A stretch of DNA of 64,000 nt from Bacteroidota bacterium (GTDB lineage: Bacteria > Bacteroidota > Bacteroidia > Chitinophagales > Saprospiraceae): the NCBI GenBank assembly GCA_029557915.1, contig JAKQHS010000007.1:1-64000 (forward strand), written 5' to 3'. Positions 1-64,000 of the stretch are shown piece after piece. Each line of letters begins with the position of its first letter. The stretch's first letter is position 1. The notes beneath the pieces are model-generated. The model made no database searches. It had not been told where the DNA came from and saw nothing but the letters and a program-made list of their open reading frames with translations. The translations under genes and the position numbers were made by a program.

Positions 1-24
1 CCTCACTCCTCACTCCTCACTCCT
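1..24 (-). repeat. Heptamer tandem array, unit CCTCACT (x3+), cut by the window edge
   Basis: Three perfect copies of CCTCACT lie directly beyond the stop codon of the phosphate transporter gene and run off the window start. On the gene's sense strand the unit reads AGTGAGG, and the TAG stop merges into the array (TAGGAGTGAGGAGTG). It is one of about ten such arrays in the window. Confidence 0.8.
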
Positions 25-1012
25 ATCCCAAATGACTTCCTATGTAAAAAAATAAGGCCCCCATCATGGCTGAAATCGGGATGGTGAAGATCCAGGCCCA
101 CATCAGGCTGATGGTGACCCCCCATCTTACCGCACTGACCCTCCTCAGCATGCCCGTTCCTATGATGCTTCCTGTGATGGTGTGGGTGGTGCTGACCGGG
201 ATGCCCAGTTTGCCGGTAACCAAAAGAGTGATCGCTCCGCCGGTTTCGGCGGCAAAACCCTCAAAAGGTGTGAGTTTGGTGACTTTGTGCCCCATTGTTT
301 TTACAATGCGCCAGCCGCCCATCATGGTGCCAAGGCCAATGGCCACATAACAACTGAAGGGGACCCAGTTGGGAATATGCTTCAGATCGGTGATTTGGTT
401 TTGAGCTATAAGGGCGGCGGCAATGATCCCGACCACTTTCTGCGCGTCGTTCCCGCCATGCATCAGACTGAAAAAAGCGGCGGAACCGACCTGCAATTTC
501 CGGAAAGCGCCATCTACCTCATGGGGTGACAGCTTCCTGCAGAGATACATCGTGCCCAGGGAAAAAAAATAGGAGATGACCATGCCGATCAGTGGGGCCA
601 GGACGATAAACAGTAAGATGACCCGGATTTTATCCAGGGAAATGGCGTTGAAAGTACCTGCGTTCGCGATCCCGGCACCGGCGAAGCCGCCGATCAAGGT
701 ATGGGAAGAACTGCTGGGCAATCCCATCCACCAGGTAAAAAGATTCCAGACGGTGGCTGCGATCAGCCCGGCCAGGATGACCATCAGGTTGATGTGTTCA
801 GCATGCACGGTTTTGGCCACCGTGTCGGCGACATGAAGTTCAAAAATAAAATAAGCGATAAAGTTGGCTGAGCCGGCCATAAGAACGGCCTGTAAAGGGG
901 TAAGAACCCTCGTGGAAACCACGGTGGCTATGGAATTGGCCGCATCATGAAAACCATTGACAAAATCAAATAATAAGGCAAGGATGATAATCAGGATAAG
1001 CAAGGTGGTCAT
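23..1012 (-). CDS. pit: Inorganic phosphate transporter, PiT family
   Basis: Inner-membrane, low-affinity phosphate (metal-phosphate) symporter. The 329-residue protein is almost entirely hydrophobic and carries the inverted PiT signatures: NGFHDAANSIATV at residues 19-31 and HGGNDAQK at 185-192, each followed by a serine/threonine-rich loop with His (LPSSSSHTLIGG at 98-109 and IPVSTTHTITGS at 271-282). Length is in the range of short bacterial and archaeal PiT proteins. It is the second gene of a two-gene unit: the DUF47 gene ends 9 nt upstream of its ATG, the usual arrangement in which the DUF47/PhoU-like partner modulates the transporter. The stop codon TAG runs straight into a heptamer tandem repeat. 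Whether phosphate or another oxyanion is the main substrate cannot be read from sequence. Confidence 0.95.
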   Translation of the reverse strand: MTTLLILIIILALLFDFVNGFHDAANSIATVVSTRVLTPLQAVLMAGSANFIAYFIFELHVADTVAKTVHAEHINLMVILAGLIAATVWNLFTWWMGLPSSSSHTLIGGFAGAGIANAGTFNAISLDKIRVILLFIVLAPLIGMVISYFFSLGTMYLCRKLSPHEVDGAFRKLQVGSAAFFSLMHGGNDAQKVVGIIAAALIAQNQITDLKHIPNWVPFSCYVAIGLGTMMGGWRIVKTMGHKVTKLTPFEGFAAETGGAITLLVTGKLGIPVSTTHTITGSIIGTGMLRRVSAVRWGVTISLMWAWIFTIPISAMMGALFFYIGSHLG

Positions 1013-1021
1013 CGTCCTGCC

Positions 1022-1669
1022 TTAAGAATTTTTTATCAATATGCTTTCAATGACGTTGGCGGTATCCAGACAAAAATCAACGGCTTTTTCCAGGTTCTGC
1101 AGGATCTCTTTTTTCTTGATCAGCTGGATCGCGTCCTTTTCGTTCTGGAACAAGTCGGCAATGGCTTCATTATGGATATTGTCCGCGTGTTTTTCAATCT
1201 CATCGATCCGGCCGATGGCTTCGCGTACCCGCCCCGGATCGGTTACATTCTCAAGGGCATGGAGCGCAGCGTCGATTTCCAGGACGGCCGCTTTAATGAG
1301 TTTGGCCAGCTGGACCATCTGGTCACTGACCTGGTCCAATTTATACATCTTCACTCTTTTTGCAGTGCCATCCATGGTGTCGAGCACGGTATCCAGGGTG
1401 GATGCCATTTCATGGATGTCCTCCCGGTCAAAAGGGGTGATGAAATTGGAGCTCAGGTCACTGAAAATAGAATGGGTGATATCATCCCCCTTGGTTTCCA
1501 GTTTGTGCATTTCTGCTGAAAACTCCATCCGGTCGTTAAAATCCTGCTTTGAGAATATTTTATTCAGGAGGTCGGCAGCTTCAATGAGGTTGGCGCTGGC
1601 TTGTTTGAACTGGGTGAAAAATTTGGTGTTTTTAGGTACCAGAAAGGTCAGAATTTTGTTAAAATTCAT
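1022..1669 (-). CDS. DUF47 / PhoU-like Pit accessory protein
   Basis: A 215-residue, helix-rich, charged cytoplasmic protein of the DUF47 family (PhoU-related fold), known as a partner or regulator of PiT transporters. The pattern fits throughout: an N-terminal amphipathic segment, the central E-x-x-x-D motifs of a four-helix bundle (for example KGDDITHSIF and FDREDIHEMA) and a C-terminal helix ending near VIESILIKNS. It is the first gene of a two-gene operon with the transporter, separated by 9 nt. A TAnnTTTG-type promoter lies 22 nt upstream of the ATG. Role in phosphate sensing is inferred from the family and from gene order. Confidence 0.9.
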   Translation of the reverse strand: MNFNKILTFLVPKNTKFFTQFKQASANLIEAADLLNKIFSKQDFNDRMEFSAEMHKLETKGDDITHSIFSDLSSNFITPFDREDIHEMASTLDTVLDTMDGTAKRVKMYKLDQVSDQMVQLAKLIKAAVLEIDAALHALENVTDPGRVREAIGRIDEIEKHADNIHNEAIADLFQNEKDAIQLIKKKEILQNLEKAVDFCLDTANVIESILIKNS

Positions 1670-1691
1670 GAAGGGTCGGATTAAAAATGTT

Positions 1692-1719
1692 CAAAATTAT
1701 ATCTTCAATGTTAACTCAA
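1692..1719 (-). promoter_or_regulatory. Candidate promoter of the DUF47-pit operon
   Basis: On the minus strand a perfect Bacteroidota -7 element TAATTTTG (plus-strand 1692-1699) is preceded after 17 nt by TTG (1717-1719), matching the TTG/TAnnTTTG architecture. The -7 element ends 22 nt before the DUF47 start codon. Confidence 0.5.
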
Positions 1720-1734
1720 TATTAAGTTTTCGGG

Positions 1735-1959
1735 ATGAAATGGTCAAAAATTTGGAGTACCCCCTCCGAGCTGGAAGCATTGGGTGCAAGAGACCTGCTC
1801 GTCGCACATGGTATTGAAACCCAGATTCTGAACCAAAAGGATTCCATGTATATTTTCATTGGGGAATTGAGGTTGTATGTACCGGAATACAAACAGGAGG
1901 AAGCCCGCAAAGTATTGACAATCAATGGATATTTAAATGATCCGGCTTTTTTAAACTGA
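1735..1959 (+). CDS. DUF2007-family small protein
   Basis: A 74-residue soluble protein of the DUF2007 type (putative signal-transducing, PII-like fold by family annotation). It starts with a polar strand (MKWSKIWSTPSELEALGARD), passes through a LLVAHGIET segment typical of the family, and ends with LYVPEYKQEEARKVL, the characteristic part in which a beta strand is followed by a helix that remodels residues in the array of small regulators. No catalytic residues are evident. It lies alone between the divergent DUF47 operon and the downstream lipid synthase; the start lies only a few bases after a near-consensus TAAGTTTT, so the message may have a very short leader. Molecular function is unknown. 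Confidence 0.8.
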   Translation: MKWSKIWSTPSELEALGARDLLVAHGIETQILNQKDSMYIFIGELRLYVPEYKQEEARKVLTINGYLNDPAFLN

Positions 1960-1974
1960 AAGTCCGCGGTTGAC

Positions 1975-2002
1975 TTGAATCCAGATTTTACAGCTACCTT
2001 TG
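1975..2002 (+). promoter_or_regulatory. Candidate promoter of the GGGPS-rsgA operon
   Basis: TTG at 1975-1977, then 17 nt, then TACCTTTG at 1995-2002, a perfect TAnnTTTG. The start codon of the synthase is 13 nt after the -7 element, so the expected leader is under about 10 nt. Confidence 0.55.
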
Positions 2003-2015
2003 GTTTTTTTAGTCC

Positions 2016-2789
2016 ATGATTAAACGTCGGAAGCCCCTGATTTACCCTTCGCTGGTGGCCGCAAGGCAAAATGGCCGGAAGCAGATGGCGGTATTGATCG
2101 ACCCGGACAAATTGAGGCTGGGTAACCTGGACCGCCTGCTCAAAACCTCCATTGACAGCGGGGTCCATTATTTCTTCATCGGGGGCAGCCTCATCGTCAA
2201 TAACATGCTCGATGCCTGCCTGGAAATCATTTCCGATCACTGCGAAATCCCGCTGGTGCTTTTCCCCGGCAACTCCTTCCAGCTCAGCGATAAAGCCGAT
2301 GCCATTCTTTTTCTTTCTTTGATTTCGGGCCGTAATCCTGAACTGCTGATCGGAAACCATGTCATATCCGCGCCCTTCCTCAAGGCCAGTCCGCTTGAAA
2401 TCCTTTCCACCGGATATATGCTGGTCGATGGCGGGGTCGAAACCACCGTTGCCTATATCAGCAATACCAAGCCCATCCCTGCGCATAAAGACGATATCGC
2501 GGTTTGCACCGCGTTGGCCGGAGAAATGTTGGGACTGAAATTGATCTATCTGGACGCTGGCAGCGGGGCCATCCGCCCGGTGAGCGAATCCATGATCGAA
2601 CAGGTCTCCGCCTCGGTGGACATTCCGGTAATCGTTGGAGGCGGCATCCGCAGTCCTGAAAAAGCCCTGGCACAGGTCCGGGCTGGTGCTGACCTCATCG
2701 TGGTCGGTAACGCCCTGGAAAATGACCCTTCCCTGGCTGGTGAAATAGCCAGCGCGATTCATGGTTACTCCCTCCAGCAAATCACCTGA
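2016..2789 (+). CDS. Geranylgeranylglyceryl phosphate synthase-like prenyltransferase (GGGPS/PcrB family)
   Basis: TIM-barrel prenyltransferase expected to join an all-trans polyprenyl diphosphate to sn-glycerol-1-phosphate, making the ether bond of archaeal-type lipids. The 257-residue sequence shows the family landmarks: MAVLIDPDK at 24-32, FFIGGSL at 53-59, PLVLFPGNSFQLS at 79-91, a run ADAILFLSLISGRNPELLIG, YLDAGSGA at 178-185 and the phosphate-binding IVGGGIRSPEKA at 206-217. Bacteroidota are known to carry such group II enzymes; their physiological lipid product is still poorly understood. Only 3 nt separate the stop from the rsgA start, so the two are probably co-transcribed. Chain length specificity cannot be judged by eye. 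Confidence 0.9.
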   Translation: MIKRRKPLIYPSLVAARQNGRKQMAVLIDPDKLRLGNLDRLLKTSIDSGVHYFFIGGSLIVNNMLDACLEIISDHCEIPLVLFPGNSFQLSDKADAILFLSLISGRNPELLIGNHVISAPFLKASPLEILSTGYMLVDGGVETTVAYISNTKPIPAHKDDIAVCTALAGEMLGLKLIYLDAGSGAIRPVSESMIEQVSASVDIPVIVGGGIRSPEKALAQVRAGADLIVVGNALENDPSLAGEIASAIHGYSLQQIT

Positions 2790-2792
2790 TCC

Positions 2793-3737
2793 ATGCCTAT
2801 CCAGGGAACGGTGGTCAAATCAACCGGCAATTGGTACCAGGTTTCCGCCGGGAACAAGATTTACCCGAGCCGGATCATCGGAAAATTCAGATTGGGGGAC
2901 AAGCTGTTGACCAACCCCGTCGCGGTGGGCGATAAGGTGTTGATCGAACTGGAATCCGATGGCCATGGAATCATCAAAACCATTTTTTCAAGGTCAAATT
3001 ATATCACCCGGCAGTCCCCGCGGCAGCGACACCAGTTGCACCTCCTGGCCGCCAATGTGGACCAGGCCATAGTCGTAGTCACCCTGGTACAGCCGAATCT
3101 CAAACAAGGTTTTATCGACCGCTTCATTTTGATGACCGAGCCCCAAAACATTCCTTGCTCCGTTGTGGTCAACAAATGCGACCTGTTTGGGCCGGAGGAG
3201 GAGGAACAATACCAGGCTTTAAAACAATTGTATGAATCCATTGGTTACCCGGTGATGAATACCTCGGCCACGATGGGGACCGGGATTGACGATTTGAAAA
3301 AACATCTCCGCGACAAAATCACCTTTATCGGCGGACAGAGCGGGGTGGGCAAGTCCACCCTGATCAACGCCATTCAGCCGGGGCTCGATCTGCGCACCAC
3401 AGAAATTTCGGATTACACCGGCAAAGGCACCCATACGACGACCTTTGCGGAAATGCATTCCCTGGATTTCGGCGGCAAGATCATTGACACGCCCGGGATC
3501 AAAACCCTTTCATTCAACAACCTTGAACCCATGGACGTTGCCCATAATTTCAGGGAATTTTTTACGGTTGCCCAGGATTGCAGGTATGGCGATTGCCTTC
3601 ACCGGGACGAACCGGGTTGCGCCGTCAAAAAAGCCCTGGACGAAGGCCGCGTCCATCCCCTCCGGTATGCCAATTATTGCGCGATCCTTGAAGAAATAGA
3701 GGACCAGAACTATTGGGAAAGGCATAAAGAGATGTGA
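2793..3737 (+). CDS. rsgA: Ribosome small-subunit-dependent GTPase RsgA
   Basis: Circularly permuted GTPase that checks and releases late 30S assembly intermediates. In 314 residues it has an N-terminal OB fold (about 1-68), then the permuted G motifs: G4 NKCD at 127-130, G5-like TSAT at 157-160, G1 GQSGVGKST at 181-189 and G3 DTPG at 232-235, followed by the C-terminal zinc knuckle with Cys263, Cys268, His270 and Cys276. All residues expected for GTP binding and zinc binding are present and the length is normal. It follows the prenyltransferase gene by 3 nt; the pairing has no obvious functional meaning and probably just shares the promoter. Confidence 0.97.
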   Translation: MPIQGTVVKSTGNWYQVSAGNKIYPSRIIGKFRLGDKLLTNPVAVGDKVLIELESDGHGIIKTIFSRSNYITRQSPRQRHQLHLLAANVDQAIVVVTLVQPNLKQGFIDRFILMTEPQNIPCSVVVNKCDLFGPEEEEQYQALKQLYESIGYPVMNTSATMGTGIDDLKKHLRDKITFIGGQSGVGKSTLINAIQPGLDLRTTEISDYTGKGTHTTTFAEMHSLDFGGKIIDTPGIKTLSFNNLEPMDVAHNFREFFTVAQDCRYGDCLHRDEPGCAVKKALDEGRVHPLRYANYCAILEEIEDQNYWERHKEM

Positions 3738-3802
3738 GGCGGGGTGGCTTCCGCATCTTTCTTTCCCGGTATTTCATCCTTAGCGCATTCTGGGAGATCA
3801 TC

Positions 3803-3810
3803 TACCTTTG
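3803..3810 (+). promoter_or_regulatory. -7 promoter element of xth (near-leaderless)
   Basis: TACCTTTG is a perfect TAnnTTTG and ends 6 nt before the ATG of the exonuclease gene. A transcript starting at the usual distance would begin at or within a base or two of the start codon. No convincing -33 TTG at 17-23 nt was seen. Confidence 0.45.
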
Positions 3811-3816
3811 CCGCTT

Positions 3817-4581
3817 ATGCGCATCATCACTTACAACGTAAACGGCATCCGCGCTGCCATGAACAAGGGTTTTGCCGATTGGGCCAAGTCCAGTAAGGCG
3901 GACATCATCTGCGTGCAGGAAATCAAGGCCAAGGAAGACCAGATCGATGCCGGTGCCCTTAAAAAAGCCGGGTATGACAGTTATTTTTTCCCGGCTGAAA
4001 AACCCGGGTACAGCGGGGTGGGCATCCTGACCCGGATCAAGCCTGACAATATCGTCACCGGCAGCGGCATGAAAGCCTATGATGAGGAAGGCCGCGCGAT
4101 CCGGATGGACCTGGGCGAGTATACCCTGGTCAATTGGTATTTTCCCAGCGGTACCAGCGGGGAAGTGAGGCAGGATGTCAAAATGAAATTCCTCGATGAG
4201 GTGCTGCCCTGGATGACCCGGTTGAAGGAGGAGAGGAAAAACCTGATTGTGGTGGGGGACTACAACATTGCCCATACGGAACTGGACATCCACAATCCCA
4301 AGGGAAATAAAAATACCAGTGGATTTCTGCCGGAGGAAAGGGCATGGCTGGACAAATGGTTTACTTCAGGCATCCATGACAGTTTCCGCTACCTCAATCC
4401 TGAGAAGGTGGAATACAGTTGGTGGTCGGTGCGCTTTAATGCCCGGGCCCAGAACAAAGGCTGGCGGATCGATTACCAATCGGTGACCGATCCGGTCCTC
4501 CCGTTGTTGAAGGAGGCCAGGCATCTCAATGAAGTGGTGCATTCAGACCATTGTCCCGTTCAGCTCGATCTCAAATTGTAG
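3817..4581 (+). CDS. xth: Exodeoxyribonuclease III (AP endonuclease)
   Basis: DNA repair nuclease of the EEP superfamily, cleaving at abasic sites and degrading duplex DNA 3' to 5'. The 254 residues show N7 in TYNVNG, the metal ligand E35 in QEIKAKE, GYSGVGILTR at 64-73, the nucleophile-activating pair D148/N150 in VVGDYNIAH and D244/H245 in SDHCPVQLDL. I chose the ATG at 3817 rather than an in-frame TTG 9 nt upstream because it lies 6 nt after a perfect TAnnTTTG -7 element and begins exactly at the conserved beta strand MRIITYN. The gene stands alone on this strand between rsgA and a DoxX-like gene. Confidence 0.96.
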   Translation: MRIITYNVNGIRAAMNKGFADWAKSSKADIICVQEIKAKEDQIDAGALKKAGYDSYFFPAEKPGYSGVGILTRIKPDNIVTGSGMKAYDEEGRAIRMDLGEYTLVNWYFPSGTSGEVRQDVKMKFLDEVLPWMTRLKEERKNLIVVGDYNIAHTELDIHNPKGNKNTSGFLPEERAWLDKWFTSGIHDSFRYLNPEKVEYSWWSVRFNARAQNKGWRIDYQSVTDPVLPLLKEARHLNEVVHSDHCPVQLDLKL

Positions 4582-4785
4582 CCGGCGGATTTAATCCTGC
4601 AATCCAAACGCAGCGGTTGGTTCAAGTACCCAATTTATCGTCCGCAGCCGGTTCAAACACCCGTTACGCGTACCGGGCCTTTATACTCCTCCCTGTTGAA
4701 GTCTGTCCATGCCTTTCCAGCTTATGGCGATTAAAATCTTCTTAGGGCATGGAGCGATATACATTTACAGCAAAATCAATTCGAA

Positions 4786-5430
4786 ATGTCGCATTTCCGC
4801 AGTTTGGACCAGTTGCACCAGGCATGGATATCCTGGCCGCCGGCTCAGCTTTTTACGGCTTTCACCCGTTGCATTCTGGCTATTGGATTCATCCCTCCCA
4901 GCATTCCCAAAATACTCCACCGTCCTTTTACTTCCCTGCCGGACGAAAATCCGGTTGGCCATTATTTTAATGCTTTGTACGGAACGGGTTTTTATTATGA
5001 CTTCATCGGATGGATGCAATTGCTTGCGGCCGTCTTATTGCTGATCCCGAAGACCGCGCACCTGGGGGCTTTTATCCAGTTTCCGATCATGATCAACATT
5101 GCCGTGCTGACCACTTCAGTGGGTTTTAAAGGGACCTGGGTGATCGCCATCCTGATGGCCTTGGCCGGGTTTTACCTATTGGTTTGGGAATACGACCGGA
5201 TCAAAGCGTTTTTGTTTTATACCCGTTCCGCCCCGGTCTCCTACCTGAAAAAGGAGGGGATACTTCTACCCGTTCTATTCGCCCTGGGTACGGCCCTCCT
5301 GCTCATGGTGGCGATCTCCATAGGCCTGGCCAACCTGGATAAGGTCGCCCTCCTCAAACTGTTTCCACTTGTACTTGGGGGAGCGATTTTTGGGGGGATG
5401 GTGTATTGGCATCACAGGGGTATGCAGTGA
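4786..5430 (+). CDS. DoxX-like integral membrane protein
   Basis: A 214-residue polytopic membrane protein. An N-terminal amphipathic stretch is followed by a helix containing RCILAIGFIPPSIPKIL, then FYYDFIGWMQLLAAVLLLIP, a helix spanning GAFIQFPIMINIAVLTTSV, a helix spanning WVIAILMALAGFYLLVW, and two further C-terminal helices. The first four resemble the DoxX/DoxD four-helix core with its conserved Gly/Pro-rich first helix; the last two are an extension. Family members are linked to quinone or thiol redox chemistry, but nothing here assigns a substrate. The 204 nt before it hold no gene I can support. It converges on parC with a repeat-rich gap between. Confidence 0.65.
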   Translation: MSHFRSLDQLHQAWISWPPAQLFTAFTRCILAIGFIPPSIPKILHRPFTSLPDENPVGHYFNALYGTGFYYDFIGWMQLLAAVLLLIPKTAHLGAFIQFPIMINIAVLTTSVGFKGTWVIAILMALAGFYLLVWEYDRIKAFLFYTRSAPVSYLKKEGILLPVLFALGTALLLMVAISIGLANLDKVALLKLFPLVLGGAIFGGMVYWHHRGMQ

Positions 5431-5618
5431 GGGTTGGCGATCACTATAAAAATTCTGTTATTTTAGTTTTCAGGACAGATGGATCCGGAACGGATGGTCT
5501 GAGCAAACTTCAAGCCAACAGGGGGACTGAAAGGTCGGAGCCAAGCTCCTCCCAAATGAAGGCAAGTGAAGGGGTGACTTAAGTGAAGGGGTGACTCCGA
5601 GTCACCCTTTCACTTAAG
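5431..5618. other. Convergent intergenic region with hairpins and a 17-bp duplication
   Basis: No gene seen. It holds a small stem-loop (GGAGC-CAA-GCTCC, 5537-5549) and, next to the parC stop, a 17-bp tandem repeat followed by its inverted copy (annotated separately). Such structure between two convergent genes is consistent with bidirectional transcription stopping, though T runs are absent. Confidence 0.6.
5564..5615. repeat. 17-bp direct repeat plus inverted copy, long hairpin after parC
   Basis: AAGTGAAGGGGTGACTT (5564-5580) is repeated immediately with one change at the last base (5581-5597), then after one base the inverted copy follows at 5599-5615 with a single mismatch that still allows a G-U pair. 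RNA from either strand can fold a stem of up to about 16 bp with a minimal loop. The hairpin ends 3 nt from the parC stop codon. It may act as a bidirectional terminator or mRNA 3'-end stabiliser. Confidence 0.7.
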
Positions 5619-8243
5619 TCAGAACAGTTTCTTCTGCCCGTTCCCGTTGACAATCTCAAATTCAACGGCGTTTTTGCCGGTGGGCGCGGAACCGCCTGCC
5701 GTGTTTTCCTTTGGCCGGATACCGGTCAGTTTATATTCGCTCAGCCGGTTGCCCAGGGCTTTCCAGCCCTTGACATCGATGAATTCGGAAAGGCGGATCT
5801 CCCGGGAATGTTTTTGATTCTTCGCTTTCCAGCTGTATTCGATCACCGGGTCTTCTCCGGCCTGGGCGTACAGCAGCCGGGAATCCTTATGCTCGGTGAT
5901 GAATTTAAAGCGGGATCCGGTGGTAGTGGTTTCGATCAAAAACCGTTTGACCATCGTCCATCCTTTGTCCCCATCATAATAGACCGCCCCAATGGGGATT
6001 TCCGGTTCAAATTTTCCGATCCAGATCAGTTCGTCCGCATTATATCTCAGGCTCATTTCCACGGGGTTGAGCTGATAGCTGCCGTCATTCCACAGGCTGA
6101 GGATCAGGTCTCCGGTGTCAAATTCTCCGATGGCTTTACCTCTTTCGTCCGTGTTCAGGCGGCCGGTGACTTCATCCAGCCAGATGGCCTGGGCGCCGAG
6201 TGAGCTCTTCCCTTTTTCTTTCAGGTCCACCCGTTTCACCGGGTACTTGGTGACGGTAATCCCCTTGGACCCGCGTCCCTGGATCTCGAGGCCGGCGAAA
6301 TCAAAGTCAAACTGTTTGATCCGTGCGGTGCAGCCCTGGGAGAGCTGGATGCCTACGATTTCAGATTCACCGTTGGGGTTGGCGCTGAGGTATAAGAGCC
6401 GGCTTTCCTTGTGATCGGTCGCTATCGGGTATTCCTTGTCCCGGGTGACCCCGCCGATCTGGAACCTTTTGGCAAAAGCCTTGCCGCTTTCCCCGTCCAG
6501 ATAGATCACATTATAAACGGTGCGGTCTTCATTTTTTTTCCAGACGTTGACGTATTTCAGGTCCTTGCCCATGAAGACCTTTTCCCCGATGCGGGAGACG
6601 ATCATCTTGCCGTCTTTGCGAAAGGCTACGATATCGTCGATGTCGCTGCATTCTCCGACCAGCCGGGATTGATCTTTCTTCAGCCCCCATCCGATGAATC
6701 CTTCTTTGTCATCCGCGTACAATTTGGTGTTGTTGGCCACTACGGTATGGGCCTGGATGTTTTCAAACTGGGTGATGGTGGTCCTCCTTTCCTTGCCTTC
6801 CCCGTATTTTTTTCGGAGGTGTTCAAACCAGGCAATGGTATATTCGACAAGGTGTCTCAGGTCGTAATGGACCTGTTCCAGCGATTTTTCGGTCTCCAGG
6901 ATCAGTTCATCGGCCTTGAAGGTATTGTATTTGGAAATCCGCTTGATGCGTATTTCCGTGAGCCGGGCTACATCTTCATCGGTGATCTCTCTCCACAGTT
7001 TTAAGCGCTTGTCCCTGGGGCCGGGGTTTTCAGAAGGGGTGGCCACGTATTTTTTCAATTCCAGGTGAATGGTTTCCACCACTTCCTCCCAGCTCTCACA
7101 TTCTTCGATTTCGTGATAGATCCGGTTTTCGATGAAGATCTTTTCCAGGTTTGCAAAATGCCAGACCTCGGTGAGTTCATCCCTTTTGATTTCCAGTTCC
7201 TGTCTCAGCAGGTTCTTGGTGGAGTCGACGTTGTGCCGGAGAATGTCGGCGACGCATACAAACCTCGGCTTTTGGTCCACGATGACGCAGGCATTGGGCG
7301 ATACGGAAAGCTGGCAGTCGGTGAAGGCATACAAGGCGTCGATGGTCACATCCGGGGAAACCCCCGGTTGCAGTTCGATGGCGATTTCAATCTCAGCGGC
7401 GGTATTGTCCGTGATTTTTTTGATTTTGATCTTCCCTTTTTCATTCGCTTTCAGGATGCTTTCGATCAGCGAGGAGGTGGTCGTGCCAAAGGGAATTTCC
7501 GTGATCAGGAGGTTTTTTTTATCCACCGCTTCGATCTTCGCGCGGATTTTCACCCGGCCTCCCCGCTGCCCGTCCTCATATTCTGAAACATCGATGCTGC
7601 CCGCAGTCTGAAAATCCGGATACAATTTGAATTTTTTTCCTTCGAGGTATTTCACGGCCGCGTCGATGATTTCTATAAAATTGTGCGGAAGGATTTTGGT
7701 GGAAAGGCCCACCGCGATTCCCTCCACGCCCTGGGCCAGCAGGATTGGGAATTTCGACGGGAGGAAGGCGGGTTCTTTACGGCGGCCGTCGTAGGACAAC
7801 AACCATCCGGTGGTTTTGGGGTTAAATAAAACCTCCAGCGCAAATTTGGTCAGCCGCGCTTCAATATAACGCGGAGCCGCGGCGCTGGCCCCGGTGCGTG
7901 CATCCCCCCAATTGCCCTGGGTATCGATCAGGAGCTCCATCTGGCCAAGGTTGACCAGGGCATCCCGGATGGCGGCATCCCCGTGCGGGTGATACTGCAT
8001 GGTATGGCCGATCACGTTGGCCACCTTATTGTACCTGCCATCGTCGATTTCGTACAAAGCGTGCAGGATCCTCCTTTGCACGGGTTTGAGACCGTCCTGG
8101 ATCGCGGGCACGGCTCTTTCCAGGATTACATAAGACGCATAATCCAGGAAATAGGACTCGTACATGCTGGTCAGGGAGGTGATTTTGATGCCTTCTGCCC
8201 CTTTGGGTACCGGGATGATGGGCGGCGCTTTTTTCTTTGACAT
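5619..8243 (-). CDS. parC: DNA topoisomerase IV subunit A (ParC/GyrA family)
   Basis: Type IIA topoisomerase breakage-reunion subunit, partner of a ParE ATPase not encoded here. In 874 residues the N-terminal winged-helix domain is clear: AVPAIQDGLKPVQRRIL at 44-60, the HPHGDAAI motif at 85-92 and catalytic Tyr126 in APRYIEAR, preceded by GNWGDARTGASAA. A coiled-coil tower region with DNA gate follows to about residue 480, then a beta-pinwheel-like C-terminal half. The absence of a recognisable GyrA box and the ParC-like spacing favour topoisomerase IV over gyrase, but the two are hard to separate by eye. A perfect -7 element lies 19 nt upstream of the ATG. The C-terminal tail is Lys/Glu-rich and ends in an unusual NGNGQKKLF. 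Confidence 0.9.
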   Translation of the reverse strand: MSKKKAPPIIPVPKGAEGIKITSLTSMYESYFLDYASYVILERAVPAIQDGLKPVQRRILHALYEIDDGRYNKVANVIGHTMQYHPHGDAAIRDALVNLGQMELLIDTQGNWGDARTGASAAAPRYIEARLTKFALEVLFNPKTTGWLLSYDGRRKEPAFLPSKFPILLAQGVEGIAVGLSTKILPHNFIEIIDAAVKYLEGKKFKLYPDFQTAGSIDVSEYEDGQRGGRVKIRAKIEAVDKKNLLITEIPFGTTTSSLIESILKANEKGKIKIKKITDNTAAEIEIAIELQPGVSPDVTIDALYAFTDCQLSVSPNACVIVDQKPRFVCVADILRHNVDSTKNLLRQELEIKRDELTEVWHFANLEKIFIENRIYHEIEECESWEEVVETIHLELKKYVATPSENPGPRDKRLKLWREITDEDVARLTEIRIKRISKYNTFKADELILETEKSLEQVHYDLRHLVEYTIAWFEHLRKKYGEGKERRTTITQFENIQAHTVVANNTKLYADDKEGFIGWGLKKDQSRLVGECSDIDDIVAFRKDGKMIVSRIGEKVFMGKDLKYVNVWKKNEDRTVYNVIYLDGESGKAFAKRFQIGGVTRDKEYPIATDHKESRLLYLSANPNGESEIVGIQLSQGCTARIKQFDFDFAGLEIQGRGSKGITVTKYPVKRVDLKEKGKSSLGAQAIWLDEVTGRLNTDERGKAIGEFDTGDLILSLWNDGSYQLNPVEMSLRYNADELIWIGKFEPEIPIGAVYYDGDKGWTMVKRFLIETTTTGSRFKFITEHKDSRLLYAQAGEDPVIEYSWKAKNQKHSREIRLSEFIDVKGWKALGNRLSEYKLTGIRPKENTAGGSAPTGKNAVEFEIVNGNGQKKLF

Positions 8244-8262
8244 GGCTTGTAGTTTTCCGGAG

Positions 8263-8270
8263 CAAACATA
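8263..8270 (-). promoter_or_regulatory. -7 promoter element of parC
   Basis: On the minus strand TATGTTTG matches TAnnTTTG perfectly and ends 19 nt before the parC ATG. A well-placed -33 TTG was not found, so confidence is moderate. Confidence 0.4.
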
Positions 8271-8383
8271 TTAAAATTAGTAATAATCTGAAAACAAGGC
8301 ATGGGCCTGAGCCCGTTGACGGGCAAGGAATCCCCTTTTTTTGCCAAAGCGTTAAAATCGACGACCGGCAAAGCAGCAAGGGC

Positions 8384-8424
8384 TTGAATCTCGCCGTTTT
8401 AGTTTAATTTGGAGGATTAAATCC
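8384..8424 (+). promoter_or_regulatory. Candidate promoter and operator-like palindrome of the ECF sigma operon
   Basis: TTG (8384-8386), 17 nt, then TTAATTTG (8404-8411), one mismatch from TAnnTTTG. Immediately after it sits a perfect palindrome GGATT-A-AATCC (8414-8424), covering the expected transcription start and ending 7 nt before the ATG. Upstream, at 8303-8323, two mutually exclusive small hairpins (GGGC-CTGA-GCCC and CCCGT-TG-ACGGG) overlap, lying in the divergent gap to parC. Confidence 0.4.
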
Positions 8425-8431
8425 AAGGGTC

Positions 8432-8992
8432 ATGGATATTATCATTCCTTTACAATCCGAAGAAGAGTTCATCAAAGCCTGCTCGCGCAACGAACGATGG
8501 GCCCAGAAAAAACTCTATGAGGACCATTATGGCATCATGATGGGTCTCTGTCTGCGTTATGCCAACAACGACGAAGACGCGCTGGACATCATGCACGAAG
8601 GTTTCATAAAGGTCTTTAAGCACATCAGCAAGTACCAGCCGGGCACCTCTTTGTCCGCCTGGATCCGGAGGATCATGGTCAATACCTCCATCGATTATTA
8701 CCGGAAAGAAAACCGTCGCCGGACCGAAAACCTGGAGACGGCTTATGCCATAGGCACCGATGATGTGGATGCAATCAGTCAGTGCACGGAAAAAGAAATC
8801 CTTACGGCCATCCAGGAACTTACTTTCGCCTACCGGTCGGTCTTCAATCTTTATGTCCTGGAAGGCTATTCGCACCGGGAAATTGCGGAGCAACTGGGCA
8901 TTACGGAAAGCACTTCAAGATCCAACCTGGTCAAAGCCAGGATTAAACTGAAAGAAATACTGTTGGGAAAAGGAAAATTGCATGAACACTGA
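8432..8992 (+). CDS. ECF-type RNA polymerase sigma factor
   Basis: A 186-residue sigma-70 family factor with only regions 2 and 4. Region 2 is seen from about residue 20 to 90 (KLYEDHYGIMMGLCLRY, DALDIMHEGFIKVFKHI, then LSAWIRRIMVNTSIDYYRKE); region 4 from about 125 to 180, with the helix-turn-helix YSHREIAEQLGITESTSRSN and LVKARIKL. Typical Bacteroidota ECF factors of this kind are held at the membrane by a partner encoded next door. Here the stop overlaps the start of the following gene by 11 nt, so the two are translationally coupled and the downstream protein is the likely regulator. A palindrome sits between the candidate -7 element and the start codon, which could allow autoregulation. 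Confidence 0.93.
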   Translation: MDIIIPLQSEEEFIKACSRNERWAQKKLYEDHYGIMMGLCLRYANNDEDALDIMHEGFIKVFKHISKYQPGTSLSAWIRRIMVNTSIDYYRKENRRRTENLETAYAIGTDDVDAISQCTEKEILTAIQELTFAYRSVFNLYVLEGYSHREIAEQLGITESTSRSNLVKARIKLKEILLGKGKLHEH

Positions 8993-10559
8993 GGAGTTTG
9001 ATGATATTATCAGAAACAAGGTAACCCAGCCGGCCGCCTCCGAAGGCCCCAGGGACTGGGATTTGTTTATGCTGTCCGCCATCGATAAGGGTGAGGAAAA
9101 GATATTTGAAGATCACCCGACGGACCGTGTGGTCAATGAGGCTCTGGGTGAATTTAAGGCAGACTATAATGCCGGACACTGGGACCTTATGGCCCGCAAA
9201 CTGGACGAAGAGGTGCCGGATCAACCGGTCGTTCATGCCCGCTTTGACAAAACCGTTTCCAATTCCCTGAAAGGCATCACCCGGAAATACGATGCCTCCA
9301 CCTGGCCTAAACTGGCCGCCAGGATCGAAGCGGAAGAAAAATACCTTCGGCATTATTACCGGGCGAAGATGATTGAGGCCGTCCTGTTTTGCCTGTTGGT
9401 CCTTACTCTCTTCCAGATCAGCCGTTCCGGAAAATTCACCCCTCCATTTATAAAAACGGCCGAACCTGAAACGGCACTACGGAATAATTCAAACCATGAC
9501 GGGGATCAGGCCATTGCGACGCTTTATCCGAAAACGGAGAATAATACTTCTATTGCGTTAAATAACTCATCAGGGAATACAACTGGTACGAATTCCCCTG
9601 GAGCCCTGTCGGCCACCACATCCGGCGGGATGGACCTGACCTCAGCGTCCCGGCCGGTAGTTGCAAGGCATGACGTACTGCTGGAAAGAATTAGCTCCCG
9701 TCAAAGTCTTATTGGTTCCGGCCAGATTTATTCCAGGCTGGATGGCAAGGTCAAGTCTCTGCCCCTTCTCCAGGAATTAAGCGGAGAACCGGTGGAGGAT
9801 GGGGAAGAAGCATTGCTCGCACACCAACTGGTCCCCGTACCGGAACCTTCAAGCCTTGAGTTGCCCGATGTGGTGAAATTAACGGTCAAGGGGGGATGGA
9901 AACTGGGTATGTATTCCCATTTTGATTACAATCAAATCTACCTGCCTGACCAGCAGTTCCTGGTTTTCGGTAAAAAATCCGATTTATATCCGGCTACGAC
10001 GGTAAGTTCCACAGGTTATGGCGCCGGGTTTAAAATGCATTACCTCAAAAACCGGTTCGGCCTTGAATTCGGCCTGGGTTATGCTAATCGGTCTTATTCT
10101 CCTTCCAGGGCTTATTACCTTGATCCTTATTGGAATATAAATTTCAAAAAAATTGAATACGATATTGTTGCACTCCCAATCGCTGTCAGGTATACCACGA
10201 AAAGCAACACCCGCCTGAAACCCTATGCCATGGCCGGCATCAACGCCAACTTTATTGCCAAGGCGATTTATGATGTACTGCCTGAAATCAAGCAGGTCAA
10301 TTTCAACGGGGAACGCAAATTGAATGCCGTCCAAAATTCAATTTACAGCCGGGTACAGGACCAGTTTACCCACCTCGACAGGAGGCGTGCCCTGCTTTAC
10401 GGACAGGGCTCCCTGGGCCTGGAGTGGAAAGTCAATTCCAGCCTGGATGTCTATTCCCAACTGACTTATGCCCAGCGTTTCCTCAACAGACAATTTGGTC
10501 CAAACTGGGATCAGTTCAGGTCCTTGTCTTTGGAGATCGGGTTGAAGACGGGATTGTAG
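8982..10559 (+). CDS. Envelope protein coupled to an ECF sigma factor: 41-residue cytoplasmic repeats, one membrane helix, beta-barrel-like C-terminus
   Basis: This 525-residue protein overlaps the sigma gene by 11 nt. Residues 1-120 contain three repeats of exactly 41 residues, marked by Trp26, Trp67 and Trp108 and by the shared pattern (F)D-x-x-V-x-x-x-L-(x6)-Y-(x4)-W-x-x-L/M-x-A-R. A single hydrophobic helix at about 130-147 (AVLFCLLVLTLFQIS) follows, then a polar, Ser/Thr/Asn-rich linker to about 300, and a C-terminal region of alternating aromatic/Gly strands (for example YGAGFKMHYLKNRFGLEFGLGYANRSY split over two strands) resembling the PF13568-type outer-membrane beta-barrel. The layout suggests an anti-sigma-like cytoplasmic domain wired through the inner membrane to an outer-membrane or periplasmic sensor. 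This role is inference from coupling; no characterised homologue is recognised. Confidence 0.7.
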   Translation: MNTEEFDDIIRNKVTQPAASEGPRDWDLFMLSAIDKGEEKIFEDHPTDRVVNEALGEFKADYNAGHWDLMARKLDEEVPDQPVVHARFDKTVSNSLKGITRKYDASTWPKLAARIEAEEKYLRHYYRAKMIEAVLFCLLVLTLFQISRSGKFTPPFIKTAEPETALRNNSNHDGDQAIATLYPKTENNTSIALNNSSGNTTGTNSPGALSATTSGGMDLTSASRPVVARHDVLLERISSRQSLIGSGQIYSRLDGKVKSLPLLQELSGEPVEDGEEALLAHQLVPVPEPSSLELPDVVKLTVKGGWKLGMYSHFDYNQIYLPDQQFLVFGKKSDLYPATTVSSTGYGAGFKMHYLKNRFGLEFGLGYANRSYSPSRAYYLDPYWNINFKKIEYDIVALPIAVRYTTKSNTRLKPYAMAGINANFIAKAIYDVLPEIKQVNFNGERKLNAVQNSIYSRVQDQFTHLDRRRALLYGQGSLGLEWKVNSSLDVYSQLTYAQRFLNRQFGPNWDQFRSLSLEIGLKTGL

Positions 10560-10597
10560 TTAGAAAGTTAGAAAGTTAGCAAGTTAGCAAGTTGAGG
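10558..10597 (+). repeat. Octamer tandem array, unit AGTTAGMA (x5)
   Basis: Five consecutive 8-bp units (AGTTAGAA twice, AGTTAGCA twice, then AGTTGAGG) begin inside the TAG stop codon of the preceding gene. It is followed by a C/A-rich stretch (10600-10626) whose complement is a degenerate GGTGGTT-type repeat in the sense direction of the opposing amidotransferase gene. Confidence 0.85.
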
Positions 10598-10632
10598 TTA
10601 ACCACCACCCACCAACCACCACTCACCTATTC

Positions 10633-11469
10633 CTATCGGACCAACTCAAGCTGGGTAGCCGCCATCCTCAGGAAATTGGGCAGGATGGTAGCCCTGGTCC
10701 TGGCGATTTTGTCCGGATCTTTTAGGTGGACGACCATTTCGTGATAGGCCGTTTCGCCCACATTATGGATAATGGGGGCTTTTTTGGCCCCGTTGAAGTG
10801 CACCAGCATGCCTTCCGGATCCGCTTCCGGGTGAAACTGGGTCCCCACAAAATAATCGGAAAAACGGATAGCCATCAATGCCCGGTCTTCCGTGCCTGGA
10901 GCAGGCTGATTTTCTTCAGCCAGGATTTCATATCCGTGGCTGAGAAATTTATTCATATCGGGCCGGATCACCTGGAACATCCTGAAGTCCGCGATATAAA
11001 AAGGATGCGGCAGGGTTTCAAACAAGGCCTCAGCTCTTCCGGCGGCTGTCAGTTTGACGGGAAAAATGCCATAGGAGGAGGGTTGCCTTTCGTTGATTTC
11101 GGCAAGGCCATAATGCCTGCAGATCATTTGAAAAGAATGGCAGATGAAAAACACATACTTTTTCCTGGCGTGAGGCAACCTGTTCCAGGCTTCGATGGAA
11201 TCAATCAGTTCAAAATACTTGGTGTCCCAGGCCATTCCCTTGGTGTCCAATGGGCTTCCAGGGCCGCCGCTGCTGATATAAATATCGTAGGAGAGGTCGG
11301 GTACATCCTCTTCCAGTCGCAGGGCATAAGTATCGGTGATGACCTCCAGGTTGATTTCAAGGGAAAAACTGTGGATCAACTCGTGAATACAACGGATTCC
11401 TTCGTTGGCCTCCCCGTTATAAAGATCCACGATGGCGATTCGAATCGACTCTCTCTCTTTGATGTACAT
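10633..11469 (-). CDS. Class I glutamine amidotransferase-like protein
   Basis: A 278-residue protein with the class I GATase fold. The oxyanion strand GGPGSP is at 68-73, the nucleophile Cys110 in FFICHSFQMIC and the His213/Glu215 pair in GTQFHPEADPEG, so the triad is complete. It is a stand-alone domain without a synthetase half. Candidate roles are a free-standing amidotransferase subunit or a gamma-glutamyl hydrolase-like enzyme; the long inserts around residues 120-200 differ from GuaA, TrpG or CarA. It lies downstream of the ATP-grasp/DUF1080 pair on the same strand, 95 nt away, so it may be co-regulated with an ATP-grasp ligase, but a hairpin lies in that gap. Substrate unknown. Confidence 0.85.
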   Translation of the reverse strand: MYIKERESIRIAIVDLYNGEANEGIRCIHELIHSFSLEINLEVITDTYALRLEEDVPDLSYDIYISSGGPGSPLDTKGMAWDTKYFELIDSIEAWNRLPHARKKYVFFICHSFQMICRHYGLAEINERQPSSYGIFPVKLTAAGRAEALFETLPHPFYIADFRMFQVIRPDMNKFLSHGYEILAEENQPAPGTEDRALMAIRFSDYFVGTQFHPEADPEGMLVHFNGAKKAPIIHNVGETAYHEMVVHLKDPDKIARTRATILPNFLRMAATQLELVR

Positions 11470-11540
11470 GCCCTGATCAGGATTGGTTGCGGGAGGTAAA
11501 GATAAAAAAAATTAAATATAATATTAAATCAATGATATTC

Positions 11541-11563
11541 AGCTATTTATATAGCTTTTTTTT
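11541..11563 (+). terminator. Rho-independent terminator-like hairpin in plus orientation
   Basis: AGCTAT-TTAT-ATAGCT followed by eight Ts is a compact intrinsic terminator shape, read on the plus strand. Both flanking genes are on the minus strand, so it would stop antisense transcription or an unseen plus-strand transcript. In the minus direction there is no T run after the stem. Confidence 0.5.
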
Positions 11564-11564
11564 C

Positions 11565-12419
11565 TTAATAAATACAGCTTGAAGGGTCATGGGCCTCCAG
11601 GTAGGACCTGAAATTTTTGGCGCCGGGGTCCTTGCAGCCCTTGAGGTCGACCAGTTGGATTTTCCTGAATTCAATGGGTTGTCCTTCACTTTGCAGGGCA
11701 ATAAAGCCCGAGGTCAGGGCTTTGCCGGGTTCCCAGACCGCCGGGTCAAAGCGGTTGGCCACTCCGCCACCCATAGTGGGATGGGTATATTCCAGCACCA
11801 CCTTGCCCTCAATCCGGTGACGGACCAGGCTGTCGCCCAATACCTCCAGTTCGGCTTCCACCCATTTCTCTTTGTCGTAGGTTTCGCTGCTGGAATTGAG
11901 ACAATGGCCAGGGTATTTTTTACCTTGGTAAACAATATCCGTACCCGGGGAACACATATTGCCCGTGGGCCGTGGTTTTCCATCACCGAGGCCAGCCAGG
12001 AACTGCATTTCCACGGAAATCGGCCAATCCTGTTCCCTGGGCATGGTGGCCGGATCCTGGGAATGAAACATGACCCCGCTGTTGAGCAGGGTATAGTCCG
12101 GCGCACCGGGTTGAAGGCTTCCCCTGAACCGGTATTCCAGTTTGATCCGGTAATGAGAATAGGGTTTATGATAGTATAAATGCCCAAACTGATTGTTGAA
12201 GTCCCCGTATTGATCGTAAGCCACTACGATCTTTCTGCCCTTGACCCGGAAGGTATTGCCAAAATTTACCCCGTAGTCGTGATGGTGGATTTTTACATTC
12301 CAGCCCTCCAGGTTTTTGCCGTTGAATAATTTTACCCAGTCCTTCGGCGGAATTTGGGCGGTCCCGTAAGAATAAAACGCCGGAATAAGACTAATGGACC
12401 AAAGAAGGATCCTCCACAT
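11565..12419 (-). CDS. Exported DUF1080 protein (3-keto-disaccharide hydrolase family)
   Basis: A 284-residue protein with an N-terminal signal peptide (hydrophobic core ILLWSISLIPAFYSYGTA, Gln after the likely cut). The PF06439/DUF1080 lectin-like jelly roll is marked by KLFNGKNLEGWNV near residue 30-42 and by the strand ending GEPIEFRKIQL-type sequence near 255-265. Members act as hydrolases or lyases on 3-keto-glycosides made by Gfo/Idh oxidoreductases, several of which occur elsewhere in the window. After the domain a short cysteine tail GC-x-DP-x-A-x-N followed by SSC-x-Y resembles the GC-D-A-NY-DDGSC-Y motif common in secreted Bacteroidota proteins. The start is 2 nt after the stop of the ATP-grasp gene, so the two are one transcript. 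Confidence 0.88.
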   Translation of the reverse strand: MWRILLWSISLIPAFYSYGTAQIPPKDWVKLFNGKNLEGWNVKIHHHDYGVNFGNTFRVKGRKIVVAYDQYGDFNNQFGHLYYHKPYSHYRIKLEYRFRGSLQPGAPDYTLLNSGVMFHSQDPATMPREQDWPISVEMQFLAGLGDGKPRPTGNMCSPGTDIVYQGKKYPGHCLNSSSETYDKEKWVEAELEVLGDSLVRHRIEGKVVLEYTHPTMGGGVANRFDPAVWEPGKALTSGFIALQSEGQPIEFRKIQLVDLKGCKDPGAKNFRSYLEAHDPSSCIY

Positions 12420-12421
12420 TT

Positions 12422-13375
12422 TTATAACATTTCTTTGTTTACACTCCGGGAAATGTATTTCCCCCAGGTTAGGTTGTCCTGACCCGGTTTATGCACACGG
12501 GCCCTTTCGATGGCGTAAAGGGCGGCATGTTCTACCACCCAATCCCAGTTGTCTTTGCCCACTGAATGCAGATCGGCATCCGGGGCCGGGTTGCAAAAAT
12601 CAATGGCATAGGGAATGCCGTCGCGCACGGCAAACTCCACGGTGTTGAAGTCGTATCCCAGGAATTCGTTCAGGCGGATGACATAGGATTCAATAAGGGA
12701 GATCAGTTTTTCTGAATTTACCGGGAGCCTGACATCATAACGCAGGTGATGGGGGTTGCGGGGTTCATAAGCCATGATCCGGACATATTTGCTTCCGATG
12801 CAATAACAGCGAAAATAATGGTCAAACACGATTTCTTCCTGGAGGAGCATTACCAGTTGGTTGGTCTGCCCGTATTTGTCAAAAAAATCGGCCTGGTCAT
12901 GGATTTTATAAACATGTTTCCATCCGCCCCCGGCAAAAGGCTTCATGTATGCCGGCCATCCGATGTAATCAAACATGCCTTGCCAGTCCAGCGGGAAAGC
13001 CAGGTTCCTGAACGAAGTTTCCTGGGTGTCCGGCGGCCTTTCCTTGGACGGAAGGATCACCGTTTTAGGTACCGGGACCCCGATTTTTACCGCGAGGCAA
13101 TTATTAAAAAATTTATCGTCCGCGCTCCACCAGAAGGGATTATTAATCACCGCGGTGCCGGTGATGGCCGCGTTTTTCAGCATGGCCCGGTAAAAGGGCA
13201 CATCCTGGGAAATACGATCTACGATGACATCGTATTGGAGCGGTTCGCCCTGGATGACCCGGTCTATTTTGACGGCTTCGGCTCGGATCCCCGGCACATC
13301 CATGGCATTGATCCGGTCGACAAAAGCGGGTGGAAAACTGCTTTCCATGCCGTGAAGGATTCCGATCTTCTTCAT
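12422..13375 (-). CDS. ATP-grasp family protein
   Basis: A 317-residue soluble protein that I assign to the ATP-grasp superfamily. After an N-terminal Rossmann-like part (MKKIGILHGMESSFP), the ATP-binding segment shows a lysine in PAYMKPFAGGGWKHVYKI near residue 140-157, a hinge region LVMLLQEEIVFDHYFRCYCI, and a metal-binding end FNTVEFAVRDGIPYAIDF with acidic residues followed by CNPAPDADL. Such enzymes join an acid to an amine or thiol through an acyl-phosphate. It is the first gene of a unit with the exported DUF1080 gene, an unexpected partner. It is divergent from an esterase with only 41 nt between starts. Substrate unknown; a role in a small-molecule or peptide ligation is possible. 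Confidence 0.75.
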   Translation of the reverse strand: MKKIGILHGMESSFPPAFVDRINAMDVPGIRAEAVKIDRVIQGEPLQYDVIVDRISQDVPFYRAMLKNAAITGTAVINNPFWWSADDKFFNNCLAVKIGVPVPKTVILPSKERPPDTQETSFRNLAFPLDWQGMFDYIGWPAYMKPFAGGGWKHVYKIHDQADFFDKYGQTNQLVMLLQEEIVFDHYFRCYCIGSKYVRIMAYEPRNPHHLRYDVRLPVNSEKLISLIESYVIRLNEFLGYDFNTVEFAVRDGIPYAIDFCNPAPDADLHSVGKDNWDWVVEHAALYAIERARVHKPGQDNLTWGKYISRSVNKEML

Positions 13376-13416
13376 AAGTTTGTATTTTGACCCAAAATAG
13401 ATAAATATTTTATTCC

Positions 13417-14202
13417 TTGAACCGCAGGTACCGCGATTTCCGATCTGACCATCTGGAGAGGCAGGTCGCCCTTTCTTTTTACCACGGACCGGCTCCGGAC
13501 CGGCCCAAAATCGACCACCTGGTGATCGTCAACGATGGGCAGGAACTGGCCCAAATGGACATGGGTCAAATGGTGGAGGCACGAGCGGTCCATCACCGGC
13601 GGTCCATCCTGGTGGTGGGATGCGCAGCCGCTCCCGGTGAAGCGCGCAAACAGGAATACGGGGTTCAGTGGTCCTCCGATTATGCCGGAAGAGGCCACCT
13701 GGCTGCCGCCTACAACCAGTTTATTCTCTCCGAATTGATTCCCTTTCTTCATCAGGAATATTCACTCGACCACCATACCGATACCACCATTGCCGGATGG
13801 AGCCTGGGCGGTCTGAGCGCCATGGACATTGCCTGGCATTCCCCGCACCGCTTCCGGAAAACCGGTGTTTTTTCCGGTTCTTTCTGGTGGAGGCATCCTG
13901 AAAAGATCAAGGATGACGTGCACCACCGGATGATGCATCACCGCGTCAGGAATACCTCCTCCCGTCCGGAACTCAAATTTTGGTTCCAGGCGGGGACCGA
14001 AGATGAAAAAGCAGACCGCAACAACAACGGGATCATCGACGTGATCGACGACACCCTCGACCTGATCAACGAACTGCATGGCAAGGGCTACCACCGTGAA
14101 CACGACATGAAATTCCACATCGTCGAAGGCGGCCGCCACGACGTTCCAACCTGGAAAAAAATGATGCCGGTTTTTTTGGACTGGGTGGTTACGGGGGATT
14201 AA
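13417..14202 (+). CDS. Esterase-like alpha/beta hydrolase (PF00756 type)
   Basis: A 261-residue cytoplasmic alpha/beta hydrolase related to the enterochelin esterase/antigen 85 group. The nucleophile elbow GWSLGG places Ser129; the acid and base are likely within FQAGTEDEKADRN and VEGGRHDVPTW. No signal peptide is seen. The start is a TTG that gives the first residues NRRYRDFRSDH; the next in-frame ATG is about 47 residues inside a conserved strand and would remove the first beta strands, so TTG is preferred although unproven. It is transcribed divergently from the ATP-grasp gene with 41 nt between. The calcium-binding-like DRNNNGIIDVIDD segment near residue 205 resembles a dockerin/EF-hand loop, an odd feature for this family. 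Confidence 0.82.
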   Translation: MNRRYRDFRSDHLERQVALSFYHGPAPDRPKIDHLVIVNDGQELAQMDMGQMVEARAVHHRRSILVVGCAAAPGEARKQEYGVQWSSDYAGRGHLAAAYNQFILSELIPFLHQEYSLDHHTDTTIAGWSLGGLSAMDIAWHSPHRFRKTGVFSGSFWWRHPEKIKDDVHHRMMHHRVRNTSSRPELKFWFQAGTEDEKADRNNNGIIDVIDDTLDLINELHGKGYHREHDMKFHIVEGGRHDVPTWKKMMPVFLDWVVTGD

Positions 14203-14211
14203 GAAGAAGGG

Positions 14212-14287
14212 TTGAGGATTGAGGATTGAGGGTTGAGGATTGAGGATTGAGGGTTGTCCATTCCTCCTGTCTCCATTCCTCCTGTCT
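14212..14287. repeat. Heptamer array TTGAGGR (x6) plus a 15-bp duplication
   Basis: Six TTGAGGA/TTGAGGG units form two perfect 21-bp super-units (A, A, G variant order repeated) 9 nt after the esterase stop. Next to it, 14258-14287 holds two copies of CCATTCCTCCTGTCT, purine-rich in the sense of the opposing fluC gene. The whole convergent gap is thus repeat. Confidence 0.85.
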
Positions 14288-14298
14288 ACTTATTCTCC

Positions 14299-14673
14299 TC
14301 AACTTTTCCCCATCATCGCAAACCCCAGGCCGGCCAAAAGAACCCCGCCCAGGACACTTGAAAACAGGTAGATCCCGCCGGACCAATATTGCCCTTTCTG
14401 AAAAAGGTTGATCATTTCCAGGGAAAAAGTGGAGAAGGTGGTGAAACCCCCGCAAAAACCGGTAGTGAGCGCCAAACGGAGCGCGAGATTGCCCGGATGT
14501 TTTAAAAAATAAGCCCAAAGGATGCCCAGGAATAAACTGCCGGAGAGATTGATGATCAGGGTATGCCAGGGAAAGCGGGCCATATCCGCACGCATCCAGA
14601 CGGACAGGAGATGCCTGAGGACGCCACCCGCGGCGGCCCCCACTGCGACACTCAATATGGCGATCCAGTTCAT
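14299..14673 (-). CDS. crcB: Fluoride channel FluC/CrcB
   Basis: Small four-helix membrane protein (124 residues) that forms a dual-topology dimeric fluoride exporter. Signatures are GAAAGGVLRHLLS at 12-24, the conserved Asn in LIINLSGSLFLG at about 39-50 and the strict GFCGGFTTFSTF stretch near 72-83, which contains the fluoride-lining Phe and Thr residues. Only one copy is present, fitting the homodimer form. No fluoride riboswitch is recognisable in the upstream region. The gene stands alone, converging on the esterase. Confidence 0.95.
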   Translation of the reverse strand: MNWIAILSVAVGAAAGGVLRHLLSVWMRADMARFPWHTLIINLSGSLFLGILWAYFLKHPGNLALRLALTTGFCGGFTTFSTFSLEMINLFQKGQYWSGGIYLFSSVLGGVLLAGLGFAMMGKS

Positions 14674-14848
14674 ATCGGATGGTTCCCGGCAGGCGAATGT
14701 ATTGATATTTTTTGTCAGCTTAAGGTTCGACGCATGAATTCAATCGGCCCATTCCATTCTTCCGCTCTTGGGATTCGTCTTTAAGAAAATGTCTATTCGC
14801 TTCACAAATATTATGTAGGTTTATTCTGAACAAAAATTTATATCGAAC

Positions 14849-15187
14849 ATGACCATCGCGGAGCTCCAGCATGAAGTCGACCAATGGATTAAAAATCATG
14901 GAGTGAGGTATTACAGCGAACTCACCAATACGGCCATACTGGCTGAAGAATGTGGAGAAGTGGCCCGGCTGATGGCGAGAATATACGGCGACCAGTCGTT
15001 CAGGACCGAAGGGGAAGCGGACAAAGCCGCCCAATCCCTCGCCGCTGAAATGGCCGATGTATTGTTTGTCCTGACCTGCCTGGCCAATCAATGCGGCGTC
15101 GACCTCCAGCATGCCATCGCCGTGAATATGGAACATAAAAAAATCCGGGATGCGGAGCGGCATCGGCACAACCCCAAATTGAAATGA
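14849..15187 (+). CDS. MazG-like nucleoside triphosphate pyrophosphohydrolase
   Basis: A 112-residue all-alpha NTP-PPase of the MazG/YpjD type that hydrolyses (d)NTPs to monophosphates, usually as house-cleaning. The metal-binding pattern EE-x-x-E (AEECGEVARL, about residues 29-38) and E-x-x-D (AAEMADVLFVLTCL, about 65-78) is complete. Its TGA stop overlaps the ATG of the secreted fucosidase by 4 nt (ATGA), so the two are translationally coupled, an odd pairing of a nucleotide enzyme with a glycosidase. The 175 nt upstream contain a one-mismatch -7 element (TAGGTTTA) about 26 nt before the ATG. Confidence 0.9.
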   Translation: MTIAELQHEVDQWIKNHGVRYYSELTNTAILAEECGEVARLMARIYGDQSFRTEGEADKAAQSLAAEMADVLFVLTCLANQCGVDLQHAIAVNMEHKKIRDAERHRHNPKLK

Positions 15188-17577
15188 GATCCATGCCAAA
15201 CCCTTATTCCTTTTTCATTTTTTTGTTAAGCATACCCGCGCTGGTGCGTGGGCAGGAGCACATCCTTTGGTATTCCAGGCCCGCGGTATTTTTTGAAGAA
15301 GCCCTGCCGGTAGGCAACGGACGCATGGGGGCGATGATATACGGTGGAATCCGGGAAGAACGACTCTCTCTGAATGATATTACTTTATGGACCGGAGAAC
15401 CCGTAAAGGCAGATCAAAACCCGGAATCTTTCCGGCTTTTGCCCGCGGTGCGGGAAGCGCTTTTCAGGGAAGACTATGCCGCAGCCGATACCCTGGTGCG
15501 AAAGTTACAAGGCCGTTTTTCCGAATCCTATGCCCCTCTGGGCAATTTATTTATAGACTTCCACCATCCCCACGAGGCCAGCGAATACCGAAGGCAACTC
15601 GATTTGCAGAATGCAGAAGTGAATATCCAATATGTCTCCAACAAAACCCTTTATACCCGTACCGTTTTTGCCTCCCATCCGGACCGGGTCATCGTTATCC
15701 GGTTGGATACCCGTGGGGAAGGAAGGCTTCATTTTACGGTCCATTTGAACAGCCTGCTGCAACACCAGGTACACACCGGGGCGCACCGGATGACTATGGC
15801 CGGCAGGGCGCCGGTGCATGCCGAACCCAACTATCGCAGGGTGAACAATGCCATCGTTTACGCGGACCAAAGGGGAACCCGTTTTGCAGCCTCCCTTGAA
15901 ATCCGCCACGGCGGGGGCCCTAAACACGCCACGGACTCCACCATCACGATAGACCAGGCATCCTGGGCGGAAATCCGGTTGGCCATGGCGACCAGTTTCA
16001 ACGGGTTTGACAAGGACCCTTTTCGCGAGGGCCTCGATGAAATCAAAGGGGCCATGGATCCTTTGGAAAAGATCTCAAAATATTCCTATTCCGATTTAGT
16101 ACAGCGGCACCGGGCAGACTATTCCAAGTTCTATAACCGGGTGGTCCTCGACCTCGACCCGGCACCTTCTGAAAAAACAGAGATCGGCCTCCGGCTTAAA
16201 CAAAACCGGGTGGAGCGGCCCGACCCGGGACTTTTTGAACTGTATTTTAATTTTGGTCGCTATTTGCTCATCAGCGGTTCCCGCACTCCGGAAGCACCCC
16301 TCAACCTGCAGGGGATCTGGAACGAACAGGTGAGGCCGCCCTGGAGCAGCAATTATACGGTCAACATCAATACGGAAATGAATTATTGGCCGGTGGAAGT
16401 ATGCAACCTTTCCGAACTGCACCAGCCTTTGCTATCCTTCATTGGCAACCTCGCCCAAACCGGTGCGGTCACCGCAAAGACTTTTTATAATTGCAGGGGC
16501 TGGACCTGTCATCACAATACCGACATCTGGGGAATGACCAATCCGGTCGGGGACTTTGGCTCGGGTGACCCGAACTGGGCCAACTGGCAGTCCGGAGGGG
16601 CCTGGCTGGTCAGTCATCTCTGGGAGCATTTTTTATTCACCCGGGACTCCTCTTTTTTAAGGACCAGGGCCTACCCGTTGATGAAAGGGGCCTCCCTCTT
16701 TTGCCTGGAATACCTCGTTGAAGACCACCAGGGGTTTTTGGTGACTTCTCCCTCCACCTCACCCGAGAATATCTATGTCACGGACAAAAATTATAAAGGG
16801 GCGACCTTGTATGGCAGTACCTCGGATTTGTCGATGGTGCGTGAATTGTTCCACGCGATGATCCAGGCCGGGGAAATCCTGGATACGGACCACGGATTCC
16901 TGGATTCGGTGCGGTCTGCCCTGAACCGGCTTTATCCTTACCAGGTCAGTCGTGACGGGCATTTGCAGGAATGGTACCACGACTGGGCCGACCAGGATCC
17001 AAGGCACCGGCACCTTTCTCATTTATACGGGGTGTATCCGGGCAGCACCATTACGCCGGACCAGAAAGCCTTATTCCAGGCGGCCAGGCAATCCCTTTTG
17101 AAGCGGACCAACAACGGAACCGGGTGGTCCATCTCCTGGAAAATAGCCATGTGGGCCCGGCTCCTGGACGCGGAGCAGGCATACGATGCCTTTCTGAAAT
17201 TATTAACTTATTATCCTGCCGATCAAAGTGAAATCCGCATGGCCGGCGGGGGCACCTACCCTAATTTATTCGATGCCCATCCCCCTTTTCAGATCGATGG
17301 CAATTTTGGAGGAGTGGCGGGCCTGGCAGAAATGCTGATACAAAGCCATGAGAAAGAAATCCATATTCTTCCCGCTTTGCCGGCGGCCTGGCCATCCGGA
17401 TCGGTCAAAGGCCTCAAAGCCCGCGGAAACATTTCCGTGAACCTTTCCTGGGCCGGAGGTAAACTCAACCTTGCCGAATTCAAGGGCGCCGCGGATGGCT
17501 TAGTGGAAATCAAGTATGCGGGGCAGATCAAAAAGTTGAACGTGCAACAAGGCAAATGGATATCGCTGACTTTTTAA
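15184..17577 (+). CDS. Secreted alpha-L-fucosidase, glycoside hydrolase family 95
   Basis: Large (797 residues) exported GH95 enzyme expected to remove terminal alpha-L-fucose (or alpha-L-galactose) from plant or algal polysaccharides or glycans. A signal peptide (hydrophobic FFIFLLSIPALV, cut near GQE) precedes an N-terminal beta-sandwich with EALPVGNGRMGAMIYGG at about 39-55 and NDITLWTGEP. The (alpha/alpha)6 catalytic part carries NINTEMNYWPVEVCNLSE, the HRHLSHLYGVYPG motif and DGNFGGVAGLAEML near the end, all family landmarks. The ATG overlaps the preceding stop; an ATG 9 nt later is an alternative. Downstream, after 19 nt, follow two ABC permease genes, so uptake of released oligosaccharides is conceivable but not shown. 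Confidence 0.93.
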   Translation: MRSMPNPYSFFIFLLSIPALVRGQEHILWYSRPAVFFEEALPVGNGRMGAMIYGGIREERLSLNDITLWTGEPVKADQNPESFRLLPAVREALFREDYAAADTLVRKLQGRFSESYAPLGNLFIDFHHPHEASEYRRQLDLQNAEVNIQYVSNKTLYTRTVFASHPDRVIVIRLDTRGEGRLHFTVHLNSLLQHQVHTGAHRMTMAGRAPVHAEPNYRRVNNAIVYADQRGTRFAASLEIRHGGGPKHATDSTITIDQASWAEIRLAMATSFNGFDKDPFREGLDEIKGAMDPLEKISKYSYSDLVQRHRADYSKFYNRVVLDLDPAPSEKTEIGLRLKQNRVERPDPGLFELYFNFGRYLLISGSRTPEAPLNLQGIWNEQVRPPWSSNYTVNINTEMNYWPVEVCNLSELHQPLLSFIGNLAQTGAVTAKTFYNCRGWTCHHNTDIWGMTNPVGDFGSGDPNWANWQSGGAWLVSHLWEHFLFTRDSSFLRTRAYPLMKGASLFCLEYLVEDHQGFLVTSPSTSPENIYVTDKNYKGATLYGSTSDLSMVRELFHAMIQAGEILDTDHGFLDSVRSALNRLYPYQVSRDGHLQEWYHDWADQDPRHRHLSHLYGVYPGSTITPDQKALFQAARQSLLKRTNNGTGWSISWKIAMWARLLDAEQAYDAFLKLLTYYPADQSEIRMAGGGTYPNLFDAHPPFQIDGNFGGVAGLAEMLIQSHEKEIHILPALPAAWPSGSVKGLKARGNISVNLSWAGGKLNLAEFKGAADGLVEIKYAGQIKKLNVQQGKWISLTF

Positions 17578-17596
17578 CTACCAAGGATCCAGCGCG

Positions 17597-18955
17597 ATGA
17601 AAAGATTGATCCTGAACCGGCTGCTCATTTCAGTGCCCCTTCTCCTGGCCATTTCCTTTACGGCCTTTATCCTCCGGGATTTCATGGAAACGGATGCCTT
17701 CGACCCCCTTCAGGAATCGCAAAACCTGCCTGTTTCACTCAGGAGAAGTGAAATAATCCAGCGTGCCAGGGCCGAATCGAGGGATCTGCCCTTGTTTTAT
17801 TTTTCAATAAGGCCCTGGTCTTATCCCGATACCCTTTTCCGCTTTGTGATCAAATCTGAAAAGAAACGGATTAAGCGCTTTCTCCATCAGGGAGTTCCCT
17901 GGCCCTCTGTCCATGTCTATGTTACCCTTGAAAGGGAGATGGTGGAAAAGGCGGCACACCGGCTCGATAAATTGCTGGTGGAAGAACTGAGCCGCCTGGA
18001 TGATCTAAATGCCATGTCTGCCAAATTGGATGCCATGACGGATTCCACCAGGGCTGGTGTCCTTTGGGGCAAACTTAAAAGTTCACTGCATGAAATGCAG
18101 AAGAGCAGGAAATGGTTTCCCTTGTTCGTTCCCGTTCCCGGCTGGCATGGAAGCCATAACCGTTTTCATATCTGGCTCAATCAAATCATGCGCGGGGACT
18201 GGGGGGTTTCGAGGTCGGATTACCGGCCGGCCTGGGTCAAAATCAGGGAAGCGGTTTCCTGGACCCTGTCCATCAACCTGGTTTCGCTTCTGGTGGTTTA
18301 CCTGCTGTCCTTGTTTCTGGGCGAATGGTTGTTTCGCAGGAAGGAGCAACACAAAGGAAAGATCATCGAATCGGTTCTCTTTTTTCTGTATTCCATTCCC
18401 CGTTTTTTTCTGGCGCTTTTACTGATCCTGGCCTTTGCCAGCGATACCCTGTCGCCGGCTTTGCATATTTTCCCCAGTCCCGGTTTTTTCGATTCAAATC
18501 CTGAAGCCTCTCTTTTGGAACAATGGGGCCGGTATGGCGCCCAGCTGGTCTTGCCGGTGATATGCCTGGTGCTCCCTTCCCTGGCTTATCTTACCCGGAT
18601 CTATTCCATCAGGTTGCGGGATGAAAAAAACAAACCTTACGCGTTCATGGCCTGGAGCAAAGGCGATGCAGAAGATTTCATCACCCGGCGCCATCTTCGC
18701 CGGAATGCCCTCCTGCCTCTGATTGCTCTGTTGGGTATGGAGATACCCGCCCTGTTTGGAGGGTCGGTGGTGATAGAAGTGTTGTTTAATATTCCCGGGA
18801 TGGGCAGGTTGATGCTGCAATCCATTTTGATCCAGGACTGGTTGATTGTGTTCAATATTCTTTTACTGATCGGGACCTTTACCATTTTAGGCAAACTCCT
18901 GGCCGACCTGCTCTATGGGTTCACCGATCCCAGGATCCGATGGAGGGCCTCATGA
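17597..18955 (+). CDS. ABC transporter permease, DppB/OppB-like, with large extracytoplasmic insert
   Basis: Inner-membrane permease of the peptide/nickel type. The first helix (LLISVPLLLAISFTAFIL) is followed by about 150 polar residues before the second, far longer than usual in DppB; the family's GD-WGVS motif survives at its end (MRGDWGVSRSDY). The C-terminal half is standard: EAA-like region RHLRRNALLPLIALLG, then VVIEVLFNIPGMGRLML and the closing DLLYGFTDPRIRWR. The total of 452 residues compares with about 310-340 in the family. It is followed by its DppC-like partner with a 4-nt overlap. No ATP-binding or substrate-binding gene is in the neighbourhood, so the complex must be completed from elsewhere. 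Substrate unknown. Confidence 0.88.
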   Translation: MKRLILNRLLISVPLLLAISFTAFILRDFMETDAFDPLQESQNLPVSLRRSEIIQRARAESRDLPLFYFSIRPWSYPDTLFRFVIKSEKKRIKRFLHQGVPWPSVHVYVTLEREMVEKAAHRLDKLLVEELSRLDDLNAMSAKLDAMTDSTRAGVLWGKLKSSLHEMQKSRKWFPLFVPVPGWHGSHNRFHIWLNQIMRGDWGVSRSDYRPAWVKIREAVSWTLSINLVSLLVVYLLSLFLGEWLFRRKEQHKGKIIESVLFFLYSIPRFFLALLLILAFASDTLSPALHIFPSPGFFDSNPEASLLEQWGRYGAQLVLPVICLVLPSLAYLTRIYSIRLRDEKNKPYAFMAWSKGDAEDFITRRHLRRNALLPLIALLGMEIPALFGGSVVIEVLFNIPGMGRLMLQSILIQDWLIVFNILLLIGTFTILGKLLADLLYGFTDPRIRWRAS

Positions 18956-20157
18956 AAATCAGGTTTGCACAATATTGGCAAAACAAGTCCGCGACCTACC
19001 GGGCCGCGCTGTTGGTGATCGTTGGCAGTTTGTTTATTGCCGCCATCGCAAACCTGGTTGCCAATGAAAAACCGCTGTTTTGTATTTGTGAGGGCCGCTG
19101 GCATTTTCCGGCCTGGAGGGATTATGCGGAGTATACCGGCCTGTTACGGAAGACCACTGCGTTTGAATATACGGATTGCACCCATCGGCTCCCTGCACCG
19201 GTTCCCTATTCTCCTTCCACCATTGACCCGGATGGCTCAGGCTATTTAAGTCCTTCAGCCGGTTGGGCCCTGCATGGGAAAAAACATTGGCTGGGAACGG
19301 ATGCCTTGGGCAGAGATGTGCTTGCCGGGATGATCCACGGGACCCGTTATGCCTGGCTGATCGGTTTATTGTCCACCCTGCTTGCCGGGATCCCGGGCAT
19401 TTTTGCGGGTATGGCGATCGGGTATTGGAAAGACCATAAACTTAAATTGACGCTGTTCCAGGGAATTGGCCTGGTCTTGTCTTTCCTTTTATGGATATAT
19501 GAATTTTTAATGATCGGGTCCTTAAGCAGCGGGATGGTCCGCATGGTTTTGTTGGTTGCCTGGACCGCTTTGTTTATATGGGTATGCAGCAAATGGTTGA
19601 AACCGGGGAGGCGGAGCGGGCTCAAAACTTTTTCGTTGCCCGTCGATAGCCTGTTCATGCGTTTCATCGATTATTTCGAATCCTTCCCGCGCCTTTTCCT
19701 GATGATGGCCCTGCTGGTATTTCTGGCCCGGCCATCCGGCGCTTTATTGATCGTACTGATCGCTTTTATTCGCTGGCCGTTGTTTGCCCAGGTGGCCCGT
19801 GCTGAAACACTCCGGGAAAGTGCGCTGAATTATGTGAAGGCTTCTGAAAACCTGGGCCTTCCGTGGTACCGGATCCTCAGCCGCCACATTTGGCCGAACA
19901 TCCGGTCCACCCTGCTGGTCACGGCCTTGTTTTCAGTCAGCACCGCGGTATTGCTGGAAGCCTCCTTGTCCTTTATCGGCTTGGGCTTAAAACTGGAAAG
20001 TGTGACCTGGGGCAGCATCCTGAATGAAGGCCGGCAATATCTGCCGGCTTGGTGGCTTTCCGTATTTCCCGGCTTGGCGATGTTTATCCTCTTGCTCTCC
20101 CTCCATTGGATCCTGGATGAGAAAAGCAGGAATGGTGCGCATCGGGAAGGGTGGTAA
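18952..20157 (+). CDS. ABC transporter permease, DppC/OppC-like, with extra helices
   Basis: Second permease of the peptide-type pair, 401 residues. I chose the ATG that overlaps the previous stop (ATGA) over one 12 nt upstream. The OppC signature LGTDALGRDVLAGMIHGTRY is present, as is the EAA loop (AETLRESALNYVKASENLGLPW) and the end SFIGLGLKLESVTWGSIL. Between the second and third core helices there is an insert of about 80 residues carrying two predicted membrane helices (VLSFLLWIYEFLMIGSL and MVLLVAWTALFIWVC), not seen in standard DppC proteins of about 300 residues. Also unusual is a cysteine-bearing extracytoplasmic segment (FCICEGRWHFPAW) after the first helix. Confidence 0.88.
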   Translation: MKIRFAQYWQNKSATYRAALLVIVGSLFIAAIANLVANEKPLFCICEGRWHFPAWRDYAEYTGLLRKTTAFEYTDCTHRLPAPVPYSPSTIDPDGSGYLSPSAGWALHGKKHWLGTDALGRDVLAGMIHGTRYAWLIGLLSTLLAGIPGIFAGMAIGYWKDHKLKLTLFQGIGLVLSFLLWIYEFLMIGSLSSGMVRMVLLVAWTALFIWVCSKWLKPGRRSGLKTFSLPVDSLFMRFIDYFESFPRLFLMMALLVFLARPSGALLIVLIAFIRWPLFAQVARAETLRESALNYVKASENLGLPWYRILSRHIWPNIRSTLLVTALFSVSTAVLLEASLSFIGLGLKLESVTWGSILNEGRQYLPAWWLSVFPGLAMFILLLSLHWILDEKSRNGAHREGW

Positions 20158-20263
20158 ACCTGGAAATCCTTGTCAGCCAGGCCTTTCGGACGGCTTATCC
20201 CCCTGAAGCATTGAAAACAGGGCCTTCCCGGAAAAAAAACTTATTAAAAAATGCGATATATAT

Positions 20264-20306
20264 GAATTTTGATCATATATTTGCGCTATATTTTTAATCA
20301 AAATTC
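20264..20306. promoter_or_regulatory. Promoter with 10-bp inverted repeat upstream of the HU gene
   Basis: A perfect 10-bp inverted repeat GAATTTTGAT / ATCAAAATTC (20264-20273 and 20297-20306, spacer 23) brackets a perfect -7 element TATATTTG (20276-20283). The repeat could be an operator for autoregulation or a cruciform-prone nucleoid-protein site. Confidence 0.45.
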
Positions 20307-20313
20307 AAATAAA

Positions 20314-20586
20314 ATGAACAAATCAGATTTAATCGATGCAATTGCCAAAGGCGCTTCAATCACCAAAGTACAGGCTGAAGCCGCCCTCGGTTCCACACTG
20401 GATTCTATCCGTAAAGCCCTTAAAAAAGGGGACCGGGTACAGTTGGTTGGTTTCGGCACTTTCTCTGTATCCAAACGTGCCGCACGGACCGGCCGGAATC
20501 CTCAAACCGGCAAAACGATAAAAATTGCTGCCCGTAAAGTGGCCAAATTCAAAGCTGGCAAAGAACTTTCGACTGCAGTGAAATAA
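20314..20586 (+). CDS. HU-family histone-like DNA-binding protein
   Basis: A 90-residue HU/IHF family protein that bends and compacts DNA. The start is the ATG giving [15 protein letters not shown], the standard HU opening, rather than an upstream ATG in the leader. The helical body is followed by the [20 protein letters not shown] strand region, the beta-arm [10 protein letters not shown] containing the intercalating Pro and the end [11 protein letters not shown]. Close to textbook HU in length and sequence. A perfect TAnnTTTG element and a 10-bp inverted repeat precede it and an intrinsic terminator follows, so it is a single-gene unit. Confidence 0.96.
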
Positions 20587-20628
20587 AAGATTTCCCGGGG
20601 TTCCGATGAACCCACTGGAATGAACAGG

Positions 20629-20657
20629 AGGCAGGTGTAGTTTTATACCTGCCTTTT
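20629..20657 (+). terminator. Intrinsic terminator of the HU gene
   Basis: AGGCAGGT, a 10-nt loop, ACCTGCC and then TTTT form a clear stem (7 bp) with a short T run, 43 nt after the HU stop. Confidence 0.75.
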
Positions 20658-20677
20658 GTATTTGAGGCAAGCCTTTG

Positions 20678-20708
20678 TTTGAGGTTAATCAAATTCTCTC
20701 TTTCTTTG
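20678..20708 (+). promoter_or_regulatory. Candidate promoter of the transketolase pair
   Basis: TTTG at 20678-20681, 19 nt, then TTTCTTTG at 20701-20708, which differs from TAnnTTTG at one position and is followed by the typical GC. The ATG is 8 nt further on. Confidence 0.45.
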
Positions 20709-20716
20709 CGGAGTTT

Positions 20717-21565
20717 ATGAAAAAGGATCTGGATTCACTACGAGCCCTCGCCTCCCAGGTACGCAGGGATATTGTCCGTATGGTATATCAGTGCCAGAGC
20801 GGCCACCCGGGCGGCTCGCTGGGATGCACGGAATACATGGTAGCGCTTTACGGGGCGCACCTCAGGTATAACCTTCCTTTTAACATGGAAGGGAAAAACG
20901 AAGATTTGTTTTTCCTCTCCAACGGCCATATCTCCGCCTTATGGTACAGCGTACTTTCCAGGCACGGTTTTTTCCCGGTAAGCGAACTGGCCACTTTCCG
21001 AAAAATAAACACGCGTTTACAGGGGCATCCCGCTACGCATGAAGGACTGCCCGGTGTACGCGTGGCCTCGGGGTCCCTGGGCCAGGGCCTCTCGGTCGGG
21101 GTCGGTGCCGCCCTGGCTAAAAAACTGGATTCAGACCCGGGCCTTGTTTTTGTCCTGACCGGTGATGGTGAGTTGGATGAAGGACAGAATTGGGAGGCCA
21201 TAATGAGCGCGGCACACCACGGCGTAGACAACCTGATCGTCACCGTGGACTGGAATGGCCAACAAATTGACGGCCCCACAGAAAAAGTAATGAACCTGGG
21301 TGACCTGCCTGCCAAATGGCGTGCCTTCGGTTGGGACGTCCTTCTCCTTGAAAACGGCAACGATATGGAGGAAGTGGTCCGGTCGCTTGATGAAGCAAAA
21401 TCCAGGTTGCATCAACACAAACCGGTGGTGATCCTGATGAAAACCGTGATGGGGTACGGGGTCGACTTTATGATGGGCAGCCACAAATGGCACGGCGTGG
21501 CCCCCAATGAAGAACAATGTAAAAATGCCCTCGCCCAACTGCCGGAAACGCTGGGAGATTATTAA
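20717..21565 (+). CDS. Transketolase, N-terminal (ThDP-binding) subunit
   Basis: First half of a two-gene transketolase of the non-oxidative pentose phosphate pathway. The 282 residues hold SGHPGG at 28-33, the SNGH motif at 68-71, GSLGQGLSVGVG at 119-130 and the ThDP/Mg motif GDGELDEGQNWEA at 149-161 with Asn180. I used the ATG at MKKDLDSLRAL instead of an in-frame TTG 42 nt upstream because a candidate -7 element lies just before it. The C-terminal half begins 27 nt after the stop, as in split transketolases of archaea and many Bacteroidota. Confidence 0.94.
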   Translation: MKKDLDSLRALASQVRRDIVRMVYQCQSGHPGGSLGCTEYMVALYGAHLRYNLPFNMEGKNEDLFFLSNGHISALWYSVLSRHGFFPVSELATFRKINTRLQGHPATHEGLPGVRVASGSLGQGLSVGVGAALAKKLDSDPGLVFVLTGDGELDEGQNWEAIMSAAHHGVDNLIVTVDWNGQQIDGPTEKVMNLGDLPAKWRAFGWDVLLLENGNDMEEVVRSLDEAKSRLHQHKPVVILMKTVMGYGVDFMMGSHKWHGVAPNEEQCKNALAQLPETLGDY

Positions 21566-21592
21566 ATATCATTAAAAAGCATAGCAAAACAC

Positions 21593-22558
21593 ATGATCAA
21601 TATCAACGACCTGATGGTCACCGGTAAAAAGGCCACCCGGGATGGATTCGGCACCGGCTTGCTTGAAGCCGCCCGTCAAAATAAAGAGGTCGTAGGCCTG
21701 ACCGCAGACCTGATGGGCTCCCTGAAAATGGATGAATTTAAAAAAGAGTTTCCGGAACGTTTTTTTCAAATGGGGATCGCCGAAGCCAATATGATGGGCG
21801 TCGCGGCGGGCATGGCCATCACCGGGAAAATCCCCTATACCGGAACTTTTGCCAACTTCTCCACAGGGAGAGTGTACGATCAGATCAGACAGTCGATCGC
21901 TTATTCCCATAAAAATGTAAAGATCTGTGCATCCCACGCAGGATTAACCCTGGGGGAAGACGGCGCCACGCACCAGATCCTGGAGGACATCAGTATGATG
22001 CGGACGCTGCCCGGCATGACCGTGATCGTCCCCTGCGACGCCTATCAAACCCACCAGGCTACGGTGGCTATTTCGAAACATTATGGGCCGGTATACCTCC
22101 GTTTTGGCCGTCCGGCCTGGCCCATTTTTACAGAAGCCCTTCCATTTGAAATCGGAAAGGCCCAGGTGCTGAATGAAGGTTCCGATGTCACCCTCGTTGC
22201 AACCGGACACCTGGTGTGGAACGGGGTCGAAGCGGTGAAATTGCTTGCCCTGGAAGGAATACATTGCGACCTCATCAATATGCATACCCTCAAACCCCTG
22301 GATCAATCCACTCTTTTGGAAAGCGCAGGTAAAACAAAATGCGTGGTTACAGCCGAAGAACACCAGATCAATGGAGGACTGGGTGATGCCGTAGCCGCTG
22401 TGCTGGCCCGCAATCTTCCGGTGCCCCAGGAATTTGTGGCTGTCCAGGATAGTTTTGGAGAAAGCGGTAAACCCGATGAACTGCTGATCAAGTACGGTCT
22501 TGGGGTGCAGGATATTGTAAAAGCCGTTAAACGGGTCTTGGCACGCAAGAAGGCTTGA
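21593..22558 (+). CDS. Transketolase, C-terminal subunit
   Basis: Second half of the split transketolase, 321 residues. The pyrimidine-binding domain carries the ThDP-activating Glu64 in QMGIAEANMMG, the loop GKIPYTGTFANF, and SHAGLTLGEDGATHQ at about 115-129; the last 120 residues form the transketolase C-terminal domain (VTLVATGHLVWNG, then TAEEHQINGGLGDAVA). The same arrangement occurs in 1-deoxyxylulose-5-phosphate synthase, but the gene pair is too short in the first half for DXS. Cotranscribed with the N-terminal subunit. Confidence 0.94.
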   Translation: MININDLMVTGKKATRDGFGTGLLEAARQNKEVVGLTADLMGSLKMDEFKKEFPERFFQMGIAEANMMGVAAGMAITGKIPYTGTFANFSTGRVYDQIRQSIAYSHKNVKICASHAGLTLGEDGATHQILEDISMMRTLPGMTVIVPCDAYQTHQATVAISKHYGPVYLRFGRPAWPIFTEALPFEIGKAQVLNEGSDVTLVATGHLVWNGVEAVKLLALEGIHCDLINMHTLKPLDQSTLLESAGKTKCVVTAEEHQINGGLGDAVAAVLARNLPVPQEFVAVQDSFGESGKPDELLIKYGLGVQDIVKAVKRVLARKKA

Positions 22559-22609
22559 CAGACACCGGCATGGAGATTAAAATGGATTTAAATTAATCGG
22601 ACCTTCATC

Positions 22610-23272
22610 GTGCAGAGGATTTTCATTTTTGCAGCCGTCCTGATTGGATTGCAGGCCGGATTGATCGCCCAGCAAGCCCCGTTTTGGTCTGAGATCCTCG
22701 CGTTCAGCCGGCAGGATGAACAACAATGGCCGGGAACGGGAATGATCGTTTTCACCGGAAGTTCTTCCATCCGGATGTGGAAAACGCTGGAACAGGATTT
22801 CAGTGACCACCGGGTCCTCAATCGCGGTTTTGGCGGATCCACCCTGCCCGACGTCATCCGGTATGCCGGTGAAGTCATTCTCAAATACCAGCCCGGGCAA
22901 GTGGTCATTTATTGCGGGGAAAATGACCTCGCTGCCGACAGCAGCATCAGCGGGAAAACGGTGTTTAAACGATTTAAAAGCCTGACCGGAATCATCCGCG
23001 ATTCCCTGCCGGATACAAAAATCCTTTTCATTGCGCTCAAACCAAGCCCTTCGCGGATACACCTTATGGAGAAAATCGTGGATGCCAATCGCCGCATCCG
23101 GCGCTATATCAAATCCAGGAAATACCTGGCCTACGCCGATGTATTTACCCCCATGCTGGGACCGGATGGGCTGCCCCCGGAACGCTTGTTTATCAAAGAC
23201 CGCCTTCATCTTTCCAGGGAAGGGTATGAGATCTGGAAAGAAACCGTGAAACCTTTTTTGATCCGCGACTGA
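22610..23272 (+). CDS. Exported SGNH/GDSL hydrolase
   Basis: A 220-residue secreted lipase/esterase-fold hydrolase. It starts with a GTG followed by a signal peptide (FIFAAVLIGLQAGLIAQQ). The four SGNH blocks are visible: block I FTGSSSIRMW (about 48-57), block II NRGFGGSTLPD (71-81), block III YCGENDLA with Asn105 and block V DRLHLSREGY near the end with Asp/His. Family members deacetylate carbohydrates or hydrolyse esters, and this short form is often annotated as an acylhydrolase. It follows the transketolase pair by about 50 nt; no functional link is evident. The next gap contains a long octamer repeat array. Confidence 0.88.
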   Translation: MQRIFIFAAVLIGLQAGLIAQQAPFWSEILAFSRQDEQQWPGTGMIVFTGSSSIRMWKTLEQDFSDHRVLNRGFGGSTLPDVIRYAGEVILKYQPGQVVIYCGENDLAADSSISGKTVFKRFKSLTGIIRDSLPDTKILFIALKPSPSRIHLMEKIVDANRRIRRYIKSRKYLAYADVFTPMLGPDGLPPERLFIKDRLHLSREGYEIWKETVKPFLIRD

Positions 23273-23313
23273 ATCCGATAACTTCAATCGTTCATACTAA
23301 AGGACTTGGCGAC

Positions 23314-23377
23314 CTGCCAACTTACTAACTTGCCAACTTGCCAACTAGCTAACTAGCTAACTGGCTAACTAGCTAAC
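23314..23377 (-). repeat. Octamer tandem array, eight units (GTTAGCTA/GTTGGCAA family)
   Basis: Eight consecutive 8-bp units. On the plus strand they read CTGCCAAC, TTACTAAC, TTGCCAAC twice, TAGCTAAC twice, TGGCTAAC and TAGCTAAC. The minus strand reads GTTAGCTA/GTTGGCAA, the same consensus (AGTTRGYA) as the arrays at 10558 and 62140, here in opposite orientation to both flanking genes. Confidence 0.9.
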
Positions 23378-23413
23378 TTCCATTTCTCCTCATATTCCCT
23401 TATTTTGGCGAAA

Positions 23414-23935
23414 ATGGAGAACCAGGTATTTTTTTCGGAGATGCAGCGGTTTAAAAAATGGTGGGTCTGGCTGATCCTGTTGGCTTTGATTGCATTATAT
23501 ACTTATGGGGTGATCAGCCAGGTGCTCGTCGGCCGGCCTTTTGGTCAAAAACCGATGACGGATGCCGTTTTGCTGTTGACCCTGGGACTTATACTATTTT
23601 TTGCCGTGCTCATTTACAACATCCGGTTGGATACGGAAATAACGAAAGAAGGTGTCCAGGTGCGGTTTTTTCCTTTTCACCTGCGCCCCAGGCGATATCC
23701 ATGGAATTCCATACGGCGATGGGAGGTCCGCAAATACAGTGCAATCATCGAATACGGCGGATGGGGATTCAGGCTTGGGATATTTGGAAAAGGCAAAGCG
23801 CTGTCGATTTCCGGGGACCAGGGGCTGCAACTGGAATTTAACGACGACAAAAAATTGCTGATCGGTACCAGGAAACCCAAAGAAATGGAAGCAGCCATCC
23901 TGCGTGCCCGGCAACCTAAAGAGCCGGAAGCATAG
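23414..23935 (+). CDS. Small two-helix membrane protein with a PH-like C-terminal domain (DUF6141-like)
   Basis: 173 residues. The N-terminus FFSEMQRFKKWWVWLILLALI opens a first membrane helix, a second (TDAVLLLTLGLILFFAVLIYNI) follows near residue 50-70, and the remainder is a beta-rich cytoplasmic domain with WNSIRRWEVRKYSAIIEYGGWG and the segment FGKGKALSISGDQGLQLEF, similar to bacterial PH-domain proteins. It matches my memory of the Bacteroidota DUF6141 family, but I could not check. I used the ATG 9 nt after a TTG. It stands apart from its neighbours and its upstream region is the octamer array, without an evident promoter. Confidence 0.6.
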   Translation: MENQVFFSEMQRFKKWWVWLILLALIALYTYGVISQVLVGRPFGQKPMTDAVLLLTLGLILFFAVLIYNIRLDTEITKEGVQVRFFPFHLRPRRYPWNSIRRWEVRKYSAIIEYGGWGFRLGIFGKGKALSISGDQGLQLEFNDDKKLLIGTRKPKEMEAAILRARQPKEPEA

Positions 23936-24041
23936 ATGGCCCAACGATTGAGTTCCTGGGTTTAATCACCTCCAAATCCGGAGAAATATCCAGATCCATT
24001 GGATCCTGCATTAATGAAAATCATTTATTTGAACCATTGCT

Positions 24042-26327
24042 ATGGGACATTTACCAAAATTGATAGAAGACCTGGCCCTGATCCTGATCGTGGGGGCCAT
24101 GGTAACCATCCTGTTCAGGAGAATCCGGCAACCCCTGGTCCTGGGTTATATCCTTGCCGGATTTCTGGTAGGGCCTCACCTCTCTATATTTCCCACCGTG
24201 GCGGATATGGAGAATGTGGAAACCCTTGCCGAAATCGGCGTCATCTTCCTCCTTTTCAGCCTTGGCCTGGAATTCAGCTTTAAAAAACTGATGCGCATCG
24301 GGGGCACGGCTTCCATCACCGCCGGTATCGAGATTGTATTCATTACCCTTGCCGGATACATCACCGGCAAGCTGATGGGATGGACCACCATGGACTGCCT
24401 TTTCCTGGGAGGTATGCTGGCCAGCTCTTCCACCACCATCATCATTCGCGCTTTTGATGAACTTGGGGTCAAGACCAAGCAGTTTGCCCGGGTGGTGTTT
24501 GGGGTGCTCGTGGTGGAGGACATCGTGGTGATCCTGCTTATGGTGATCCTGTCCACAGTGGCCGTCACGAGGACCATTGAAGGGAGCCAATTGTTCCTGA
24601 CCATCACCCGATTGTTGTTTTTTCTGATCCTTTGGTTCATCGCCGGCATTTTCATATTGCCCACCTTTTTAAAAAGGGTAAAAACTTTGCTGGATGAGGA
24701 AACCCTGCTGATCCTGGCCATTGGCCTTTGTCTGGGTATGGTCGTATTGGCCACCCAGGTGGGCTTTTCGGCGGAACTGGGCGCTTTTATCATGGGGTCC
24801 ATCCTTGCGGAAACAACCAAGGCCGAGAAGGTGGAGCACCTGATCAAACCCGTAAAAGATTTGTTCGGGGCGGTTTTTTTTGTTTCGGTCGGGATGCTGA
24901 TCGATCCCCTGGCCATAAAAGAATACGGCTGGGCGGTGATCCTGGTAACCCTGTTGACCATCTTTGGAAAATTTTTCAGCACCGCGGCCGGAGCCTTGAT
25001 CTCCGGGCAGACCCTGAAACAATCGGTGCAGGTGGGGATGAGCATGGCCCAGATCGGTGAATTCGCTTTTATCGTGGCCACTCTGGGCCTTTCCCTGGGG
25101 GTGATCAGTGATTTCCTGTTTCCGGTTGCGGTGGGCGCTTCCGCGATCACCACTTTTACCACACCCTATCTCATCCGGTATGCGGATAAAGCCTATGACC
25201 TGATTGCAAGGATCCTGCCCAAACGCTGGGTGAATGCCCTGGACCGTTATGCCTACAGTACCCAGGTCAGCCAGGTGGAAGGTGCCTGGCAGGTCGCCGC
25301 AAAATCCTATGTCAATATCATTTTGATCAATTTGATCGTATTGGCCGCGATCTTGCTTCTTTCCGTAAAGTACCTCCTTCCTTTGCTGATCCAATGGAGT
25401 GACCGGGAAGTGGTCGGTCGGGGCATTGCGCTGGGTCTGACCCTTACGGTGTCCTTGCCTTTTTTATGGGGACTGATGGCCAAACGTCCGGGAAATATGA
25501 CTTACCGGGAACTGTGGCTGAACCGTTCCGCGAGCTTTGGTGCCCTGAGGATCATAGATATTTTACGCATCATCGGGGGGGTCTTGCTGATCGGATTTAT
25601 TATTGACCAATTTTTTTCAACCCTGGTATCCCTGATCGCAGTTCCCCTGATCCTGGGATTTTTACTGCCTTGGGCCCATAAGATCCAGGACCTGTACCAC
25701 AGGCTCGAAGACCGGTTTCTGGATAATCTCAATGCCCGGGAATCCGCCGCAAAAGCAAACCTGACCGCGGAAAAACGGTTGCACCAGAAATTTACTTCCT
25801 CCCTTAAACTGTCCGCCTGGGATGCACACATGATCGACCTCAAGGTGGATCCCCATTCTTACAGCGTGGGCAAATCCCTGGAGGAATTGGGCTGGAGGGA
25901 GCATTATGGGGTGAATGTGGCCTATATCCGCCGTGGCGACAAATTGATCTACGCGCCGGACAGAAACCAAAAGATTTACCCTCATGATCAACTGGGCATC
26001 ATTGCCACCGATGAACAAATCCAGCAGTTCAAACCCGCCTTTGATACCTGCGAATCCATTGAGCCTGCTGAACCCCATGTCGACGACATCGTACTTCAGA
26101 AAATTCAGGTGGATGAAAGCAACCTGCTGGCGGGCCAGACCATCCGAAATTCAGGCATCCGTGAGAAAACCAAAGGGCTGGTCATCGGGATAGAGCGGGG
26201 AAGCCAGCGCATGATCAATCCACGGTCCGATCTCTTGTTTGAAGAAGGGGACATCGTCTGGCTGGTAGGGGAAAGACATAAGATCCATGAACAGTTTTCG
26301 ATCATGGCTCCTGTCCATGAACATTGA
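24042..26327 (+). CDS. CPA2 cation:proton antiporter (KefB/RosB-like) with two RCK C domains
   Basis: A 761-residue inner-membrane antiporter. Residues 1-380 form a twelve-helix Na+/H+ exchanger domain with family sequence LGYILAGFLVGPH, FLLFSLGLEFSF, and the unwound-helix STTIIIRAFDELGVK region and GAFIMGSILAET. A middle part has three or four further helices (about 400-540). The soluble end carries two TrkA-C (RCK C) modules: one from about 592 (IDLKVDPHSYSVGKSLEELGW to LGIIATDEQ) and one from about 683 (LQKIQVDESNLLAGQT to DIVWLVGERHKI). No Rossmann-type RCK N domain is visible between them. Expected role is K+ or Na+ efflux coupled to protons; ligand control through the RCK C modules is inference. 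Confidence 0.9.
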   Translation: MGHLPKLIEDLALILIVGAMVTILFRRIRQPLVLGYILAGFLVGPHLSIFPTVADMENVETLAEIGVIFLLFSLGLEFSFKKLMRIGGTASITAGIEIVFITLAGYITGKLMGWTTMDCLFLGGMLASSSTTIIIRAFDELGVKTKQFARVVFGVLVVEDIVVILLMVILSTVAVTRTIEGSQLFLTITRLLFFLILWFIAGIFILPTFLKRVKTLLDEETLLILAIGLCLGMVVLATQVGFSAELGAFIMGSILAETTKAEKVEHLIKPVKDLFGAVFFVSVGMLIDPLAIKEYGWAVILVTLLTIFGKFFSTAAGALISGQTLKQSVQVGMSMAQIGEFAFIVATLGLSLGVISDFLFPVAVGASAITTFTTPYLIRYADKAYDLIARILPKRWVNALDRYAYSTQVSQVEGAWQVAAKSYVNIILINLIVLAAILLLSVKYLLPLLIQWSDREVVGRGIALGLTLTVSLPFLWGLMAKRPGNMTYRELWLNRSASFGALRIIDILRIIGGVLLIGFIIDQFFSTLVSLIAVPLILGFLLPWAHKIQDLYHRLEDRFLDNLNARESAAKANLTAEKRLHQKFTSSLKLSAWDAHMIDLKVDPHSYSVGKSLEELGWREHYGVNVAYIRRGDKLIYAPDRNQKIYPHDQLGIIATDEQIQQFKPAFDTCESIEPAEPHVDDIVLQKIQVDESNLLAGQTIRNSGIREKTKGLVIGIERGSQRMINPRSDLLFEEGDIVWLVGERHKIHEQFSIMAPVHEH

Positions 26328-26362
26328 AGTTTACAAGGGCATCGCCCCGGGATATGAAAATT

Positions 26363-26392
26363 TTACTTTGAGTTTATTCTTATTACTTTGAG
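26363..26392 (+). promoter_or_regulatory. 10-bp direct repeat upstream of the propeller gene
   Basis: TTACTTTGAG occurs twice, at 26363-26372 and 26383-26392, exactly 20 bp (two helical turns) apart, 40 nt before the ATG. Each copy contains TTTG, yet the spacing does not fit the standard -33/-7 geometry, so it may be an activator or repressor site. Confidence 0.3.
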
Positions 26393-26431
26393 TACAATAT
26401 CAGACGTATTGTATTTTATTAAATTCAAAGC

Positions 26432-28726
26432 ATGCTTAAGCCTTTAATCCTCTGGTCCTGTCTTATTTTTAAGGCATGGACCCTTTTTGGACAGTCTCCG
26501 GAAAGAGTCTATTATTCTTCCTTCCGCCCGGAAGGCTGGGATATCTACCTGTCGGGGGATGGAGGCAAGTCCTTCAAACCGATCGCAGAGGATCCGGCGC
26601 TGGATTATGACCCCGTGATCAGCCCGGACGGAAAATGGTTGGTTTTCACCTCGGAGCGTGAAGGAATGCCCAGGCTTTATATTCAGTCCATAGACCAGGC
26701 CGAACGGCCGCGCCTGCTGGTCAACAGCGCATCCATGCAGGATCAGCTTGTTTTTTCTCCCGATGGCAAATGGTGTGCCTTTGTTTCCACTCATCAAGGC
26801 AATGCAGAGATATATAAATTACCTTTTATACCGGACAGTGTGATGGACATCCGGCAGGCGATAAATCTGACGAATCATCCTGGCGGGGATTTCAGGCCTG
26901 CCTGGTCACCCGATGGATCAACCCTTGTATTTTCAAGCGACCGCGACCATGCGGTCAAACCCCATTCGGAATTTCCATTTGCTATGTACCGAACCGGAAA
27001 TCTCTATTCCATGGATACCAGCGGTTCTGCGCCGGAAAGACTGACCAGGACCGAAACCTGGGATGGAAGCCCGAAATGGTCTTTGGATGGAAAGCAAATT
27101 TATTTTTACAGCCTTCGTTCCGGAATGCCTCAGATATACCAGATGAATAAAGATGGATCCTCGCAAAAACGAATATCCCCTGTTGACCTGAAGGCCATCT
27201 CTCCCTGTCCCTTGAATGACAGCCTGCTGGTGTTCACACACTGGACCCAGGAAGATCGAGGAGCATTTAAGTTTATGGTTTTAAATTTAAATTCATTAAA
27301 TACAGAAATTTATTACCGGGATAGCCTGGCCATGTATGGTATGGTTGCCGGCCCCAAGGATTTAAGGGCTTTTCATGGAGGTAAAATTCCCCTGGAAGAA
27401 AAAACCAATGCAGGCGGGTTCGCAGGCCATTTGTTGGTCAGGGGACCCATGGAACAATATGCATTACCGGAGAAAACGGTTCGACTATATGGGGTTCGAA
27501 GGGCCTTTGCCGCGCCCCCCGATCCACATTCACCATCCCTGGTCTTTGCAGCGGAACAGTCGAAATCCATACAGGAGGTCTTGCTGACCAAATACAGCGC
27601 TGTTTTATTATTGTTTCCTGCGGGTCTTCTTTTGTTGATTTTTTTTGGTTTATACCGGGCCATTAGAGATCGGTTATCGGTGAAACCCTGGAAAAACGTC
27701 CTAGCCATGTCGGCCCTGCTGATCCTTTCGATCGCGGTTTTGACCATTTCCGGTTATGAGATCTTTGCCAGTTCGAATTCCTTGAGCAGGAGCAGGACCA
27801 CCTTTCTTCTGCTGGCGATTCCATTTTTGATCCTTTGCTTTTATTTTTTCAGGAAGGGAGGGAAGGCATCGGTTCTAAATAGCCCATTTCAAATCGTATA
27901 TAGAACGTTGGGCTTTGGGACTGGCCTCCTCTGCATGATGCTGGTTTACCTTATTGTATTTTATTCCAACCTGTTTAATTTGAACATTGATTTTTTAAAA
28001 GTCAACCATGAGACGGGAGCGGTTGAATGGTTGTTTACCTTCAAGCCGGGACATTCTAAAGTATCGCAGATCCTGGATATCAAGTACAAGCCGGATGGAT
28101 CCTCGCTCCTGTTTACCGCTGGTCTTTTTCGCAACCGGCCCTCAGCGCCGGGCGAGATCTGGGAGTACCGCTTCATGGATAAGGAACTTAAAAAAATATC
28201 CCTTTTTGGATCCAACCAGGGGTTTGCGGACTTCAGTGCCGATAATACATCCATGTTGTTCCGCGGGGGGCACACCGGCAATTTTGATATTTACCTCAAG
28301 ACAAAAGATCAAATTGAAAACCTGACTCATTCACCTTGGAGAGAAAATTTTCCTGCCCTTTCCCCGGATGGGAATAAGGTAGTTTATTGTTCGGATATTA
28401 ACGGAAAGCGTGTCGACAGCACAATCACCACCATGAATATTCATTTCCTGGAAAAACAACCCGATCGGTCCTGGGGTGCATCAAAACAAATCACCCATTT
28501 TGAAGGACAGGAAGCCCATCCCCATTTTTCACCGGATGGATTGTACATTATTTATACCACGGAGGAGTTTGGAATAAATGATGAACAACCCCTGTCCCAG
28601 GAATTCTTTTTCAGCCCTCAGCTCTATGGGGAAATTGTTGCAAAAAGATTGGACGACGGCCAGACCTTCAGGCTTACCCATAACAAATGGGAGGACGGCG
28701 CCCCGTTGTGGGTCAAAGGATATTAA
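26432..28726 (+). CDS. Beta-propeller (PD40/TolB-like) protein split by four membrane helices
   Basis: A 764-residue protein with a signal peptide (LILWSCLIFKAWTLFGQS). The first half contains WD40-like PD40 blades: DPVISPDGKWLVFTSERE near 62-80, FSPDGKWCAFVSTHQGN near 107, RPAWSPDGSTLVFSSDR near 155-172 and SPKWSLDGKQIYFYS near 213. Four hydrophobic helices then follow at about 388-410, 422-445, 456-475 and 492-514. A second propeller half resumes after 545 with KYKPDGSSLLFTAG, FSADNTSMLFRGG, ALSPDGNKVVYCSD and HFSPDGLYIIYTTEE. An even number of helices puts both halves on the periplasmic side, so they may form one propeller. No enzyme motif is seen. Function unknown; TolB-like binding or sensing is possible. 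Confidence 0.7.
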   Translation: MLKPLILWSCLIFKAWTLFGQSPERVYYSSFRPEGWDIYLSGDGGKSFKPIAEDPALDYDPVISPDGKWLVFTSEREGMPRLYIQSIDQAERPRLLVNSASMQDQLVFSPDGKWCAFVSTHQGNAEIYKLPFIPDSVMDIRQAINLTNHPGGDFRPAWSPDGSTLVFSSDRDHAVKPHSEFPFAMYRTGNLYSMDTSGSAPERLTRTETWDGSPKWSLDGKQIYFYSLRSGMPQIYQMNKDGSSQKRISPVDLKAISPCPLNDSLLVFTHWTQEDRGAFKFMVLNLNSLNTEIYYRDSLAMYGMVAGPKDLRAFHGGKIPLEEKTNAGGFAGHLLVRGPMEQYALPEKTVRLYGVRRAFAAPPDPHSPSLVFAAEQSKSIQEVLLTKYSAVLLLFPAGLLLLIFFGLYRAIRDRLSVKPWKNVLAMSALLILSIAVLTISGYEIFASSNSLSRSRTTFLLLAIPFLILCFYFFRKGGKASVLNSPFQIVYRTLGFGTGLLCMMLVYLIVFYSNLFNLNIDFLKVNHETGAVEWLFTFKPGHSKVSQILDIKYKPDGSSLLFTAGLFRNRPSAPGEIWEYRFMDKELKKISLFGSNQGFADFSADNTSMLFRGGHTGNFDIYLKTKDQIENLTHSPWRENFPALSPDGNKVVYCSDINGKRVDSTITTMNIHFLEKQPDRSWGASKQITHFEGQEAHPHFSPDGLYIIYTTEEFGINDEQPLSQEFFFSPQLYGEIVAKRLDDGQTFRLTHNKWEDGAPLWVKGY

Positions 28727-28783
28727 TATCGTTACGGAACAGGAATATGTACGAGCATCCATTCAACCAAACGAACATTAATC

Positions 28784-29617
28784 GTGGCTGGCAATAAAAT
28801 AACAAACCGGTTCCGGCGGCAGATGGATCTGTTCTACAGGTGCCTGGCAAAAACCTCAGTCAGCCAGACGGTGGAAAACGTACACCGGCTAAGGGTGGCC
28901 ATCAAGGGAATTCGCTCCCTCCTGGTGTTGATGGACAAGGCCTGTGCAGGCGCCCTGCAAAAAAGGGACCATTTGAAGATTTATGCCCCCTTATTCAGAA
29001 AAGCGGGACAAGTGAGGGATATCCAAATCAGCCTTGGGCTTCTGAAATCAAAAAAAACTGCGTACCTGGTCCCTTATAAAAAATACCTGGGCCGGATCCT
29101 TAAAGTAAAAACCCGCCATTTGCATGCGGAAACCCTGGTCATTGACCTTAAACAACTCGATAAACTCAATCATGAGCTGGTCAATAAAATACAAAACATT
29201 CATCCCGGCTCCATACCGCAGAGCGCAGCTTCCCTGATCCAACGTCTCCTGGGGCGTGTTTATTCCTTGTCCCAAAAACCCCGGGATGTCAAAACCCTCC
29301 ACGATATCCGCATAATACTGAAAACGGTACAGGAAAGCCTGGAAATCCTTCTGAGGATAAAACCGTCGCAGGATTGGAAGGCGGTGGATAGAAAGTTGAA
29401 ACCTATGTATGACGCCCTCGGCAAATGGCACGACGAGGCCTTACTCATCAAATCCATCAAGGCCTACCAACATTCCTCCGGATCGGTGAATGGGCATCTG
29501 ACACGACTGGCCAGCCGCCTGGAGAAGGAAAACAAGACCAGGGAAGACAAAATCTATGCACTCCTCCGGAAACTACTCCCTCCTTTCAGGCAGAAAGGGT
29601 CCCGCAAGGCAAGGTAG
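28784..29617 (+). CDS. CHAD domain protein
   Basis: A 277-residue all-helical protein with the CHAD (conserved histidine alpha-helical) domain. The characteristic first His-Arg motif VHRLRVAIKGIRSLL is at about 25-39 and the second, LHDIRIILKTVQE, near 170; basic residues (K, R) face the groove. CHAD proteins bind inorganic polyphosphate and localise to its granules; no partner CYTH domain is fused here. It starts with GTG, 57 nt after the propeller gene, and may be co-transcribed with it. The C-terminus is strongly basic (RQKGSRKAR). Confidence 0.9.
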   Translation: MAGNKITNRFRRQMDLFYRCLAKTSVSQTVENVHRLRVAIKGIRSLLVLMDKACAGALQKRDHLKIYAPLFRKAGQVRDIQISLGLLKSKKTAYLVPYKKYLGRILKVKTRHLHAETLVIDLKQLDKLNHELVNKIQNIHPGSIPQSAASLIQRLLGRVYSLSQKPRDVKTLHDIRIILKTVQESLEILLRIKPSQDWKAVDRKLKPMYDALGKWHDEALLIKSIKAYQHSSGSVNGHLTRLASRLEKENKTREDKIYALLRKLLPPFRQKGSRKAR

Positions 29618-29749
29618 TTTTCATGGACGTACCGAACTCCCCAAAGGGGGGCATCCGGGATCCCCTTATGCCTGTCTCACACCTCGTACATCCTGGTTAA
29701 TCCGATTTATCTAATTTTACATACTTTGGTAAAATAAATACGAAGAACC

Positions 29750-30250
29750 ATGTTTTCCATCTGGATGCTGATCAAAGCACTGCATATTCTTGGCGGCACT
29801 TTTTGGCTCGGAGGCGCGGCGATGATTGCTGCTTTTCTATTGCCTGCGGCGAAAAAAACAGGACCGTCCGCCGGCGTTTTTATGGGCCACCTCATGCGTG
29901 ATTTAAAGCTGCCCCTGGCCATGAACCTGGCCTCCTGGACCACCCTGTTGATGGGTACCCTCCTTTATTGGCGGATCACCGGAGGCTTTAAACAATGGAG
30001 CCTGCATTGGCCGGGAGGCATCGGACTGCTGATCGGGGTGATCTCAGGGGTTATCGCTTTTTTGTGGGGGACCTTCATACAGGCCCCGAATGCCCAAAAA
30101 CTCGGGGCGCTCCTCGTCCAAATGCAACAAAGCCCCAGCCCTGAATTAGGAGCTAAAGTCCAGGCCATGCAGAAAAAAATATACCTGGGAGCCTGGGTGG
30201 GCGTCCTGTTCCTGGTTTTGTCCCTGATTGGAATGACGCTGCTGCATTGA
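29750..30250 (+). CDS. Small polytopic membrane protein, DUF2269/CopD-like
   Basis: A 166-residue protein with four membrane helices. The first, MLIKALHILGGTFWLGGAAMI, has the His-Gly-x-x-x-Trp pattern seen in the CopD and DUF2269 groups; the others are around residues 50-70, 80-100 and 140-165. Conserved His in helix 1 may bind heme or metal. The 132-nt gap before it contains a weak stem (CTCCCC-AAA-GGGGGG, 29638-29652). No clear functional link to the neighbours. Assignment rests on topology and on helix 1. Confidence 0.55.
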   Translation: MFSIWMLIKALHILGGTFWLGGAAMIAAFLLPAAKKTGPSAGVFMGHLMRDLKLPLAMNLASWTTLLMGTLLYWRITGGFKQWSLHWPGGIGLLIGVISGVIAFLWGTFIQAPNAQKLGALLVQMQQSPSPELGAKVQAMQKKIYLGAWVGVLFLVLSLIGMTLLH

Positions 30251-30371
30251 TCCCGGCATGGAGGCTTTTGAAGGGGCTTGATCCGTATCTGCATCAACCC
30301 TATTACCTTTTTTTTATAATAAATTACCAAACTATCCGCTATTTTGAGGAGCTTGAAAAAACATAAGATCA

Positions 30372-31730
30372 ATGACGATGAAAACTAAATCTTCAAGGTC
30401 CCGCCGCCGTTTCCTCCGGAACACTGTAGCCGGAGCCGGCTTGCTGGCAGGGGGAGTGCTGCCTGGTTTTTCCGCCTCGAGTTACCGGAGGATCCTTGGT
30501 GCCAATGAAAAAATCAGGGCTTCAGTCATGGGAGTCAACAGCAGGGGTTTTGCCCTCTCCCAGAATTTTGCCTATCAGGAGGACTGCGACGTGGTTCATG
30601 TCTGCGATGTGGACCATCGGGCTTCAGCCAAATGCATTAAAGGGCTGGAAGGCATTCAGGACCTAAAACCCAAAGCCTATGGGGATTTCAGGAAATCCCT
30701 GGAGAGCAGTGAGGTGGATGTCCTGGTGGTTGCAACCCCCGACCATTGGCATGCGCCCGCGGCCCTGTTGGCTATGCAGGCAGGTAAACATGTATACCTT
30801 GAAAAGCCTTGCAGCCATAACCCGCAGGAAGGAGAAATACTGGTGAAGGCTGCCCTAAAATATAAAAAGTCGGTACAGATGGGCAACCAGCGTCGATCCT
30901 GGCCCAACGTGATGGAGGGCATCGCCGAACTGAAAAACGGCATCATCGGCAGGCCCTATTTCGGCAAAGGCTGGTATACCAACAACAGGGAGTCCATTGG
31001 CACCGGCAAACTTGCTCCCATTCCGGACTGGCTGGATTGGGAACTCTGGCAGGGCCCGGCACCGCGAAAACCCTACCAGGACAATGTGGTGCATTACAAC
31101 TGGCATTGGTTTTGGCACTGGGGTACCGGCGAAGCCCTCAACAACGGGACCCACATGATTGACCTGCTCCGCTGGGGACTTGGGGTGGACTTTCCGGTGA
31201 AAGTGAGTTCCAATGGCGGCAAGTACCATTTTAAAGATGATTGGGAAACCCCGGATACCCAGGTCATCAACCTGGACTTTAAAGAAGGTTCTTCGATGAG
31301 CTGGGAAGGCAGAAGTTGCAACGGCAGGCATATCGAAGGCAGCTCGGTCGGGGTGATTTTTTATGGCGAAACGGGCGCCTTAATGATCCCCAGCGGAAAT
31401 GAATACAGGGTTTACGACCTGAAGAATAAACTGGTGAAGGAAAAAAAGGACAGCCGTCCCGTGGACCCAAGAGACCTTGCAAACCCGGCAGGACATCTCG
31501 ACGCCTTGCACATCCGGAATTTTTTTAACCATATTTCCAAAGGGGAAAAACTGAAATCCGATATTGATTCCGGCCATAAAAGCACCCTGCTGGTGCAGTT
31601 GGGAAATATTGCCCAGAGAGTCGGCCATTCCCTGGAGATCAACCCGGAGAATGGGCACATCCTGGGTGATGCGGGGGCTCAAAAGTTTTGGTCGAGGGAA
31701 TATGAAAAGGGCTGGGAAATGAAATTGTAG
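30372..31730 (+). CDS. Tat-exported Gfo/Idh/MocA-family oxidoreductase
   Basis: NAD(P)-dependent sugar oxidoreductase of 452 residues, folded before export: the N-terminus SRSRRRFLRNTVAGAGLLAGG has a twin-arginine motif. The Rossmann part shows ATPDHWHAPAALLAM, and EKPCSHNPQEGE holds the catalytic-type Lys-Pro. The second domain has YNWHWFWHWGTGEALNNGTH and GPAPRKPYQDNVVHYNWH. These periplasmic enzymes oxidise sugars to 3-keto forms or act through a transient oxidation (as in GH109). It is the first of five genes in one direction (Gfo/Idh, Gfo/Idh, NagA-like, Nramp-related, NagB-like). A close paralogue lies at 53284-54597 on the other strand. Confidence 0.92.
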   Translation: MTMKTKSSRSRRRFLRNTVAGAGLLAGGVLPGFSASSYRRILGANEKIRASVMGVNSRGFALSQNFAYQEDCDVVHVCDVDHRASAKCIKGLEGIQDLKPKAYGDFRKSLESSEVDVLVVATPDHWHAPAALLAMQAGKHVYLEKPCSHNPQEGEILVKAALKYKKSVQMGNQRRSWPNVMEGIAELKNGIIGRPYFGKGWYTNNRESIGTGKLAPIPDWLDWELWQGPAPRKPYQDNVVHYNWHWFWHWGTGEALNNGTHMIDLLRWGLGVDFPVKVSSNGGKYHFKDDWETPDTQVINLDFKEGSSMSWEGRSCNGRHIEGSSVGVIFYGETGALMIPSGNEYRVYDLKNKLVKEKKDSRPVDPRDLANPAGHLDALHIRNFFNHISKGEKLKSDIDSGHKSTLLVQLGNIAQRVGHSLEINPENGHILGDAGAQKFWSREYEKGWEMKL

Positions 31731-31785
31731 TGGAAAGCCGTTCGGCTCTTTCAAGTCATTTTTTTATTATCCGTAACCAAAAGAG

Positions 31786-32766
31786 ATGAAATCAAGAAGG
31801 AAATTTTTAAATACCCTGGGAACAGGGGCTTTGCTGGCAAGTTCCGGCATACCGGACCTAAAGGCATTTTCAGGATTCCGGACTTCCAAGCCCATTCGCA
31901 TTGGCATCATCGGCGCGGAAAATTCCCATACTGCCGCCTTCGGAAAACTTTTCAATATCGATAAAAAATTTCCGGGAGTGGAAGTGACCATGGTTTGGGG
32001 AGAAACCGATGAATATGCACAAAAATCCATGAAAGCGGGGAATATTCCCATCCAGGTCAAAGAGACGGCAGAGATGCTGGGCAAGATCGATGCCCTGATC
32101 GTGGACCACCGTCATGCCAAATACCATCTTGAACCGGCCCGGCCATTCGTAGAAGCCGGGATCCCCACCTTCATCGATAAACCCTTTTGTTACCGGGCTT
32201 CGGAAGGATTGGCCTTTCTCCAGATGGCGAGGAAAAAGGGAACTCCGGTCACTTCATACAGTTCCGTTGCCCACAGCGACGCCACTCTGGACCTGAGAAC
32301 CCAGGTGAAGGCGATGCCGGATATCAGCCAGGTGATCATCACCGGCCCCGTTGACCCGGACTCTCCTTATGGCGGCATCTTTTTCTACGGGGTGCACATG
32401 GTGGAGCCGCTGATGGTGATTTTTGGGGAAGACATCCAGGCTGTAAAAGTCAGTCGTGGCGGCAAGGCGGGAAATGCCCTCCTCAAATTCGCCTCCGGCC
32501 TGACCGCCACTTTATTATTTAAAAACAAAGCCTATGGCTGGGAAACCTATGTGGAGACCAGCAAAGCCATGGTCGAACTCAAACCTAAAGTAAAAGAAAG
32601 CGACCCGCCCAGGGCAGACGCCGATATGGTCCAGATGTTTGCGACGGGCAAAGAACCCAGGTCACAACAGAGTATATTGAACGGGATATCCGTCCTGGAA
32701 GCCCTTGAAAAATCAGTCCTGAGCGAAAAATGGACCGATGTGGAGTACCTCAATATCGAAGGATGA
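31786..32766 (+). CDS. Tat-type Gfo/Idh/MocA-family oxidoreductase, short form
   Basis: A 326-residue relative of the preceding gene, with a Tat-like leader (KSRRKFLNTLGTGALLASSG) but quite different sequence. The dinucleotide-binding motif is IRIGIIGAENSHTAAFG, and the Lys-Pro motif is in FIDKPFCYRASEG. It is shorter than the first and lacks the HWFWHWGTGEA region. The stop overlaps the start of the NagA-like gene by 4 nt, giving strong coupling. Likely substrate is a sugar or amino sugar; not determinable by eye. Confidence 0.88.
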   Translation: MKSRRKFLNTLGTGALLASSGIPDLKAFSGFRTSKPIRIGIIGAENSHTAAFGKLFNIDKKFPGVEVTMVWGETDEYAQKSMKAGNIPIQVKETAEMLGKIDALIVDHRHAKYHLEPARPFVEAGIPTFIDKPFCYRASEGLAFLQMARKKGTPVTSYSSVAHSDATLDLRTQVKAMPDISQVIITGPVDPDSPYGGIFFYGVHMVEPLMVIFGEDIQAVKVSRGGKAGNALLKFASGLTATLLFKNKAYGWETYVETSKAMVELKPKVKESDPPRADADMVQMFATGKEPRSQQSILNGISVLEALEKSVLSEKWTDVEYLNIEG

Positions 32767-34016
32767 GCGCATCAGGGAACAATCGAATTCTTTCTTCTCC
32801 GGTCTTCCTGTTGCTTGTATTTTTTTTGGCCATGATCATTAAAGGGAAGGCCCAGGAAGCCGTCGAGGGCATACACTATGCCACAGGCCAACCGGTGCGG
32901 CTTGAGTTTAAGGGTGGCCGCATTGAGTCAATCAAAAAAATCAAAAAATGGTCCGGTCCGGCGAAGGTCTATATCGCGCCGGGTTTTTTTGACAACCAGG
33001 TGAACGGCTTCGCCGGAGTTTCCTTCTCCTTTGGCAACAGCGATCTGAGACCGGAGGATATCCTGAAGGCAACCCGTGAATTATGGAAAAAAGGGGTGAC
33101 CACCTATCTGCCCACGCTGACCACCCACAGCCACGAAGTGCTGATGAAGAACTTCAAAGTGCTGGGCCAGAATTATTCGGGAGACTCCCTGTTGGGGTCC
33201 ATCCCGGGCTTCCATCTCGAGGGACCTTATATCAATCCGGAAGACGGTTACCGGGGAGCGCATCCCAAAGCTTATGTGCGCCTTCCGGACTGGGAAGAGT
33301 TTATGAAATTGTACCATGCTTCCGGGAAGAAGATCTTGCAGGTTACCCTCGCCCCTGAACTGGAGGGGGCCATGGAATTTATCAAAAAATGCAAGGAACT
33401 GGGGATCACGGTGGCTATAGGGCATCACAATGCCAACCGGAGCCAGGTGGACGAAGCCGTTGGTCTTGGAGCCCGAATTGCAACGCATCTTGGTAATGGT
33501 TGTGCCAATATGATCAACCGTCATCTCAATCCCTTATGGCCGCAACTGGCCAACGAGGATCTCCTGATCAGCATCATCTGTGACGGCTTCCATTTAAATG
33601 AAGAAGAAATCCGCGTTTTCTACAAGGTAAAAGGTCCGGAAAGGACGATCATTACCTCCGATGTCACCAGTTATGCCGCCCTTGAGCCCGGAGAATACAA
33701 AACCCAGACCGGCGAGACGATCGAACTTACCCGGGAAGGCATGCTGAGGTATCCCGCGCAAAATGTATTGTATGGATCGGCTTCACCCATTACCAAGGGC
33801 GTAGGCCATATCCTAAAGGTGACCGGCTGCTCGCTCGCGGAAGCGGTTCAAATGGCCAGCACCATTCCTGCCCGGTTATACGGCCTCACCGACCGGGGTA
33901 GGCTGGAGAAGGGTCTGCGCGGCGACCTGGTTTTGTTTACCCTGGAAGATTTTAAGCTGACCATTCAAAAAACCTACGTCCAGGGAAAAAAGGTGTTTGA
34001 CCTCAATCATCCCTAA
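32763..34016 (+). CDS. nagA: N-acetylglucosamine-6-phosphate deacetylase-like amidohydrolase with hydrophobic N-terminus
   Basis: Amidohydrolase of the NagA type, 417 residues. The metal/substrate pattern follows E. coli NagA: the strand PGFFDNQVNGFAG (Q and N in place of the usual HxH), HLEGPYINPEDGYRGAH with the metal Glu, GHHNANRSQ, THLGNGCANMINRHLNPLWPQ and ITSDVTSYAA with the catalytic Asp. Unusually, translation from the coupled ATG adds a hydrophobic leader (VFLLLVFFLAMIIKGKAQ) resembling a signal peptide or anchor; an internal ATG within this helix at 32832 would give a normal cytoplasmic protein. The ATGA overlap favours the longer form. Context with NagB-like and Gfo/Idh genes points to amino-sugar breakdown. 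Confidence 0.85.
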   Translation: MSASGNNRILSSPVFLLLVFFLAMIIKGKAQEAVEGIHYATGQPVRLEFKGGRIESIKKIKKWSGPAKVYIAPGFFDNQVNGFAGVSFSFGNSDLRPEDILKATRELWKKGVTTYLPTLTTHSHEVLMKNFKVLGQNYSGDSLLGSIPGFHLEGPYINPEDGYRGAHPKAYVRLPDWEEFMKLYHASGKKILQVTLAPELEGAMEFIKKCKELGITVAIGHHNANRSQVDEAVGLGARIATHLGNGCANMINRHLNPLWPQLANEDLLISIICDGFHLNEEEIRVFYKVKGPERTIITSDVTSYAALEPGEYKTQTGETIELTREGMLRYPAQNVLYGSASPITKGVGHILKVTGCSLAEAVQMASTIPARLYGLTDRGRLEKGLRGDLVLFTLEDFKLTIQKTYVQGKKVFDLNHP

Positions 34017-34055
34017 TCGGACTTGCCGGACGAAGTAAAGCCACATCCCGCCATC

Positions 34056-35291
34056 ATGAAAAACCTGTTTAAGAAAATCTCCATTGCCCTCGCCGCGGTC
34101 GGGCCAGGCCTGTTTTTGATCGGCTACAATATCGGGACCGGTAGTGTCACGACCATGGCCAAATCGGGCGCGGACCATGGAATGTCCCAGTTCTGGGCCC
34201 TGGTCCTGTCCTGCGTCTTCACTTATATCCTGATGGTGGCTTATGGCAGGCTGACCCTGGTGACCGGCAGGACCCCGCTTTATAATTTTAAGCATGAATT
34301 TAAATTCGGTTGGATCCTCGCACTGTATGTTTTGGTTGCCCTGGTGGTGGGGGAGTTGTTTGCCCTGATCGGGGTTACCGGTATTGTAGCCGACCTCTTA
34401 CAGGAAGGCATTAAAATCGTATCGGGTGGGACGGTCGTTCACACAGGTTGGATTATCCTGGTCATTGTGGTGCTGATGTACCTCTTGTTGTGGTTTGGGC
34501 GGTACAAACAATTTGAGAAAGTGCTGACCGTTTTTGTGGTTTTGATGGGTCTCTGTTTTGTGCTGGTTTTTATCCTGCTTAAGCCTGATTTTGCAACCAT
34601 TTTAAAGGGAATGGTTCCTCATATACCCGACCAGCCCGGGGCCCTGGGCCTTATCGCCGCCATGGCGGGTACCACCTGTTCCGCGGCGGTGTTTATCGTT
34701 CGCGGTACCGTGGTGGCCGAAAAAGGCTGGACGGCGAAAGATCTCCCGGCGGAGAAAAGAGACGCTTTCGTTTCGGCCTTTATGATGTTGTTTTTGAGCG
34801 GGATCATCATGGCGGTTTCGGCAGGTACCCTTCATGTCATGGGCTTAAGGCTCAACAATACCGTGGAGATGATTCACCTGTTTGAACCCCTGGGCGGGAA
34901 AGCGGCTGCTTTAATCCTGATCATGGGGGTGACCGGAGCAGGCCTGTCCACTATTTTTCCGATCGTATTGATTGCCCCCTGGCTGGTCAGCGATTATCTG
35001 GGCAAACCCAGGGACCTGAAGTCGCCTTTGTATCGTTGGTTGATCCTGCTTGGGCTGGTATTTTGCTTCGGGACCCTGGTTCTGAAACAAGCAGCCCCCG
35101 CCCTGATGATATTCTCACAGGCTTTCCAGGCCTGCATTTTACCTGCTGTGGCCATTCCAGCCTTGATCCTGCTTAATCGTCAAAACACCATGAAAGGGAT
35201 CACCAGTGGATGGAAAATGAATCTGGGAGTGATCGCGGTCATACTGTTTTCATTCCTGACCACCTGGTTTGCCATTGTTGATCTGATTTAG
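34056..35291 (+). CDS. Nramp-related membrane transporter lacking the canonical metal-site motifs
   Basis: A 411-residue protein with about eleven helices and the Nramp (SLC11) fold pattern: it opens with AAVGPGLFLIGYNIGTGSV, the position where classical Nramps have DPGN, and the TM6 region AGTTCSAAVFIVRGTVV replaces the MPHN-type motif. Both metal-binding motifs are thus missing, so Mn/Fe transport is unlikely and another substrate is probable. Start: the ATG 33 nt after an in-frame TTG. The gene sits between the NagA-like and NagB-like genes in one operon-like run, so uptake linked to amino-sugar use is a reasonable guess. Its TAG stop runs into a 13-unit heptamer array. Confidence 0.8.
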   Translation: MKNLFKKISIALAAVGPGLFLIGYNIGTGSVTTMAKSGADHGMSQFWALVLSCVFTYILMVAYGRLTLVTGRTPLYNFKHEFKFGWILALYVLVALVVGELFALIGVTGIVADLLQEGIKIVSGGTVVHTGWIILVIVVLMYLLLWFGRYKQFEKVLTVFVVLMGLCFVLVFILLKPDFATILKGMVPHIPDQPGALGLIAAMAGTTCSAAVFIVRGTVVAEKGWTAKDLPAEKRDAFVSAFMMLFLSGIIMAVSAGTLHVMGLRLNNTVEMIHLFEPLGGKAAALILIMGVTGAGLSTIFPIVLIAPWLVSDYLGKPRDLKSPLYRWLILLGLVFCFGTLVLKQAAPALMIFSQAFQACILPAVAIPALILLNRQNTMKGITSGWKMNLGVIAVILFSFLTTWFAIVDLI

Positions 35292-35382
35292 TAGTCAGTA
35301 GTCAGTAGTCAATAGTCAACAGTCAATAGTCAATAGTCAATAGTCAGTAGTCAGTAGTCAATAGTCAGTAGTCAATAGTTTG
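35292..35382 (+). repeat. Heptamer tandem array, unit TAGTCAR (x13), filling the gap before the NagB-like gene
   Basis: Twelve consecutive TAGTCAG/TAGTCAA units (one is CAGTCAA) and a final TAGTTTG fill the whole interval between the transporter stop codon (TAG) and one base before the next ATG. The 5' untranslated region of that gene is therefore wholly repeat sequence, without a ribosome-binding site. Confidence 0.92.
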
Positions 35383-35383
35383 T

Positions 35384-36145
35384 ATGGTTAAAGAATTTAA
35401 ATCGGATTCGTTGCGGATTAAAATATTTGAAAATGCAGAGGCATTGGGGAGGGCCGCTTCGACGGCGGTTGCGCAAAAACTGGAGGATACCATCAGGCTT
35501 AAAGGCCGCGCCAACCTCATCCTCGCTACAGGAGCTTCCCAGTTTGCCTTCCTCGAATATCTTCAAAAGGAAATGGTGGACTGGGAAAAGATCACCGTAT
35601 TCCACCTGGATGAATACCTGGGCATACCGGAGTCCCATCCGGCCAGCTTTAGAAAATACCTCAAAGAACGGATTCTTGATCAGGTGCGGCCCGGCCGGGT
35701 TTATTACCTGGAAGGAGATGCGGCCGATACGGAGGCCGAAGCTGCAAGGTATGAATCCCTATTGAAGGACCATCCCATTGACCTGGCCTGCATCGGCATT
35801 GGTGAAAACGGGCACATCGCTTTCAATGATCCGCCGGTTGCGGATTTTAACGATCCCCGCCTGGTAAAAAAAGTGGCGCTGGATCAGGCATGCCGCCTCC
35901 AGCAACTGGGCGAGGGCTGGTTCCAAAGCCTGGATGAGGTTCCCACCCATGCGCTCAGCCTGACCATTCCCGCGATCATGTCCTGTACAAGCATCAGTTG
36001 TGTGGTGCCCGATGAAAGAAAGGCAAAAGCCGTATTCGGGAGCGTGCATGGAGAAATTTCCACAGCCTGCCCCGCGAGTATTTTGCGCCGGCATCCGGAT
36101 ACGGTTTTATATCTCGATCCGTTTTCGGCCAAATTATTGTCCTGA
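35384..36145 (+). CDS. nagB: Glucosamine-6-phosphate deaminase-like protein
   Basis: A 253-residue NagB/6-phosphogluconolactonase-fold protein. LILATGASQFAFLEYL at 45-60 is the phosphate-binding loop, VFHLDEYLGI at 72-81 is the conserved active-site segment, and GIGENGHIAFNDPP at 138-151 is the ring-opening site with His144. E. coli NagB, as I recall, reads NDGHIAFNEP there; here the Asp is Asn142 and the Glu is Asp149, so activity may differ. It converts GlcN-6-P to fructose-6-P and ammonia in the family. It closes the run of genes with NagA-like and Nramp-related proteins. It begins one base after a heptamer array. Confidence 0.85.
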   Translation: MVKEFKSDSLRIKIFENAEALGRAASTAVAQKLEDTIRLKGRANLILATGASQFAFLEYLQKEMVDWEKITVFHLDEYLGIPESHPASFRKYLKERILDQVRPGRVYYLEGDAADTEAEAARYESLLKDHPIDLACIGIGENGHIAFNDPPVADFNDPRLVKKVALDQACRLQQLGEGWFQSLDEVPTHALSLTIPAIMSCTSISCVVPDERKAKAVFGSVHGEISTACPASILRRHPDTVLYLDPFSAKLLS

Positions 36146-36213
36146 GATAAAGCGTTCACACAGACCCCGAACCGCCAACCCGAGGCATGGATCGGAAATT
36201 AGCGGGTATTGGA

Positions 36214-37980
36214 TTATTCGGATTTTACCACATTCACTCCCAGCTCCTTCAATTGTTTGTCATCTATCGCCGAAGGCGCGTCGATCATCATATCCCGGCC
36301 CATATTGTTTTTCGGGAAAGCGATGTAGTCGCGGATGGAAGTTTGTCCCTGCATCACCGCGCACAGGCGGTCGAAGCCAAAAGCGATACCCCCATGGGGC
36401 GGTGCTCCGAATTCAAACGCATTCAGTAAAAACCCAAACTGATCCTGGGCCTGTTCGGGAGTAAACCCAAGCAGGGAAAAATTTTTGGATTGCAAACCCC
36501 GGTCGTGAATCCGGATGGAACCGCCACCGATCTCTGTGCCGTTGATCACCAAATCGTACGCGTCAGCCCGAATGCCGGCAAGCACCGCGCGGTCATCGCT
36601 GGCCATTTTTTCGATATCCCCGGTTTTGGGAGAAGTGAAGGGGTGGTGCATGGCGAAGAACCGACCTGCTTCTTCGTCCCATTCCAGCAAGGGAAAGTCT
36701 AAGACCCAAAGCGGTTTGAAATCACCGGCCTGGATCAGAAAATGTTTCCTTCCCAGTTCCAGTCGTAATTCTCCAAGTTGTTTAGGGGTCTTGTCTTGTT
36801 CGCCGGAGAGGATAAACAAGATATCGCCCGGTTTGGCACCGGTAAAATCAGCCCAGGCACGAAGATCCTCCGCGCCGTAAAACTTATCCACACTGGATTT
36901 AAAGCTCCCGTCTTCCAGGCATTTGACATAGATCAGTCCTTTGGCGCCGATCTGTGGGCGTTGAACCCATTCGGTGAGTTCTTTGATTTCTTTATTGGAA
37001 TAATGGTCCGCTTCTCCGGACAGCACCAGGGCGCCGATGTAAGCCGCCTGGTCAAATATGGAGAAACCTTTGCCTTTGGCCTTTTCATTCAACTCATGGA
37101 TGGGCATACCGAATCGAAGGTCCGGCTTGTCCACCCCATACCGTTGCATGGCCTCGTCATAACTCATCCTCGGGAAGGCGCCGAGATCGACCTCCAACAT
37201 GGACAAAAACAAATGGTGGATCAGGCCCTCAAAAGTCTGGAGGATGTCTTCCCGGTGTACAAAGGACATTTCACAGTCGATCTGGGTAAACTCCGGTTGC
37301 CGGTCGGCCCGCAGGTCTTCGTCCCGGAAACATTTGACGATCTGGAAGTATTTGTCCATCCCGGCGACCATCAATATCTGCTTAAAGGTCTGAGGGGACT
37401 GCGGCAGGGCGTAAAACTGGCCGGGGTTGAGCCTGCTCGGGACTACAAAATCCCTGGCGCCTTCGGGAGTGCTTTTGATCAGGAAGGGGGTTTCGATCTC
37501 AATAAAACCATGTCCCGACAGGTATTTCCTGGTCTCCAATCCGAGCACGGAACGGAAGATGATTTTGGATTGAACGCTGTGCCTGCGGATGTCCAGGTAA
37601 CGGTATTTCATGCGCAGGTCATCCCCGCCGTCGGTATCCTCAGTTATGGTAAATGGGGGCACCTTGGCCGCATTGAGCACTTCCAGGTTTTTGGCCAGGA
37701 TCTCAATTTCCCCGGTAAGCCTTTTCAGGTTTTTGGCGCTTCGCTCCCTCACTTCGCCCGTGACCCGGATCACATATTCCCGGCCCAGTTTTCTGGCTTC
37801 CTCACAGAGGGCGGCATCCGAGTCCATATTGAAGACGATTTGCGTAATTCCATATCGGTCCCTCAGGTCCATAAAGGTCATGCCGCCAAAGTCGCGGCTG
37901 GCATCCACCCAACCGCTTAAAGTCACGGTTTGCCCCGCATTTTCAATCCTCAGCTCTCCGCAAGTATGCGTCCTGTACAT
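36214..37980 (-). CDS. aspS: Aspartyl-tRNA synthetase
   Basis: Class IIb synthetase of bacterial type, 588 residues. An N-terminal OB fold ([12 protein letters not shown] through [22 protein letters not shown]) binds the anticodon; the catalytic domain carries motif 2 [21 protein letters not shown] near 211-231 and motif 3 [14 protein letters not shown] near 543-556. The large GAD insertion (about 290-415) is present. Length matches the family (about 590). Whether it is discriminating or also charges tRNA-Asn cannot be judged here. Upstream lies a perfect -7 element, and the gene is head-to-tail with the DUF1343 gene. Confidence 0.97.
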
Positions 37981-38006
37981 ATCTGTATGGTTTGGTTAAT
38001 TTTCCG

Positions 38007-38014
38007 CAAAGGTA
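38007..38014 (-). promoter_or_regulatory. -7 promoter element of aspS
   Basis: The minus strand reads TACCTTTGCGG, a perfect TAnnTTTG followed by the common GC, ending 26 nt before the aspS ATG. A -33 TTG is not obvious. Confidence 0.45.
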
Positions 38015-38038
38015 AATCAATCGGGAGACTATGACTTC

Positions 38039-39235
38039 TCATCTGTATAAGAGGAAAGCTTCCACCCTTTCGGCCCAACTGGGAACGGCCAATAAATCAT
38101 CCAGCTCATCCAGATGACGGAGCGGTTCGTTTTCCAACCAGGACTTTAAGCCTTCACCACCGGACAGCAATTCAAAATGCCGGGCGCCGGATGGATTGAC
38201 CAGGGTGGGGTAGGGTACCCACGAAAAATGATCGGGATAGCTGGTCCTCAGCAAGGCTAAAAGGATCATGCCTGTTTTTACCGGCCGAAAGACAGCAGGG
38301 TCTGTCACCCGGAGCCGGAGGCCTTCGCCAGACAGACCCGGGTATTGCCCCTGAGGTTCCACGCATCGATAAGGCAGCGCTTCCATCCCCGGTGGTGTGT
38401 ACAAGTTAAAGGCATCGGTCAGTTCTTCCGCCCGAATCCAGGGCGCATGGGCTACTTCGAATGACCCGGGCCCGCCACGGTCTACGGAAACATTGGTAGC
38501 CTCCAGGAAACAAAGGCATGGGTAGGTCAGATAGCTAGTGGGGGAAAGCAGTGCAGGGGAGGGTGGTTTGAAGGGGTATCTCCAGTCGAGAATGGTATCC
38601 ATTCGGTTCCAACCTTCGGTTTTGATGATTTGCAAAGAAAGCTTTTCCAGGCCCATTTCATACTTCAACAACAAGGCAAGTTCTCCCATGGTGAGGCTGA
38701 ACCGGATGGGAATGTTCCATCTCCCTATGAACGAATAGTAGCCCGGTGTGATCATTGGGCCTTCAGCCCGGGACAAGTCGGCGCCCAGCGGATTGGGCCG
38801 GTCCAGGATGATCAGCGGAAGTCCTTCTTTATCGCACCATTCCATCATGTAAGACATGGTCCACAGGTAGGTATAAAATCGAACGCCGGCATTTGGCAGG
38901 TCGAACAGGATGGCGTCCAGGCCTGAGCGCGTCTCAGGCGGGGGTTCCAATCGGTCTCCGTAAAGACTGGTCACCGGTATCCCTGAACCGGGATCTGTCC
39001 GGTCTGGCTGTGCAGCGCCATCCACGCCCCTGGCCTGGAGTCCGTGTTCCGGTGAAAAGAGCCGGGTGATCCGGTATCCTGCCTTGAGCAGGGCCTGTTT
39101 TACCGGCATGCCTGATTTATTGACGGCAGAATCATTGGTCACCAATCCATAAACAAGGGAGGGATCAGGCGGACTTGAGGTTTCCATCCGGTCGATTCCG
39201 CATAATAATTCCTTTTCCGGAGCCCAGGCGTCCAT
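38039..39235 (-). CDS. DUF1343 / NamZ-like exo-beta-N-acetylmuramidase (GH171 family)
   Basis: A 398-residue DUF1343 protein. Family landmarks visible are RLFSPEHGLQARG near 65-77, TDPGSGIPVTSLYGD near 88-102, the stretch NAGVRFYTYLWTM and LDRPNPLGADLSRAEGP. Characterised members (NamZ) release MurNAc from the non-reducing end of peptidoglycan fragments. No signal peptide is present with the ATG chosen; a TTG 15 nt upstream would add only five residues. It would therefore act in the cytoplasm, in peptidoglycan recycling, rather than outside like NamZ. It lies near the NagA/NagB-like run, supporting an amino-sugar role. It is divergent from the M20 gene with only 29 nt between starts. Confidence 0.85.
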   Translation of the reverse strand: MDAWAPEKELLCGIDRMETSSPPDPSLVYGLVTNDSAVNKSGMPVKQALLKAGYRITRLFSPEHGLQARGVDGAAQPDRTDPGSGIPVTSLYGDRLEPPPETRSGLDAILFDLPNAGVRFYTYLWTMSYMMEWCDKEGLPLIILDRPNPLGADLSRAEGPMITPGYYSFIGRWNIPIRFSLTMGELALLLKYEMGLEKLSLQIIKTEGWNRMDTILDWRYPFKPPSPALLSPTSYLTYPCLCFLEATNVSVDRGGPGSFEVAHAPWIRAEELTDAFNLYTPPGMEALPYRCVEPQGQYPGLSGEGLRLRVTDPAVFRPVKTGMILLALLRTSYPDHFSWVPYPTLVNPSGARHFELLSGGEGLKSWLENEPLRHLDELDDLLAVPSWAERVEAFLLYR

Positions 39236-39264
39236 TTTGTATCTTCCCAAAAGATTTCAAATGT

Positions 39265-40692
39265 ATGAAATGGACCTTTACCTCTTTACTGTTTGTTTTA
39301 TCCGCATCGGCCTTTGGCCAGCTTTCCAAAACCGAACTATATAAAAACATCGATCGACGGGATGCTGAATATTCCGGCATTGCCCAAAACATCTGGGATT
39401 ATGCCGAAGTGGGATTCCAGGAATTTAAGAGCAGCAACCTCCTCAAATCGCTCTTGAAAAAGGAAGGGTTTTCAATTCAGGATAGCGTCGCGGGAATGCC
39501 GACGGCGTTTATTGCGTCCTTTGGAACCGGTAAACCGGTGATCGCCCTCCTTGGAGAATACGATGCGCTGCCGGGGCTGTCCCAGGATAGGGTGCCTTAT
39601 TTAAAAATATTGGACGGAAAACCGGCGGGGCATGCCTGCGGCCATCATTTGTTTGGAACGGCTTCTGCCGCCGCGGCGATCGAAGTTAAAAACTGGTTGA
39701 AAGCATCCGGGACCGTGGGAACCATCCGATTTTATGGCAGCCCTGCCGAAGAAGGCGGTTCAGGAAAGGTATACCTGGTGAGGGAAAATCAGTTCAGGGA
39801 TGTGGATGTGGTTTTGCATTGGCATCCCGCGGACGCAAACAATGCTTCAGCCAGCCCCTCCCTGGCCAATAAAACCGCCAAATTCAGGTTCTACGGGGTG
39901 GCTTCCCATGCGGCTATGTCTCCTGAACGGGGCAGGTCTGCCCTGGATGGCGTGGAGGCCATGAATGCCATGGTCAATTTGATGAGGGAACACATACCCT
40001 CCGATGCACGCATTCATTATGTCATCACCAGGGGCGGGGAGGCTCCCAATGTAGTGCCGGCCTTTGCGGAAGTCTATTATTATGTGAGGCACCCCAGGGT
40101 GGAGACGGTGTCCTCCATCTGGGAAAGAATTGAAAAGGCGGCTCTGGGAGCTGCCATGGGTACGGAAACAAAGGCAGAATGGGAAATCATCAGCGGGGTT
40201 TACAACCTCCTTCCTAACGCTGCTATTTCCGGCCTTATGGATAAAAATCTCAGGATCTCGGGAGGATACTCCTATATACCGGAAGAAAAGGACTTCGCGG
40301 TAAAAATTCAATCCACATTCAGAGGGACATTGAAAGACCTCTCCGGTACCTCTGCGATTGCCCCATTTGCAGTAAGCGATGTCCCATGGCCGGCTTCCAC
40401 CGACGTGGGGGATGTCAGTTGGGTGGTGCCTACGGCAGGACTGAGTACGGCGACCTGGGTGCCGGGCACCACGGCTCACAGCTGGCAGGCCGTCGCCGCC
40501 GGAGGAACCTCCATTGGTATAAAAGGCATGCTGGTTGCCGCCAAAACCCTGGCAGGCACTGCCGTCGATTTATTCAACGAAAGCGGTTTAATCGAAGAGG
40601 CCTGGAAAGAACTGAAAATGCGCCGTGGAGAACCTTTTGAATACAAACCGATGATTGGCGACCGGAAGCCCGCATTGGACTATAGGAATTGA
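39265..40692 (+). CDS. Exported M20-family amidohydrolase (AbgB-like)
   Basis: Zinc amidohydrolase of the M20D/aminobenzoyl-glutamate hydrolase group, 475 residues. The ATG chosen gives a signal peptide (WTFTSLLFVLSASAFGQ). Metal and catalytic motifs: LLGEYDALPGL near 95-105, GHACGHHLFGTA at 122-133 and PAEEGGSGKVYL near 160-171 with the catalytic Glu, then HWHPAD. The dimerisation (lid) domain is in the middle (FRFYGVASHAAMSPERGRSALD). Substrate may be N-acyl or aminoacyl conjugates; related proteins hydrolyse p-aminobenzoyl-glutamate. Not tied to an operon: its start lies 29 nt from the divergent DUF1343 gene. Confidence 0.88.
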   Translation: MKWTFTSLLFVLSASAFGQLSKTELYKNIDRRDAEYSGIAQNIWDYAEVGFQEFKSSNLLKSLLKKEGFSIQDSVAGMPTAFIASFGTGKPVIALLGEYDALPGLSQDRVPYLKILDGKPAGHACGHHLFGTASAAAAIEVKNWLKASGTVGTIRFYGSPAEEGGSGKVYLVRENQFRDVDVVLHWHPADANNASASPSLANKTAKFRFYGVASHAAMSPERGRSALDGVEAMNAMVNLMREHIPSDARIHYVITRGGEAPNVVPAFAEVYYYVRHPRVETVSSIWERIEKAALGAAMGTETKAEWEIISGVYNLLPNAAISGLMDKNLRISGGYSYIPEEKDFAVKIQSTFRGTLKDLSGTSAIAPFAVSDVPWPASTDVGDVSWVVPTAGLSTATWVPGTTAHSWQAVAAGGTSIGIKGMLVAAKTLAGTAVDLFNESGLIEEAWKELKMRRGEPFEYKPMIGDRKPALDYRN

Positions 40693-40746
40693 GGAAGCAG
40701 TTATTTTTTTACTAAGATGACCGGGAGAACCCGGCGTAAAAACTCC

Positions 40747-42249
40747 TCAGGGTGCTAGGGGATCCAGGTCCCAAAGGGTGGCTTTAGCCTGGAATTGTTT
40801 TCCATTAATTCTGAATTTCTGGAGTGCACCCGGAGCAAAAAACACGGAGGTGAGAGCCGCTTTTCCCTGATCTGCAAAGATTTCTAAGGAATATCGGTCA
40901 ATAAGGATTTGAAGGGTGAGGTTGTGTCCCGGGCTCACACCGGTACACTCAATGGAAGGGTAGGCCTGGTGAAAAGCAAGGGATTTACTGGTACGGTCAA
41001 GACAGAGTTGGCGACGGGTCGCATCCCAGGTCACCAGCAATTTGGCTTTCTTTCCAAAATCAAAATCGAGTACAACCCCCTTGTGGGAATCCAGGCTGAT
41101 CTGCCATTCCATTGCCGGGGAGGTCTGTATTTCCCAGGTGTCAAATTTTGTACCCTGATCGGCGTGGTATTCCCTCTCCTTCTTCCTGATGGCCTGCAGG
41201 CTTTCCACCGGGGCCTGGAGGAGCCGGTAAGATCCATCGGACTCCCTTTGAATTCCAAGTTCCCGGGCGGTGGTCATCATGCCTTTCCAGCTTTCAGTCG
41301 GGTTTTGGTTGGCATAGGCCCAGTTGTTCATCCATCCGAGCAAGATCTTTTTTTGATCCGGGGACTGATAAAAAGGGATCGCGGCGTAAAAATCCTTGCC
41401 GGCATCCACCCGGTTGACCTGGTCCAGTGCGTGGTCGCAGCGGAAGGAGGTGCCGTCAAAATCACCGGTAAAATATCGCATGGATGAAAATTCCCGGTTG
41501 GTGGAAATGAGCAAAACCCATTTGGTTTTGTCTTTTTGGTTTTTTACCGGAAGGGAGAACAGGGCCGGACATTCCCAAATTTCTTTGAAGGAAGGATGGC
41601 CTCCAAAATCGCTGAGCAAATCCCATTTGATCAGGTTTTTTGATGCATAAAACTGCACCTTGAATTCCTTGGGCAGGACCACGGCCATGATCCATCGGGC
41701 GGTCGGTTCGTGCCAGAAAACATTGGGATCCCTGAAATCCTGTTTTTTGAGGTCCAGTACCGGATTGTTTTTAAACAGGTTCCAATGGAGGCCGTCATCG
41801 GTGCTGTATGCGATATGTTGTGCCTGGTGGCCCTCCCGGTGAGCGGTGTATAAGGCCACCAGCGGTCCGCGGGAGGCAGACCCCAGGCTGCTTGAATTTT
41901 TCTGGTCATGGACGACGCAGCCTGAAAAAATCATATGGTCTTTTTGTTCCGGGATGGCTACGGGCAGGTGCGTCCATTGAACCAGGTCCTTGCTTTTGGC
42001 ATGGCCCCAGGTCATATGTCCCCATTCATTGCCGAAGGGATTGTGCTGGTAAAACAAATGGTATTCTCCTTTGTAATAAATCAGGCCGTTTGGGTCATTG
42101 ATCCAAAACTGTGGGGCAGTAAAATGGAAAACGGGTCTTGGAGATTCCGGAACGCTCCCCTGAAATGCTGACATACAAAAGACAGTCAAAATTAGAACAA
42201 GTTCTGCCAATTTTCTCTTCACCCGTTTAAAGATAAATTCAGGAATCAT
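40747..42249 (-). CDS. Secreted GH32 beta-fructosidase (levanase/inulinase/invertase type)
   Basis: A 500-residue exported glycoside hydrolase of family 32. After a signal peptide (LAELVLILTVFCMSAFQ), the catalytic five-bladed propeller begins with QFWINDPNGLIYYKGEYHLF (nucleophile Asp52). Further blocks are the FRDPNVF (RDP) stabilising motif and WECPALFSLP with the acid/base Glu, so all three catalytic residues are present. A C-terminal beta-sandwich (about 360-500) completes it. Substrate is probably fructan or sucrose, acting exo. It is a single gene, convergent with the M20 gene, divergent from the protease at 42386. Confidence 0.95.
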   Translation of the reverse strand: MIPEFIFKRVKRKLAELVLILTVFCMSAFQGSVPESPRPVFHFTAPQFWINDPNGLIYYKGEYHLFYQHNPFGNEWGHMTWGHAKSKDLVQWTHLPVAIPEQKDHMIFSGCVVHDQKNSSSLGSASRGPLVALYTAHREGHQAQHIAYSTDDGLHWNLFKNNPVLDLKKQDFRDPNVFWHEPTARWIMAVVLPKEFKVQFYASKNLIKWDLLSDFGGHPSFKEIWECPALFSLPVKNQKDKTKWVLLISTNREFSSMRYFTGDFDGTSFRCDHALDQVNRVDAGKDFYAAIPFYQSPDQKKILLGWMNNWAYANQNPTESWKGMMTTARELGIQRESDGSYRLLQAPVESLQAIRKKEREYHADQGTKFDTWEIQTSPAMEWQISLDSHKGVVLDFDFGKKAKLLVTWDATRRQLCLDRTSKSLAFHQAYPSIECTGVSPGHNLTLQILIDRYSLEIFADQGKAALTSVFFAPGALQKFRINGKQFQAKATLWDLDPLAP

Positions 42250-42385
42250 ACATTAAATCAATTATTTCCGCAATTTGGCAATAAAGGTTTTTTGTTCTGT
42301 TCAGGAAGAAAGCCAGGCAATTTGGCGGAACATTATTTCATAACCAATTTAAGGTTATTATTGCTAAAAATTCAAAACGTCACTC

Positions 42386-44983
42386 ATGTCCAAAGGAATT
42401 TCTTTTATTCTTCTGTCTGTATTGTTCCTGGCTTGTTCGACTTCCCGAAAATCAAGGGTAGCCGAAATCAAGCTTTCGGGGCCCACTGCTACCCCTGTCC
42501 TTCCTCAACCGGCCCGGGATACACTTAAACCCAAAGCCGATACGGCTTCTGTGGAATCCGGCCGGCGCGCTCCGGCTGCGAAAAACGGGATAAGACCTTA
42601 TGTTGAGATCATCACATCCAAATCGGTCAGCAGGCCGGGAATGTTCCAGGTACACCAGGTGGAGGACCGCTATTATTTTGAAATTCCGGACTCCATGATG
42701 GGCCGGCCCATGCTGGCGGTCACCCGTTTTGTCCGCACTCCGACCTCAGCCGGATATGGCGGGGAATTGTTAAACCGGCAGATGATCCGTTTTGAAAAGG
42801 GTACCGAAAAAAAAGTCTTTGTCCGGGCCACCGCCCTGGTCAACACGGGATCGGATACTTCAGCCCCAATTTATAAAGCGGTCCTGAACAGTAACCTGGA
42901 TCCCATTGCCGCCGCTTTTGATATCAAGGCCATCCGGAAGGATACCAGCGTATTGATCGACGTGACTGACTTTTTCTCCGGGGATGTTCAAATCGTCGGT
43001 TTCAGCAATCCCATAAAGACCAGGTACAGGATGGGCGGTCTTCAGTCCGACCGCTCATTTATTCAATCCATAAAACCCTATCCCATCAACATCGAAGTAA
43101 AAACGGTGAAAACCTATGCCATTTCACCGCCACCTAACAGCAGCGGCCCGGGCAGCCCTCAGACGGTCACCCTGCCGGGGGCGACGGCCTCGGGCTTCGC
43201 CTCCATGGAACTGAACACTTCACTCATCCTACTTCCCAGGGAGCCCATGCGGAAAAGGTTGTTTGATCCCCGAATCGGTTATTTTTCCACGGGATATACG
43301 GTCTATGATGAAGAGGGACAGCGCACCGAGGATCCCAGTTTCGCGGTCCGCTGGAGGCTGGAGCCCAAAAATGAATCCGACGCGGAGAGGCAGCGAAGGG
43401 GAGAACTGATCGAGCCCGCCAAACCCATAGTTTATTATATCGACCCGGCAACCCCGAAAAAATGGAGGAAATACCTGATCCAGGGAGTCAATGACTGGCA
43501 GAAAGCTTTTGAACAAGCCGGTTGGAAAAATGCCATCCGCGGGGAAGAATTCCCGGAGCACGACAGCACCATGAGCCTTGAAGATGCCCGGTTTTCCGCC
43601 ATCCGGTATTTTGCCTCACCGGTTGAAAACGCCTACGGACCCAATATCAATGACCCCAGGTCCGGGGAGATCATCGAAAGCCATATCGGCTGGTATCACA
43701 ATGTCATGAAACTGCTCAACAAATGGTACCGAACCCAGACTGCCGCGGTAGACCCCAAGGCCAGGCCGAATGAATTCGAAGATGAACTGATGGGTCAACT
43801 GATCCGCTTTGTAGCCTCGCACGAAGTGGGACACACCATAGGGCTGCGGCACAATTTCGGAGCTTCCAGCGCCACTCCGGTGGAGAAGCTCAGGGATAAA
43901 AAATATATATATGAAAACGGCCATACTTCTTCCATCATGGATTATGCCCGGTTCAATTATGTAGCCCAGCCCGAGGACAGCGTCACGGACCTTTTCCCCA
44001 GGATCGGAGATTACGACAAATGGGCCGTGGAATGGGGATATAAACCCATCTATGGGACCATGGATGAAAAGGAAGATCAGCAAATACTCAATAAATGGTT
44101 CCTGACCAAAGCCTACCCCAACCGGCGACTGTGGTTCCTTACCGAGATCAATCCCTATGACCCCAGGGCACAGAATGAAGACCTGGGAGACAATGCCATG
44201 CTTGCCTCCGAGTATGGGATTAAAAATCTCAAACGGATCGTTCCTCAATTGCCGGACTGGACCCGGGAAGAAGGCCAGGATTTTAAGGTGCTTAAAGAAG
44301 CCTATGAATCGGCGGTGGATCAGTTTCGGCGCTACCTCGGTCACGTGACCAAATACGTAGGGGGTATTTACGAAACGCCCAAGACTTTCGAACAAAACAG
44401 CCCGGTGTATGAACCTACGCCCGCCCCCCTTCAGCGGGATGCGGTAAGGTTTTTATCCCGCCACATTTTTAACACGCCGGAATGGCTGATCGATCCGTCC
44501 ATTTTAAACAGGATCCAGCCCGGTTCCGGCCTGGAAAATATCCGGGCCATCCAGGAACCGGTGATCCAGGGCCTTTTCAACGAAGACCGGCTGCAGCGTA
44601 TGATCGAGACGGCGGTAAGAACACCTTCGGCCTACCGGGTGACGGACCTTTTCCGGGACCTGCAATCGGCCATATGGTCTGATTTGAATGGTTCGGGTGA
44701 GATCGATGTGTTCCGGCGCAACCTTCAAAAGATATATGTGGAAAGGCTGATTTCCATGTTGACGACGCCCGTTGCACCGTCCAATGCGGTTACGGTTTTC
44801 GGGACTACCCTCCCTGCACGAACAGATCCAAAGAAAAATGATGTGCTGAGCCTGGTGCGCGGCCATCTCAAAGCCTTGCGTCCGGTGATCATGCAGGCCG
44901 CAGGGAGAAGGGGGTCCTCCGTTTCCGGCATGCACCTCGATGACCTTGCCGAACGGATCCGTAAAACCCTCGAACCCAGATAA
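42386..44983 (+). CDS. Lipoprotein zinc metalloprotease, DUF5117/DUF4953 type
   Basis: An 865-residue surface or periplasmic metalloprotease. The N-terminus ends in a lipobox (SVLFLAC), so Cys17 is likely lipidated. Residues 60-300 form a DUF5117-like domain, and the metzincin-type zinc site HEVGHTIGLRH (His479, Glu480, His483, His489) lies in the catalytic domain followed by DUF4953. Downstream the Met-turn region SIMDYARFNYVAQPED is as expected. Family proteins are abundant in Bacteroidota and are thought to degrade proteins; no substrate is known. It is a single-gene unit with no promoter I could identify. Confidence 0.92.
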   Translation: MSKGISFILLSVLFLACSTSRKSRVAEIKLSGPTATPVLPQPARDTLKPKADTASVESGRRAPAAKNGIRPYVEIITSKSVSRPGMFQVHQVEDRYYFEIPDSMMGRPMLAVTRFVRTPTSAGYGGELLNRQMIRFEKGTEKKVFVRATALVNTGSDTSAPIYKAVLNSNLDPIAAAFDIKAIRKDTSVLIDVTDFFSGDVQIVGFSNPIKTRYRMGGLQSDRSFIQSIKPYPINIEVKTVKTYAISPPPNSSGPGSPQTVTLPGATASGFASMELNTSLILLPREPMRKRLFDPRIGYFSTGYTVYDEEGQRTEDPSFAVRWRLEPKNESDAERQRRGELIEPAKPIVYYIDPATPKKWRKYLIQGVNDWQKAFEQAGWKNAIRGEEFPEHDSTMSLEDARFSAIRYFASPVENAYGPNINDPRSGEIIESHIGWYHNVMKLLNKWYRTQTAAVDPKARPNEFEDELMGQLIRFVASHEVGHTIGLRHNFGASSATPVEKLRDKKYIYENGHTSSIMDYARFNYVAQPEDSVTDLFPRIGDYDKWAVEWGYKPIYGTMDEKEDQQILNKWFLTKAYPNRRLWFLTEINPYDPRAQNEDLGDNAMLASEYGIKNLKRIVPQLPDWTREEGQDFKVLKEAYESAVDQFRRYLGHVTKYVGGIYETPKTFEQNSPVYEPTPAPLQRDAVRFLSRHIFNTPEWLIDPSILNRIQPGSGLENIRAIQEPVIQGLFNEDRLQRMIETAVRTPSAYRVTDLFRDLQSAIWSDLNGSGEIDVFRRNLQKIYVERLISMLTTPVAPSNAVTVFGTTLPARTDPKKNDVLSLVRGHLKALRPVIMQAAGRRGSSVSGMHLDDLAERIRKTLEPR

Positions 44984-45280
44984 CGAAAAAAGGCAATAAA
45001 TATTAATTTCTTTTACATATAAGATTTAAGAATGAATAAATAATTAAGGGATCAACCGGTTAAACATTAATTTCAAAAATATGAGTTAAAAGAACCCGAA
45101 TTTGTCCTTATCCATTCAATTTGGCAAGAAATATGCATTATACTTGCCGAAGTATTGATCCTAACAGATTGATGCTTTATGAGGTCGGTTCGCTGGGGGG
45201 TAAGAGCCGATCTCTTTTTTCTTTTTCCGGCCTTTCTCCCGCCGGTTCTCAGCCCAGCCAAATCCCTTAATTTTGCCTTC
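44984..45280. other. AT-rich intergenic region before a small secreted protein gene
   Basis: No gene that I can support. A weak intrinsic-terminator shape AAGAG-CCGAT-CTCTT followed by T-rich sequence occurs at 45202-45220, and a small palindrome TACTT-GCCG-AAGTA sits at about 45145. A perfect -7 element (45268-45275) closes the region. Confidence 0.5.
45268..45275 (+). promoter_or_regulatory. -7 promoter element of the following secreted-protein gene (near-leaderless)
   Basis: TAATTTTG matches TAnnTTTG perfectly, followed by CC and an ATG 5 nt later. It supports the start at 45281 rather than a start 102 nt upstream. No good -33 match. Confidence 0.4.
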
Positions 45281-45850
45281 ATGTCAGCTAAGCGGTTGAT
45301 CCTGGTTTTATGCCTTATCTCCAGTCTCCGGGGCACCGGGCAGATCCAATATACCCGCGATTTTACCGCGCGGCTCCGCTCGGCGGGCCTGGAACTCAGC
45401 CTTCCGGACAGCACATGGTATAAGGTGCATCTGCCCTGTGAAGATGTTTACAACCGTTATGATCTTTGCCTGGTATCGGAAACAGATTCAGCCGATTTAA
45501 AATATCTTATCCTGGATGCTTTGCAAACCAATAAGATATTTTCTCCCCAGGTGCATTTTATGAATAAAGCGGCCAACCTGGCCACCAATGCGGACAACCA
45601 ATGGATGCGGACCCGGTCTTTTAACAGCCGTTTTATCCAGGATTCCCTAAGGGCGGATTGGGCGGGCGAACTGAGTTTTACGCCCAAGTTGTCCATCACA
45701 TCCAGGAGATATGGTAAGCTGTTTGGCATTTACCGGGAGGAGACCGGGATGGCTTATGTGGTCCTGTTTTACAATCATGAATTCCCGGGATTCAACGAAC
45801 ACCTGCATTCGGTATTCTTTAAATTTCCCCGGCCCGACAAAGCGGAATAA
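45281..45850 (+). CDS. Small secreted protein of unknown function
   Basis: 189 residues with a signal peptide (RLILVLCLISSLRGTGQ). Upstream in-frame ATGs exist, but the chosen one follows a perfect -7 element and starts directly with the signal sequence. The mature part is polar, with paired cysteines absent save for a single PCEDVYNRYDLCL segment (Cys-x9-Cys) and a beta-rich C-terminus (MAYVVLFYNHEFPGFNEHLHSVFF). I recognise no family. Its stop lies 3 nt before the DUF4286 gene, so the two are co-transcribed. Confidence 0.6.
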   Translation: MSAKRLILVLCLISSLRGTGQIQYTRDFTARLRSAGLELSLPDSTWYKVHLPCEDVYNRYDLCLVSETDSADLKYLILDALQTNKIFSPQVHFMNKAANLATNADNQWMRTRSFNSRFIQDSLRADWAGELSFTPKLSITSRRYGKLFGIYREETGMAYVVLFYNHEFPGFNEHLHSVFFKFPRPDKAE

Positions 45851-45853
45851 ATC

Positions 45854-46186
45854 ATGTTTGTATACAACATTACCCTGAACATAGATCCCGATACCGAAGC
45901 GGAAGGCCTGAGCTGGATCAAATCGGACTTTATCCCAAGGGTGATGCAGGACGGCCTGTTTCATGAATTCCAGTTATGCAAACTCAGGTTTGCCGACCAG
46001 GATACACCGGCCTATGCCGTACAGTTTTATTGTTCGGATGATTCCGAAAAAGAAAATTTGCTCCATCCGGGCCAGTCGCGCTACCTCGACTGGGTCGCGG
46101 ACCGGTTTGGGCTCAGGATGATGACCTTCGCAACCGTCCTGGATATCCTTGAGCCGGCCTACCTCTCCTTCATTCATAAAAATTGA
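45854..46186 (+). CDS. DUF4286 family protein
   Basis: A 110-residue soluble protein with the DUF4286 (ferredoxin-like fold) pattern common in Bacteroidota: MFVYNITLNIDPDTEAEGLSW opening with two beta strands and a helix, CKLRFADQDTPAYAVQFYC in the middle and FATVLDILEPAYL at the end. No catalytic residues are apparent, and the function of the family is unknown. It is in one transcript with the small secreted protein (3 nt away) and probably with the acyl-CoA dehydrogenase that begins 33 nt later. Confidence 0.85.
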   Translation: MFVYNITLNIDPDTEAEGLSWIKSDFIPRVMQDGLFHEFQLCKLRFADQDTPAYAVQFYCSDDSEKENLLHPGQSRYLDWVADRFGLRMMTFATVLDILEPAYLSFIHKN

Positions 46187-46219
46187 GCAATTTTACACCC
46201 GCTTATCAACACGCAAAAA

Positions 46220-47386
46220 GTGGATTATTTCAAATTATCTGAAACCCAGGCCGGGGCCCGGGACATGGCCCGGGATTTTGCCCAAAAAATACTGCTCCCA
46301 GGGGTGATCGAGCGCGACCGGAACATGCATTTCCCCCGTGAACTCATTCGCCAGATGGGGGATATGGGGCTCATGGGCATGATTGTCAGCGGACAATACG
46401 GAGGCAGTGGACTGGATACCCTTTCTTATGTGCTTACCCTGGAGGAAATTTCCAAAATCGATGCGTCAGCGGCAGTGATCCTCTCCGTCAACAATTCGCT
46501 GGTCTGTTTTGGCCTGGAAAAATACGGGACCCCGGAACAGAAGGAGAAATACCTGGCCCCCCTGGCAGCGGGGGAATGGCTCGGATCTTTTTGCCTTTCC
46601 GAGCCCGAGGCAGGCAGCGATGCGATGAAACAAAAAACGGTAGCTCTGGACAAGGGAGATCATTACGAAATTTCAGGCATAAAAAACTGGATTACCAATG
46701 GTTTCCATTCGGACATCCATCTGGTCTTTGCCCAATCCGATGCCGCCCTGGGACATAAAGGGATTAATGTCTTTATCGTGGAAAAATCATGGCCGGGCAT
46801 CACCATAGGTCCAAAGGAAGACAAAATGGGGATCCGGGCCAGCGATACCACTTCCGTCCAATACGACAAGGTGATCGTGCCCAGGGAAAACAGGCTTGGG
46901 CCCGAGGGCTTTGGATTTACTTTCGCCCTGAGCACCCTGGATGGGGGGCGAATCGGGATAGCCGCCCAGGCATTGGGCCTGGCAGCCGGAGCCTATGACC
47001 GGGCATTGCGCTACAGCAAAGAGCGGGAAACCTTCGGTAAACCCATTTTTGAGCACCAGGCGGTTTCATTCAAACTGGCCGATATGGCCACGGAAATCGA
47101 AGGTGTGCGCCTCCTGGTGTATCGCGCAGCCTGGCTTAAAGATCAGGGTAAGGATTATACCGCTGCGGCCAGCATGGCCAAATACGCGGCAGCCGAAATC
47201 GCCATGAAACAAACCACCCAGGCCGTCCAGATCCACGGAGGAAACGGATATGTGAGGGAGTATCACGTGGAACGCATGATGCGCGATGCCAAGATCACCC
47301 AGATTTATGAAGGCACTTCCGAGATCCAGCAGTTGATCCTCTCGCGCGAATTACTGAAGGGCAATCTTTATCCCAGCCTTTATTGA
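46220..47386 (+). CDS. Acyl-CoA dehydrogenase
   Basis: FAD-dependent dehydrogenase of fatty-acid or branched-chain acyl-CoA oxidation, 388 residues. It starts with a GTG. FAD-binding and substrate motifs: LGSFCLSEPEAGSDAMKQ near 124-141, ISGIKNWITNG near 152-162, and the C-terminal catalytic base region TQIYEGTSEIQQLIL with Glu. Short-chain type by length and by the sequence QIYEGTSEIQ. The stop codon TGA overlaps the ATG of the downstream protease gene (TGATG), so they are translationally coupled, although their functions seem unrelated. Confidence 0.95.
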   Translation: MDYFKLSETQAGARDMARDFAQKILLPGVIERDRNMHFPRELIRQMGDMGLMGMIVSGQYGGSGLDTLSYVLTLEEISKIDASAAVILSVNNSLVCFGLEKYGTPEQKEKYLAPLAAGEWLGSFCLSEPEAGSDAMKQKTVALDKGDHYEISGIKNWITNGFHSDIHLVFAQSDAALGHKGINVFIVEKSWPGITIGPKEDKMGIRASDTTSVQYDKVIVPRENRLGPEGFGFTFALSTLDGGRIGIAAQALGLAAGAYDRALRYSKERETFGKPIFEHQAVSFKLADMATEIEGVRLLVYRAAWLKDQGKDYTAAASMAKYAAAEIAMKQTTQAVQIHGGNGYVREYHVERMMRDAKITQIYEGTSEIQQLILSRELLKGNLYPSLY

Positions 47387-48522
47387 TGTTTGACAGCGGG
47401 ACTTTGCAATTGGCGAAAATCGCCGGGATTCCCATCCGTCTGCACTGGAGTTTTGTGCTCATCTTTTTGTGGGTGGGATACCAGGGATGGCAGGACCGGA
47501 TATCCATCCCGCAGATCCTGTATCTTGAATTTTATGTAATCACCTTATTCTTCTGTGTGCTTTTGCATGAATACGGACATGCCCTCGTGGCCAGGAAATT
47601 CGGGCATAAAACCAGGGACATCCTCCTGACCCCGATTGGCGGGATCGCCCGCCTTGAAAGCATCAGTGAAAAACCCTCCCAGGAATTCTGGATCGCCGTG
47701 GCCGGGCCCATGGTCAATATTGTCATTGCCCTGCTCCTGGGCGCCTTCATGTTGCTGTCCGGCCCTTCGGAATTTTTCGAAAGGGCGGCCGCTTTTCCGG
47801 AGTCGGATGCCAGCTTCAAATCCTTCCTCCCGCTCCTCATGGTTTCCAATGTGATCCTGGCCGTCTTTAACTTCGTGCCGGCATTTCCTATGGACGGAGG
47901 GAGGATCCTCAGGGCCCTTTTGTCTTTGAAATGGTCCAGGTTGAGATCGACCCGGATTGCCGCCCGCATTGGCCAGTTCCTCTCCCTGGTCTTTCTGATC
48001 TTTGCCGCCTTGCAGGGACATTGGATGCTGATCCTGGTGAGCCTTTTCATCTTTTTTACTGCGGCCAGTGAATTGAAACAGGTTCAGTGGGAAACCGTGC
48101 TTGGACAAAAAAATGCCGGCGATCTCATGATTTCGCGGTTTACCACTCTGGACGCTGAATCACCCATGATCCTTTCGATGGAACTGATCCAGAAAGGGAT
48201 GGAGCGGAATTTTATTGTATTGAAGGACGGTCAAATTTTCGGCAGCTTGTCCATGTCCGACATCATCGATGCCATGAAAAAAAATGGCCATGGGCAGCCG
48301 ATCGGGGAGTATGCGCATCCCAACCTGTTTCCGGTGACCCCCGATCAAAGCCTCAAAAAAGTCCTTCACCTGATGCAGGCTTCCGGCCATCCCCTTCTGC
48401 CCGTCGTACATATGAATGAAATTGCAGGGGTGATCGATGAAAGCCAGATCAATAAATATGTTGAAATCCAGCTTAAAGCCGGGGCGGACCGCATGCTGGC
48501 CCGGGAAAAACCTTTAACTTGA
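47386..48522 (+). CDS. Site-2-type membrane metalloprotease (M50) with CBS domains
   Basis: A 378-residue intramembrane zinc protease. The HEYGH motif at 61-65 sits in a helix, and the second metal motif NFVPAFPMDGGRILR at 162-176 provides the Asp ligand. The N-terminal half has about six helices (residues 20-225) and the C-terminal half (about 240-378) is a CBS pair (FIVLKDGQIFGSLSMSDII; HPLLPVVHMNEIAGVIDESQ), which may sense adenine nucleotides. This architecture matches the M50B archaeal/bacterial type. The start is chosen because it overlaps the stop of the previous gene. Substrate unknown. Confidence 0.93.
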   Translation: MFDSGTLQLAKIAGIPIRLHWSFVLIFLWVGYQGWQDRISIPQILYLEFYVITLFFCVLLHEYGHALVARKFGHKTRDILLTPIGGIARLESISEKPSQEFWIAVAGPMVNIVIALLLGAFMLLSGPSEFFERAAAFPESDASFKSFLPLLMVSNVILAVFNFVPAFPMDGGRILRALLSLKWSRLRSTRIAARIGQFLSLVFLIFAALQGHWMLILVSLFIFFTAASELKQVQWETVLGQKNAGDLMISRFTTLDAESPMILSMELIQKGMERNFIVLKDGQIFGSLSMSDIIDAMKKNGHGQPIGEYAHPNLFPVTPDQSLKKVLHLMQASGHPLLPVVHMNEIAGVIDESQINKYVEIQLKAGADRMLAREKPLT

Positions 48523-48543
48523 TCTGCGTTTGATCCGTTTCGT

Positions 48544-49809
48544 ATGGAGACCTATGGTAAAATATTGTTGGTGGCCATGCCGGCCTTTCTGATCCTGGTC
48601 TTGTTTGAAAAATGGTATGGCTGGAAGAAGGGCATGGATACCGTCAGGACCATGGATATGATATCTTCCCTGAGTTCCGGGGTGACCAATGTCGTAAAGG
48701 ATGTGCTTGGGCTGAGTGTGGGCATTATCAGCTATGGCTGGATGGTGGACCACCTGGCCGTCGTCCATGTTCAAAACTCCCTGCTGATTTATATGATAGC
48801 CTTCCTGGCCCTGGATTTTTCCGGTTACTGGGTGCACCGCATCGCGCACGAATACAATTTTTTCTGGAACAACCACATCATCCATCACAGCAGCGAGGAG
48901 TTCAATCTTGCCTGCGCCCTCAGGCAGAGCATTTCGGTTTTTGTAAGGTTGTTTACTTTTTTCCTCCTTCCTGCCGCCCTGCTCGGAGTACCGGGTGAAG
49001 TGATTGCCGTCGTGGCTCCCCTGCACCTTTTTGCCCAGTTCTGGTACCATACCCGCCATATCGGCAAGATGGGATTCCTGGAAAAGATCATTGTGACCCC
49101 ATCCCATCACCGGGTTCATCACGCCATCAACCCGGAATACCTGGACAAGAATTATTCACAAATCTTCATCTGGTGGGACAAATGGTTTGGCACTTATCAA
49201 CCCGAGCTGGACCATATCCCTCCCGTATACGGCATTACCCGTCCGGTACATACCTGGAACCCGATCAAAATCAATTTCCAGCATCTTTGGCTGCTGATCC
49301 GGGATGCATGGCAAACGGCCAGCTGGAAGGATAAACTGCGAATCTGGATCATGCCCACCGGCTGGCGTCCCGCGGATGTGGCCGCTAAACACGAGGTGTA
49401 TAAGATCGGAGATGTATACCATTTTGAAAAGTACGAGACCCGGGCGTCGGGCGCCCTGCAGGTCTGGACCTTGATCCAGCTCGTGGTCCTGCTTTTACTC
49501 ACCAGCTATTTATTCGGCAATATCGCAGCCATCAACAAACTGAATCCCTGGCATATTTACCTCTATGGCCTTTTTTTATTTGTATTTGTTTATGCCTTTA
49601 CTGAACTCATGGACCGGAATCCACGGGCCTGGATCCCGGAAGGCATCAAAACAATACTGGGCGGCTATTTTCTGATCTCCCAGGGAGATTGGTTCCTCGC
49701 CTCTTCGTTGTGGCCCATGATCCCTGGTACCCTGGCCATTTACCTGGGGGTTTCGTTTTGGATCACGGTGTACTTTGTAAGAAGACATAAGTTGGAAGCT
49801 GGGGGCTAG
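48544..49809 (+). CDS. Membrane fatty-acid/sterol hydroxylase, alkylglycerol-monooxygenase-like
   Basis: A 421-residue di-iron membrane hydroxylase of the fatty acid hydroxylase superfamily. Three histidine clusters are seen: HRIAHE at 98-103, HIIHHSSEEFNLACALRQS at 111-129 and HHRVHHAINPEYLDKNYSQ further on. The HHSSEEFN-ALRQS variant resembles the alkylglycerol monooxygenase (AGMO/TMEM195) branch rather than sterol desaturases. Several helices lie N-terminal, C-terminal and between the boxes. The final residues (KLEAGG) and the stop codon lie inside a heptamer tandem array, so the true ancestral C-terminus may have been altered. It follows the protease by 21 nt. Confidence 0.85.
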   Translation: METYGKILLVAMPAFLILVLFEKWYGWKKGMDTVRTMDMISSLSSGVTNVVKDVLGLSVGIISYGWMVDHLAVVHVQNSLLIYMIAFLALDFSGYWVHRIAHEYNFFWNNHIIHHSSEEFNLACALRQSISVFVRLFTFFLLPAALLGVPGEVIAVVAPLHLFAQFWYHTRHIGKMGFLEKIIVTPSHHRVHHAINPEYLDKNYSQIFIWWDKWFGTYQPELDHIPPVYGITRPVHTWNPIKINFQHLWLLIRDAWQTASWKDKLRIWIMPTGWRPADVAAKHEVYKIGDVYHFEKYETRASGALQVWTLIQLVVLLLLTSYLFGNIAAINKLNPWHIYLYGLFLFVFVYAFTELMDRNPRAWIPEGIKTILGGYFLISQGDWFLASSLWPMIPGTLAIYLGVSFWITVYFVRRHKLEAGG

Positions 49810-49859
49810 AAGTTGGAAGCTAGGAGCTAAATGTTAGAAGCTGGAAGTTAGAAGTTAGG
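49790..49859 (+). repeat. Heptamer tandem array, unit AGYTRGA (x10), containing the stop codon
   Basis: Ten consecutive degenerate heptamers (AGTTGGA, AGCTGGG, GGCTAGA, AGTTGGA, AGCTAGG and so on) start inside the hydroxylase gene; the stop codon TAG at 49807-49809 is part of the third unit. The unit reads in the gene's sense direction. Confidence 0.88.
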
Positions 49860-49897
49860 AAAGTTTTGTCCTGGCCGTTCCTGGAATTTGAGTGGTT

Positions 49898-53200
<3,303 letters not shown>

Positions 53201-53283
53201 GATGGATTTTTGGGTTTAACGGTCCGAAATGAATCGAAGGGGGTCATCAAAAGGATGAAGTGATCATGCGATTCCAATTCAGG

Positions 53284-54597
53284 TCAGACTACCGGTTCCC
53301 ATCCTTTTTGATATTTTCTGTTCCAAAAAGCCATGGCGCCTTTGTCTTTCAAAATATGGCCGTTGCGGGGATCGCATTGCAGATTCCGTCCCGTGCGGTG
53401 GGCAATATTTGCAAGGTGGCACAACAATACGCTTTTGGACGCGTCTTCGACCGGGGAATTGAGTTTGGAATTGCCACGGATCGTTTCCACGAAATTTTCC
53501 AGGTGCAGTTTATCCAGTTGGGCGGCAGGGCTGACCGGATTGGAGGGATCCACGGCCACTTTAGCATCCACATGGTCCATGAGTTTATTGTTCAGATCAT
53601 AAACCTTGTAGGATCCCCCGCCGTCATTGACCAGGGTGCCCTGGGTGCCGTGAACAATGAAGCCCCTGCCGCTGCCCTCGATGGGATAGTCGTTGCAGCT
53701 TCTTCCTTCCCAGGTGATGTTTTTGTTGTTCCCGAATTCCCAGCCGGCGGTTTGTGTATCCGGGGTCTCCCAGTCGTCTTGGTATGCATACCTGCCGCCG
53801 GTCGAGGTTACCCGGCTCGGGAAATCAACGCCCAGGAACCACCGGGCGCAATCGACTTCATGGGTTCCGTTGTTACAGGCTTCCCCGGTACCCCAATGCC
53901 AGAACCAATGCCAGTTGTAATGCACGAGATTGTCTTTGTAGGGCATGCGGGGCGCGGGTCCCTGCCAGAGATCAAAATCCAGGGTAGAAGGTACGGGAAC
54001 CATTTTACCGGTTCCGATGGGCTTCCTTTTATTGGTATACCAGGTTTTCACAAAATAAGGGGTGCCGATCAGTCCCTCTCTCACCCGCTTGACGGCCTCG
54101 ATCAGGGTAGGATAGGACCTGCGCTGGTTGCCCATCTGGATCAGGGGCTTGTATTTTTTGGAGGCCGTCACCAGCATTTCTCCTTCTCCGGGATTGTATC
54201 CGCAGGGTTTTTCGACATAGACATGTTTTCCGTTGGCGACGGCAAGGAGGGCGGCCGGGGCATGCCAGTGGTCCGGGGTGGCAATGGCCACGGCATCGAT
54301 GTCGTTTTGAGTGACCAGCTTGCGGATATCCCGGATCACCGTCGGCGTCTTGCCTGAAGGTTTCAGGGCCTTCAAGCCATTGGCAATGGCCTGGTCTTCC
54401 ACGTCGCAGAGGTAGGCTACCTCCACATTGCCCAATTTGGCAAAATATTCCGCCAGCCAGGAACCGCGGCTGTTGACGCCGGCCACGCCGAGGACCACTT
54501 TATTGGATGGAGCTTGTTTACCAAATACCGGAAAGGGTAAAATACTTATCCCGGCCAGGGTGCTTCCGTATTTCAAAAAGGATCTTCTTTTAATCAT
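53284..54597 (-). CDS. Tat-exported Gfo/Idh/MocA-family oxidoreductase, paralogue of the gene at 30372
   Basis: A 437-residue sugar oxidoreductase with a Tat signal (KRRSFLKYGSTLAGISI). Motifs: ATPDHWHAPAALLAVANGKH, EKPCGYNPGEGEML and YNWHWFWHWGTGEACNNGTH, plus GPAPRMPYKDNLVHYNWH. The similarity to the gene at 30372-31730 is high over most of the length, including the QMGNQRRS and LWQGPAPR blocks, indicating a paralogue pair. It lies upstream of the symporter and the GH1 gene and 39 nt downstream of an acetyltransferase gene. Reaction probably oxidation of a glycoside at C3. Confidence 0.92.
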   Translation of the reverse strand: MIKRRSFLKYGSTLAGISILPFPVFGKQAPSNKVVLGVAGVNSRGSWLAEYFAKLGNVEVAYLCDVEDQAIANGLKALKPSGKTPTVIRDIRKLVTQNDIDAVAIATPDHWHAPAALLAVANGKHVYVEKPCGYNPGEGEMLVTASKKYKPLIQMGNQRRSYPTLIEAVKRVREGLIGTPYFVKTWYTNKRKPIGTGKMVPVPSTLDFDLWQGPAPRMPYKDNLVHYNWHWFWHWGTGEACNNGTHEVDCARWFLGVDFPSRVTSTGGRYAYQDDWETPDTQTAGWEFGNNKNITWEGRSCNDYPIEGSGRGFIVHGTQGTLVNDGGGSYKVYDLNNKLMDHVDAKVAVDPSNPVSPAAQLDKLHLENFVETIRGNSKLNSPVEDASKSVLLCHLANIAHRTGRNLQCDPRNGHILKDKGAMAFWNRKYQKGWEPVV

Positions 54598-54636
54598 GGA
54601 TGCAGGCGTTGAAAGGTGAGAGGCTAATATAATACT

Positions 54637-55203
54637 TTATTCAATCGAACGGACCACTTTACAGGGATTGCCCAGGGCCAAAACACCATCCGGAATGTCC
54701 TTGGTCACTATGCTGCCGGCGCCTATAGTACAATCTTTTCCAATATTGACACCAGGCATGATCCGGACGCCTCCGCCGATCCACGACCGGTCTCCGATCT
54801 GCACCGGTTTACTCTGCGTGACATAAGCTGCGCCGCCCGGCCGCAGACGGTCTTTTGAGGCCAGGGGGTGATAGGCGGTATAAATATGTACCCCCGGGCC
54901 AATCAATACCTGGTCTCCCAGGGTAATGGTATTGCTGTCGAGCAAAACCGCCTGGGTGTGGATAAAACAATGGGCTCCTATCCGGATGAATTTGCCGTAA
55001 TCGCAATAAAAGGGACTTTCGATCCAGGCTCCCTCACCCAGGCTGCCAAACAGGGAGGCCAACAAGTCCCTCCGGTCCGTTTCATCCGCAAGGGCGGTAT
55101 TGAGGGTGTGCAATTTTTTTTTGCACGAAGAATAGAGTTCGAGCAATTCCGGGTCGCGGCTGTTGTATTCAAACCCGGACAGCATTTTTTCAATTTCTTT
55201 CAT
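54637..55203 (-). CDS. Sugar O-acetyltransferase (maltose/galactoside type, left-handed beta-helix)
   Basis: A 188-residue acetyl-CoA-dependent acetyltransferase. The N-terminal Mac domain (MKEIEKMLSGFEYNSRDPEL) is followed by hexapeptide repeats typical of LbH enzymes (IGAHCFIHTQAVLLDSNTI, ITLGDQVLIGPGVHIYTAYHPL and IGGGVRIMPGVNIGKDCTIG). The catalytic His in YHPL is seen. Family enzymes acetylate the 6-OH of maltose, galactose or glucose, often for detoxification of non-metabolisable sugars. Probably in the same transcript as the downstream Gfo/Idh gene. Its start is next to an octamer repeat shared with the divergent dehydrogenase promoter. Confidence 0.92.
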   Translation of the reverse strand: MKEIEKMLSGFEYNSRDPELLELYSSCKKKLHTLNTALADETDRRDLLASLFGSLGEGAWIESPFYCDYGKFIRIGAHCFIHTQAVLLDSNTITLGDQVLIGPGVHIYTAYHPLASKDRLRPGGAAYVTQSKPVQIGDRSWIGGGVRIMPGVNIGKDCTIGAGSIVTKDIPDGVLALGNPCKVVRSIE

Positions 55204-55229
55204 AGAACAGATAAAATAAAGAAATAGCT

Positions 55230-55277
55230 TTAATTCCTTAATTCTTTAATCTATTAATTCCTTAATTCCTTAATTCA
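55230..55277 (-). repeat. Octamer tandem array, unit TTAATTCC (x6), in a divergent promoter gap
   Basis: Six consecutive units (TTAATTCC, TTAATTCT, TTAATCTA, TTAATTCC twice, TTAATTCA) end 2 nt before the ATG of the dehydrogenase. The minus strand reads GGAATTAA. It fills most of the 76-bp gap between two divergent genes, so it overlaps both promoters. Confidence 0.88.
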
Positions 55278-55279
55278 AC

Positions 55280-56332
55280 ATGAAGGCCCTCACCTTTAGC
55301 GGCATAGGCACGATCCATTATGAAGAGATCCCGGATCCGGCCATACTCGATGACAGCGACGTCATAGTCCAAACCCAGCACTGTGCGGTCTGCGGCTCTG
55401 ATCTCCATGTTTTTCATGGCAGGGAGGTGGGCATTGATCCCCATACGGCGATGGGCCATGAATTTACCGGGGAGGTGGTGGAAACAGGTAAAAAAGTCAG
55501 CCGGTTCCGCCCGGGAGATAAAGTAGTCAGTCCCTTTACCACGGCCTGCGGGTCCTGCTTTTATTGCCTGCAGGGACTGAGTGCGCGCTGCATCCACAAC
55601 CAGATCTATGGCTGGGTGCAAAGCGGGGCGGGTTTGCAGGGCGCCCAGGCGGAATATGTGAGGGTTCCCCTGGCGGATTCGACCCTGATCAATTACGAAG
55701 AATATGACTTAAGCAGTGAACTTGCCCTGCTTGGCGGAGATGTATTCAGTACCGGCTATTTTGGGGCCAGCCTGGCGGAAGTGAAAAAAGGCGGCTCGGT
55801 GGTGGTGATCGGATGTGGTCCGGTTGGCCTGATGGCGGTATTCAGCGCCCTGTTGTTGGGGGCAGGCAAGGTCTTGGCCGTGGATACCATCGACCGCCGT
55901 CTCCGGCTGGCCGGTAAAATGGGAGCCATCGCCCTGGAAGCCGGCAATTCTCTGCGGGAAGCGGTTCATGATTATACCGGGGGCAGGGGAGCGGATGCCG
56001 TGATCGAAGCCGTAGGGAGCGCATCTGCCCAAAGCCTTGCTTTTGAATTGGTTAGACCAGGCGGAATCATCGCGACGATCGGGGTGCATACCGTCGACCA
56101 TTTTACGTTTACACCAGCCGACGTATACAATAAGAACATCACTTATAAAAGTGGCCGCTGTCCGGCCCGCTCCCTGATGCCCACCACCTTGCCCCTGATC
56201 GAAGCCAATGGTCCAATACTTTCAGAGATCATTACCCACCGCATGAGCCTGAAGGAGGGAGTGCGTGCTTATGAGATTTTTGACCAGAAAAGGGACGGTT
56301 GTATTAAGGTGATCCTCCACACGGAGGGCTGA
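55280..56332 (+). CDS. Zinc-dependent alcohol dehydrogenase
   Basis: Medium-chain zinc dehydrogenase, 350 residues. Catalytic zinc ligands are Cys38 (in CAVCGSDLHVF) with His60/Glu61; the structural zinc site is Cys90, Cys93, Cys96 and Cys104 (CGSCFYCLQGLSARC). The Rossmann fold motif GCGPVGLMAVFSALLLGAGK is near 178-197. Sequence type resembles secondary alcohol/sugar alcohol or glutathione-independent formaldehyde dehydrogenases; substrate unsure. It is divergent from the acetyltransferase operon. The leader is an octamer repeat array. Confidence 0.92.
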   Translation: MKALTFSGIGTIHYEEIPDPAILDDSDVIVQTQHCAVCGSDLHVFHGREVGIDPHTAMGHEFTGEVVETGKKVSRFRPGDKVVSPFTTACGSCFYCLQGLSARCIHNQIYGWVQSGAGLQGAQAEYVRVPLADSTLINYEEYDLSSELALLGGDVFSTGYFGASLAEVKKGGSVVVIGCGPVGLMAVFSALLLGAGKVLAVDTIDRRLRLAGKMGAIALEAGNSLREAVHDYTGGRGADAVIEAVGSASAQSLAFELVRPGGIIATIGVHTVDHFTFTPADVYNKNITYKSGRCPARSLMPTTLPLIEANGPILSEIITHRMSLKEGVRAYEIFDQKRDGCIKVILHTEG

Positions 56333-56449
56333 GGGTTCTTTGTTAAATTTCAAGCCACCCAGGCTAAAAGCCAAATGGTTCCGTTGCAATGGTATCCCTG
56401 CAGTTAAAGATGCGGGTCCAGCGTTGCCCATGGGAGCGGTGTTCCCGCA

Positions 56450-57787
56450 TCAACTTTTGACTTCCGCGAGGTTGGGAGATTTTTTGAATTTTGGGGGTTT
56501 CCCTTTCAGAGGATTATTGTAAAAATGCAGGGTCATGAGTTTTGGCAAGTTGCTGAATTCCGGAATTTTGCCTGTCAGTTGATTGTCATTAAGCTGAAGG
56601 GTCAGCAGGCGTGGTATTTTGACAAAATTGGGAATGACCCCGGTCAGCTGGTTATGCGCCAGGTTGAGGTTTTCCAAAAGAGGTAAGCGATTAAAATTAG
56701 GAATGGCCCCGCTGAGTTTATTGTTGCTCAGATCTATTGCCCGGAGTTCGGGCATCCCTTTAAAATCAGGGACCGCTCCGCGAAGGTTGTTGTTTTGCAG
56801 CCACAAGGTCCGCAATTTGGGCATATTATAGTCTTTCAGTTCTCCGTCGAATCGGTTGTCCTGGAGCATCAGCTCTGAGAGGTTCACCGAGACAGGTAAA
56901 GCCGGCAGGGGGCCTGCAAGCTGATTGCCGGATAAATTGAGGGTTTCCAGTTTGCTGTGGATCGCGAAGGAGGGCGCCTGATCACTAAGGGCATTATCGG
57001 AAAGGTCCAGGTTTTGCAGATGAACATGCTGGGCCCAATCCGGAATTTTTCCTGAAATTTTTGTGCCGGATATCCTGAGGGACCGCAGCAAGGGAATTTT
57101 TTCAAAAGCAGGGAGCTTGCCTTCCAGGTTGGTGCCCGTGATATCAAGGGTATGCAGTTTGGGAAGTTTTCCGAAATCCGGCAAGGTCCCTGAAAAATTC
57201 CCGCTGAGATAAAGTTCTTCCAGGACTGGGGTTTTATCCAGATCGGGGATCGTCCCGGTGACCTGGCTGGAAGAGATGTCCAGGTATTCCAGTTCGGGCA
57301 GTTTATCAAATTTTGGTATGCCGCCGGTCAGGAGATCGGATTTGAGGATCAGATACTTGAGGTTGGCCAGGTTGTTGAAATTGGGAATGATTCCCTGCAC
57401 ACCGGGCTCGTCGATCATCAGTTGATAAAGTCCGGGCAGGACCGGATTGGGAAGGGTTCCTTTGAGGTTGTTGTTGGACAGGATGATTTCCAGGACGCAA
57501 CCGGACTTGGAGGTGGTTACTCCGTGCCAGGTGCTGACGGGTTGGGCAAGGTCCCATTTGTTGTACCAGTCCGGGCCTCCGAGGGCGTTGTAGAATTTGA
57601 CGAGTTCGAGGGAATCGGTTTTTCTTGAACATCGGGCAACCGGCGGTGGGCTGGGTTTTTTAACGGGTTTGGTCCGTCTTGGGGGAGGATTTTTAAGTTT
57701 TATCTGGGCCTGCAACTCATTCAGTTCCGGCATGCTGATAAAAAAAGTACAGGCTAAGAATATTTTAAAGAATCTGGTCAACATCAT
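56450..57787 (-). CDS. Exported leucine-rich-repeat protein (plant-type repeats)
   Basis: A 445-residue protein with a signal peptide (KIFLACTFFISMPELNELQAQ). A cap segment (SLELVKFYNALGGPDWYNKW) leads to about 14 repeats of 22-23 residues with the plant-type consensus N-x-L-x-G-x-I/V-P-x-F-x-x-L-P-x-L-x-x-L-x-L (for example HNQLTGVIPNF, DNQLTGKIPEF). There is no C-terminal T9SS sorting domain, no catalytic motif and no obvious anchor, so it is secreted or periplasmic. Such proteins are usually binding or adhesion modules. No functional neighbour is evident: it is convergent with the dehydrogenase and followed, on the same strand upstream, by an XRE regulator 28 nt away. Confidence 0.88.
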   Translation of the reverse strand: MMLTRFFKIFLACTFFISMPELNELQAQIKLKNPPPRRTKPVKKPSPPPVARCSRKTDSLELVKFYNALGGPDWYNKWDLAQPVSTWHGVTTSKSGCVLEIILSNNNLKGTLPNPVLPGLYQLMIDEPGVQGIIPNFNNLANLKYLILKSDLLTGGIPKFDKLPELEYLDISSSQVTGTIPDLDKTPVLEELYLSGNFSGTLPDFGKLPKLHTLDITGTNLEGKLPAFEKIPLLRSLRISGTKISGKIPDWAQHVHLQNLDLSDNALSDQAPSFAIHSKLETLNLSGNQLAGPLPALPVSVNLSELMLQDNRFDGELKDYNMPKLRTLWLQNNNLRGAVPDFKGMPELRAIDLSNNKLSGAIPNFNRLPLLENLNLAHNQLTGVIPNFVKIPRLLTLQLNDNQLTGKIPEFSNLPKLMTLHFYNNPLKGKPPKFKKSPNLAEVKS

Positions 57788-57815
57788 TTGGATTTGATGG
57801 GATAAAAGACGGGGT

Positions 57816-58574
57816 TCAGCTTTTAATGGTTTTTTTATAGATCTGGTTCACTTTTTTCTGAATATCGGTGATCCGTTCATCGGCCAGCCGGTCCAGGGCC
57901 AGTTTCGGGTCCCCGAAACCAAGGTGTGCCTTGTATTGCCAGATTTCGCCGATTTGGCCAAAGGGGACGGTATAGGCCTCATAAGCCGGGTTGTCCGAGG
58001 TCAACTGGATCTCTTTTTTTTCTTTCAGGACTTTCAGGCGCTTGAATACCACGCCCTCCGTCTTGTGAATCAGGATGTAAAGATGGTCATTTTTGATTTC
58101 ATTTATTTTTTCCACGTATTGGCCGATGACGAGGGAACCGCTTTCGATGGGAAGCATGGAATCTCCCCGGATCTCGAAAGCCCGATAGCTGCCCTGGGGT
58201 AGTTTCGGAATATACATCCGGGGAAGCTGGCGGAGGTATTGCGGATCCTGGAAGGCCTCCAGGTACCCGGCTTCCGCTTTGGTATCCACCAGTTCGATAT
58301 TCTGGCGGTTTTGGCTGTCCACGGTGATCGCCAGGATTTTAAGGTCGCGGTCCGCGAGACGGGAGGGATCGATCTGGTCCATTTTATGCAGGAGCAGGTC
58401 ATCCAGTCCAACATTGAAGTAGCGGGCTATTTTGGCAAGCATGTCCACGCTGGGCTCGGTATGATTCCTTTCATAATCGCCCAGGGTGGTGCGTGGGAGG
58501 CCCAGGTCAATGGCGGCCTGCTGTTGCGAAATTTTTTTGATTTCCCTCAGGTATTTCAGGTTGTCACCCAGCAT
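57816..58574 (-). CDS. XRE-family regulator with LexA/CI-like S24 peptidase domain
   Basis: 252 residues. The N-terminal helix-turn-helix (LKYLREIKKISQQQAAIDLG, then TTLGDYERN at 29-37) is followed from about residue 100 by a S24-like domain with Ser139 in RGDSMLPI and Lys178 in VVFKRL, and an Ala102-Gly103 pair in AEAGYLEAF. Spacings (G103 to S139, 36; S139 to K178, 39) are close to LexA's, suggesting self-cleavage on stress, though this is unproven. The start was set at the ATG 18 nt after a perfect -7 element, rather than an upstream ATG that would add 38 residues. A 10-bp direct repeat flanks this promoter, so the protein may regulate itself. Confidence 0.88.
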   Translation of the reverse strand: MLGDNLKYLREIKKISQQQAAIDLGLPRTTLGDYERNHTEPSVDMLAKIARYFNVGLDDLLLHKMDQIDPSRLADRDLKILAITVDSQNRQNIELVDTKAEAGYLEAFQDPQYLRQLPRMYIPKLPQGSYRAFEIRGDSMLPIESGSLVIGQYVEKINEIKNDHLYILIHKTEGVVFKRLKVLKEKKEIQLTSDNPAYEAYTVPFGQIGEIWQYKAHLGFGDPKLALDRLADERITDIQKKVNQIYKKTIKS

Positions 58575-58582
58575 GATTCCGG

Positions 58583-58615
58583 ATTTTTCGACAAAGTTAG
58601 GGATAATTTTTCGAC
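58583..58615. promoter_or_regulatory. XRE-S24 gene promoter with 10-bp direct repeats
   Basis: ATTTTTCGAC occurs at 58583-58592 and 58606-58615, 23 bp apart. Between them, on the minus strand, lies the perfect -7 element TAACTTTG (58592-58599). The layout fits an operator overlapping a promoter; the adjacent regulator is the obvious candidate to bind. Confidence 0.5.
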
Positions 58616-58712
58616 TGTATTTGCCCGGCCCCAAGTAGGTAAAGGTGTTGCAAGGAATGGGATGCCATGATGACAGGCACCCACCCATTGGTTGAATAGG
58701 AATGATGTGACT

Positions 58713-59417
58713 TTATTTAAGTATAAACGTAATCCTTGTATTGATCTGGATTTCTATTTTTTCAAATTCTATTGTTGGCATTTCTTTGGAGGCCGCTGCC
58801 CTTTTTGAATAACCCGTAACCACAATTTCGCTAAGCACCCTTCCATCGAGACCTGGGCCTTGTCCCCGCTCCTCTACAATGTGAATGGCAGTTCCGATTT
58901 TCTGATTTAAGGGGATGGTCAAAGCCAGAGCCCTTTCCAAACCGTTTTCGACCGATTTTGACCGCATCCGGTTTTTGATTTTTTCCAAGTCCGAATGGTC
59001 GACCTGGTCGATGGATGCATTGGAAATGCCCAGTTCTTCCAAACTTGAAAATACTTTGCCGGCAAGGTTGGCATCGGCCACCTTAAGAATGTAGTCTTTT
59101 GATTTCAAGATGTCCTTTTTACGGAATAGATAGGTCTTGTAGTTGCTTGCCATATCCCGCGTACTCAGGTTTTTTTCAACTTCTATTCCCAAGGCAAACA
59201 AGGCATTTACCATTTTGAGCTCAAGATCTTCCAGTGCAATTTTGTCTTTGGTGTCTTTTTCACCTAAAACAATTTTTATAAATATTTCATTCGGCGTCAC
59301 CAAGGTGTCCGCACTGCCTGATACCTCCAGATAGGGCTGGTCAATAAAATTTTTTGTTTGCGCATTTCCAATGAAGAAGGGTAAGGCCAACAGCAAGGTA
59401 TTTGTGAGTTTTTTCAT
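58713..59417 (-). CDS. SIMPL/DUF541 periplasmic protein
   Basis: A 234-residue exported protein with a signal peptide (NTLLLALPFFIGNAQT) and the DUF541/SIMPL domain: EVSGSADTLVTPNEIFIKI at about 30-48, a strand-helix centre, and the end RAAASKEMPTIEFEKIEIQI. SIMPL proteins are of unknown role; some form oligomeric channels or contribute to oxidative stress tolerance. No catalytic residues visible. It is a single gene, divergent from the Gfo/Idh gene at 59767, with a 349-nt gap. Confidence 0.85.
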   Translation of the reverse strand: MKKLTNTLLLALPFFIGNAQTKNFIDQPYLEVSGSADTLVTPNEIFIKIVLGEKDTKDKIALEDLELKMVNALFALGIEVEKNLSTRDMASNYKTYLFRKKDILKSKDYILKVADANLAGKVFSSLEELGISNASIDQVDHSDLEKIKNRMRSKSVENGLERALALTIPLNQKIGTAIHIVEERGQGPGLDGRVLSEIVVTGYSKRAAASKEMPTIEFEKIEIQINTRITFILK

Positions 59418-59766
59418 ATTGTTGGGTGTTTAAGGAATTTGGACATTTAAAGATATAACGATGGAAGGCTTTGTCCGCGTAACGAAACTTGTATATAAAT
59501 TTAAATACATTCACCCTGGGCGGCTGTCACCGCAGATTTTATCCCTGCCCAAAAGCCCTTCATGCGCATGACCTTACCATTGTTTTATTATAATCTTCCG
59601 GTTTTCTGCTTAACAGTATCCTGATCTTGTTTACAATGGCTATATCCTATAGAACGGCATCCTTACAGTATTCAAAATCCGAAGAAATAGCCAGGCCGTC
59701 CAACACCCTTGGTTTCCACCCGCATTCTCCCTATTTTTATCATTCACTAAAAACAAAAACTGCATC
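59418..59766. other. Divergent intergenic region, no gene seen
   Basis: 349 nt between the SIMPL and Gfo/Idh genes. No coding frame is convincing. On the minus strand a one-mismatch -7 element TATCTTTA lies upstream of the SIMPL gene; I saw no good match for the Gfo/Idh gene. The middle part is AT-rich, with a palindromic patch GCATGCGCATGC-like around 59572. Confidence 0.5.
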
Positions 59767-61074
59767 ATGGATCGTCGAAAATTTGTAAAGTCCACCGCTG
59801 CCCTGGGCGGAGCCAGCCTGCTGCTGGACCATCCTCTCCAGGCCATGGTTCACCACAGCGTGGCCGATGAAATCAAAATAGCCGTTGTGGGCTGCGGGGG
59901 CAGGGGTACCGGCGCCGCAATCCAGGCCCTGAGCACCAAACAAAATGTAAAGCTGGTCGCCATGGCCGATGCTTTCGCCGACCGCATCGAGGAAAGCGTG
60001 AAAGCCATTCATAAGGAAATGGAAGAATCCGGCATCCCCAAATCAAAATTTGCCGTCGCCGAAGAAAACAAATTCACCGGCTTTGAAGCTTATAAAAAGG
60101 CCATCCCCGTGGCCGATGTGGTGATCCTGGCCACCCCTCCGGGATTCCGTCCCATCCATTTTGCGGAAGCCATCGCCAAAAACAAACAAGTCTTCATGGA
60201 GAAGCCGGTCGCCACCGATGCCGTGGGCGTCCGGAGCGTCCTGGAAACCGCCGAAAAGGCCAAGGCAAAAAAACTGAATGTGGTCGTCGGCCTCCAGAGG
60301 CACTACCAGAAAGTTTATCAAAGATGGGTGGAGGCCCTGCAGGAAGGCGCCATCGGCGAGATCACTGCGTCGAGAGTTTACTGGAATGATGCGGGGGTAT
60401 GGGTTAAAGAACGCAAGCCGGGCATGACGGAAATGGAGTACCAGATGCGCAACTGGTATTATTTCAATTGGCTGTGCGGAGACCACATCTGTGAACAGCA
60501 TATCCACAACTTAGATGTGGGCAACTGGGTAAAAGGAGGCCATCCCGTCTCGGCCAAAGGCATGGGCGGCCGCCAGACCCGCACCGGCAAGGAATTCGGG
60601 GAGATCTACGATCATTTCACCATTGAATATGAATATGCCGACGGGTCGCGGATGTATAGCCAATGCCGCCATACGAAAGGTTGCCTCAACGCCGTCACGG
60701 AACAGTTTGACGGGACTGCCGGCGTGGCCCCAAGACCCGGCCTCATCCAGACCCGCAAAGGGTATGTGCTCTTGAAACACGACGATAAAAATGATGCTAA
60801 TCCTTACCAGGTGGAGCACGATGTCCTCTTTGAGGCAATTGCCAAAAATGAGTACAAATTTGCCGATGCGGAGAACGGAGCCATGGCCACCCTTACGGCC
60901 ATCATGGGCAGGATGGCGGCTTACAGCGGCCAGCTGATTGAATGGGACAAAGCGCTGCATTCCAACATCAACCTGCAACCGGACGCCTACACCTGGGATG
61001 CCAAACCCAAGTCCTTGCCGGATAAAGACGGATTTTACGAGATCCCGATGCCGGGGAAATCGATTGTTATTTAA
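59767..61074 (+). CDS. Tat-type Gfo/Idh/MocA-family oxidoreductase
   Basis: 435 residues with a Tat leader (DRRKFVKSTAALGGASLL). The Rossmann motif IAVVGCGGRGTGAAIQAL, then ILATPPGFRPIHFAEAI, the EKPVATDAVG segment with Lys-Pro and HIHNLDVGNWVKGGHPV in the second domain fit this class. It is distinct from the other three Gfo/Idh proteins in the window; it lacks the WHWFWHWGTGEA region. Its likely role is NAD-dependent sugar oxidation in the periplasm. The gene stands alone and is followed by an octamer array. Confidence 0.9.
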   Translation: MDRRKFVKSTAALGGASLLLDHPLQAMVHHSVADEIKIAVVGCGGRGTGAAIQALSTKQNVKLVAMADAFADRIEESVKAIHKEMEESGIPKSKFAVAEENKFTGFEAYKKAIPVADVVILATPPGFRPIHFAEAIAKNKQVFMEKPVATDAVGVRSVLETAEKAKAKKLNVVVGLQRHYQKVYQRWVEALQEGAIGEITASRVYWNDAGVWVKERKPGMTEMEYQMRNWYYFNWLCGDHICEQHIHNLDVGNWVKGGHPVSAKGMGGRQTRTGKEFGEIYDHFTIEYEYADGSRMYSQCRHTKGCLNAVTEQFDGTAGVAPRPGLIQTRKGYVLLKHDDKNDANPYQVEHDVLFEAIAKNEYKFADAENGAMATLTAIMGRMAAYSGQLIEWDKALHSNINLQPDAYTWDAKPKSLPDKDGFYEIPMPGKSIVI

Positions 61075-61077
61075 ATA

Positions 61078-61117
61078 AAGGAGAAAGGGAGGAAGGGAGA
61101 AAAGGAGGAAGGGAACG
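61078..61117 (+). repeat. Octamer tandem array, unit AGGGAGRA (x5)
   Basis: Five 8-bp units (AAGGAGAA, AGGGAGGA, AGGGAGAA, AAGGAGGA, AGGGAACG) begin 3 nt after the stop codon of the preceding gene, in its sense direction. An all-purine sense strand could form G-rich or triplex-like structure. Confidence 0.8.
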
Positions 61118-61191
61118 CTCTCCTTCCCGATGTTCCGATGCACACCAGGGACCCCTAAGAGTGGGTCTCAATATTATCTTTCCGAATTAAG

Positions 61192-62145
61192 ATGGGATTT
61201 GTACATCTGTTGATTCCGCTCAGTTTGAGCTTTTCCGTCACGGCACAAATGGGGCGTTGGGAATTCCATTCGCCCAAAATGGGCACTGAATTCAATATGA
61301 TCGTTTATGGTCAGGATTCCGTCAAAGTGGCAAGGGCGGTAAGCCTTGCCTGGCAGAGGATTGACCAGGTCAATGAGGTCTTCAGCGATTACAGTTCCAC
61401 CAGCGAATTACACCGGATTCATGCAAATGCGAGGGAGAAGCATTACCCGGTCAGCGCAGAGTTTGAAAAACTCCTTCGCCTGAGCTTGCGGTATTGCCGT
61501 CTGAGCCGGGGCGCATTTGACATCTCTATCGGCTCATTATCCAGGCTTTGGCGGAGGGCCATAAAAATGGATGAATTTCCTGAGGCTGAGAAAATCAGGG
61601 AAGCCCTGAACCATACCGGGTACCGGAAAATAAAATTAAAAGATTCAGGCATCCGCATTCCGGCCGGGTTCTACCTTGATTTTGGCGCCATTGCCAAGGG
61701 TTATGCGGTGGACGAGGCATACAAGGTTCTCGAGGAAAATCAACTGCCCATCGCCCTGTTGGATGGTGGGGGAGATATTTATGCCGGACCCGCCCCACCC
61801 GGGACGCGGGGCTGGACGGTCAGCCTGCAGGTAAAGAAACCGGATAATCGTATTGAAGACAGTACCATCCTGGTCGCCTCAATGGCCATTGTGACCTCGG
61901 GGGATGCCTATAAATTTATCGAACATGAGGGGAAACGGTATTCCCATATCATCGACCCCCGCACCGGCTACGGCGTCCCCGGTCCGCATTGGACCACCGT
62001 GATCGCTTCTTCAGCAACGCATGCGGATGCACTGGCTACTGTCATGAGCCTCTTGTCCGGTAAAGAGCTTAAAAAATTCGGGAGAAAATGGAAAAAGCGT
62101 TTTGGGACGCAGGGGGAATACTGGGTAATGAAGTTCGGAAGTTAG
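61192..62145 (+). CDS. apbE: FAD:protein FMN transferase (ApbE)
   Basis: Exported flavin transferase that attaches FMN to Thr/Ser of target proteins such as Rnf/Nqr subunits; here 317 residues. A signal peptide (HLLIPLSLSFSVTAQ) precedes the domain; FDISIGSLSRLWRRA, LDFGAIAKGYAVDEAY near 163-178, LLDGGGDIYAGPA near 195-207, VTSGDAYKFIEHEGKRYSHI with DPRTGYGVPG, and ATHADALATVMSLL near the C-terminus cover the FAD and metal sites. A complete and typical ApbE. No Nqr/Rnf genes in the window. The last Ser codon and the stop are part of an octamer array (AGT TAG). Confidence 0.94.
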   Translation: MGFVHLLIPLSLSFSVTAQMGRWEFHSPKMGTEFNMIVYGQDSVKVARAVSLAWQRIDQVNEVFSDYSSTSELHRIHANAREKHYPVSAEFEKLLRLSLRYCRLSRGAFDISIGSLSRLWRRAIKMDEFPEAEKIREALNHTGYRKIKLKDSGIRIPAGFYLDFGAIAKGYAVDEAYKVLEENQLPIALLDGGGDIYAGPAPPGTRGWTVSLQVKKPDNRIEDSTILVASMAIVTSGDAYKFIEHEGKRYSHIIDPRTGYGVPGPHWTTVIASSATHADALATVMSLLSGKELKKFGRKWKKRFGTQGEYWVMKFGS

Positions 62146-62179
62146 TAAGTTGGCAAGTTAGTAAGTTAGTAAGTTGGCG
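62140..62179 (+). repeat. Octamer tandem array, unit AGTTAGTA/AGTTGGCA (x5)
   Basis: Five perfect 8-bp units (AGTTAGTA, AGTTGGCA, AGTTAGTA twice, AGTTGGCG). The first unit contains the final Ser codon and TAG stop of apbE. It fills the gap to the nadC stop. Same consensus as the arrays at 10558 and 23314. Confidence 0.92.
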
Positions 62180-62181
62180 TG

Positions 62182-63039
62182 CTATTTCGCTTCCGGAGGT
62201 ATGATTTTCAAACTGATATCCAGTTGTCCTGCAGAGTGGGTCAAGGCGCCCACCGAAATATACTGCACCCCGGTCTGCGCTATTTTCCTCACGTTCAGCA
62301 GGGTGACTCCCCCGGACGCTTCCGTTTCAAACTGGTTATTGACAATGGCCACGGCCTCCTTGAGCAGGGGCAACTGAAAATTGTCAAACATGATCCGGTT
62401 TACTCCCCCTACGCGGACAATCTCATAAACCTCCACCAGGTTGCGGGCTTCGATGGTGATCTTTCTTTTGAGTTTTTTCTTTTTGAGGTATTCTTTCACC
62501 TGCCGGATGGCCAGTTCAATGGAACCGCAGGCATCGATGTGGTTGTCCTTGAGCATGATCCAATCATAGAGGCCGCTGCGGTAATTGTGGCAGCCGCCGC
62601 ATTTGACCGCGTATTTTTCGAGGAAGCGGTTGAGCGGAGTGGTTTTTCGTGTATCCAGGATCTTGACCGGCAATCCTTCCACTTCAGCGGCAAAACGGTC
62701 CGCCATGGTGGCAATCCCGCTCAGGCGCTGCAGGGTATTCAGGATCAGCCGTTCCGCCATGAGCAATTTACGGGTATTGGCCTGTACCTCGAAAGCGATA
62801 TCGCCGTAAACCACGGGCTGGCCATCTTTCAGAAATGCTTTGAACCGGGAAGCCGGATCGATGATCTTAAAGGCCTTGCGTGCAAATTCAATGCCTGCCA
62901 CCACGCCGTCGTCCTTAATGATGCAACGGGCCCTGGATACCGACTTGGCGGGAATACAGGCATTGGAGGTATGATCTCCTTCCCCCACATCTTCTTTTAA
63001 GCCCAGTTTTACAAATGATTCGATTTGCGCTTGATCCAT
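62182..63039 (-). CDS. nadC: Nicotinate-nucleotide pyrophosphorylase (quinolinate phosphoribosyltransferase)
   Basis: De novo NAD synthesis enzyme converting quinolinate and PRPP to nicotinate mononucleotide, 285 residues. The motifs of NadC are complete: LGLKEDVGEGDHTS near 13-26, AERLILNTLQRLSGIAT near 94-110, ILDTRKTTPLNRFLEKYAVKCGG near 130-152 with PRPP-binding Arg/Lys, and LKDNHI near 170. It is downstream of an outer-membrane protein gene, 9 nt away, on the same strand. No nadA or nadB here. Confidence 0.97.
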   Translation of the reverse strand: MDQAQIESFVKLGLKEDVGEGDHTSNACIPAKSVSRARCIIKDDGVVAGIEFARKAFKIIDPASRFKAFLKDGQPVVYGDIAFEVQANTRKLLMAERLILNTLQRLSGIATMADRFAAEVEGLPVKILDTRKTTPLNRFLEKYAVKCGGCHNYRSGLYDWIMLKDNHIDACGSIELAIRQVKEYLKKKKLKRKITIEARNLVEVYEIVRVGGVNRIMFDNFQLPLLKEAVAIVNNQFETEASGGVTLLNVRKIAQTGVQYISVGALTHSAGQLDISLKIIPPEAK

Positions 63040-63048
63040 ACCTCTGTT

Positions 63049-63831
63049 TTAAAATACAAAGCCCAGCCGGAGACTCAGGCTGTGAATAAACGTTTTTGAA
63101 TTTTCCGGCAAGCGGGTGTAGATATCGTGGTTTGGATCACCCTGGTTTCCCTGGGATACGATCCGGGTCTTGAATCCATGGTTGCGGGTGAGATCGGAGA
63201 GGTACCATTGATAACAGATACCGGCAGAAAGCCAGGTGTTCCTTCCGATCCTTCTTTCCTGGCCCAAACCCCCTCCAATGGAAAAGGATATTTTTTGCAA
63301 ATCGGGCAGAATGTTTTCTCCCCCGGTCAACAAGCCATCTTTGTGTATGGCGCCCCGCGCCTTGAGTAATTTATGAATACCCATCTTCAGTGGCTCAAGA
63401 TAATAGTTTTTCTCTTCGTGCCTTTCCAGGCGGTATTTCAGGCCCAGGCCGGCCTCCCAGAATTGAACCTGGTAGGTGAGGCGGCTGTTATCCGGCACCG
63501 GCTTTTGTCCCAGGTTATAGTTCGGTGCTTTAAGTTCTGATTCCAGCCAGAAATTGCCTCCGGTTTGATAGAGCAGGGACCCTCCCTGGTTGATGGAAAG
63601 GTTGGTAGACGCTACAAGGGCCCATCGGGTGTGAAAAAGGTATTCGCCGGAAACGCCCATCCTGAGGCCAAGATTATTACCCCTGGTTTTTATTTCCTTA
63701 TCCGTGGAAGACATCCAGGTCATCACCGGTTCGGAATACAGTCCCAGTTTGAGAGATTGGGCATGCCCGGAGAATGGAAGGAATCCCCAGGCAGCCAGGG
63801 TGATCAAACATAGAATCCGGTTCCGGTTCAT
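63049..63831 (-). CDS. Outer-membrane beta-barrel-like protein of unknown function
   Basis: 260 residues. With the ATG chosen it has a signal peptide (ILCLITLAAWGFLPFSGHAQ); an ATG 96 nt upstream would add a basic segment and is less likely. The mature protein consists of alternating polar/hydrophobic strands with Gly and aromatic residues (for example LRMGVSGEYLF, FWEAGLGLKYRLER, ISFSIGGGLGQERR) and ends in Phe-Val-Phe, the usual last-strand signal for the BAM machinery. A porin-family OMP_b-brl type fold is likely. No assigned role. It precedes nadC by 9 nt, probably only by chance of transcription. Confidence 0.75.
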   Translation of the reverse strand: MNRNRILCLITLAAWGFLPFSGHAQSLKLGLYSEPVMTWMSSTDKEIKTRGNNLGLRMGVSGEYLFHTRWALVASTNLSINQGGSLLYQTGGNFWLESELKAPNYNLGQKPVPDNSRLTYQVQFWEAGLGLKYRLERHEEKNYYLEPLKMGIHKLLKARGAIHKDGLLTGGENILPDLQKISFSIGGGLGQERRIGRNTWLSAGICYQWYLSDLTRNHGFKTRIVSQGNQGDPNHDIYTRLPENSKTFIHSLSLRLGFVF

Positions 63832-64000
63832 TTCAGCGGGCGCAAATATCCACTTTTGATTTGATTTTCGCTTTAATATCCATTTCAGGCCCCGGCTGAG
63901 CACATTCCCCGCTTGTCGTTCACACATATCATTATAACGTGTGTTTTCGTTAATTGCCTGAGAAGACCATAGTTAAATAGATTAATTAATTTCGCCGCCA
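63832..64000. other. Window-end intergenic sequence
   Basis: No gene seen. Reading toward the OMP gene on the minus strand there is a one-mismatch -7 element (GATATTTG) about 14 nt before the ATG. A short inverted repeat ACACA/TGTGT with a 13-nt spacer is at about 63922-63944. Confidence 0.4.

Follow-up and report, generated by a model that had tools for sequence, protein, structure and literature searches.

The closest described systems are the Dma (“dual membrane-spanning anti-sigma”) and Reo proteins of Bacteroidota, anti-sigma factors that extend from the cytosol to the outer membrane, as described in three reports (PMC13088901, PMC13114119, PMC9308784). In the same reports, both Dma and Reo proteins act as anti-sigma factors in genetic experiments. 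The genetics of Dma2/Das2 was carried out in B. thetaiotaomicron, and das2 is up-regulated upon deletion of dma2 (PMC13088901). That report also states that the Dma family is confined to Bacteroidota and describes Dma3 as a protein whose own N-terminus carries its sigma factor. A published survey (PMC7406223) places class I anti-sigma domains next to just 6% of the ECF genes of Bacteroidetes and suggests that other classes of anti-sigma factor may dominate there.

The window, which is the whole stretch of 64,000 nucleotides that was analyzed, belongs to a draft genome of 5.04 Mb (G000) and contains two overlapping genes, P0002 and P0001, that by their layout are a member of the known Dma/Reo class and not a new class. 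The initial annotation had described an unusual envelope-spanning sigma regulator. The predicted architecture, the pairing with a sigma gene, and the repeated module stand, whereas the class itself has already been published as Dma/Reo (PMC13088901, PMC13114119, PMC9308784). The two genes very probably constitute an autoregulated ECF sigma/anti-sigma operon of the Dma/Reo kind in which the sigma-binding region has been multiplied. What the analysis shows is an architecture, by prediction, together with homology to proteins from named Bacteroidales records, strict pairing with a sigma gene, a conserved promoter motif, and lability in module number. The features of the locus are as follows.

8373..8398, + strand: putative sigma-dependent promoter, GCAGC at 8373-8377, a 17 nt spacer, and CGTT at 8395-8398 (exact motif match)
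8432..8992, + strand: ECF sigma factor gene P0002, 186 aa (Pfam Sigma70_r2, 7.5e-18; Sigma70_r4_2, 4.7e-16)
8982..10559, + strand: Dma/Reo-type putative anti-sigma gene P0001, 525 aa, overlapping the sigma gene by 11 nt
8997..9095, + strand: W-module 1, a degenerate copy, residues 6-38 around Trp26 (leave-out score 14.7 bits; best shuffle 7.6)
9120..9218, + strand: W-module 2, residues 47-79 around Trp67 (leave-out score 41.9 bits)
9243..9341, + strand: W-module 3, residues 88-120 around Trp108 (leave-out score 39.4 bits)
9363..9419, + strand: predicted helix through the inner membrane, from about residue 128 to 146, with a probably cytoplasmic N-terminus (hydropathy peak 2.02; charge bias)
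9429..9887, + strand: predicted tether across the periplasm, from about residue 150 to 302, modeled as largely disordered (AF2 pLDDT below 50 for 150-231 and 238-302)
9891..10556, + strand: predicted C-terminal outer-membrane β-barrel, residues 304-525 (AF2 strands, pLDDT mostly above 90)

The assignment of P0002 as an ECF sigma factor is borne out by Pfam, in which region 2 and region 4 are both clear. The protein is 58-70% identical to 19 aligned family orthologues and 40% identical to the sigma factor encoded beside a Reo-type gene in Phocaeicola vulgatus ATCC 8482. The ORFs of the two genes, one of 186 aa at 8432-8992 and the other of 525 aa at 8982-10559, confirm the overlap of 11 nt that had been read between them, and an overlap of this length is the commonest arrangement among family-level sigma/anti-sigma pairs (38 of 130). 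In Pfam, P0001 matches only outer-membrane barrel models, all below the cut-off. A single-sequence search of G000 with P0001 at E ≤ 1 returns the window copy only, and a profile search locates a second system on another contig (L100), composed of one module and its own sigma gene.

P0001 is predicted to adopt a modular architecture comprising an N-terminal module region, a single membrane helix, a long tether, and a C-terminal barrel. Hydropathy and charge bias agree with the one membrane helix that had been proposed and place it at about residues 128-146. Lysines and arginines in the 15 residues before and after this helix number 4 versus 3 in the window protein and on average 3.78 versus 1.43 in 124 relatives, with more before than after the helix in 106 of the 124, equal numbers in 13, and fewer in 5. 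This charge bias predicts that the N-terminus lies in the cytoplasm. Across the 124 relatives, the stretch between the membrane helix and the last 225 residues spans 129-207 aa (5-95%). The C-terminus, called barrel-like in the initial annotation, is modeled by AF2 as an outer-membrane barrel with eight long strands, counted by eye, and residues 301-525 resemble OmpA, NspA, OmpW, and OprG in fold searches (Z about 15-17). The Pfam model OMP_b-brl falls below the cut-off in P0001, and 21 of the 25 family members searched match OMP_b-brl_2 (E ≤ 0.1).

In the N-terminal region, Trp26, Trp67, and Trp108 lie within a common motif of about 33 residues, the best residues of which are FDQIIREKLENLEVPYDPMHWDMMEQRLDAE. 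The motif model used for the scores given above was trained on relatives after removal of both the window protein and L002, the sequence closest to it, and the best score that it assigns among 3000 shuffles of P0001 residues 1-127 is 7.6 bits. Without any model, a self-shift of 41 residues in P0001 scores 50, and none of 2000 shuffles matches this value at any shift of 20-69. The repeat in P0001 is far beyond chance. Of the initial reading of three 41-residue repeats, the repetition holds, whereas module 1 is degenerate, and the spacing of 41 is a local property of the window that is not conserved in relatives. Module 1 shares 5 of 33 residues with module 2 and 4 of 33 with module 3, and modules 2 and 3 share 8 of 33. 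Module spacing in relatives is mostly 31 to 49 residues, with a peak at 41-43 and a few values up to 84.

Each W-module is modeled as two helices (AF2, 25 family sequences). Modeled without sigma, the window modules have pLDDT values of 58-72, and the last helix of module 3 reaches 72-89. The second helix of module 3 is continuous with the membrane helix in this model (107-148). The N-terminus of P0001 matches no named anti-sigma family in Pfam or NCBIfam, and no anti-sigma Pfam domain is found at E ≤ 0.1 in 25 family members. Comparison of the family profile with solved structures yields no credible match (best E 0.31), and no anti-sigma domain is among the matches of the fold searches, the lists of which are filled by barrels or sigma factors.

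The pairing of P0001 relatives with a sigma gene is strict. A single-sequence search with P0001 finds matches in 196 of 248 same-family genomes, its own genome counted, and 133 family-level loci were taken from a subset of the genomes with a match (L001-L073 and L120-L179; L071 and L073 are the same places as L017 and L069, two repeats among the 133). In 130 of the 133, the immediate upstream neighbor is a sigma gene, and the other three (L035, L064, and L135) stop at a contig edge; homologues in the window's family that lack a nearby sigma gene, which would have spoken against the initial annotation, were thus not encountered. In a second set (L074-L099, which includes two same-family loci, L074 and L075), a sigma gene is present in 25 of 26 places, the exception being a barrel-only protein (L094). 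In a third set (L100-L119), a sigma gene is located beside all 15 proteins that have both a W-module and a membrane helix and beside none of four barrel-only proteins; L112 of this set has a W-module, no membrane helix, and no sigma neighbor. Elsewhere, L227 and L230 have sigma and barrel in one chain and no recognizable W-module, L224 has a sigma ORF adjoining a barrel ORF, again with no recognizable W-module, and the barrel-only proteins L217, L226, and L236 have no sigma gene. The search for the repeat beside other ECF genes that the initial annotation had proposed finds the W-module next to such genes across many families within the class to which the window belongs, as well as in some genomes that do not belong to it. 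At the head of the list of conserved neighbors in 82 loci are a divergent topoisomerase gene (32 of 82) and a downstream gene (16 of 82), and the operon therefore probably consists of just the sigma and P0001 genes.

A scan of named genomes with P0001, based on short peptide patterns of the query, finds no relative. A second scan of named records started from sigma genes with Bacteroidales-like sigma factors as queries, and the 80 loci retained rank highest among at least 587 and hence are chosen for closeness to those sigma factors. In 79 of these best 80 of at least 587 loci, which by title are mostly from Bacteroidales, the sigma gene is followed by an ORF of 150 aa or more, and all 79 ORFs carry a membrane helix. 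The W-module motif exceeds the 99th shuffle percentile in 72 of the 79 N-termini, and the best module match is centered on Trp in 78 of them. The family barrels match 13 named-record proteins, by title all from Bacteroidales except one from Chryseobacterium, with an hhalign probability of 98.7 and an E value of 1.8e-16. This match covers the barrel only, and single-sequence BLASTP gives no match to the N-terminus of the P. vulgatus protein, so that module homology to the named records rests on the motif score. Homology to proteins of the named-record group is supported by sequence comparison for the sigma factor, the barrel, and the module. P0001 shares with Dma/Reo proteins the adjacency to a sigma gene, a module homologous by motif score, a helix predicted to have its N-terminus inside, a predicted tether, and a predicted barrel.

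There is considerable variability in the number of modules. Counted at a threshold of 8 bits, at which the background is nine matches after the membrane helix, the 130 family-level proteins contain one (7 proteins), two (64), three (44), four (12), or five (3) modules, such that 123 of the 130 carry two to five. The same-family proteins of L074 and L075 have three each. In 37 pairs outside the family, 5 have none, 30 have one, 1 has two (L081), and 1 has three (L088), and visual inspection shows several modules in L212 and L218 as well, which belong to further families of the window's class. In the 79 named-record proteins (from the best 80 of at least 587 loci), 40 have none and 39 have one at 8 bits, and no protein of this set has two even at the 99th shuffle percentile (72 with one, 7 with none). 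On a quick FastTree of 134 sigma factors, the copy number changes at least 38 times, a count that tree errors would inflate, the sigma sequences being very similar; 30 shuffled labelings average 60.8 changes and never fall below 56. Adjacent module pairs are at least 50% identical in 11 of 200 cases, compared with 0.6% of between-protein pairs. From the lability of copy number and the enrichment of adjacent pairs at this level of identity, it follows that tandem duplication underlies the gain and loss of modules. Ranked from the membrane, modules above threshold score alike (means of 43.3, 41.5, 41.1, and 42.4 bits).

How a W-module might contact sigma was modeled with a relative, L172, in which the sigma and anti-sigma genes are in frame and separated by one stop codon and 16 codons. 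The stop codon was read as a residue, and the read-through chain, consisting of sigma and two modules, was predicted from an alignment of 74 rows; rows containing modules only had been misaligned to the sigma part and were left out, and L151, which aligned correctly, was retained. The chain has a pTM of 0.70, with pLDDT values of 90-96 for the first module, about 75-93 for the second, and 64-69 for the linker between sigma and the modules. As in the model of P0001, the last helix extends without a break into the membrane helix. The sigma part fits best to SigW bound to RsiW (Z 13.4, 155 of 155 residues aligned, rmsd 4.8) and next to CnrH with CnrY (Z 11.0, rmsd 6.0), and sigma factors of initiation complexes aligned over both domains differ from it by about 21-28 Å rmsd. 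SigG1 (7qh5), which was solved without an anti-sigma factor, also fits (Z 11.2, rmsd 4.6), and the compact arrangement of sigma therefore proves little. The model is suggestive of a W-module docked on sigma; it was compared with a different protein and a different alignment instead of a matched control, and the read-through join may favor docking of module 1. Homology, gene pairing, and this structure prediction without a matched control together suggest that P0001 binds sigma. As to which module would contact sigma, co-variation singles out none: the mirror-tree signal is weak and slightly stronger for the last module than for the first. In 110 pairs, the partial r with sigma, given the barrel, is 0.21 for the first module, 0.25 for the last module, and 0.30 for the membrane segment, values that no more than 1 of 500 permutations attains. 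Sigma distances correlate better with those of the barrel (r 0.52) than with those of the modules (0.32-0.34).

The putative promoter is located 59 nt before the start codon of the sigma gene. Of 111 non-redundant regions upstream of sigma, 68 contain CAGC-N17-CGTT, compared with 8-10 for the best chance pair in five shuffles, and a relaxed form (GCAG[CT], spacer, CGTT) is present in 96 of 130 loci. Of the 34 loci lacking the relaxed motif, 7 have less than 70 nt of upstream sequence and 27 have 200 nt. The strict motif is concentrated near sigma, with 41 matches there and 3 elsewhere in 82 loci (696 kb in all). The pattern GCAGC-N17-CGTT resembles an ECF -35/-10 pair, and because a conserved motif of this kind precedes the sigma gene, autoregulation is the natural reading that the upstream sequences suggest. 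In the genome of the window, neither the relaxed pattern (26 sites, compared with 29 for the reversed control) nor the strict pattern (4 sites, compared with 7) is over-represented, so that the regulon is not readable from genome-wide sites. The four strict sites are the sigma promoter, two sites inside same-strand ORFs, and one site without an ORF above 100 aa within 330 nt downstream. Inspection of 10 of the 26 genome loci found no second conserved promoter target.

The following scheme, which covers inhibition of sigma, the nature of the signal, the release of sigma, autoregulation itself, and the role of the repeats, can be inferred. At rest, the cytoplasmic W-modules would keep sigma at the inner membrane and out of reach of RNA polymerase. 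The P0001 chain would cross the inner membrane once, continue as a disordered periplasmic tether of ~150 residues, and end in a small outer-membrane barrel. Outer-membrane stress, or a ligand at the barrel, could break or pull this link, a break probably occurring by proteolysis near the membrane helix, and sigma would be freed. The freed sigma could then transcribe its own operon from the GCAGC-N17-CGTT promoter as well as a further regulon. Extra W-modules would most likely raise the capacity or avidity for sigma of each chain. It is tentatively proposed, as a possibility worth entertaining, that the tandem repeat expands and contracts between one and five copies, that one chain holds several sigma factors, and that copy number determines either the threshold of the response or its gain.

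The function of the repeats could also be explained if one W-module, probably the membrane-proximal one with a second helix that extends into the membrane helix, binds sigma and the others are near-neutral tandem duplicates or spacers, which appears rather unlikely. Neutral leftovers should not score like the last module, and yet distal modules above threshold do so; two or more modules are moreover kept in 123 of 130 family-level proteins. A single binder would be in keeping with the one module of 30 of the 37 members outside the family (5 with none, 2 with more), with the absence of two modules in all 79 named-record proteins (from the best 80 of at least 587 loci), and with a copy number labile enough to change at least 38 times. 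The mirror-tree values, slightly higher for the last module (0.25) and the membrane segment (0.30) than for the first module (0.21), point the same way. It is, however, the first of two modules that is better predicted beside sigma, a result that the join may bias.

The reach of the chain and its role as an anti-sigma factor can be questioned as well. That the barrel domain is periplasmic or cut off, such that the protein does not span both membranes, is improbable. The predicted fold is close to small outer-membrane barrels, the tether has considerable length, and PMC13088901 and PMC13114119 describe relatives that reach the outer membrane; such a location would nonetheless accord with a membrane anchor that is accompanied by no separate signal peptide, as judged by eye, and with a C-terminal residue that is mostly not the usual aromatic one (L in 31, K in 29, R in 18, and F in 7 of 124 proteins). 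It is very improbable that P0001 is an outer-membrane target or sensor that is merely co-transcribed with sigma and has no anti-sigma function. The absence of an anti-sigma Pfam domain, the reliance of sigma binding on prediction, and the closer tracking of sigma distance by the barrel than by the modules would fit such a role, but in the third set a sigma gene lies beside none of four barrel-only proteins and beside all 15 proteins with W-module and membrane helix, and the homologous Dma and Reo proteins act as anti-sigma factors in genetics (PMC13088901, PMC9308784, PMC13114119).

The W-module is a concrete candidate for part of the anti-sigma gap in Bacteroidetes. The family provides natural variants with one to five modules on a sigma factor that is 58-70% identical to that of the window (19 relatives), so that how the valency of an anti-sigma factor affects a stress response becomes directly testable, and the conserved promoter offers a ready reporter. 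The part that looks new is the anti-sigma region, in which a putative sigma-binding module is present several times over, with a copy number that shifts rapidly during evolution. The literature searched, available in part, yielded no description of repeated anti-sigma modules in Dma proteins, and they may be mentioned in the founding Dma paper (PNAS 2024) or in Ndamukong 2013.

Compared with Dma1-3/Das of Bacteroides thetaiotaomicron (Pardue 2024 PNAS, as cited in later papers; Pardue 2026, PMC13088901), the window pair is similar in that a sigma gene adjoins an anti-sigma gene. The proteins are also alike in having an N-terminal sigma-binding domain, a membrane helix, a long disordered tether, and a C-terminal barrel, the Dma proteins of B. 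thetaiotaomicron being compared by their published description. L227 and L230, in which sigma, a hydrophobic segment, and a barrel form one ORF, resemble Dma3 as reported. Unlike the 79 named-record proteins, none of which scores two modules, the window family has two to five W-modules in 123 of 130 proteins, and a conserved promoter motif is seen in it. In EcfO-Reo of Bacteroides fragilis and Phocaeicola vulgatus, the sigma gene is followed by an anti-sigma factor described as reaching from the cytoplasm to the cell surface (PMC9308784, PMC13114119). L259 of P. vulgatus ATCC 8482 combines the aforementioned 40% identical sigma factor with a protein that has a single W-module, centered on Trp27, as well as a membrane helix and a barrel, and by its layout is presumably the EcfO-Reo locus itself. 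Unlike the window protein, the Reo-type chain of L259 is 431 residues long and has one module only.

The class I/II anti-sigma domains (RseA, RsiW, and ChrR; CnrY) are, like the W-modules, small helical cytoplasmic domains that precede a membrane helix, and the modeled family sigma is compact as in the SigW-RsiW structure and, less closely, as in CnrH-CnrY. Unlike the class I domain, which has four helices, three on sigma region 4 and one on region 2, the W-module is predicted to have two helices, is repeated, and matches no anti-sigma Pfam domain. The ordinary part of the locus is a Dma/Reo-type pair, and its unusual part is a repeated putative sigma-binding region, variable in copy number, on a strongly conserved sigma factor.

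The sigma gene is flanked upstream by a divergent gene, named by eye as topoisomerase subunit A-like, and a similar divergent neighbour is observed at 32 of the 82 related loci. The anti-sigma gene is followed immediately on its 3' side by a short simple-sequence tract composed of repeated 'gttag...' and 'ccacc...' units.

Window 5619-8243, divergent: topoisomerase subunit A-like gene
Window 10560-10625: simple-sequence tract

The same genome encodes a second Dma-type pair, at locus L100 on another contig (G000:C25), in which a protein with one W-module, the Trp-centred putative sigma-binding motif, is paired with its own ECF sigma gene. W-modules also occur at L088 and L112. The short protein of L088 (294 aa) lies beside a sigma gene and contains approximately four W-modules by eye, three at the 8-bit motif-score threshold, at a spacing of 32 residues. 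The 132-residue protein of L112 carries a W-module but lacks a membrane helix; its gene has no sigma gene beside it and adjoins that of a small secreted barrel-like protein.

L100 2725-4023, minus: Dma-type ORF
L088 904-1788, minus: short W-module protein
L112 2701-3099: W-module protein

At two further loci, a single chain unites an ECF sigma factor with an outer-membrane barrel and also contains a hydrophobic segment.

L227 1420-3063, minus: sigma-barrel chain
L230 307-2010, plus: sigma-barrel chain

In L224, by contrast, the sigma/barrel combination is split over two ORFs. No W-module was recognised in L227, L230 or L224. The single chains of L227 and L230 resemble Dma3, for which a sigma-to-barrel single-chain layout is reported.
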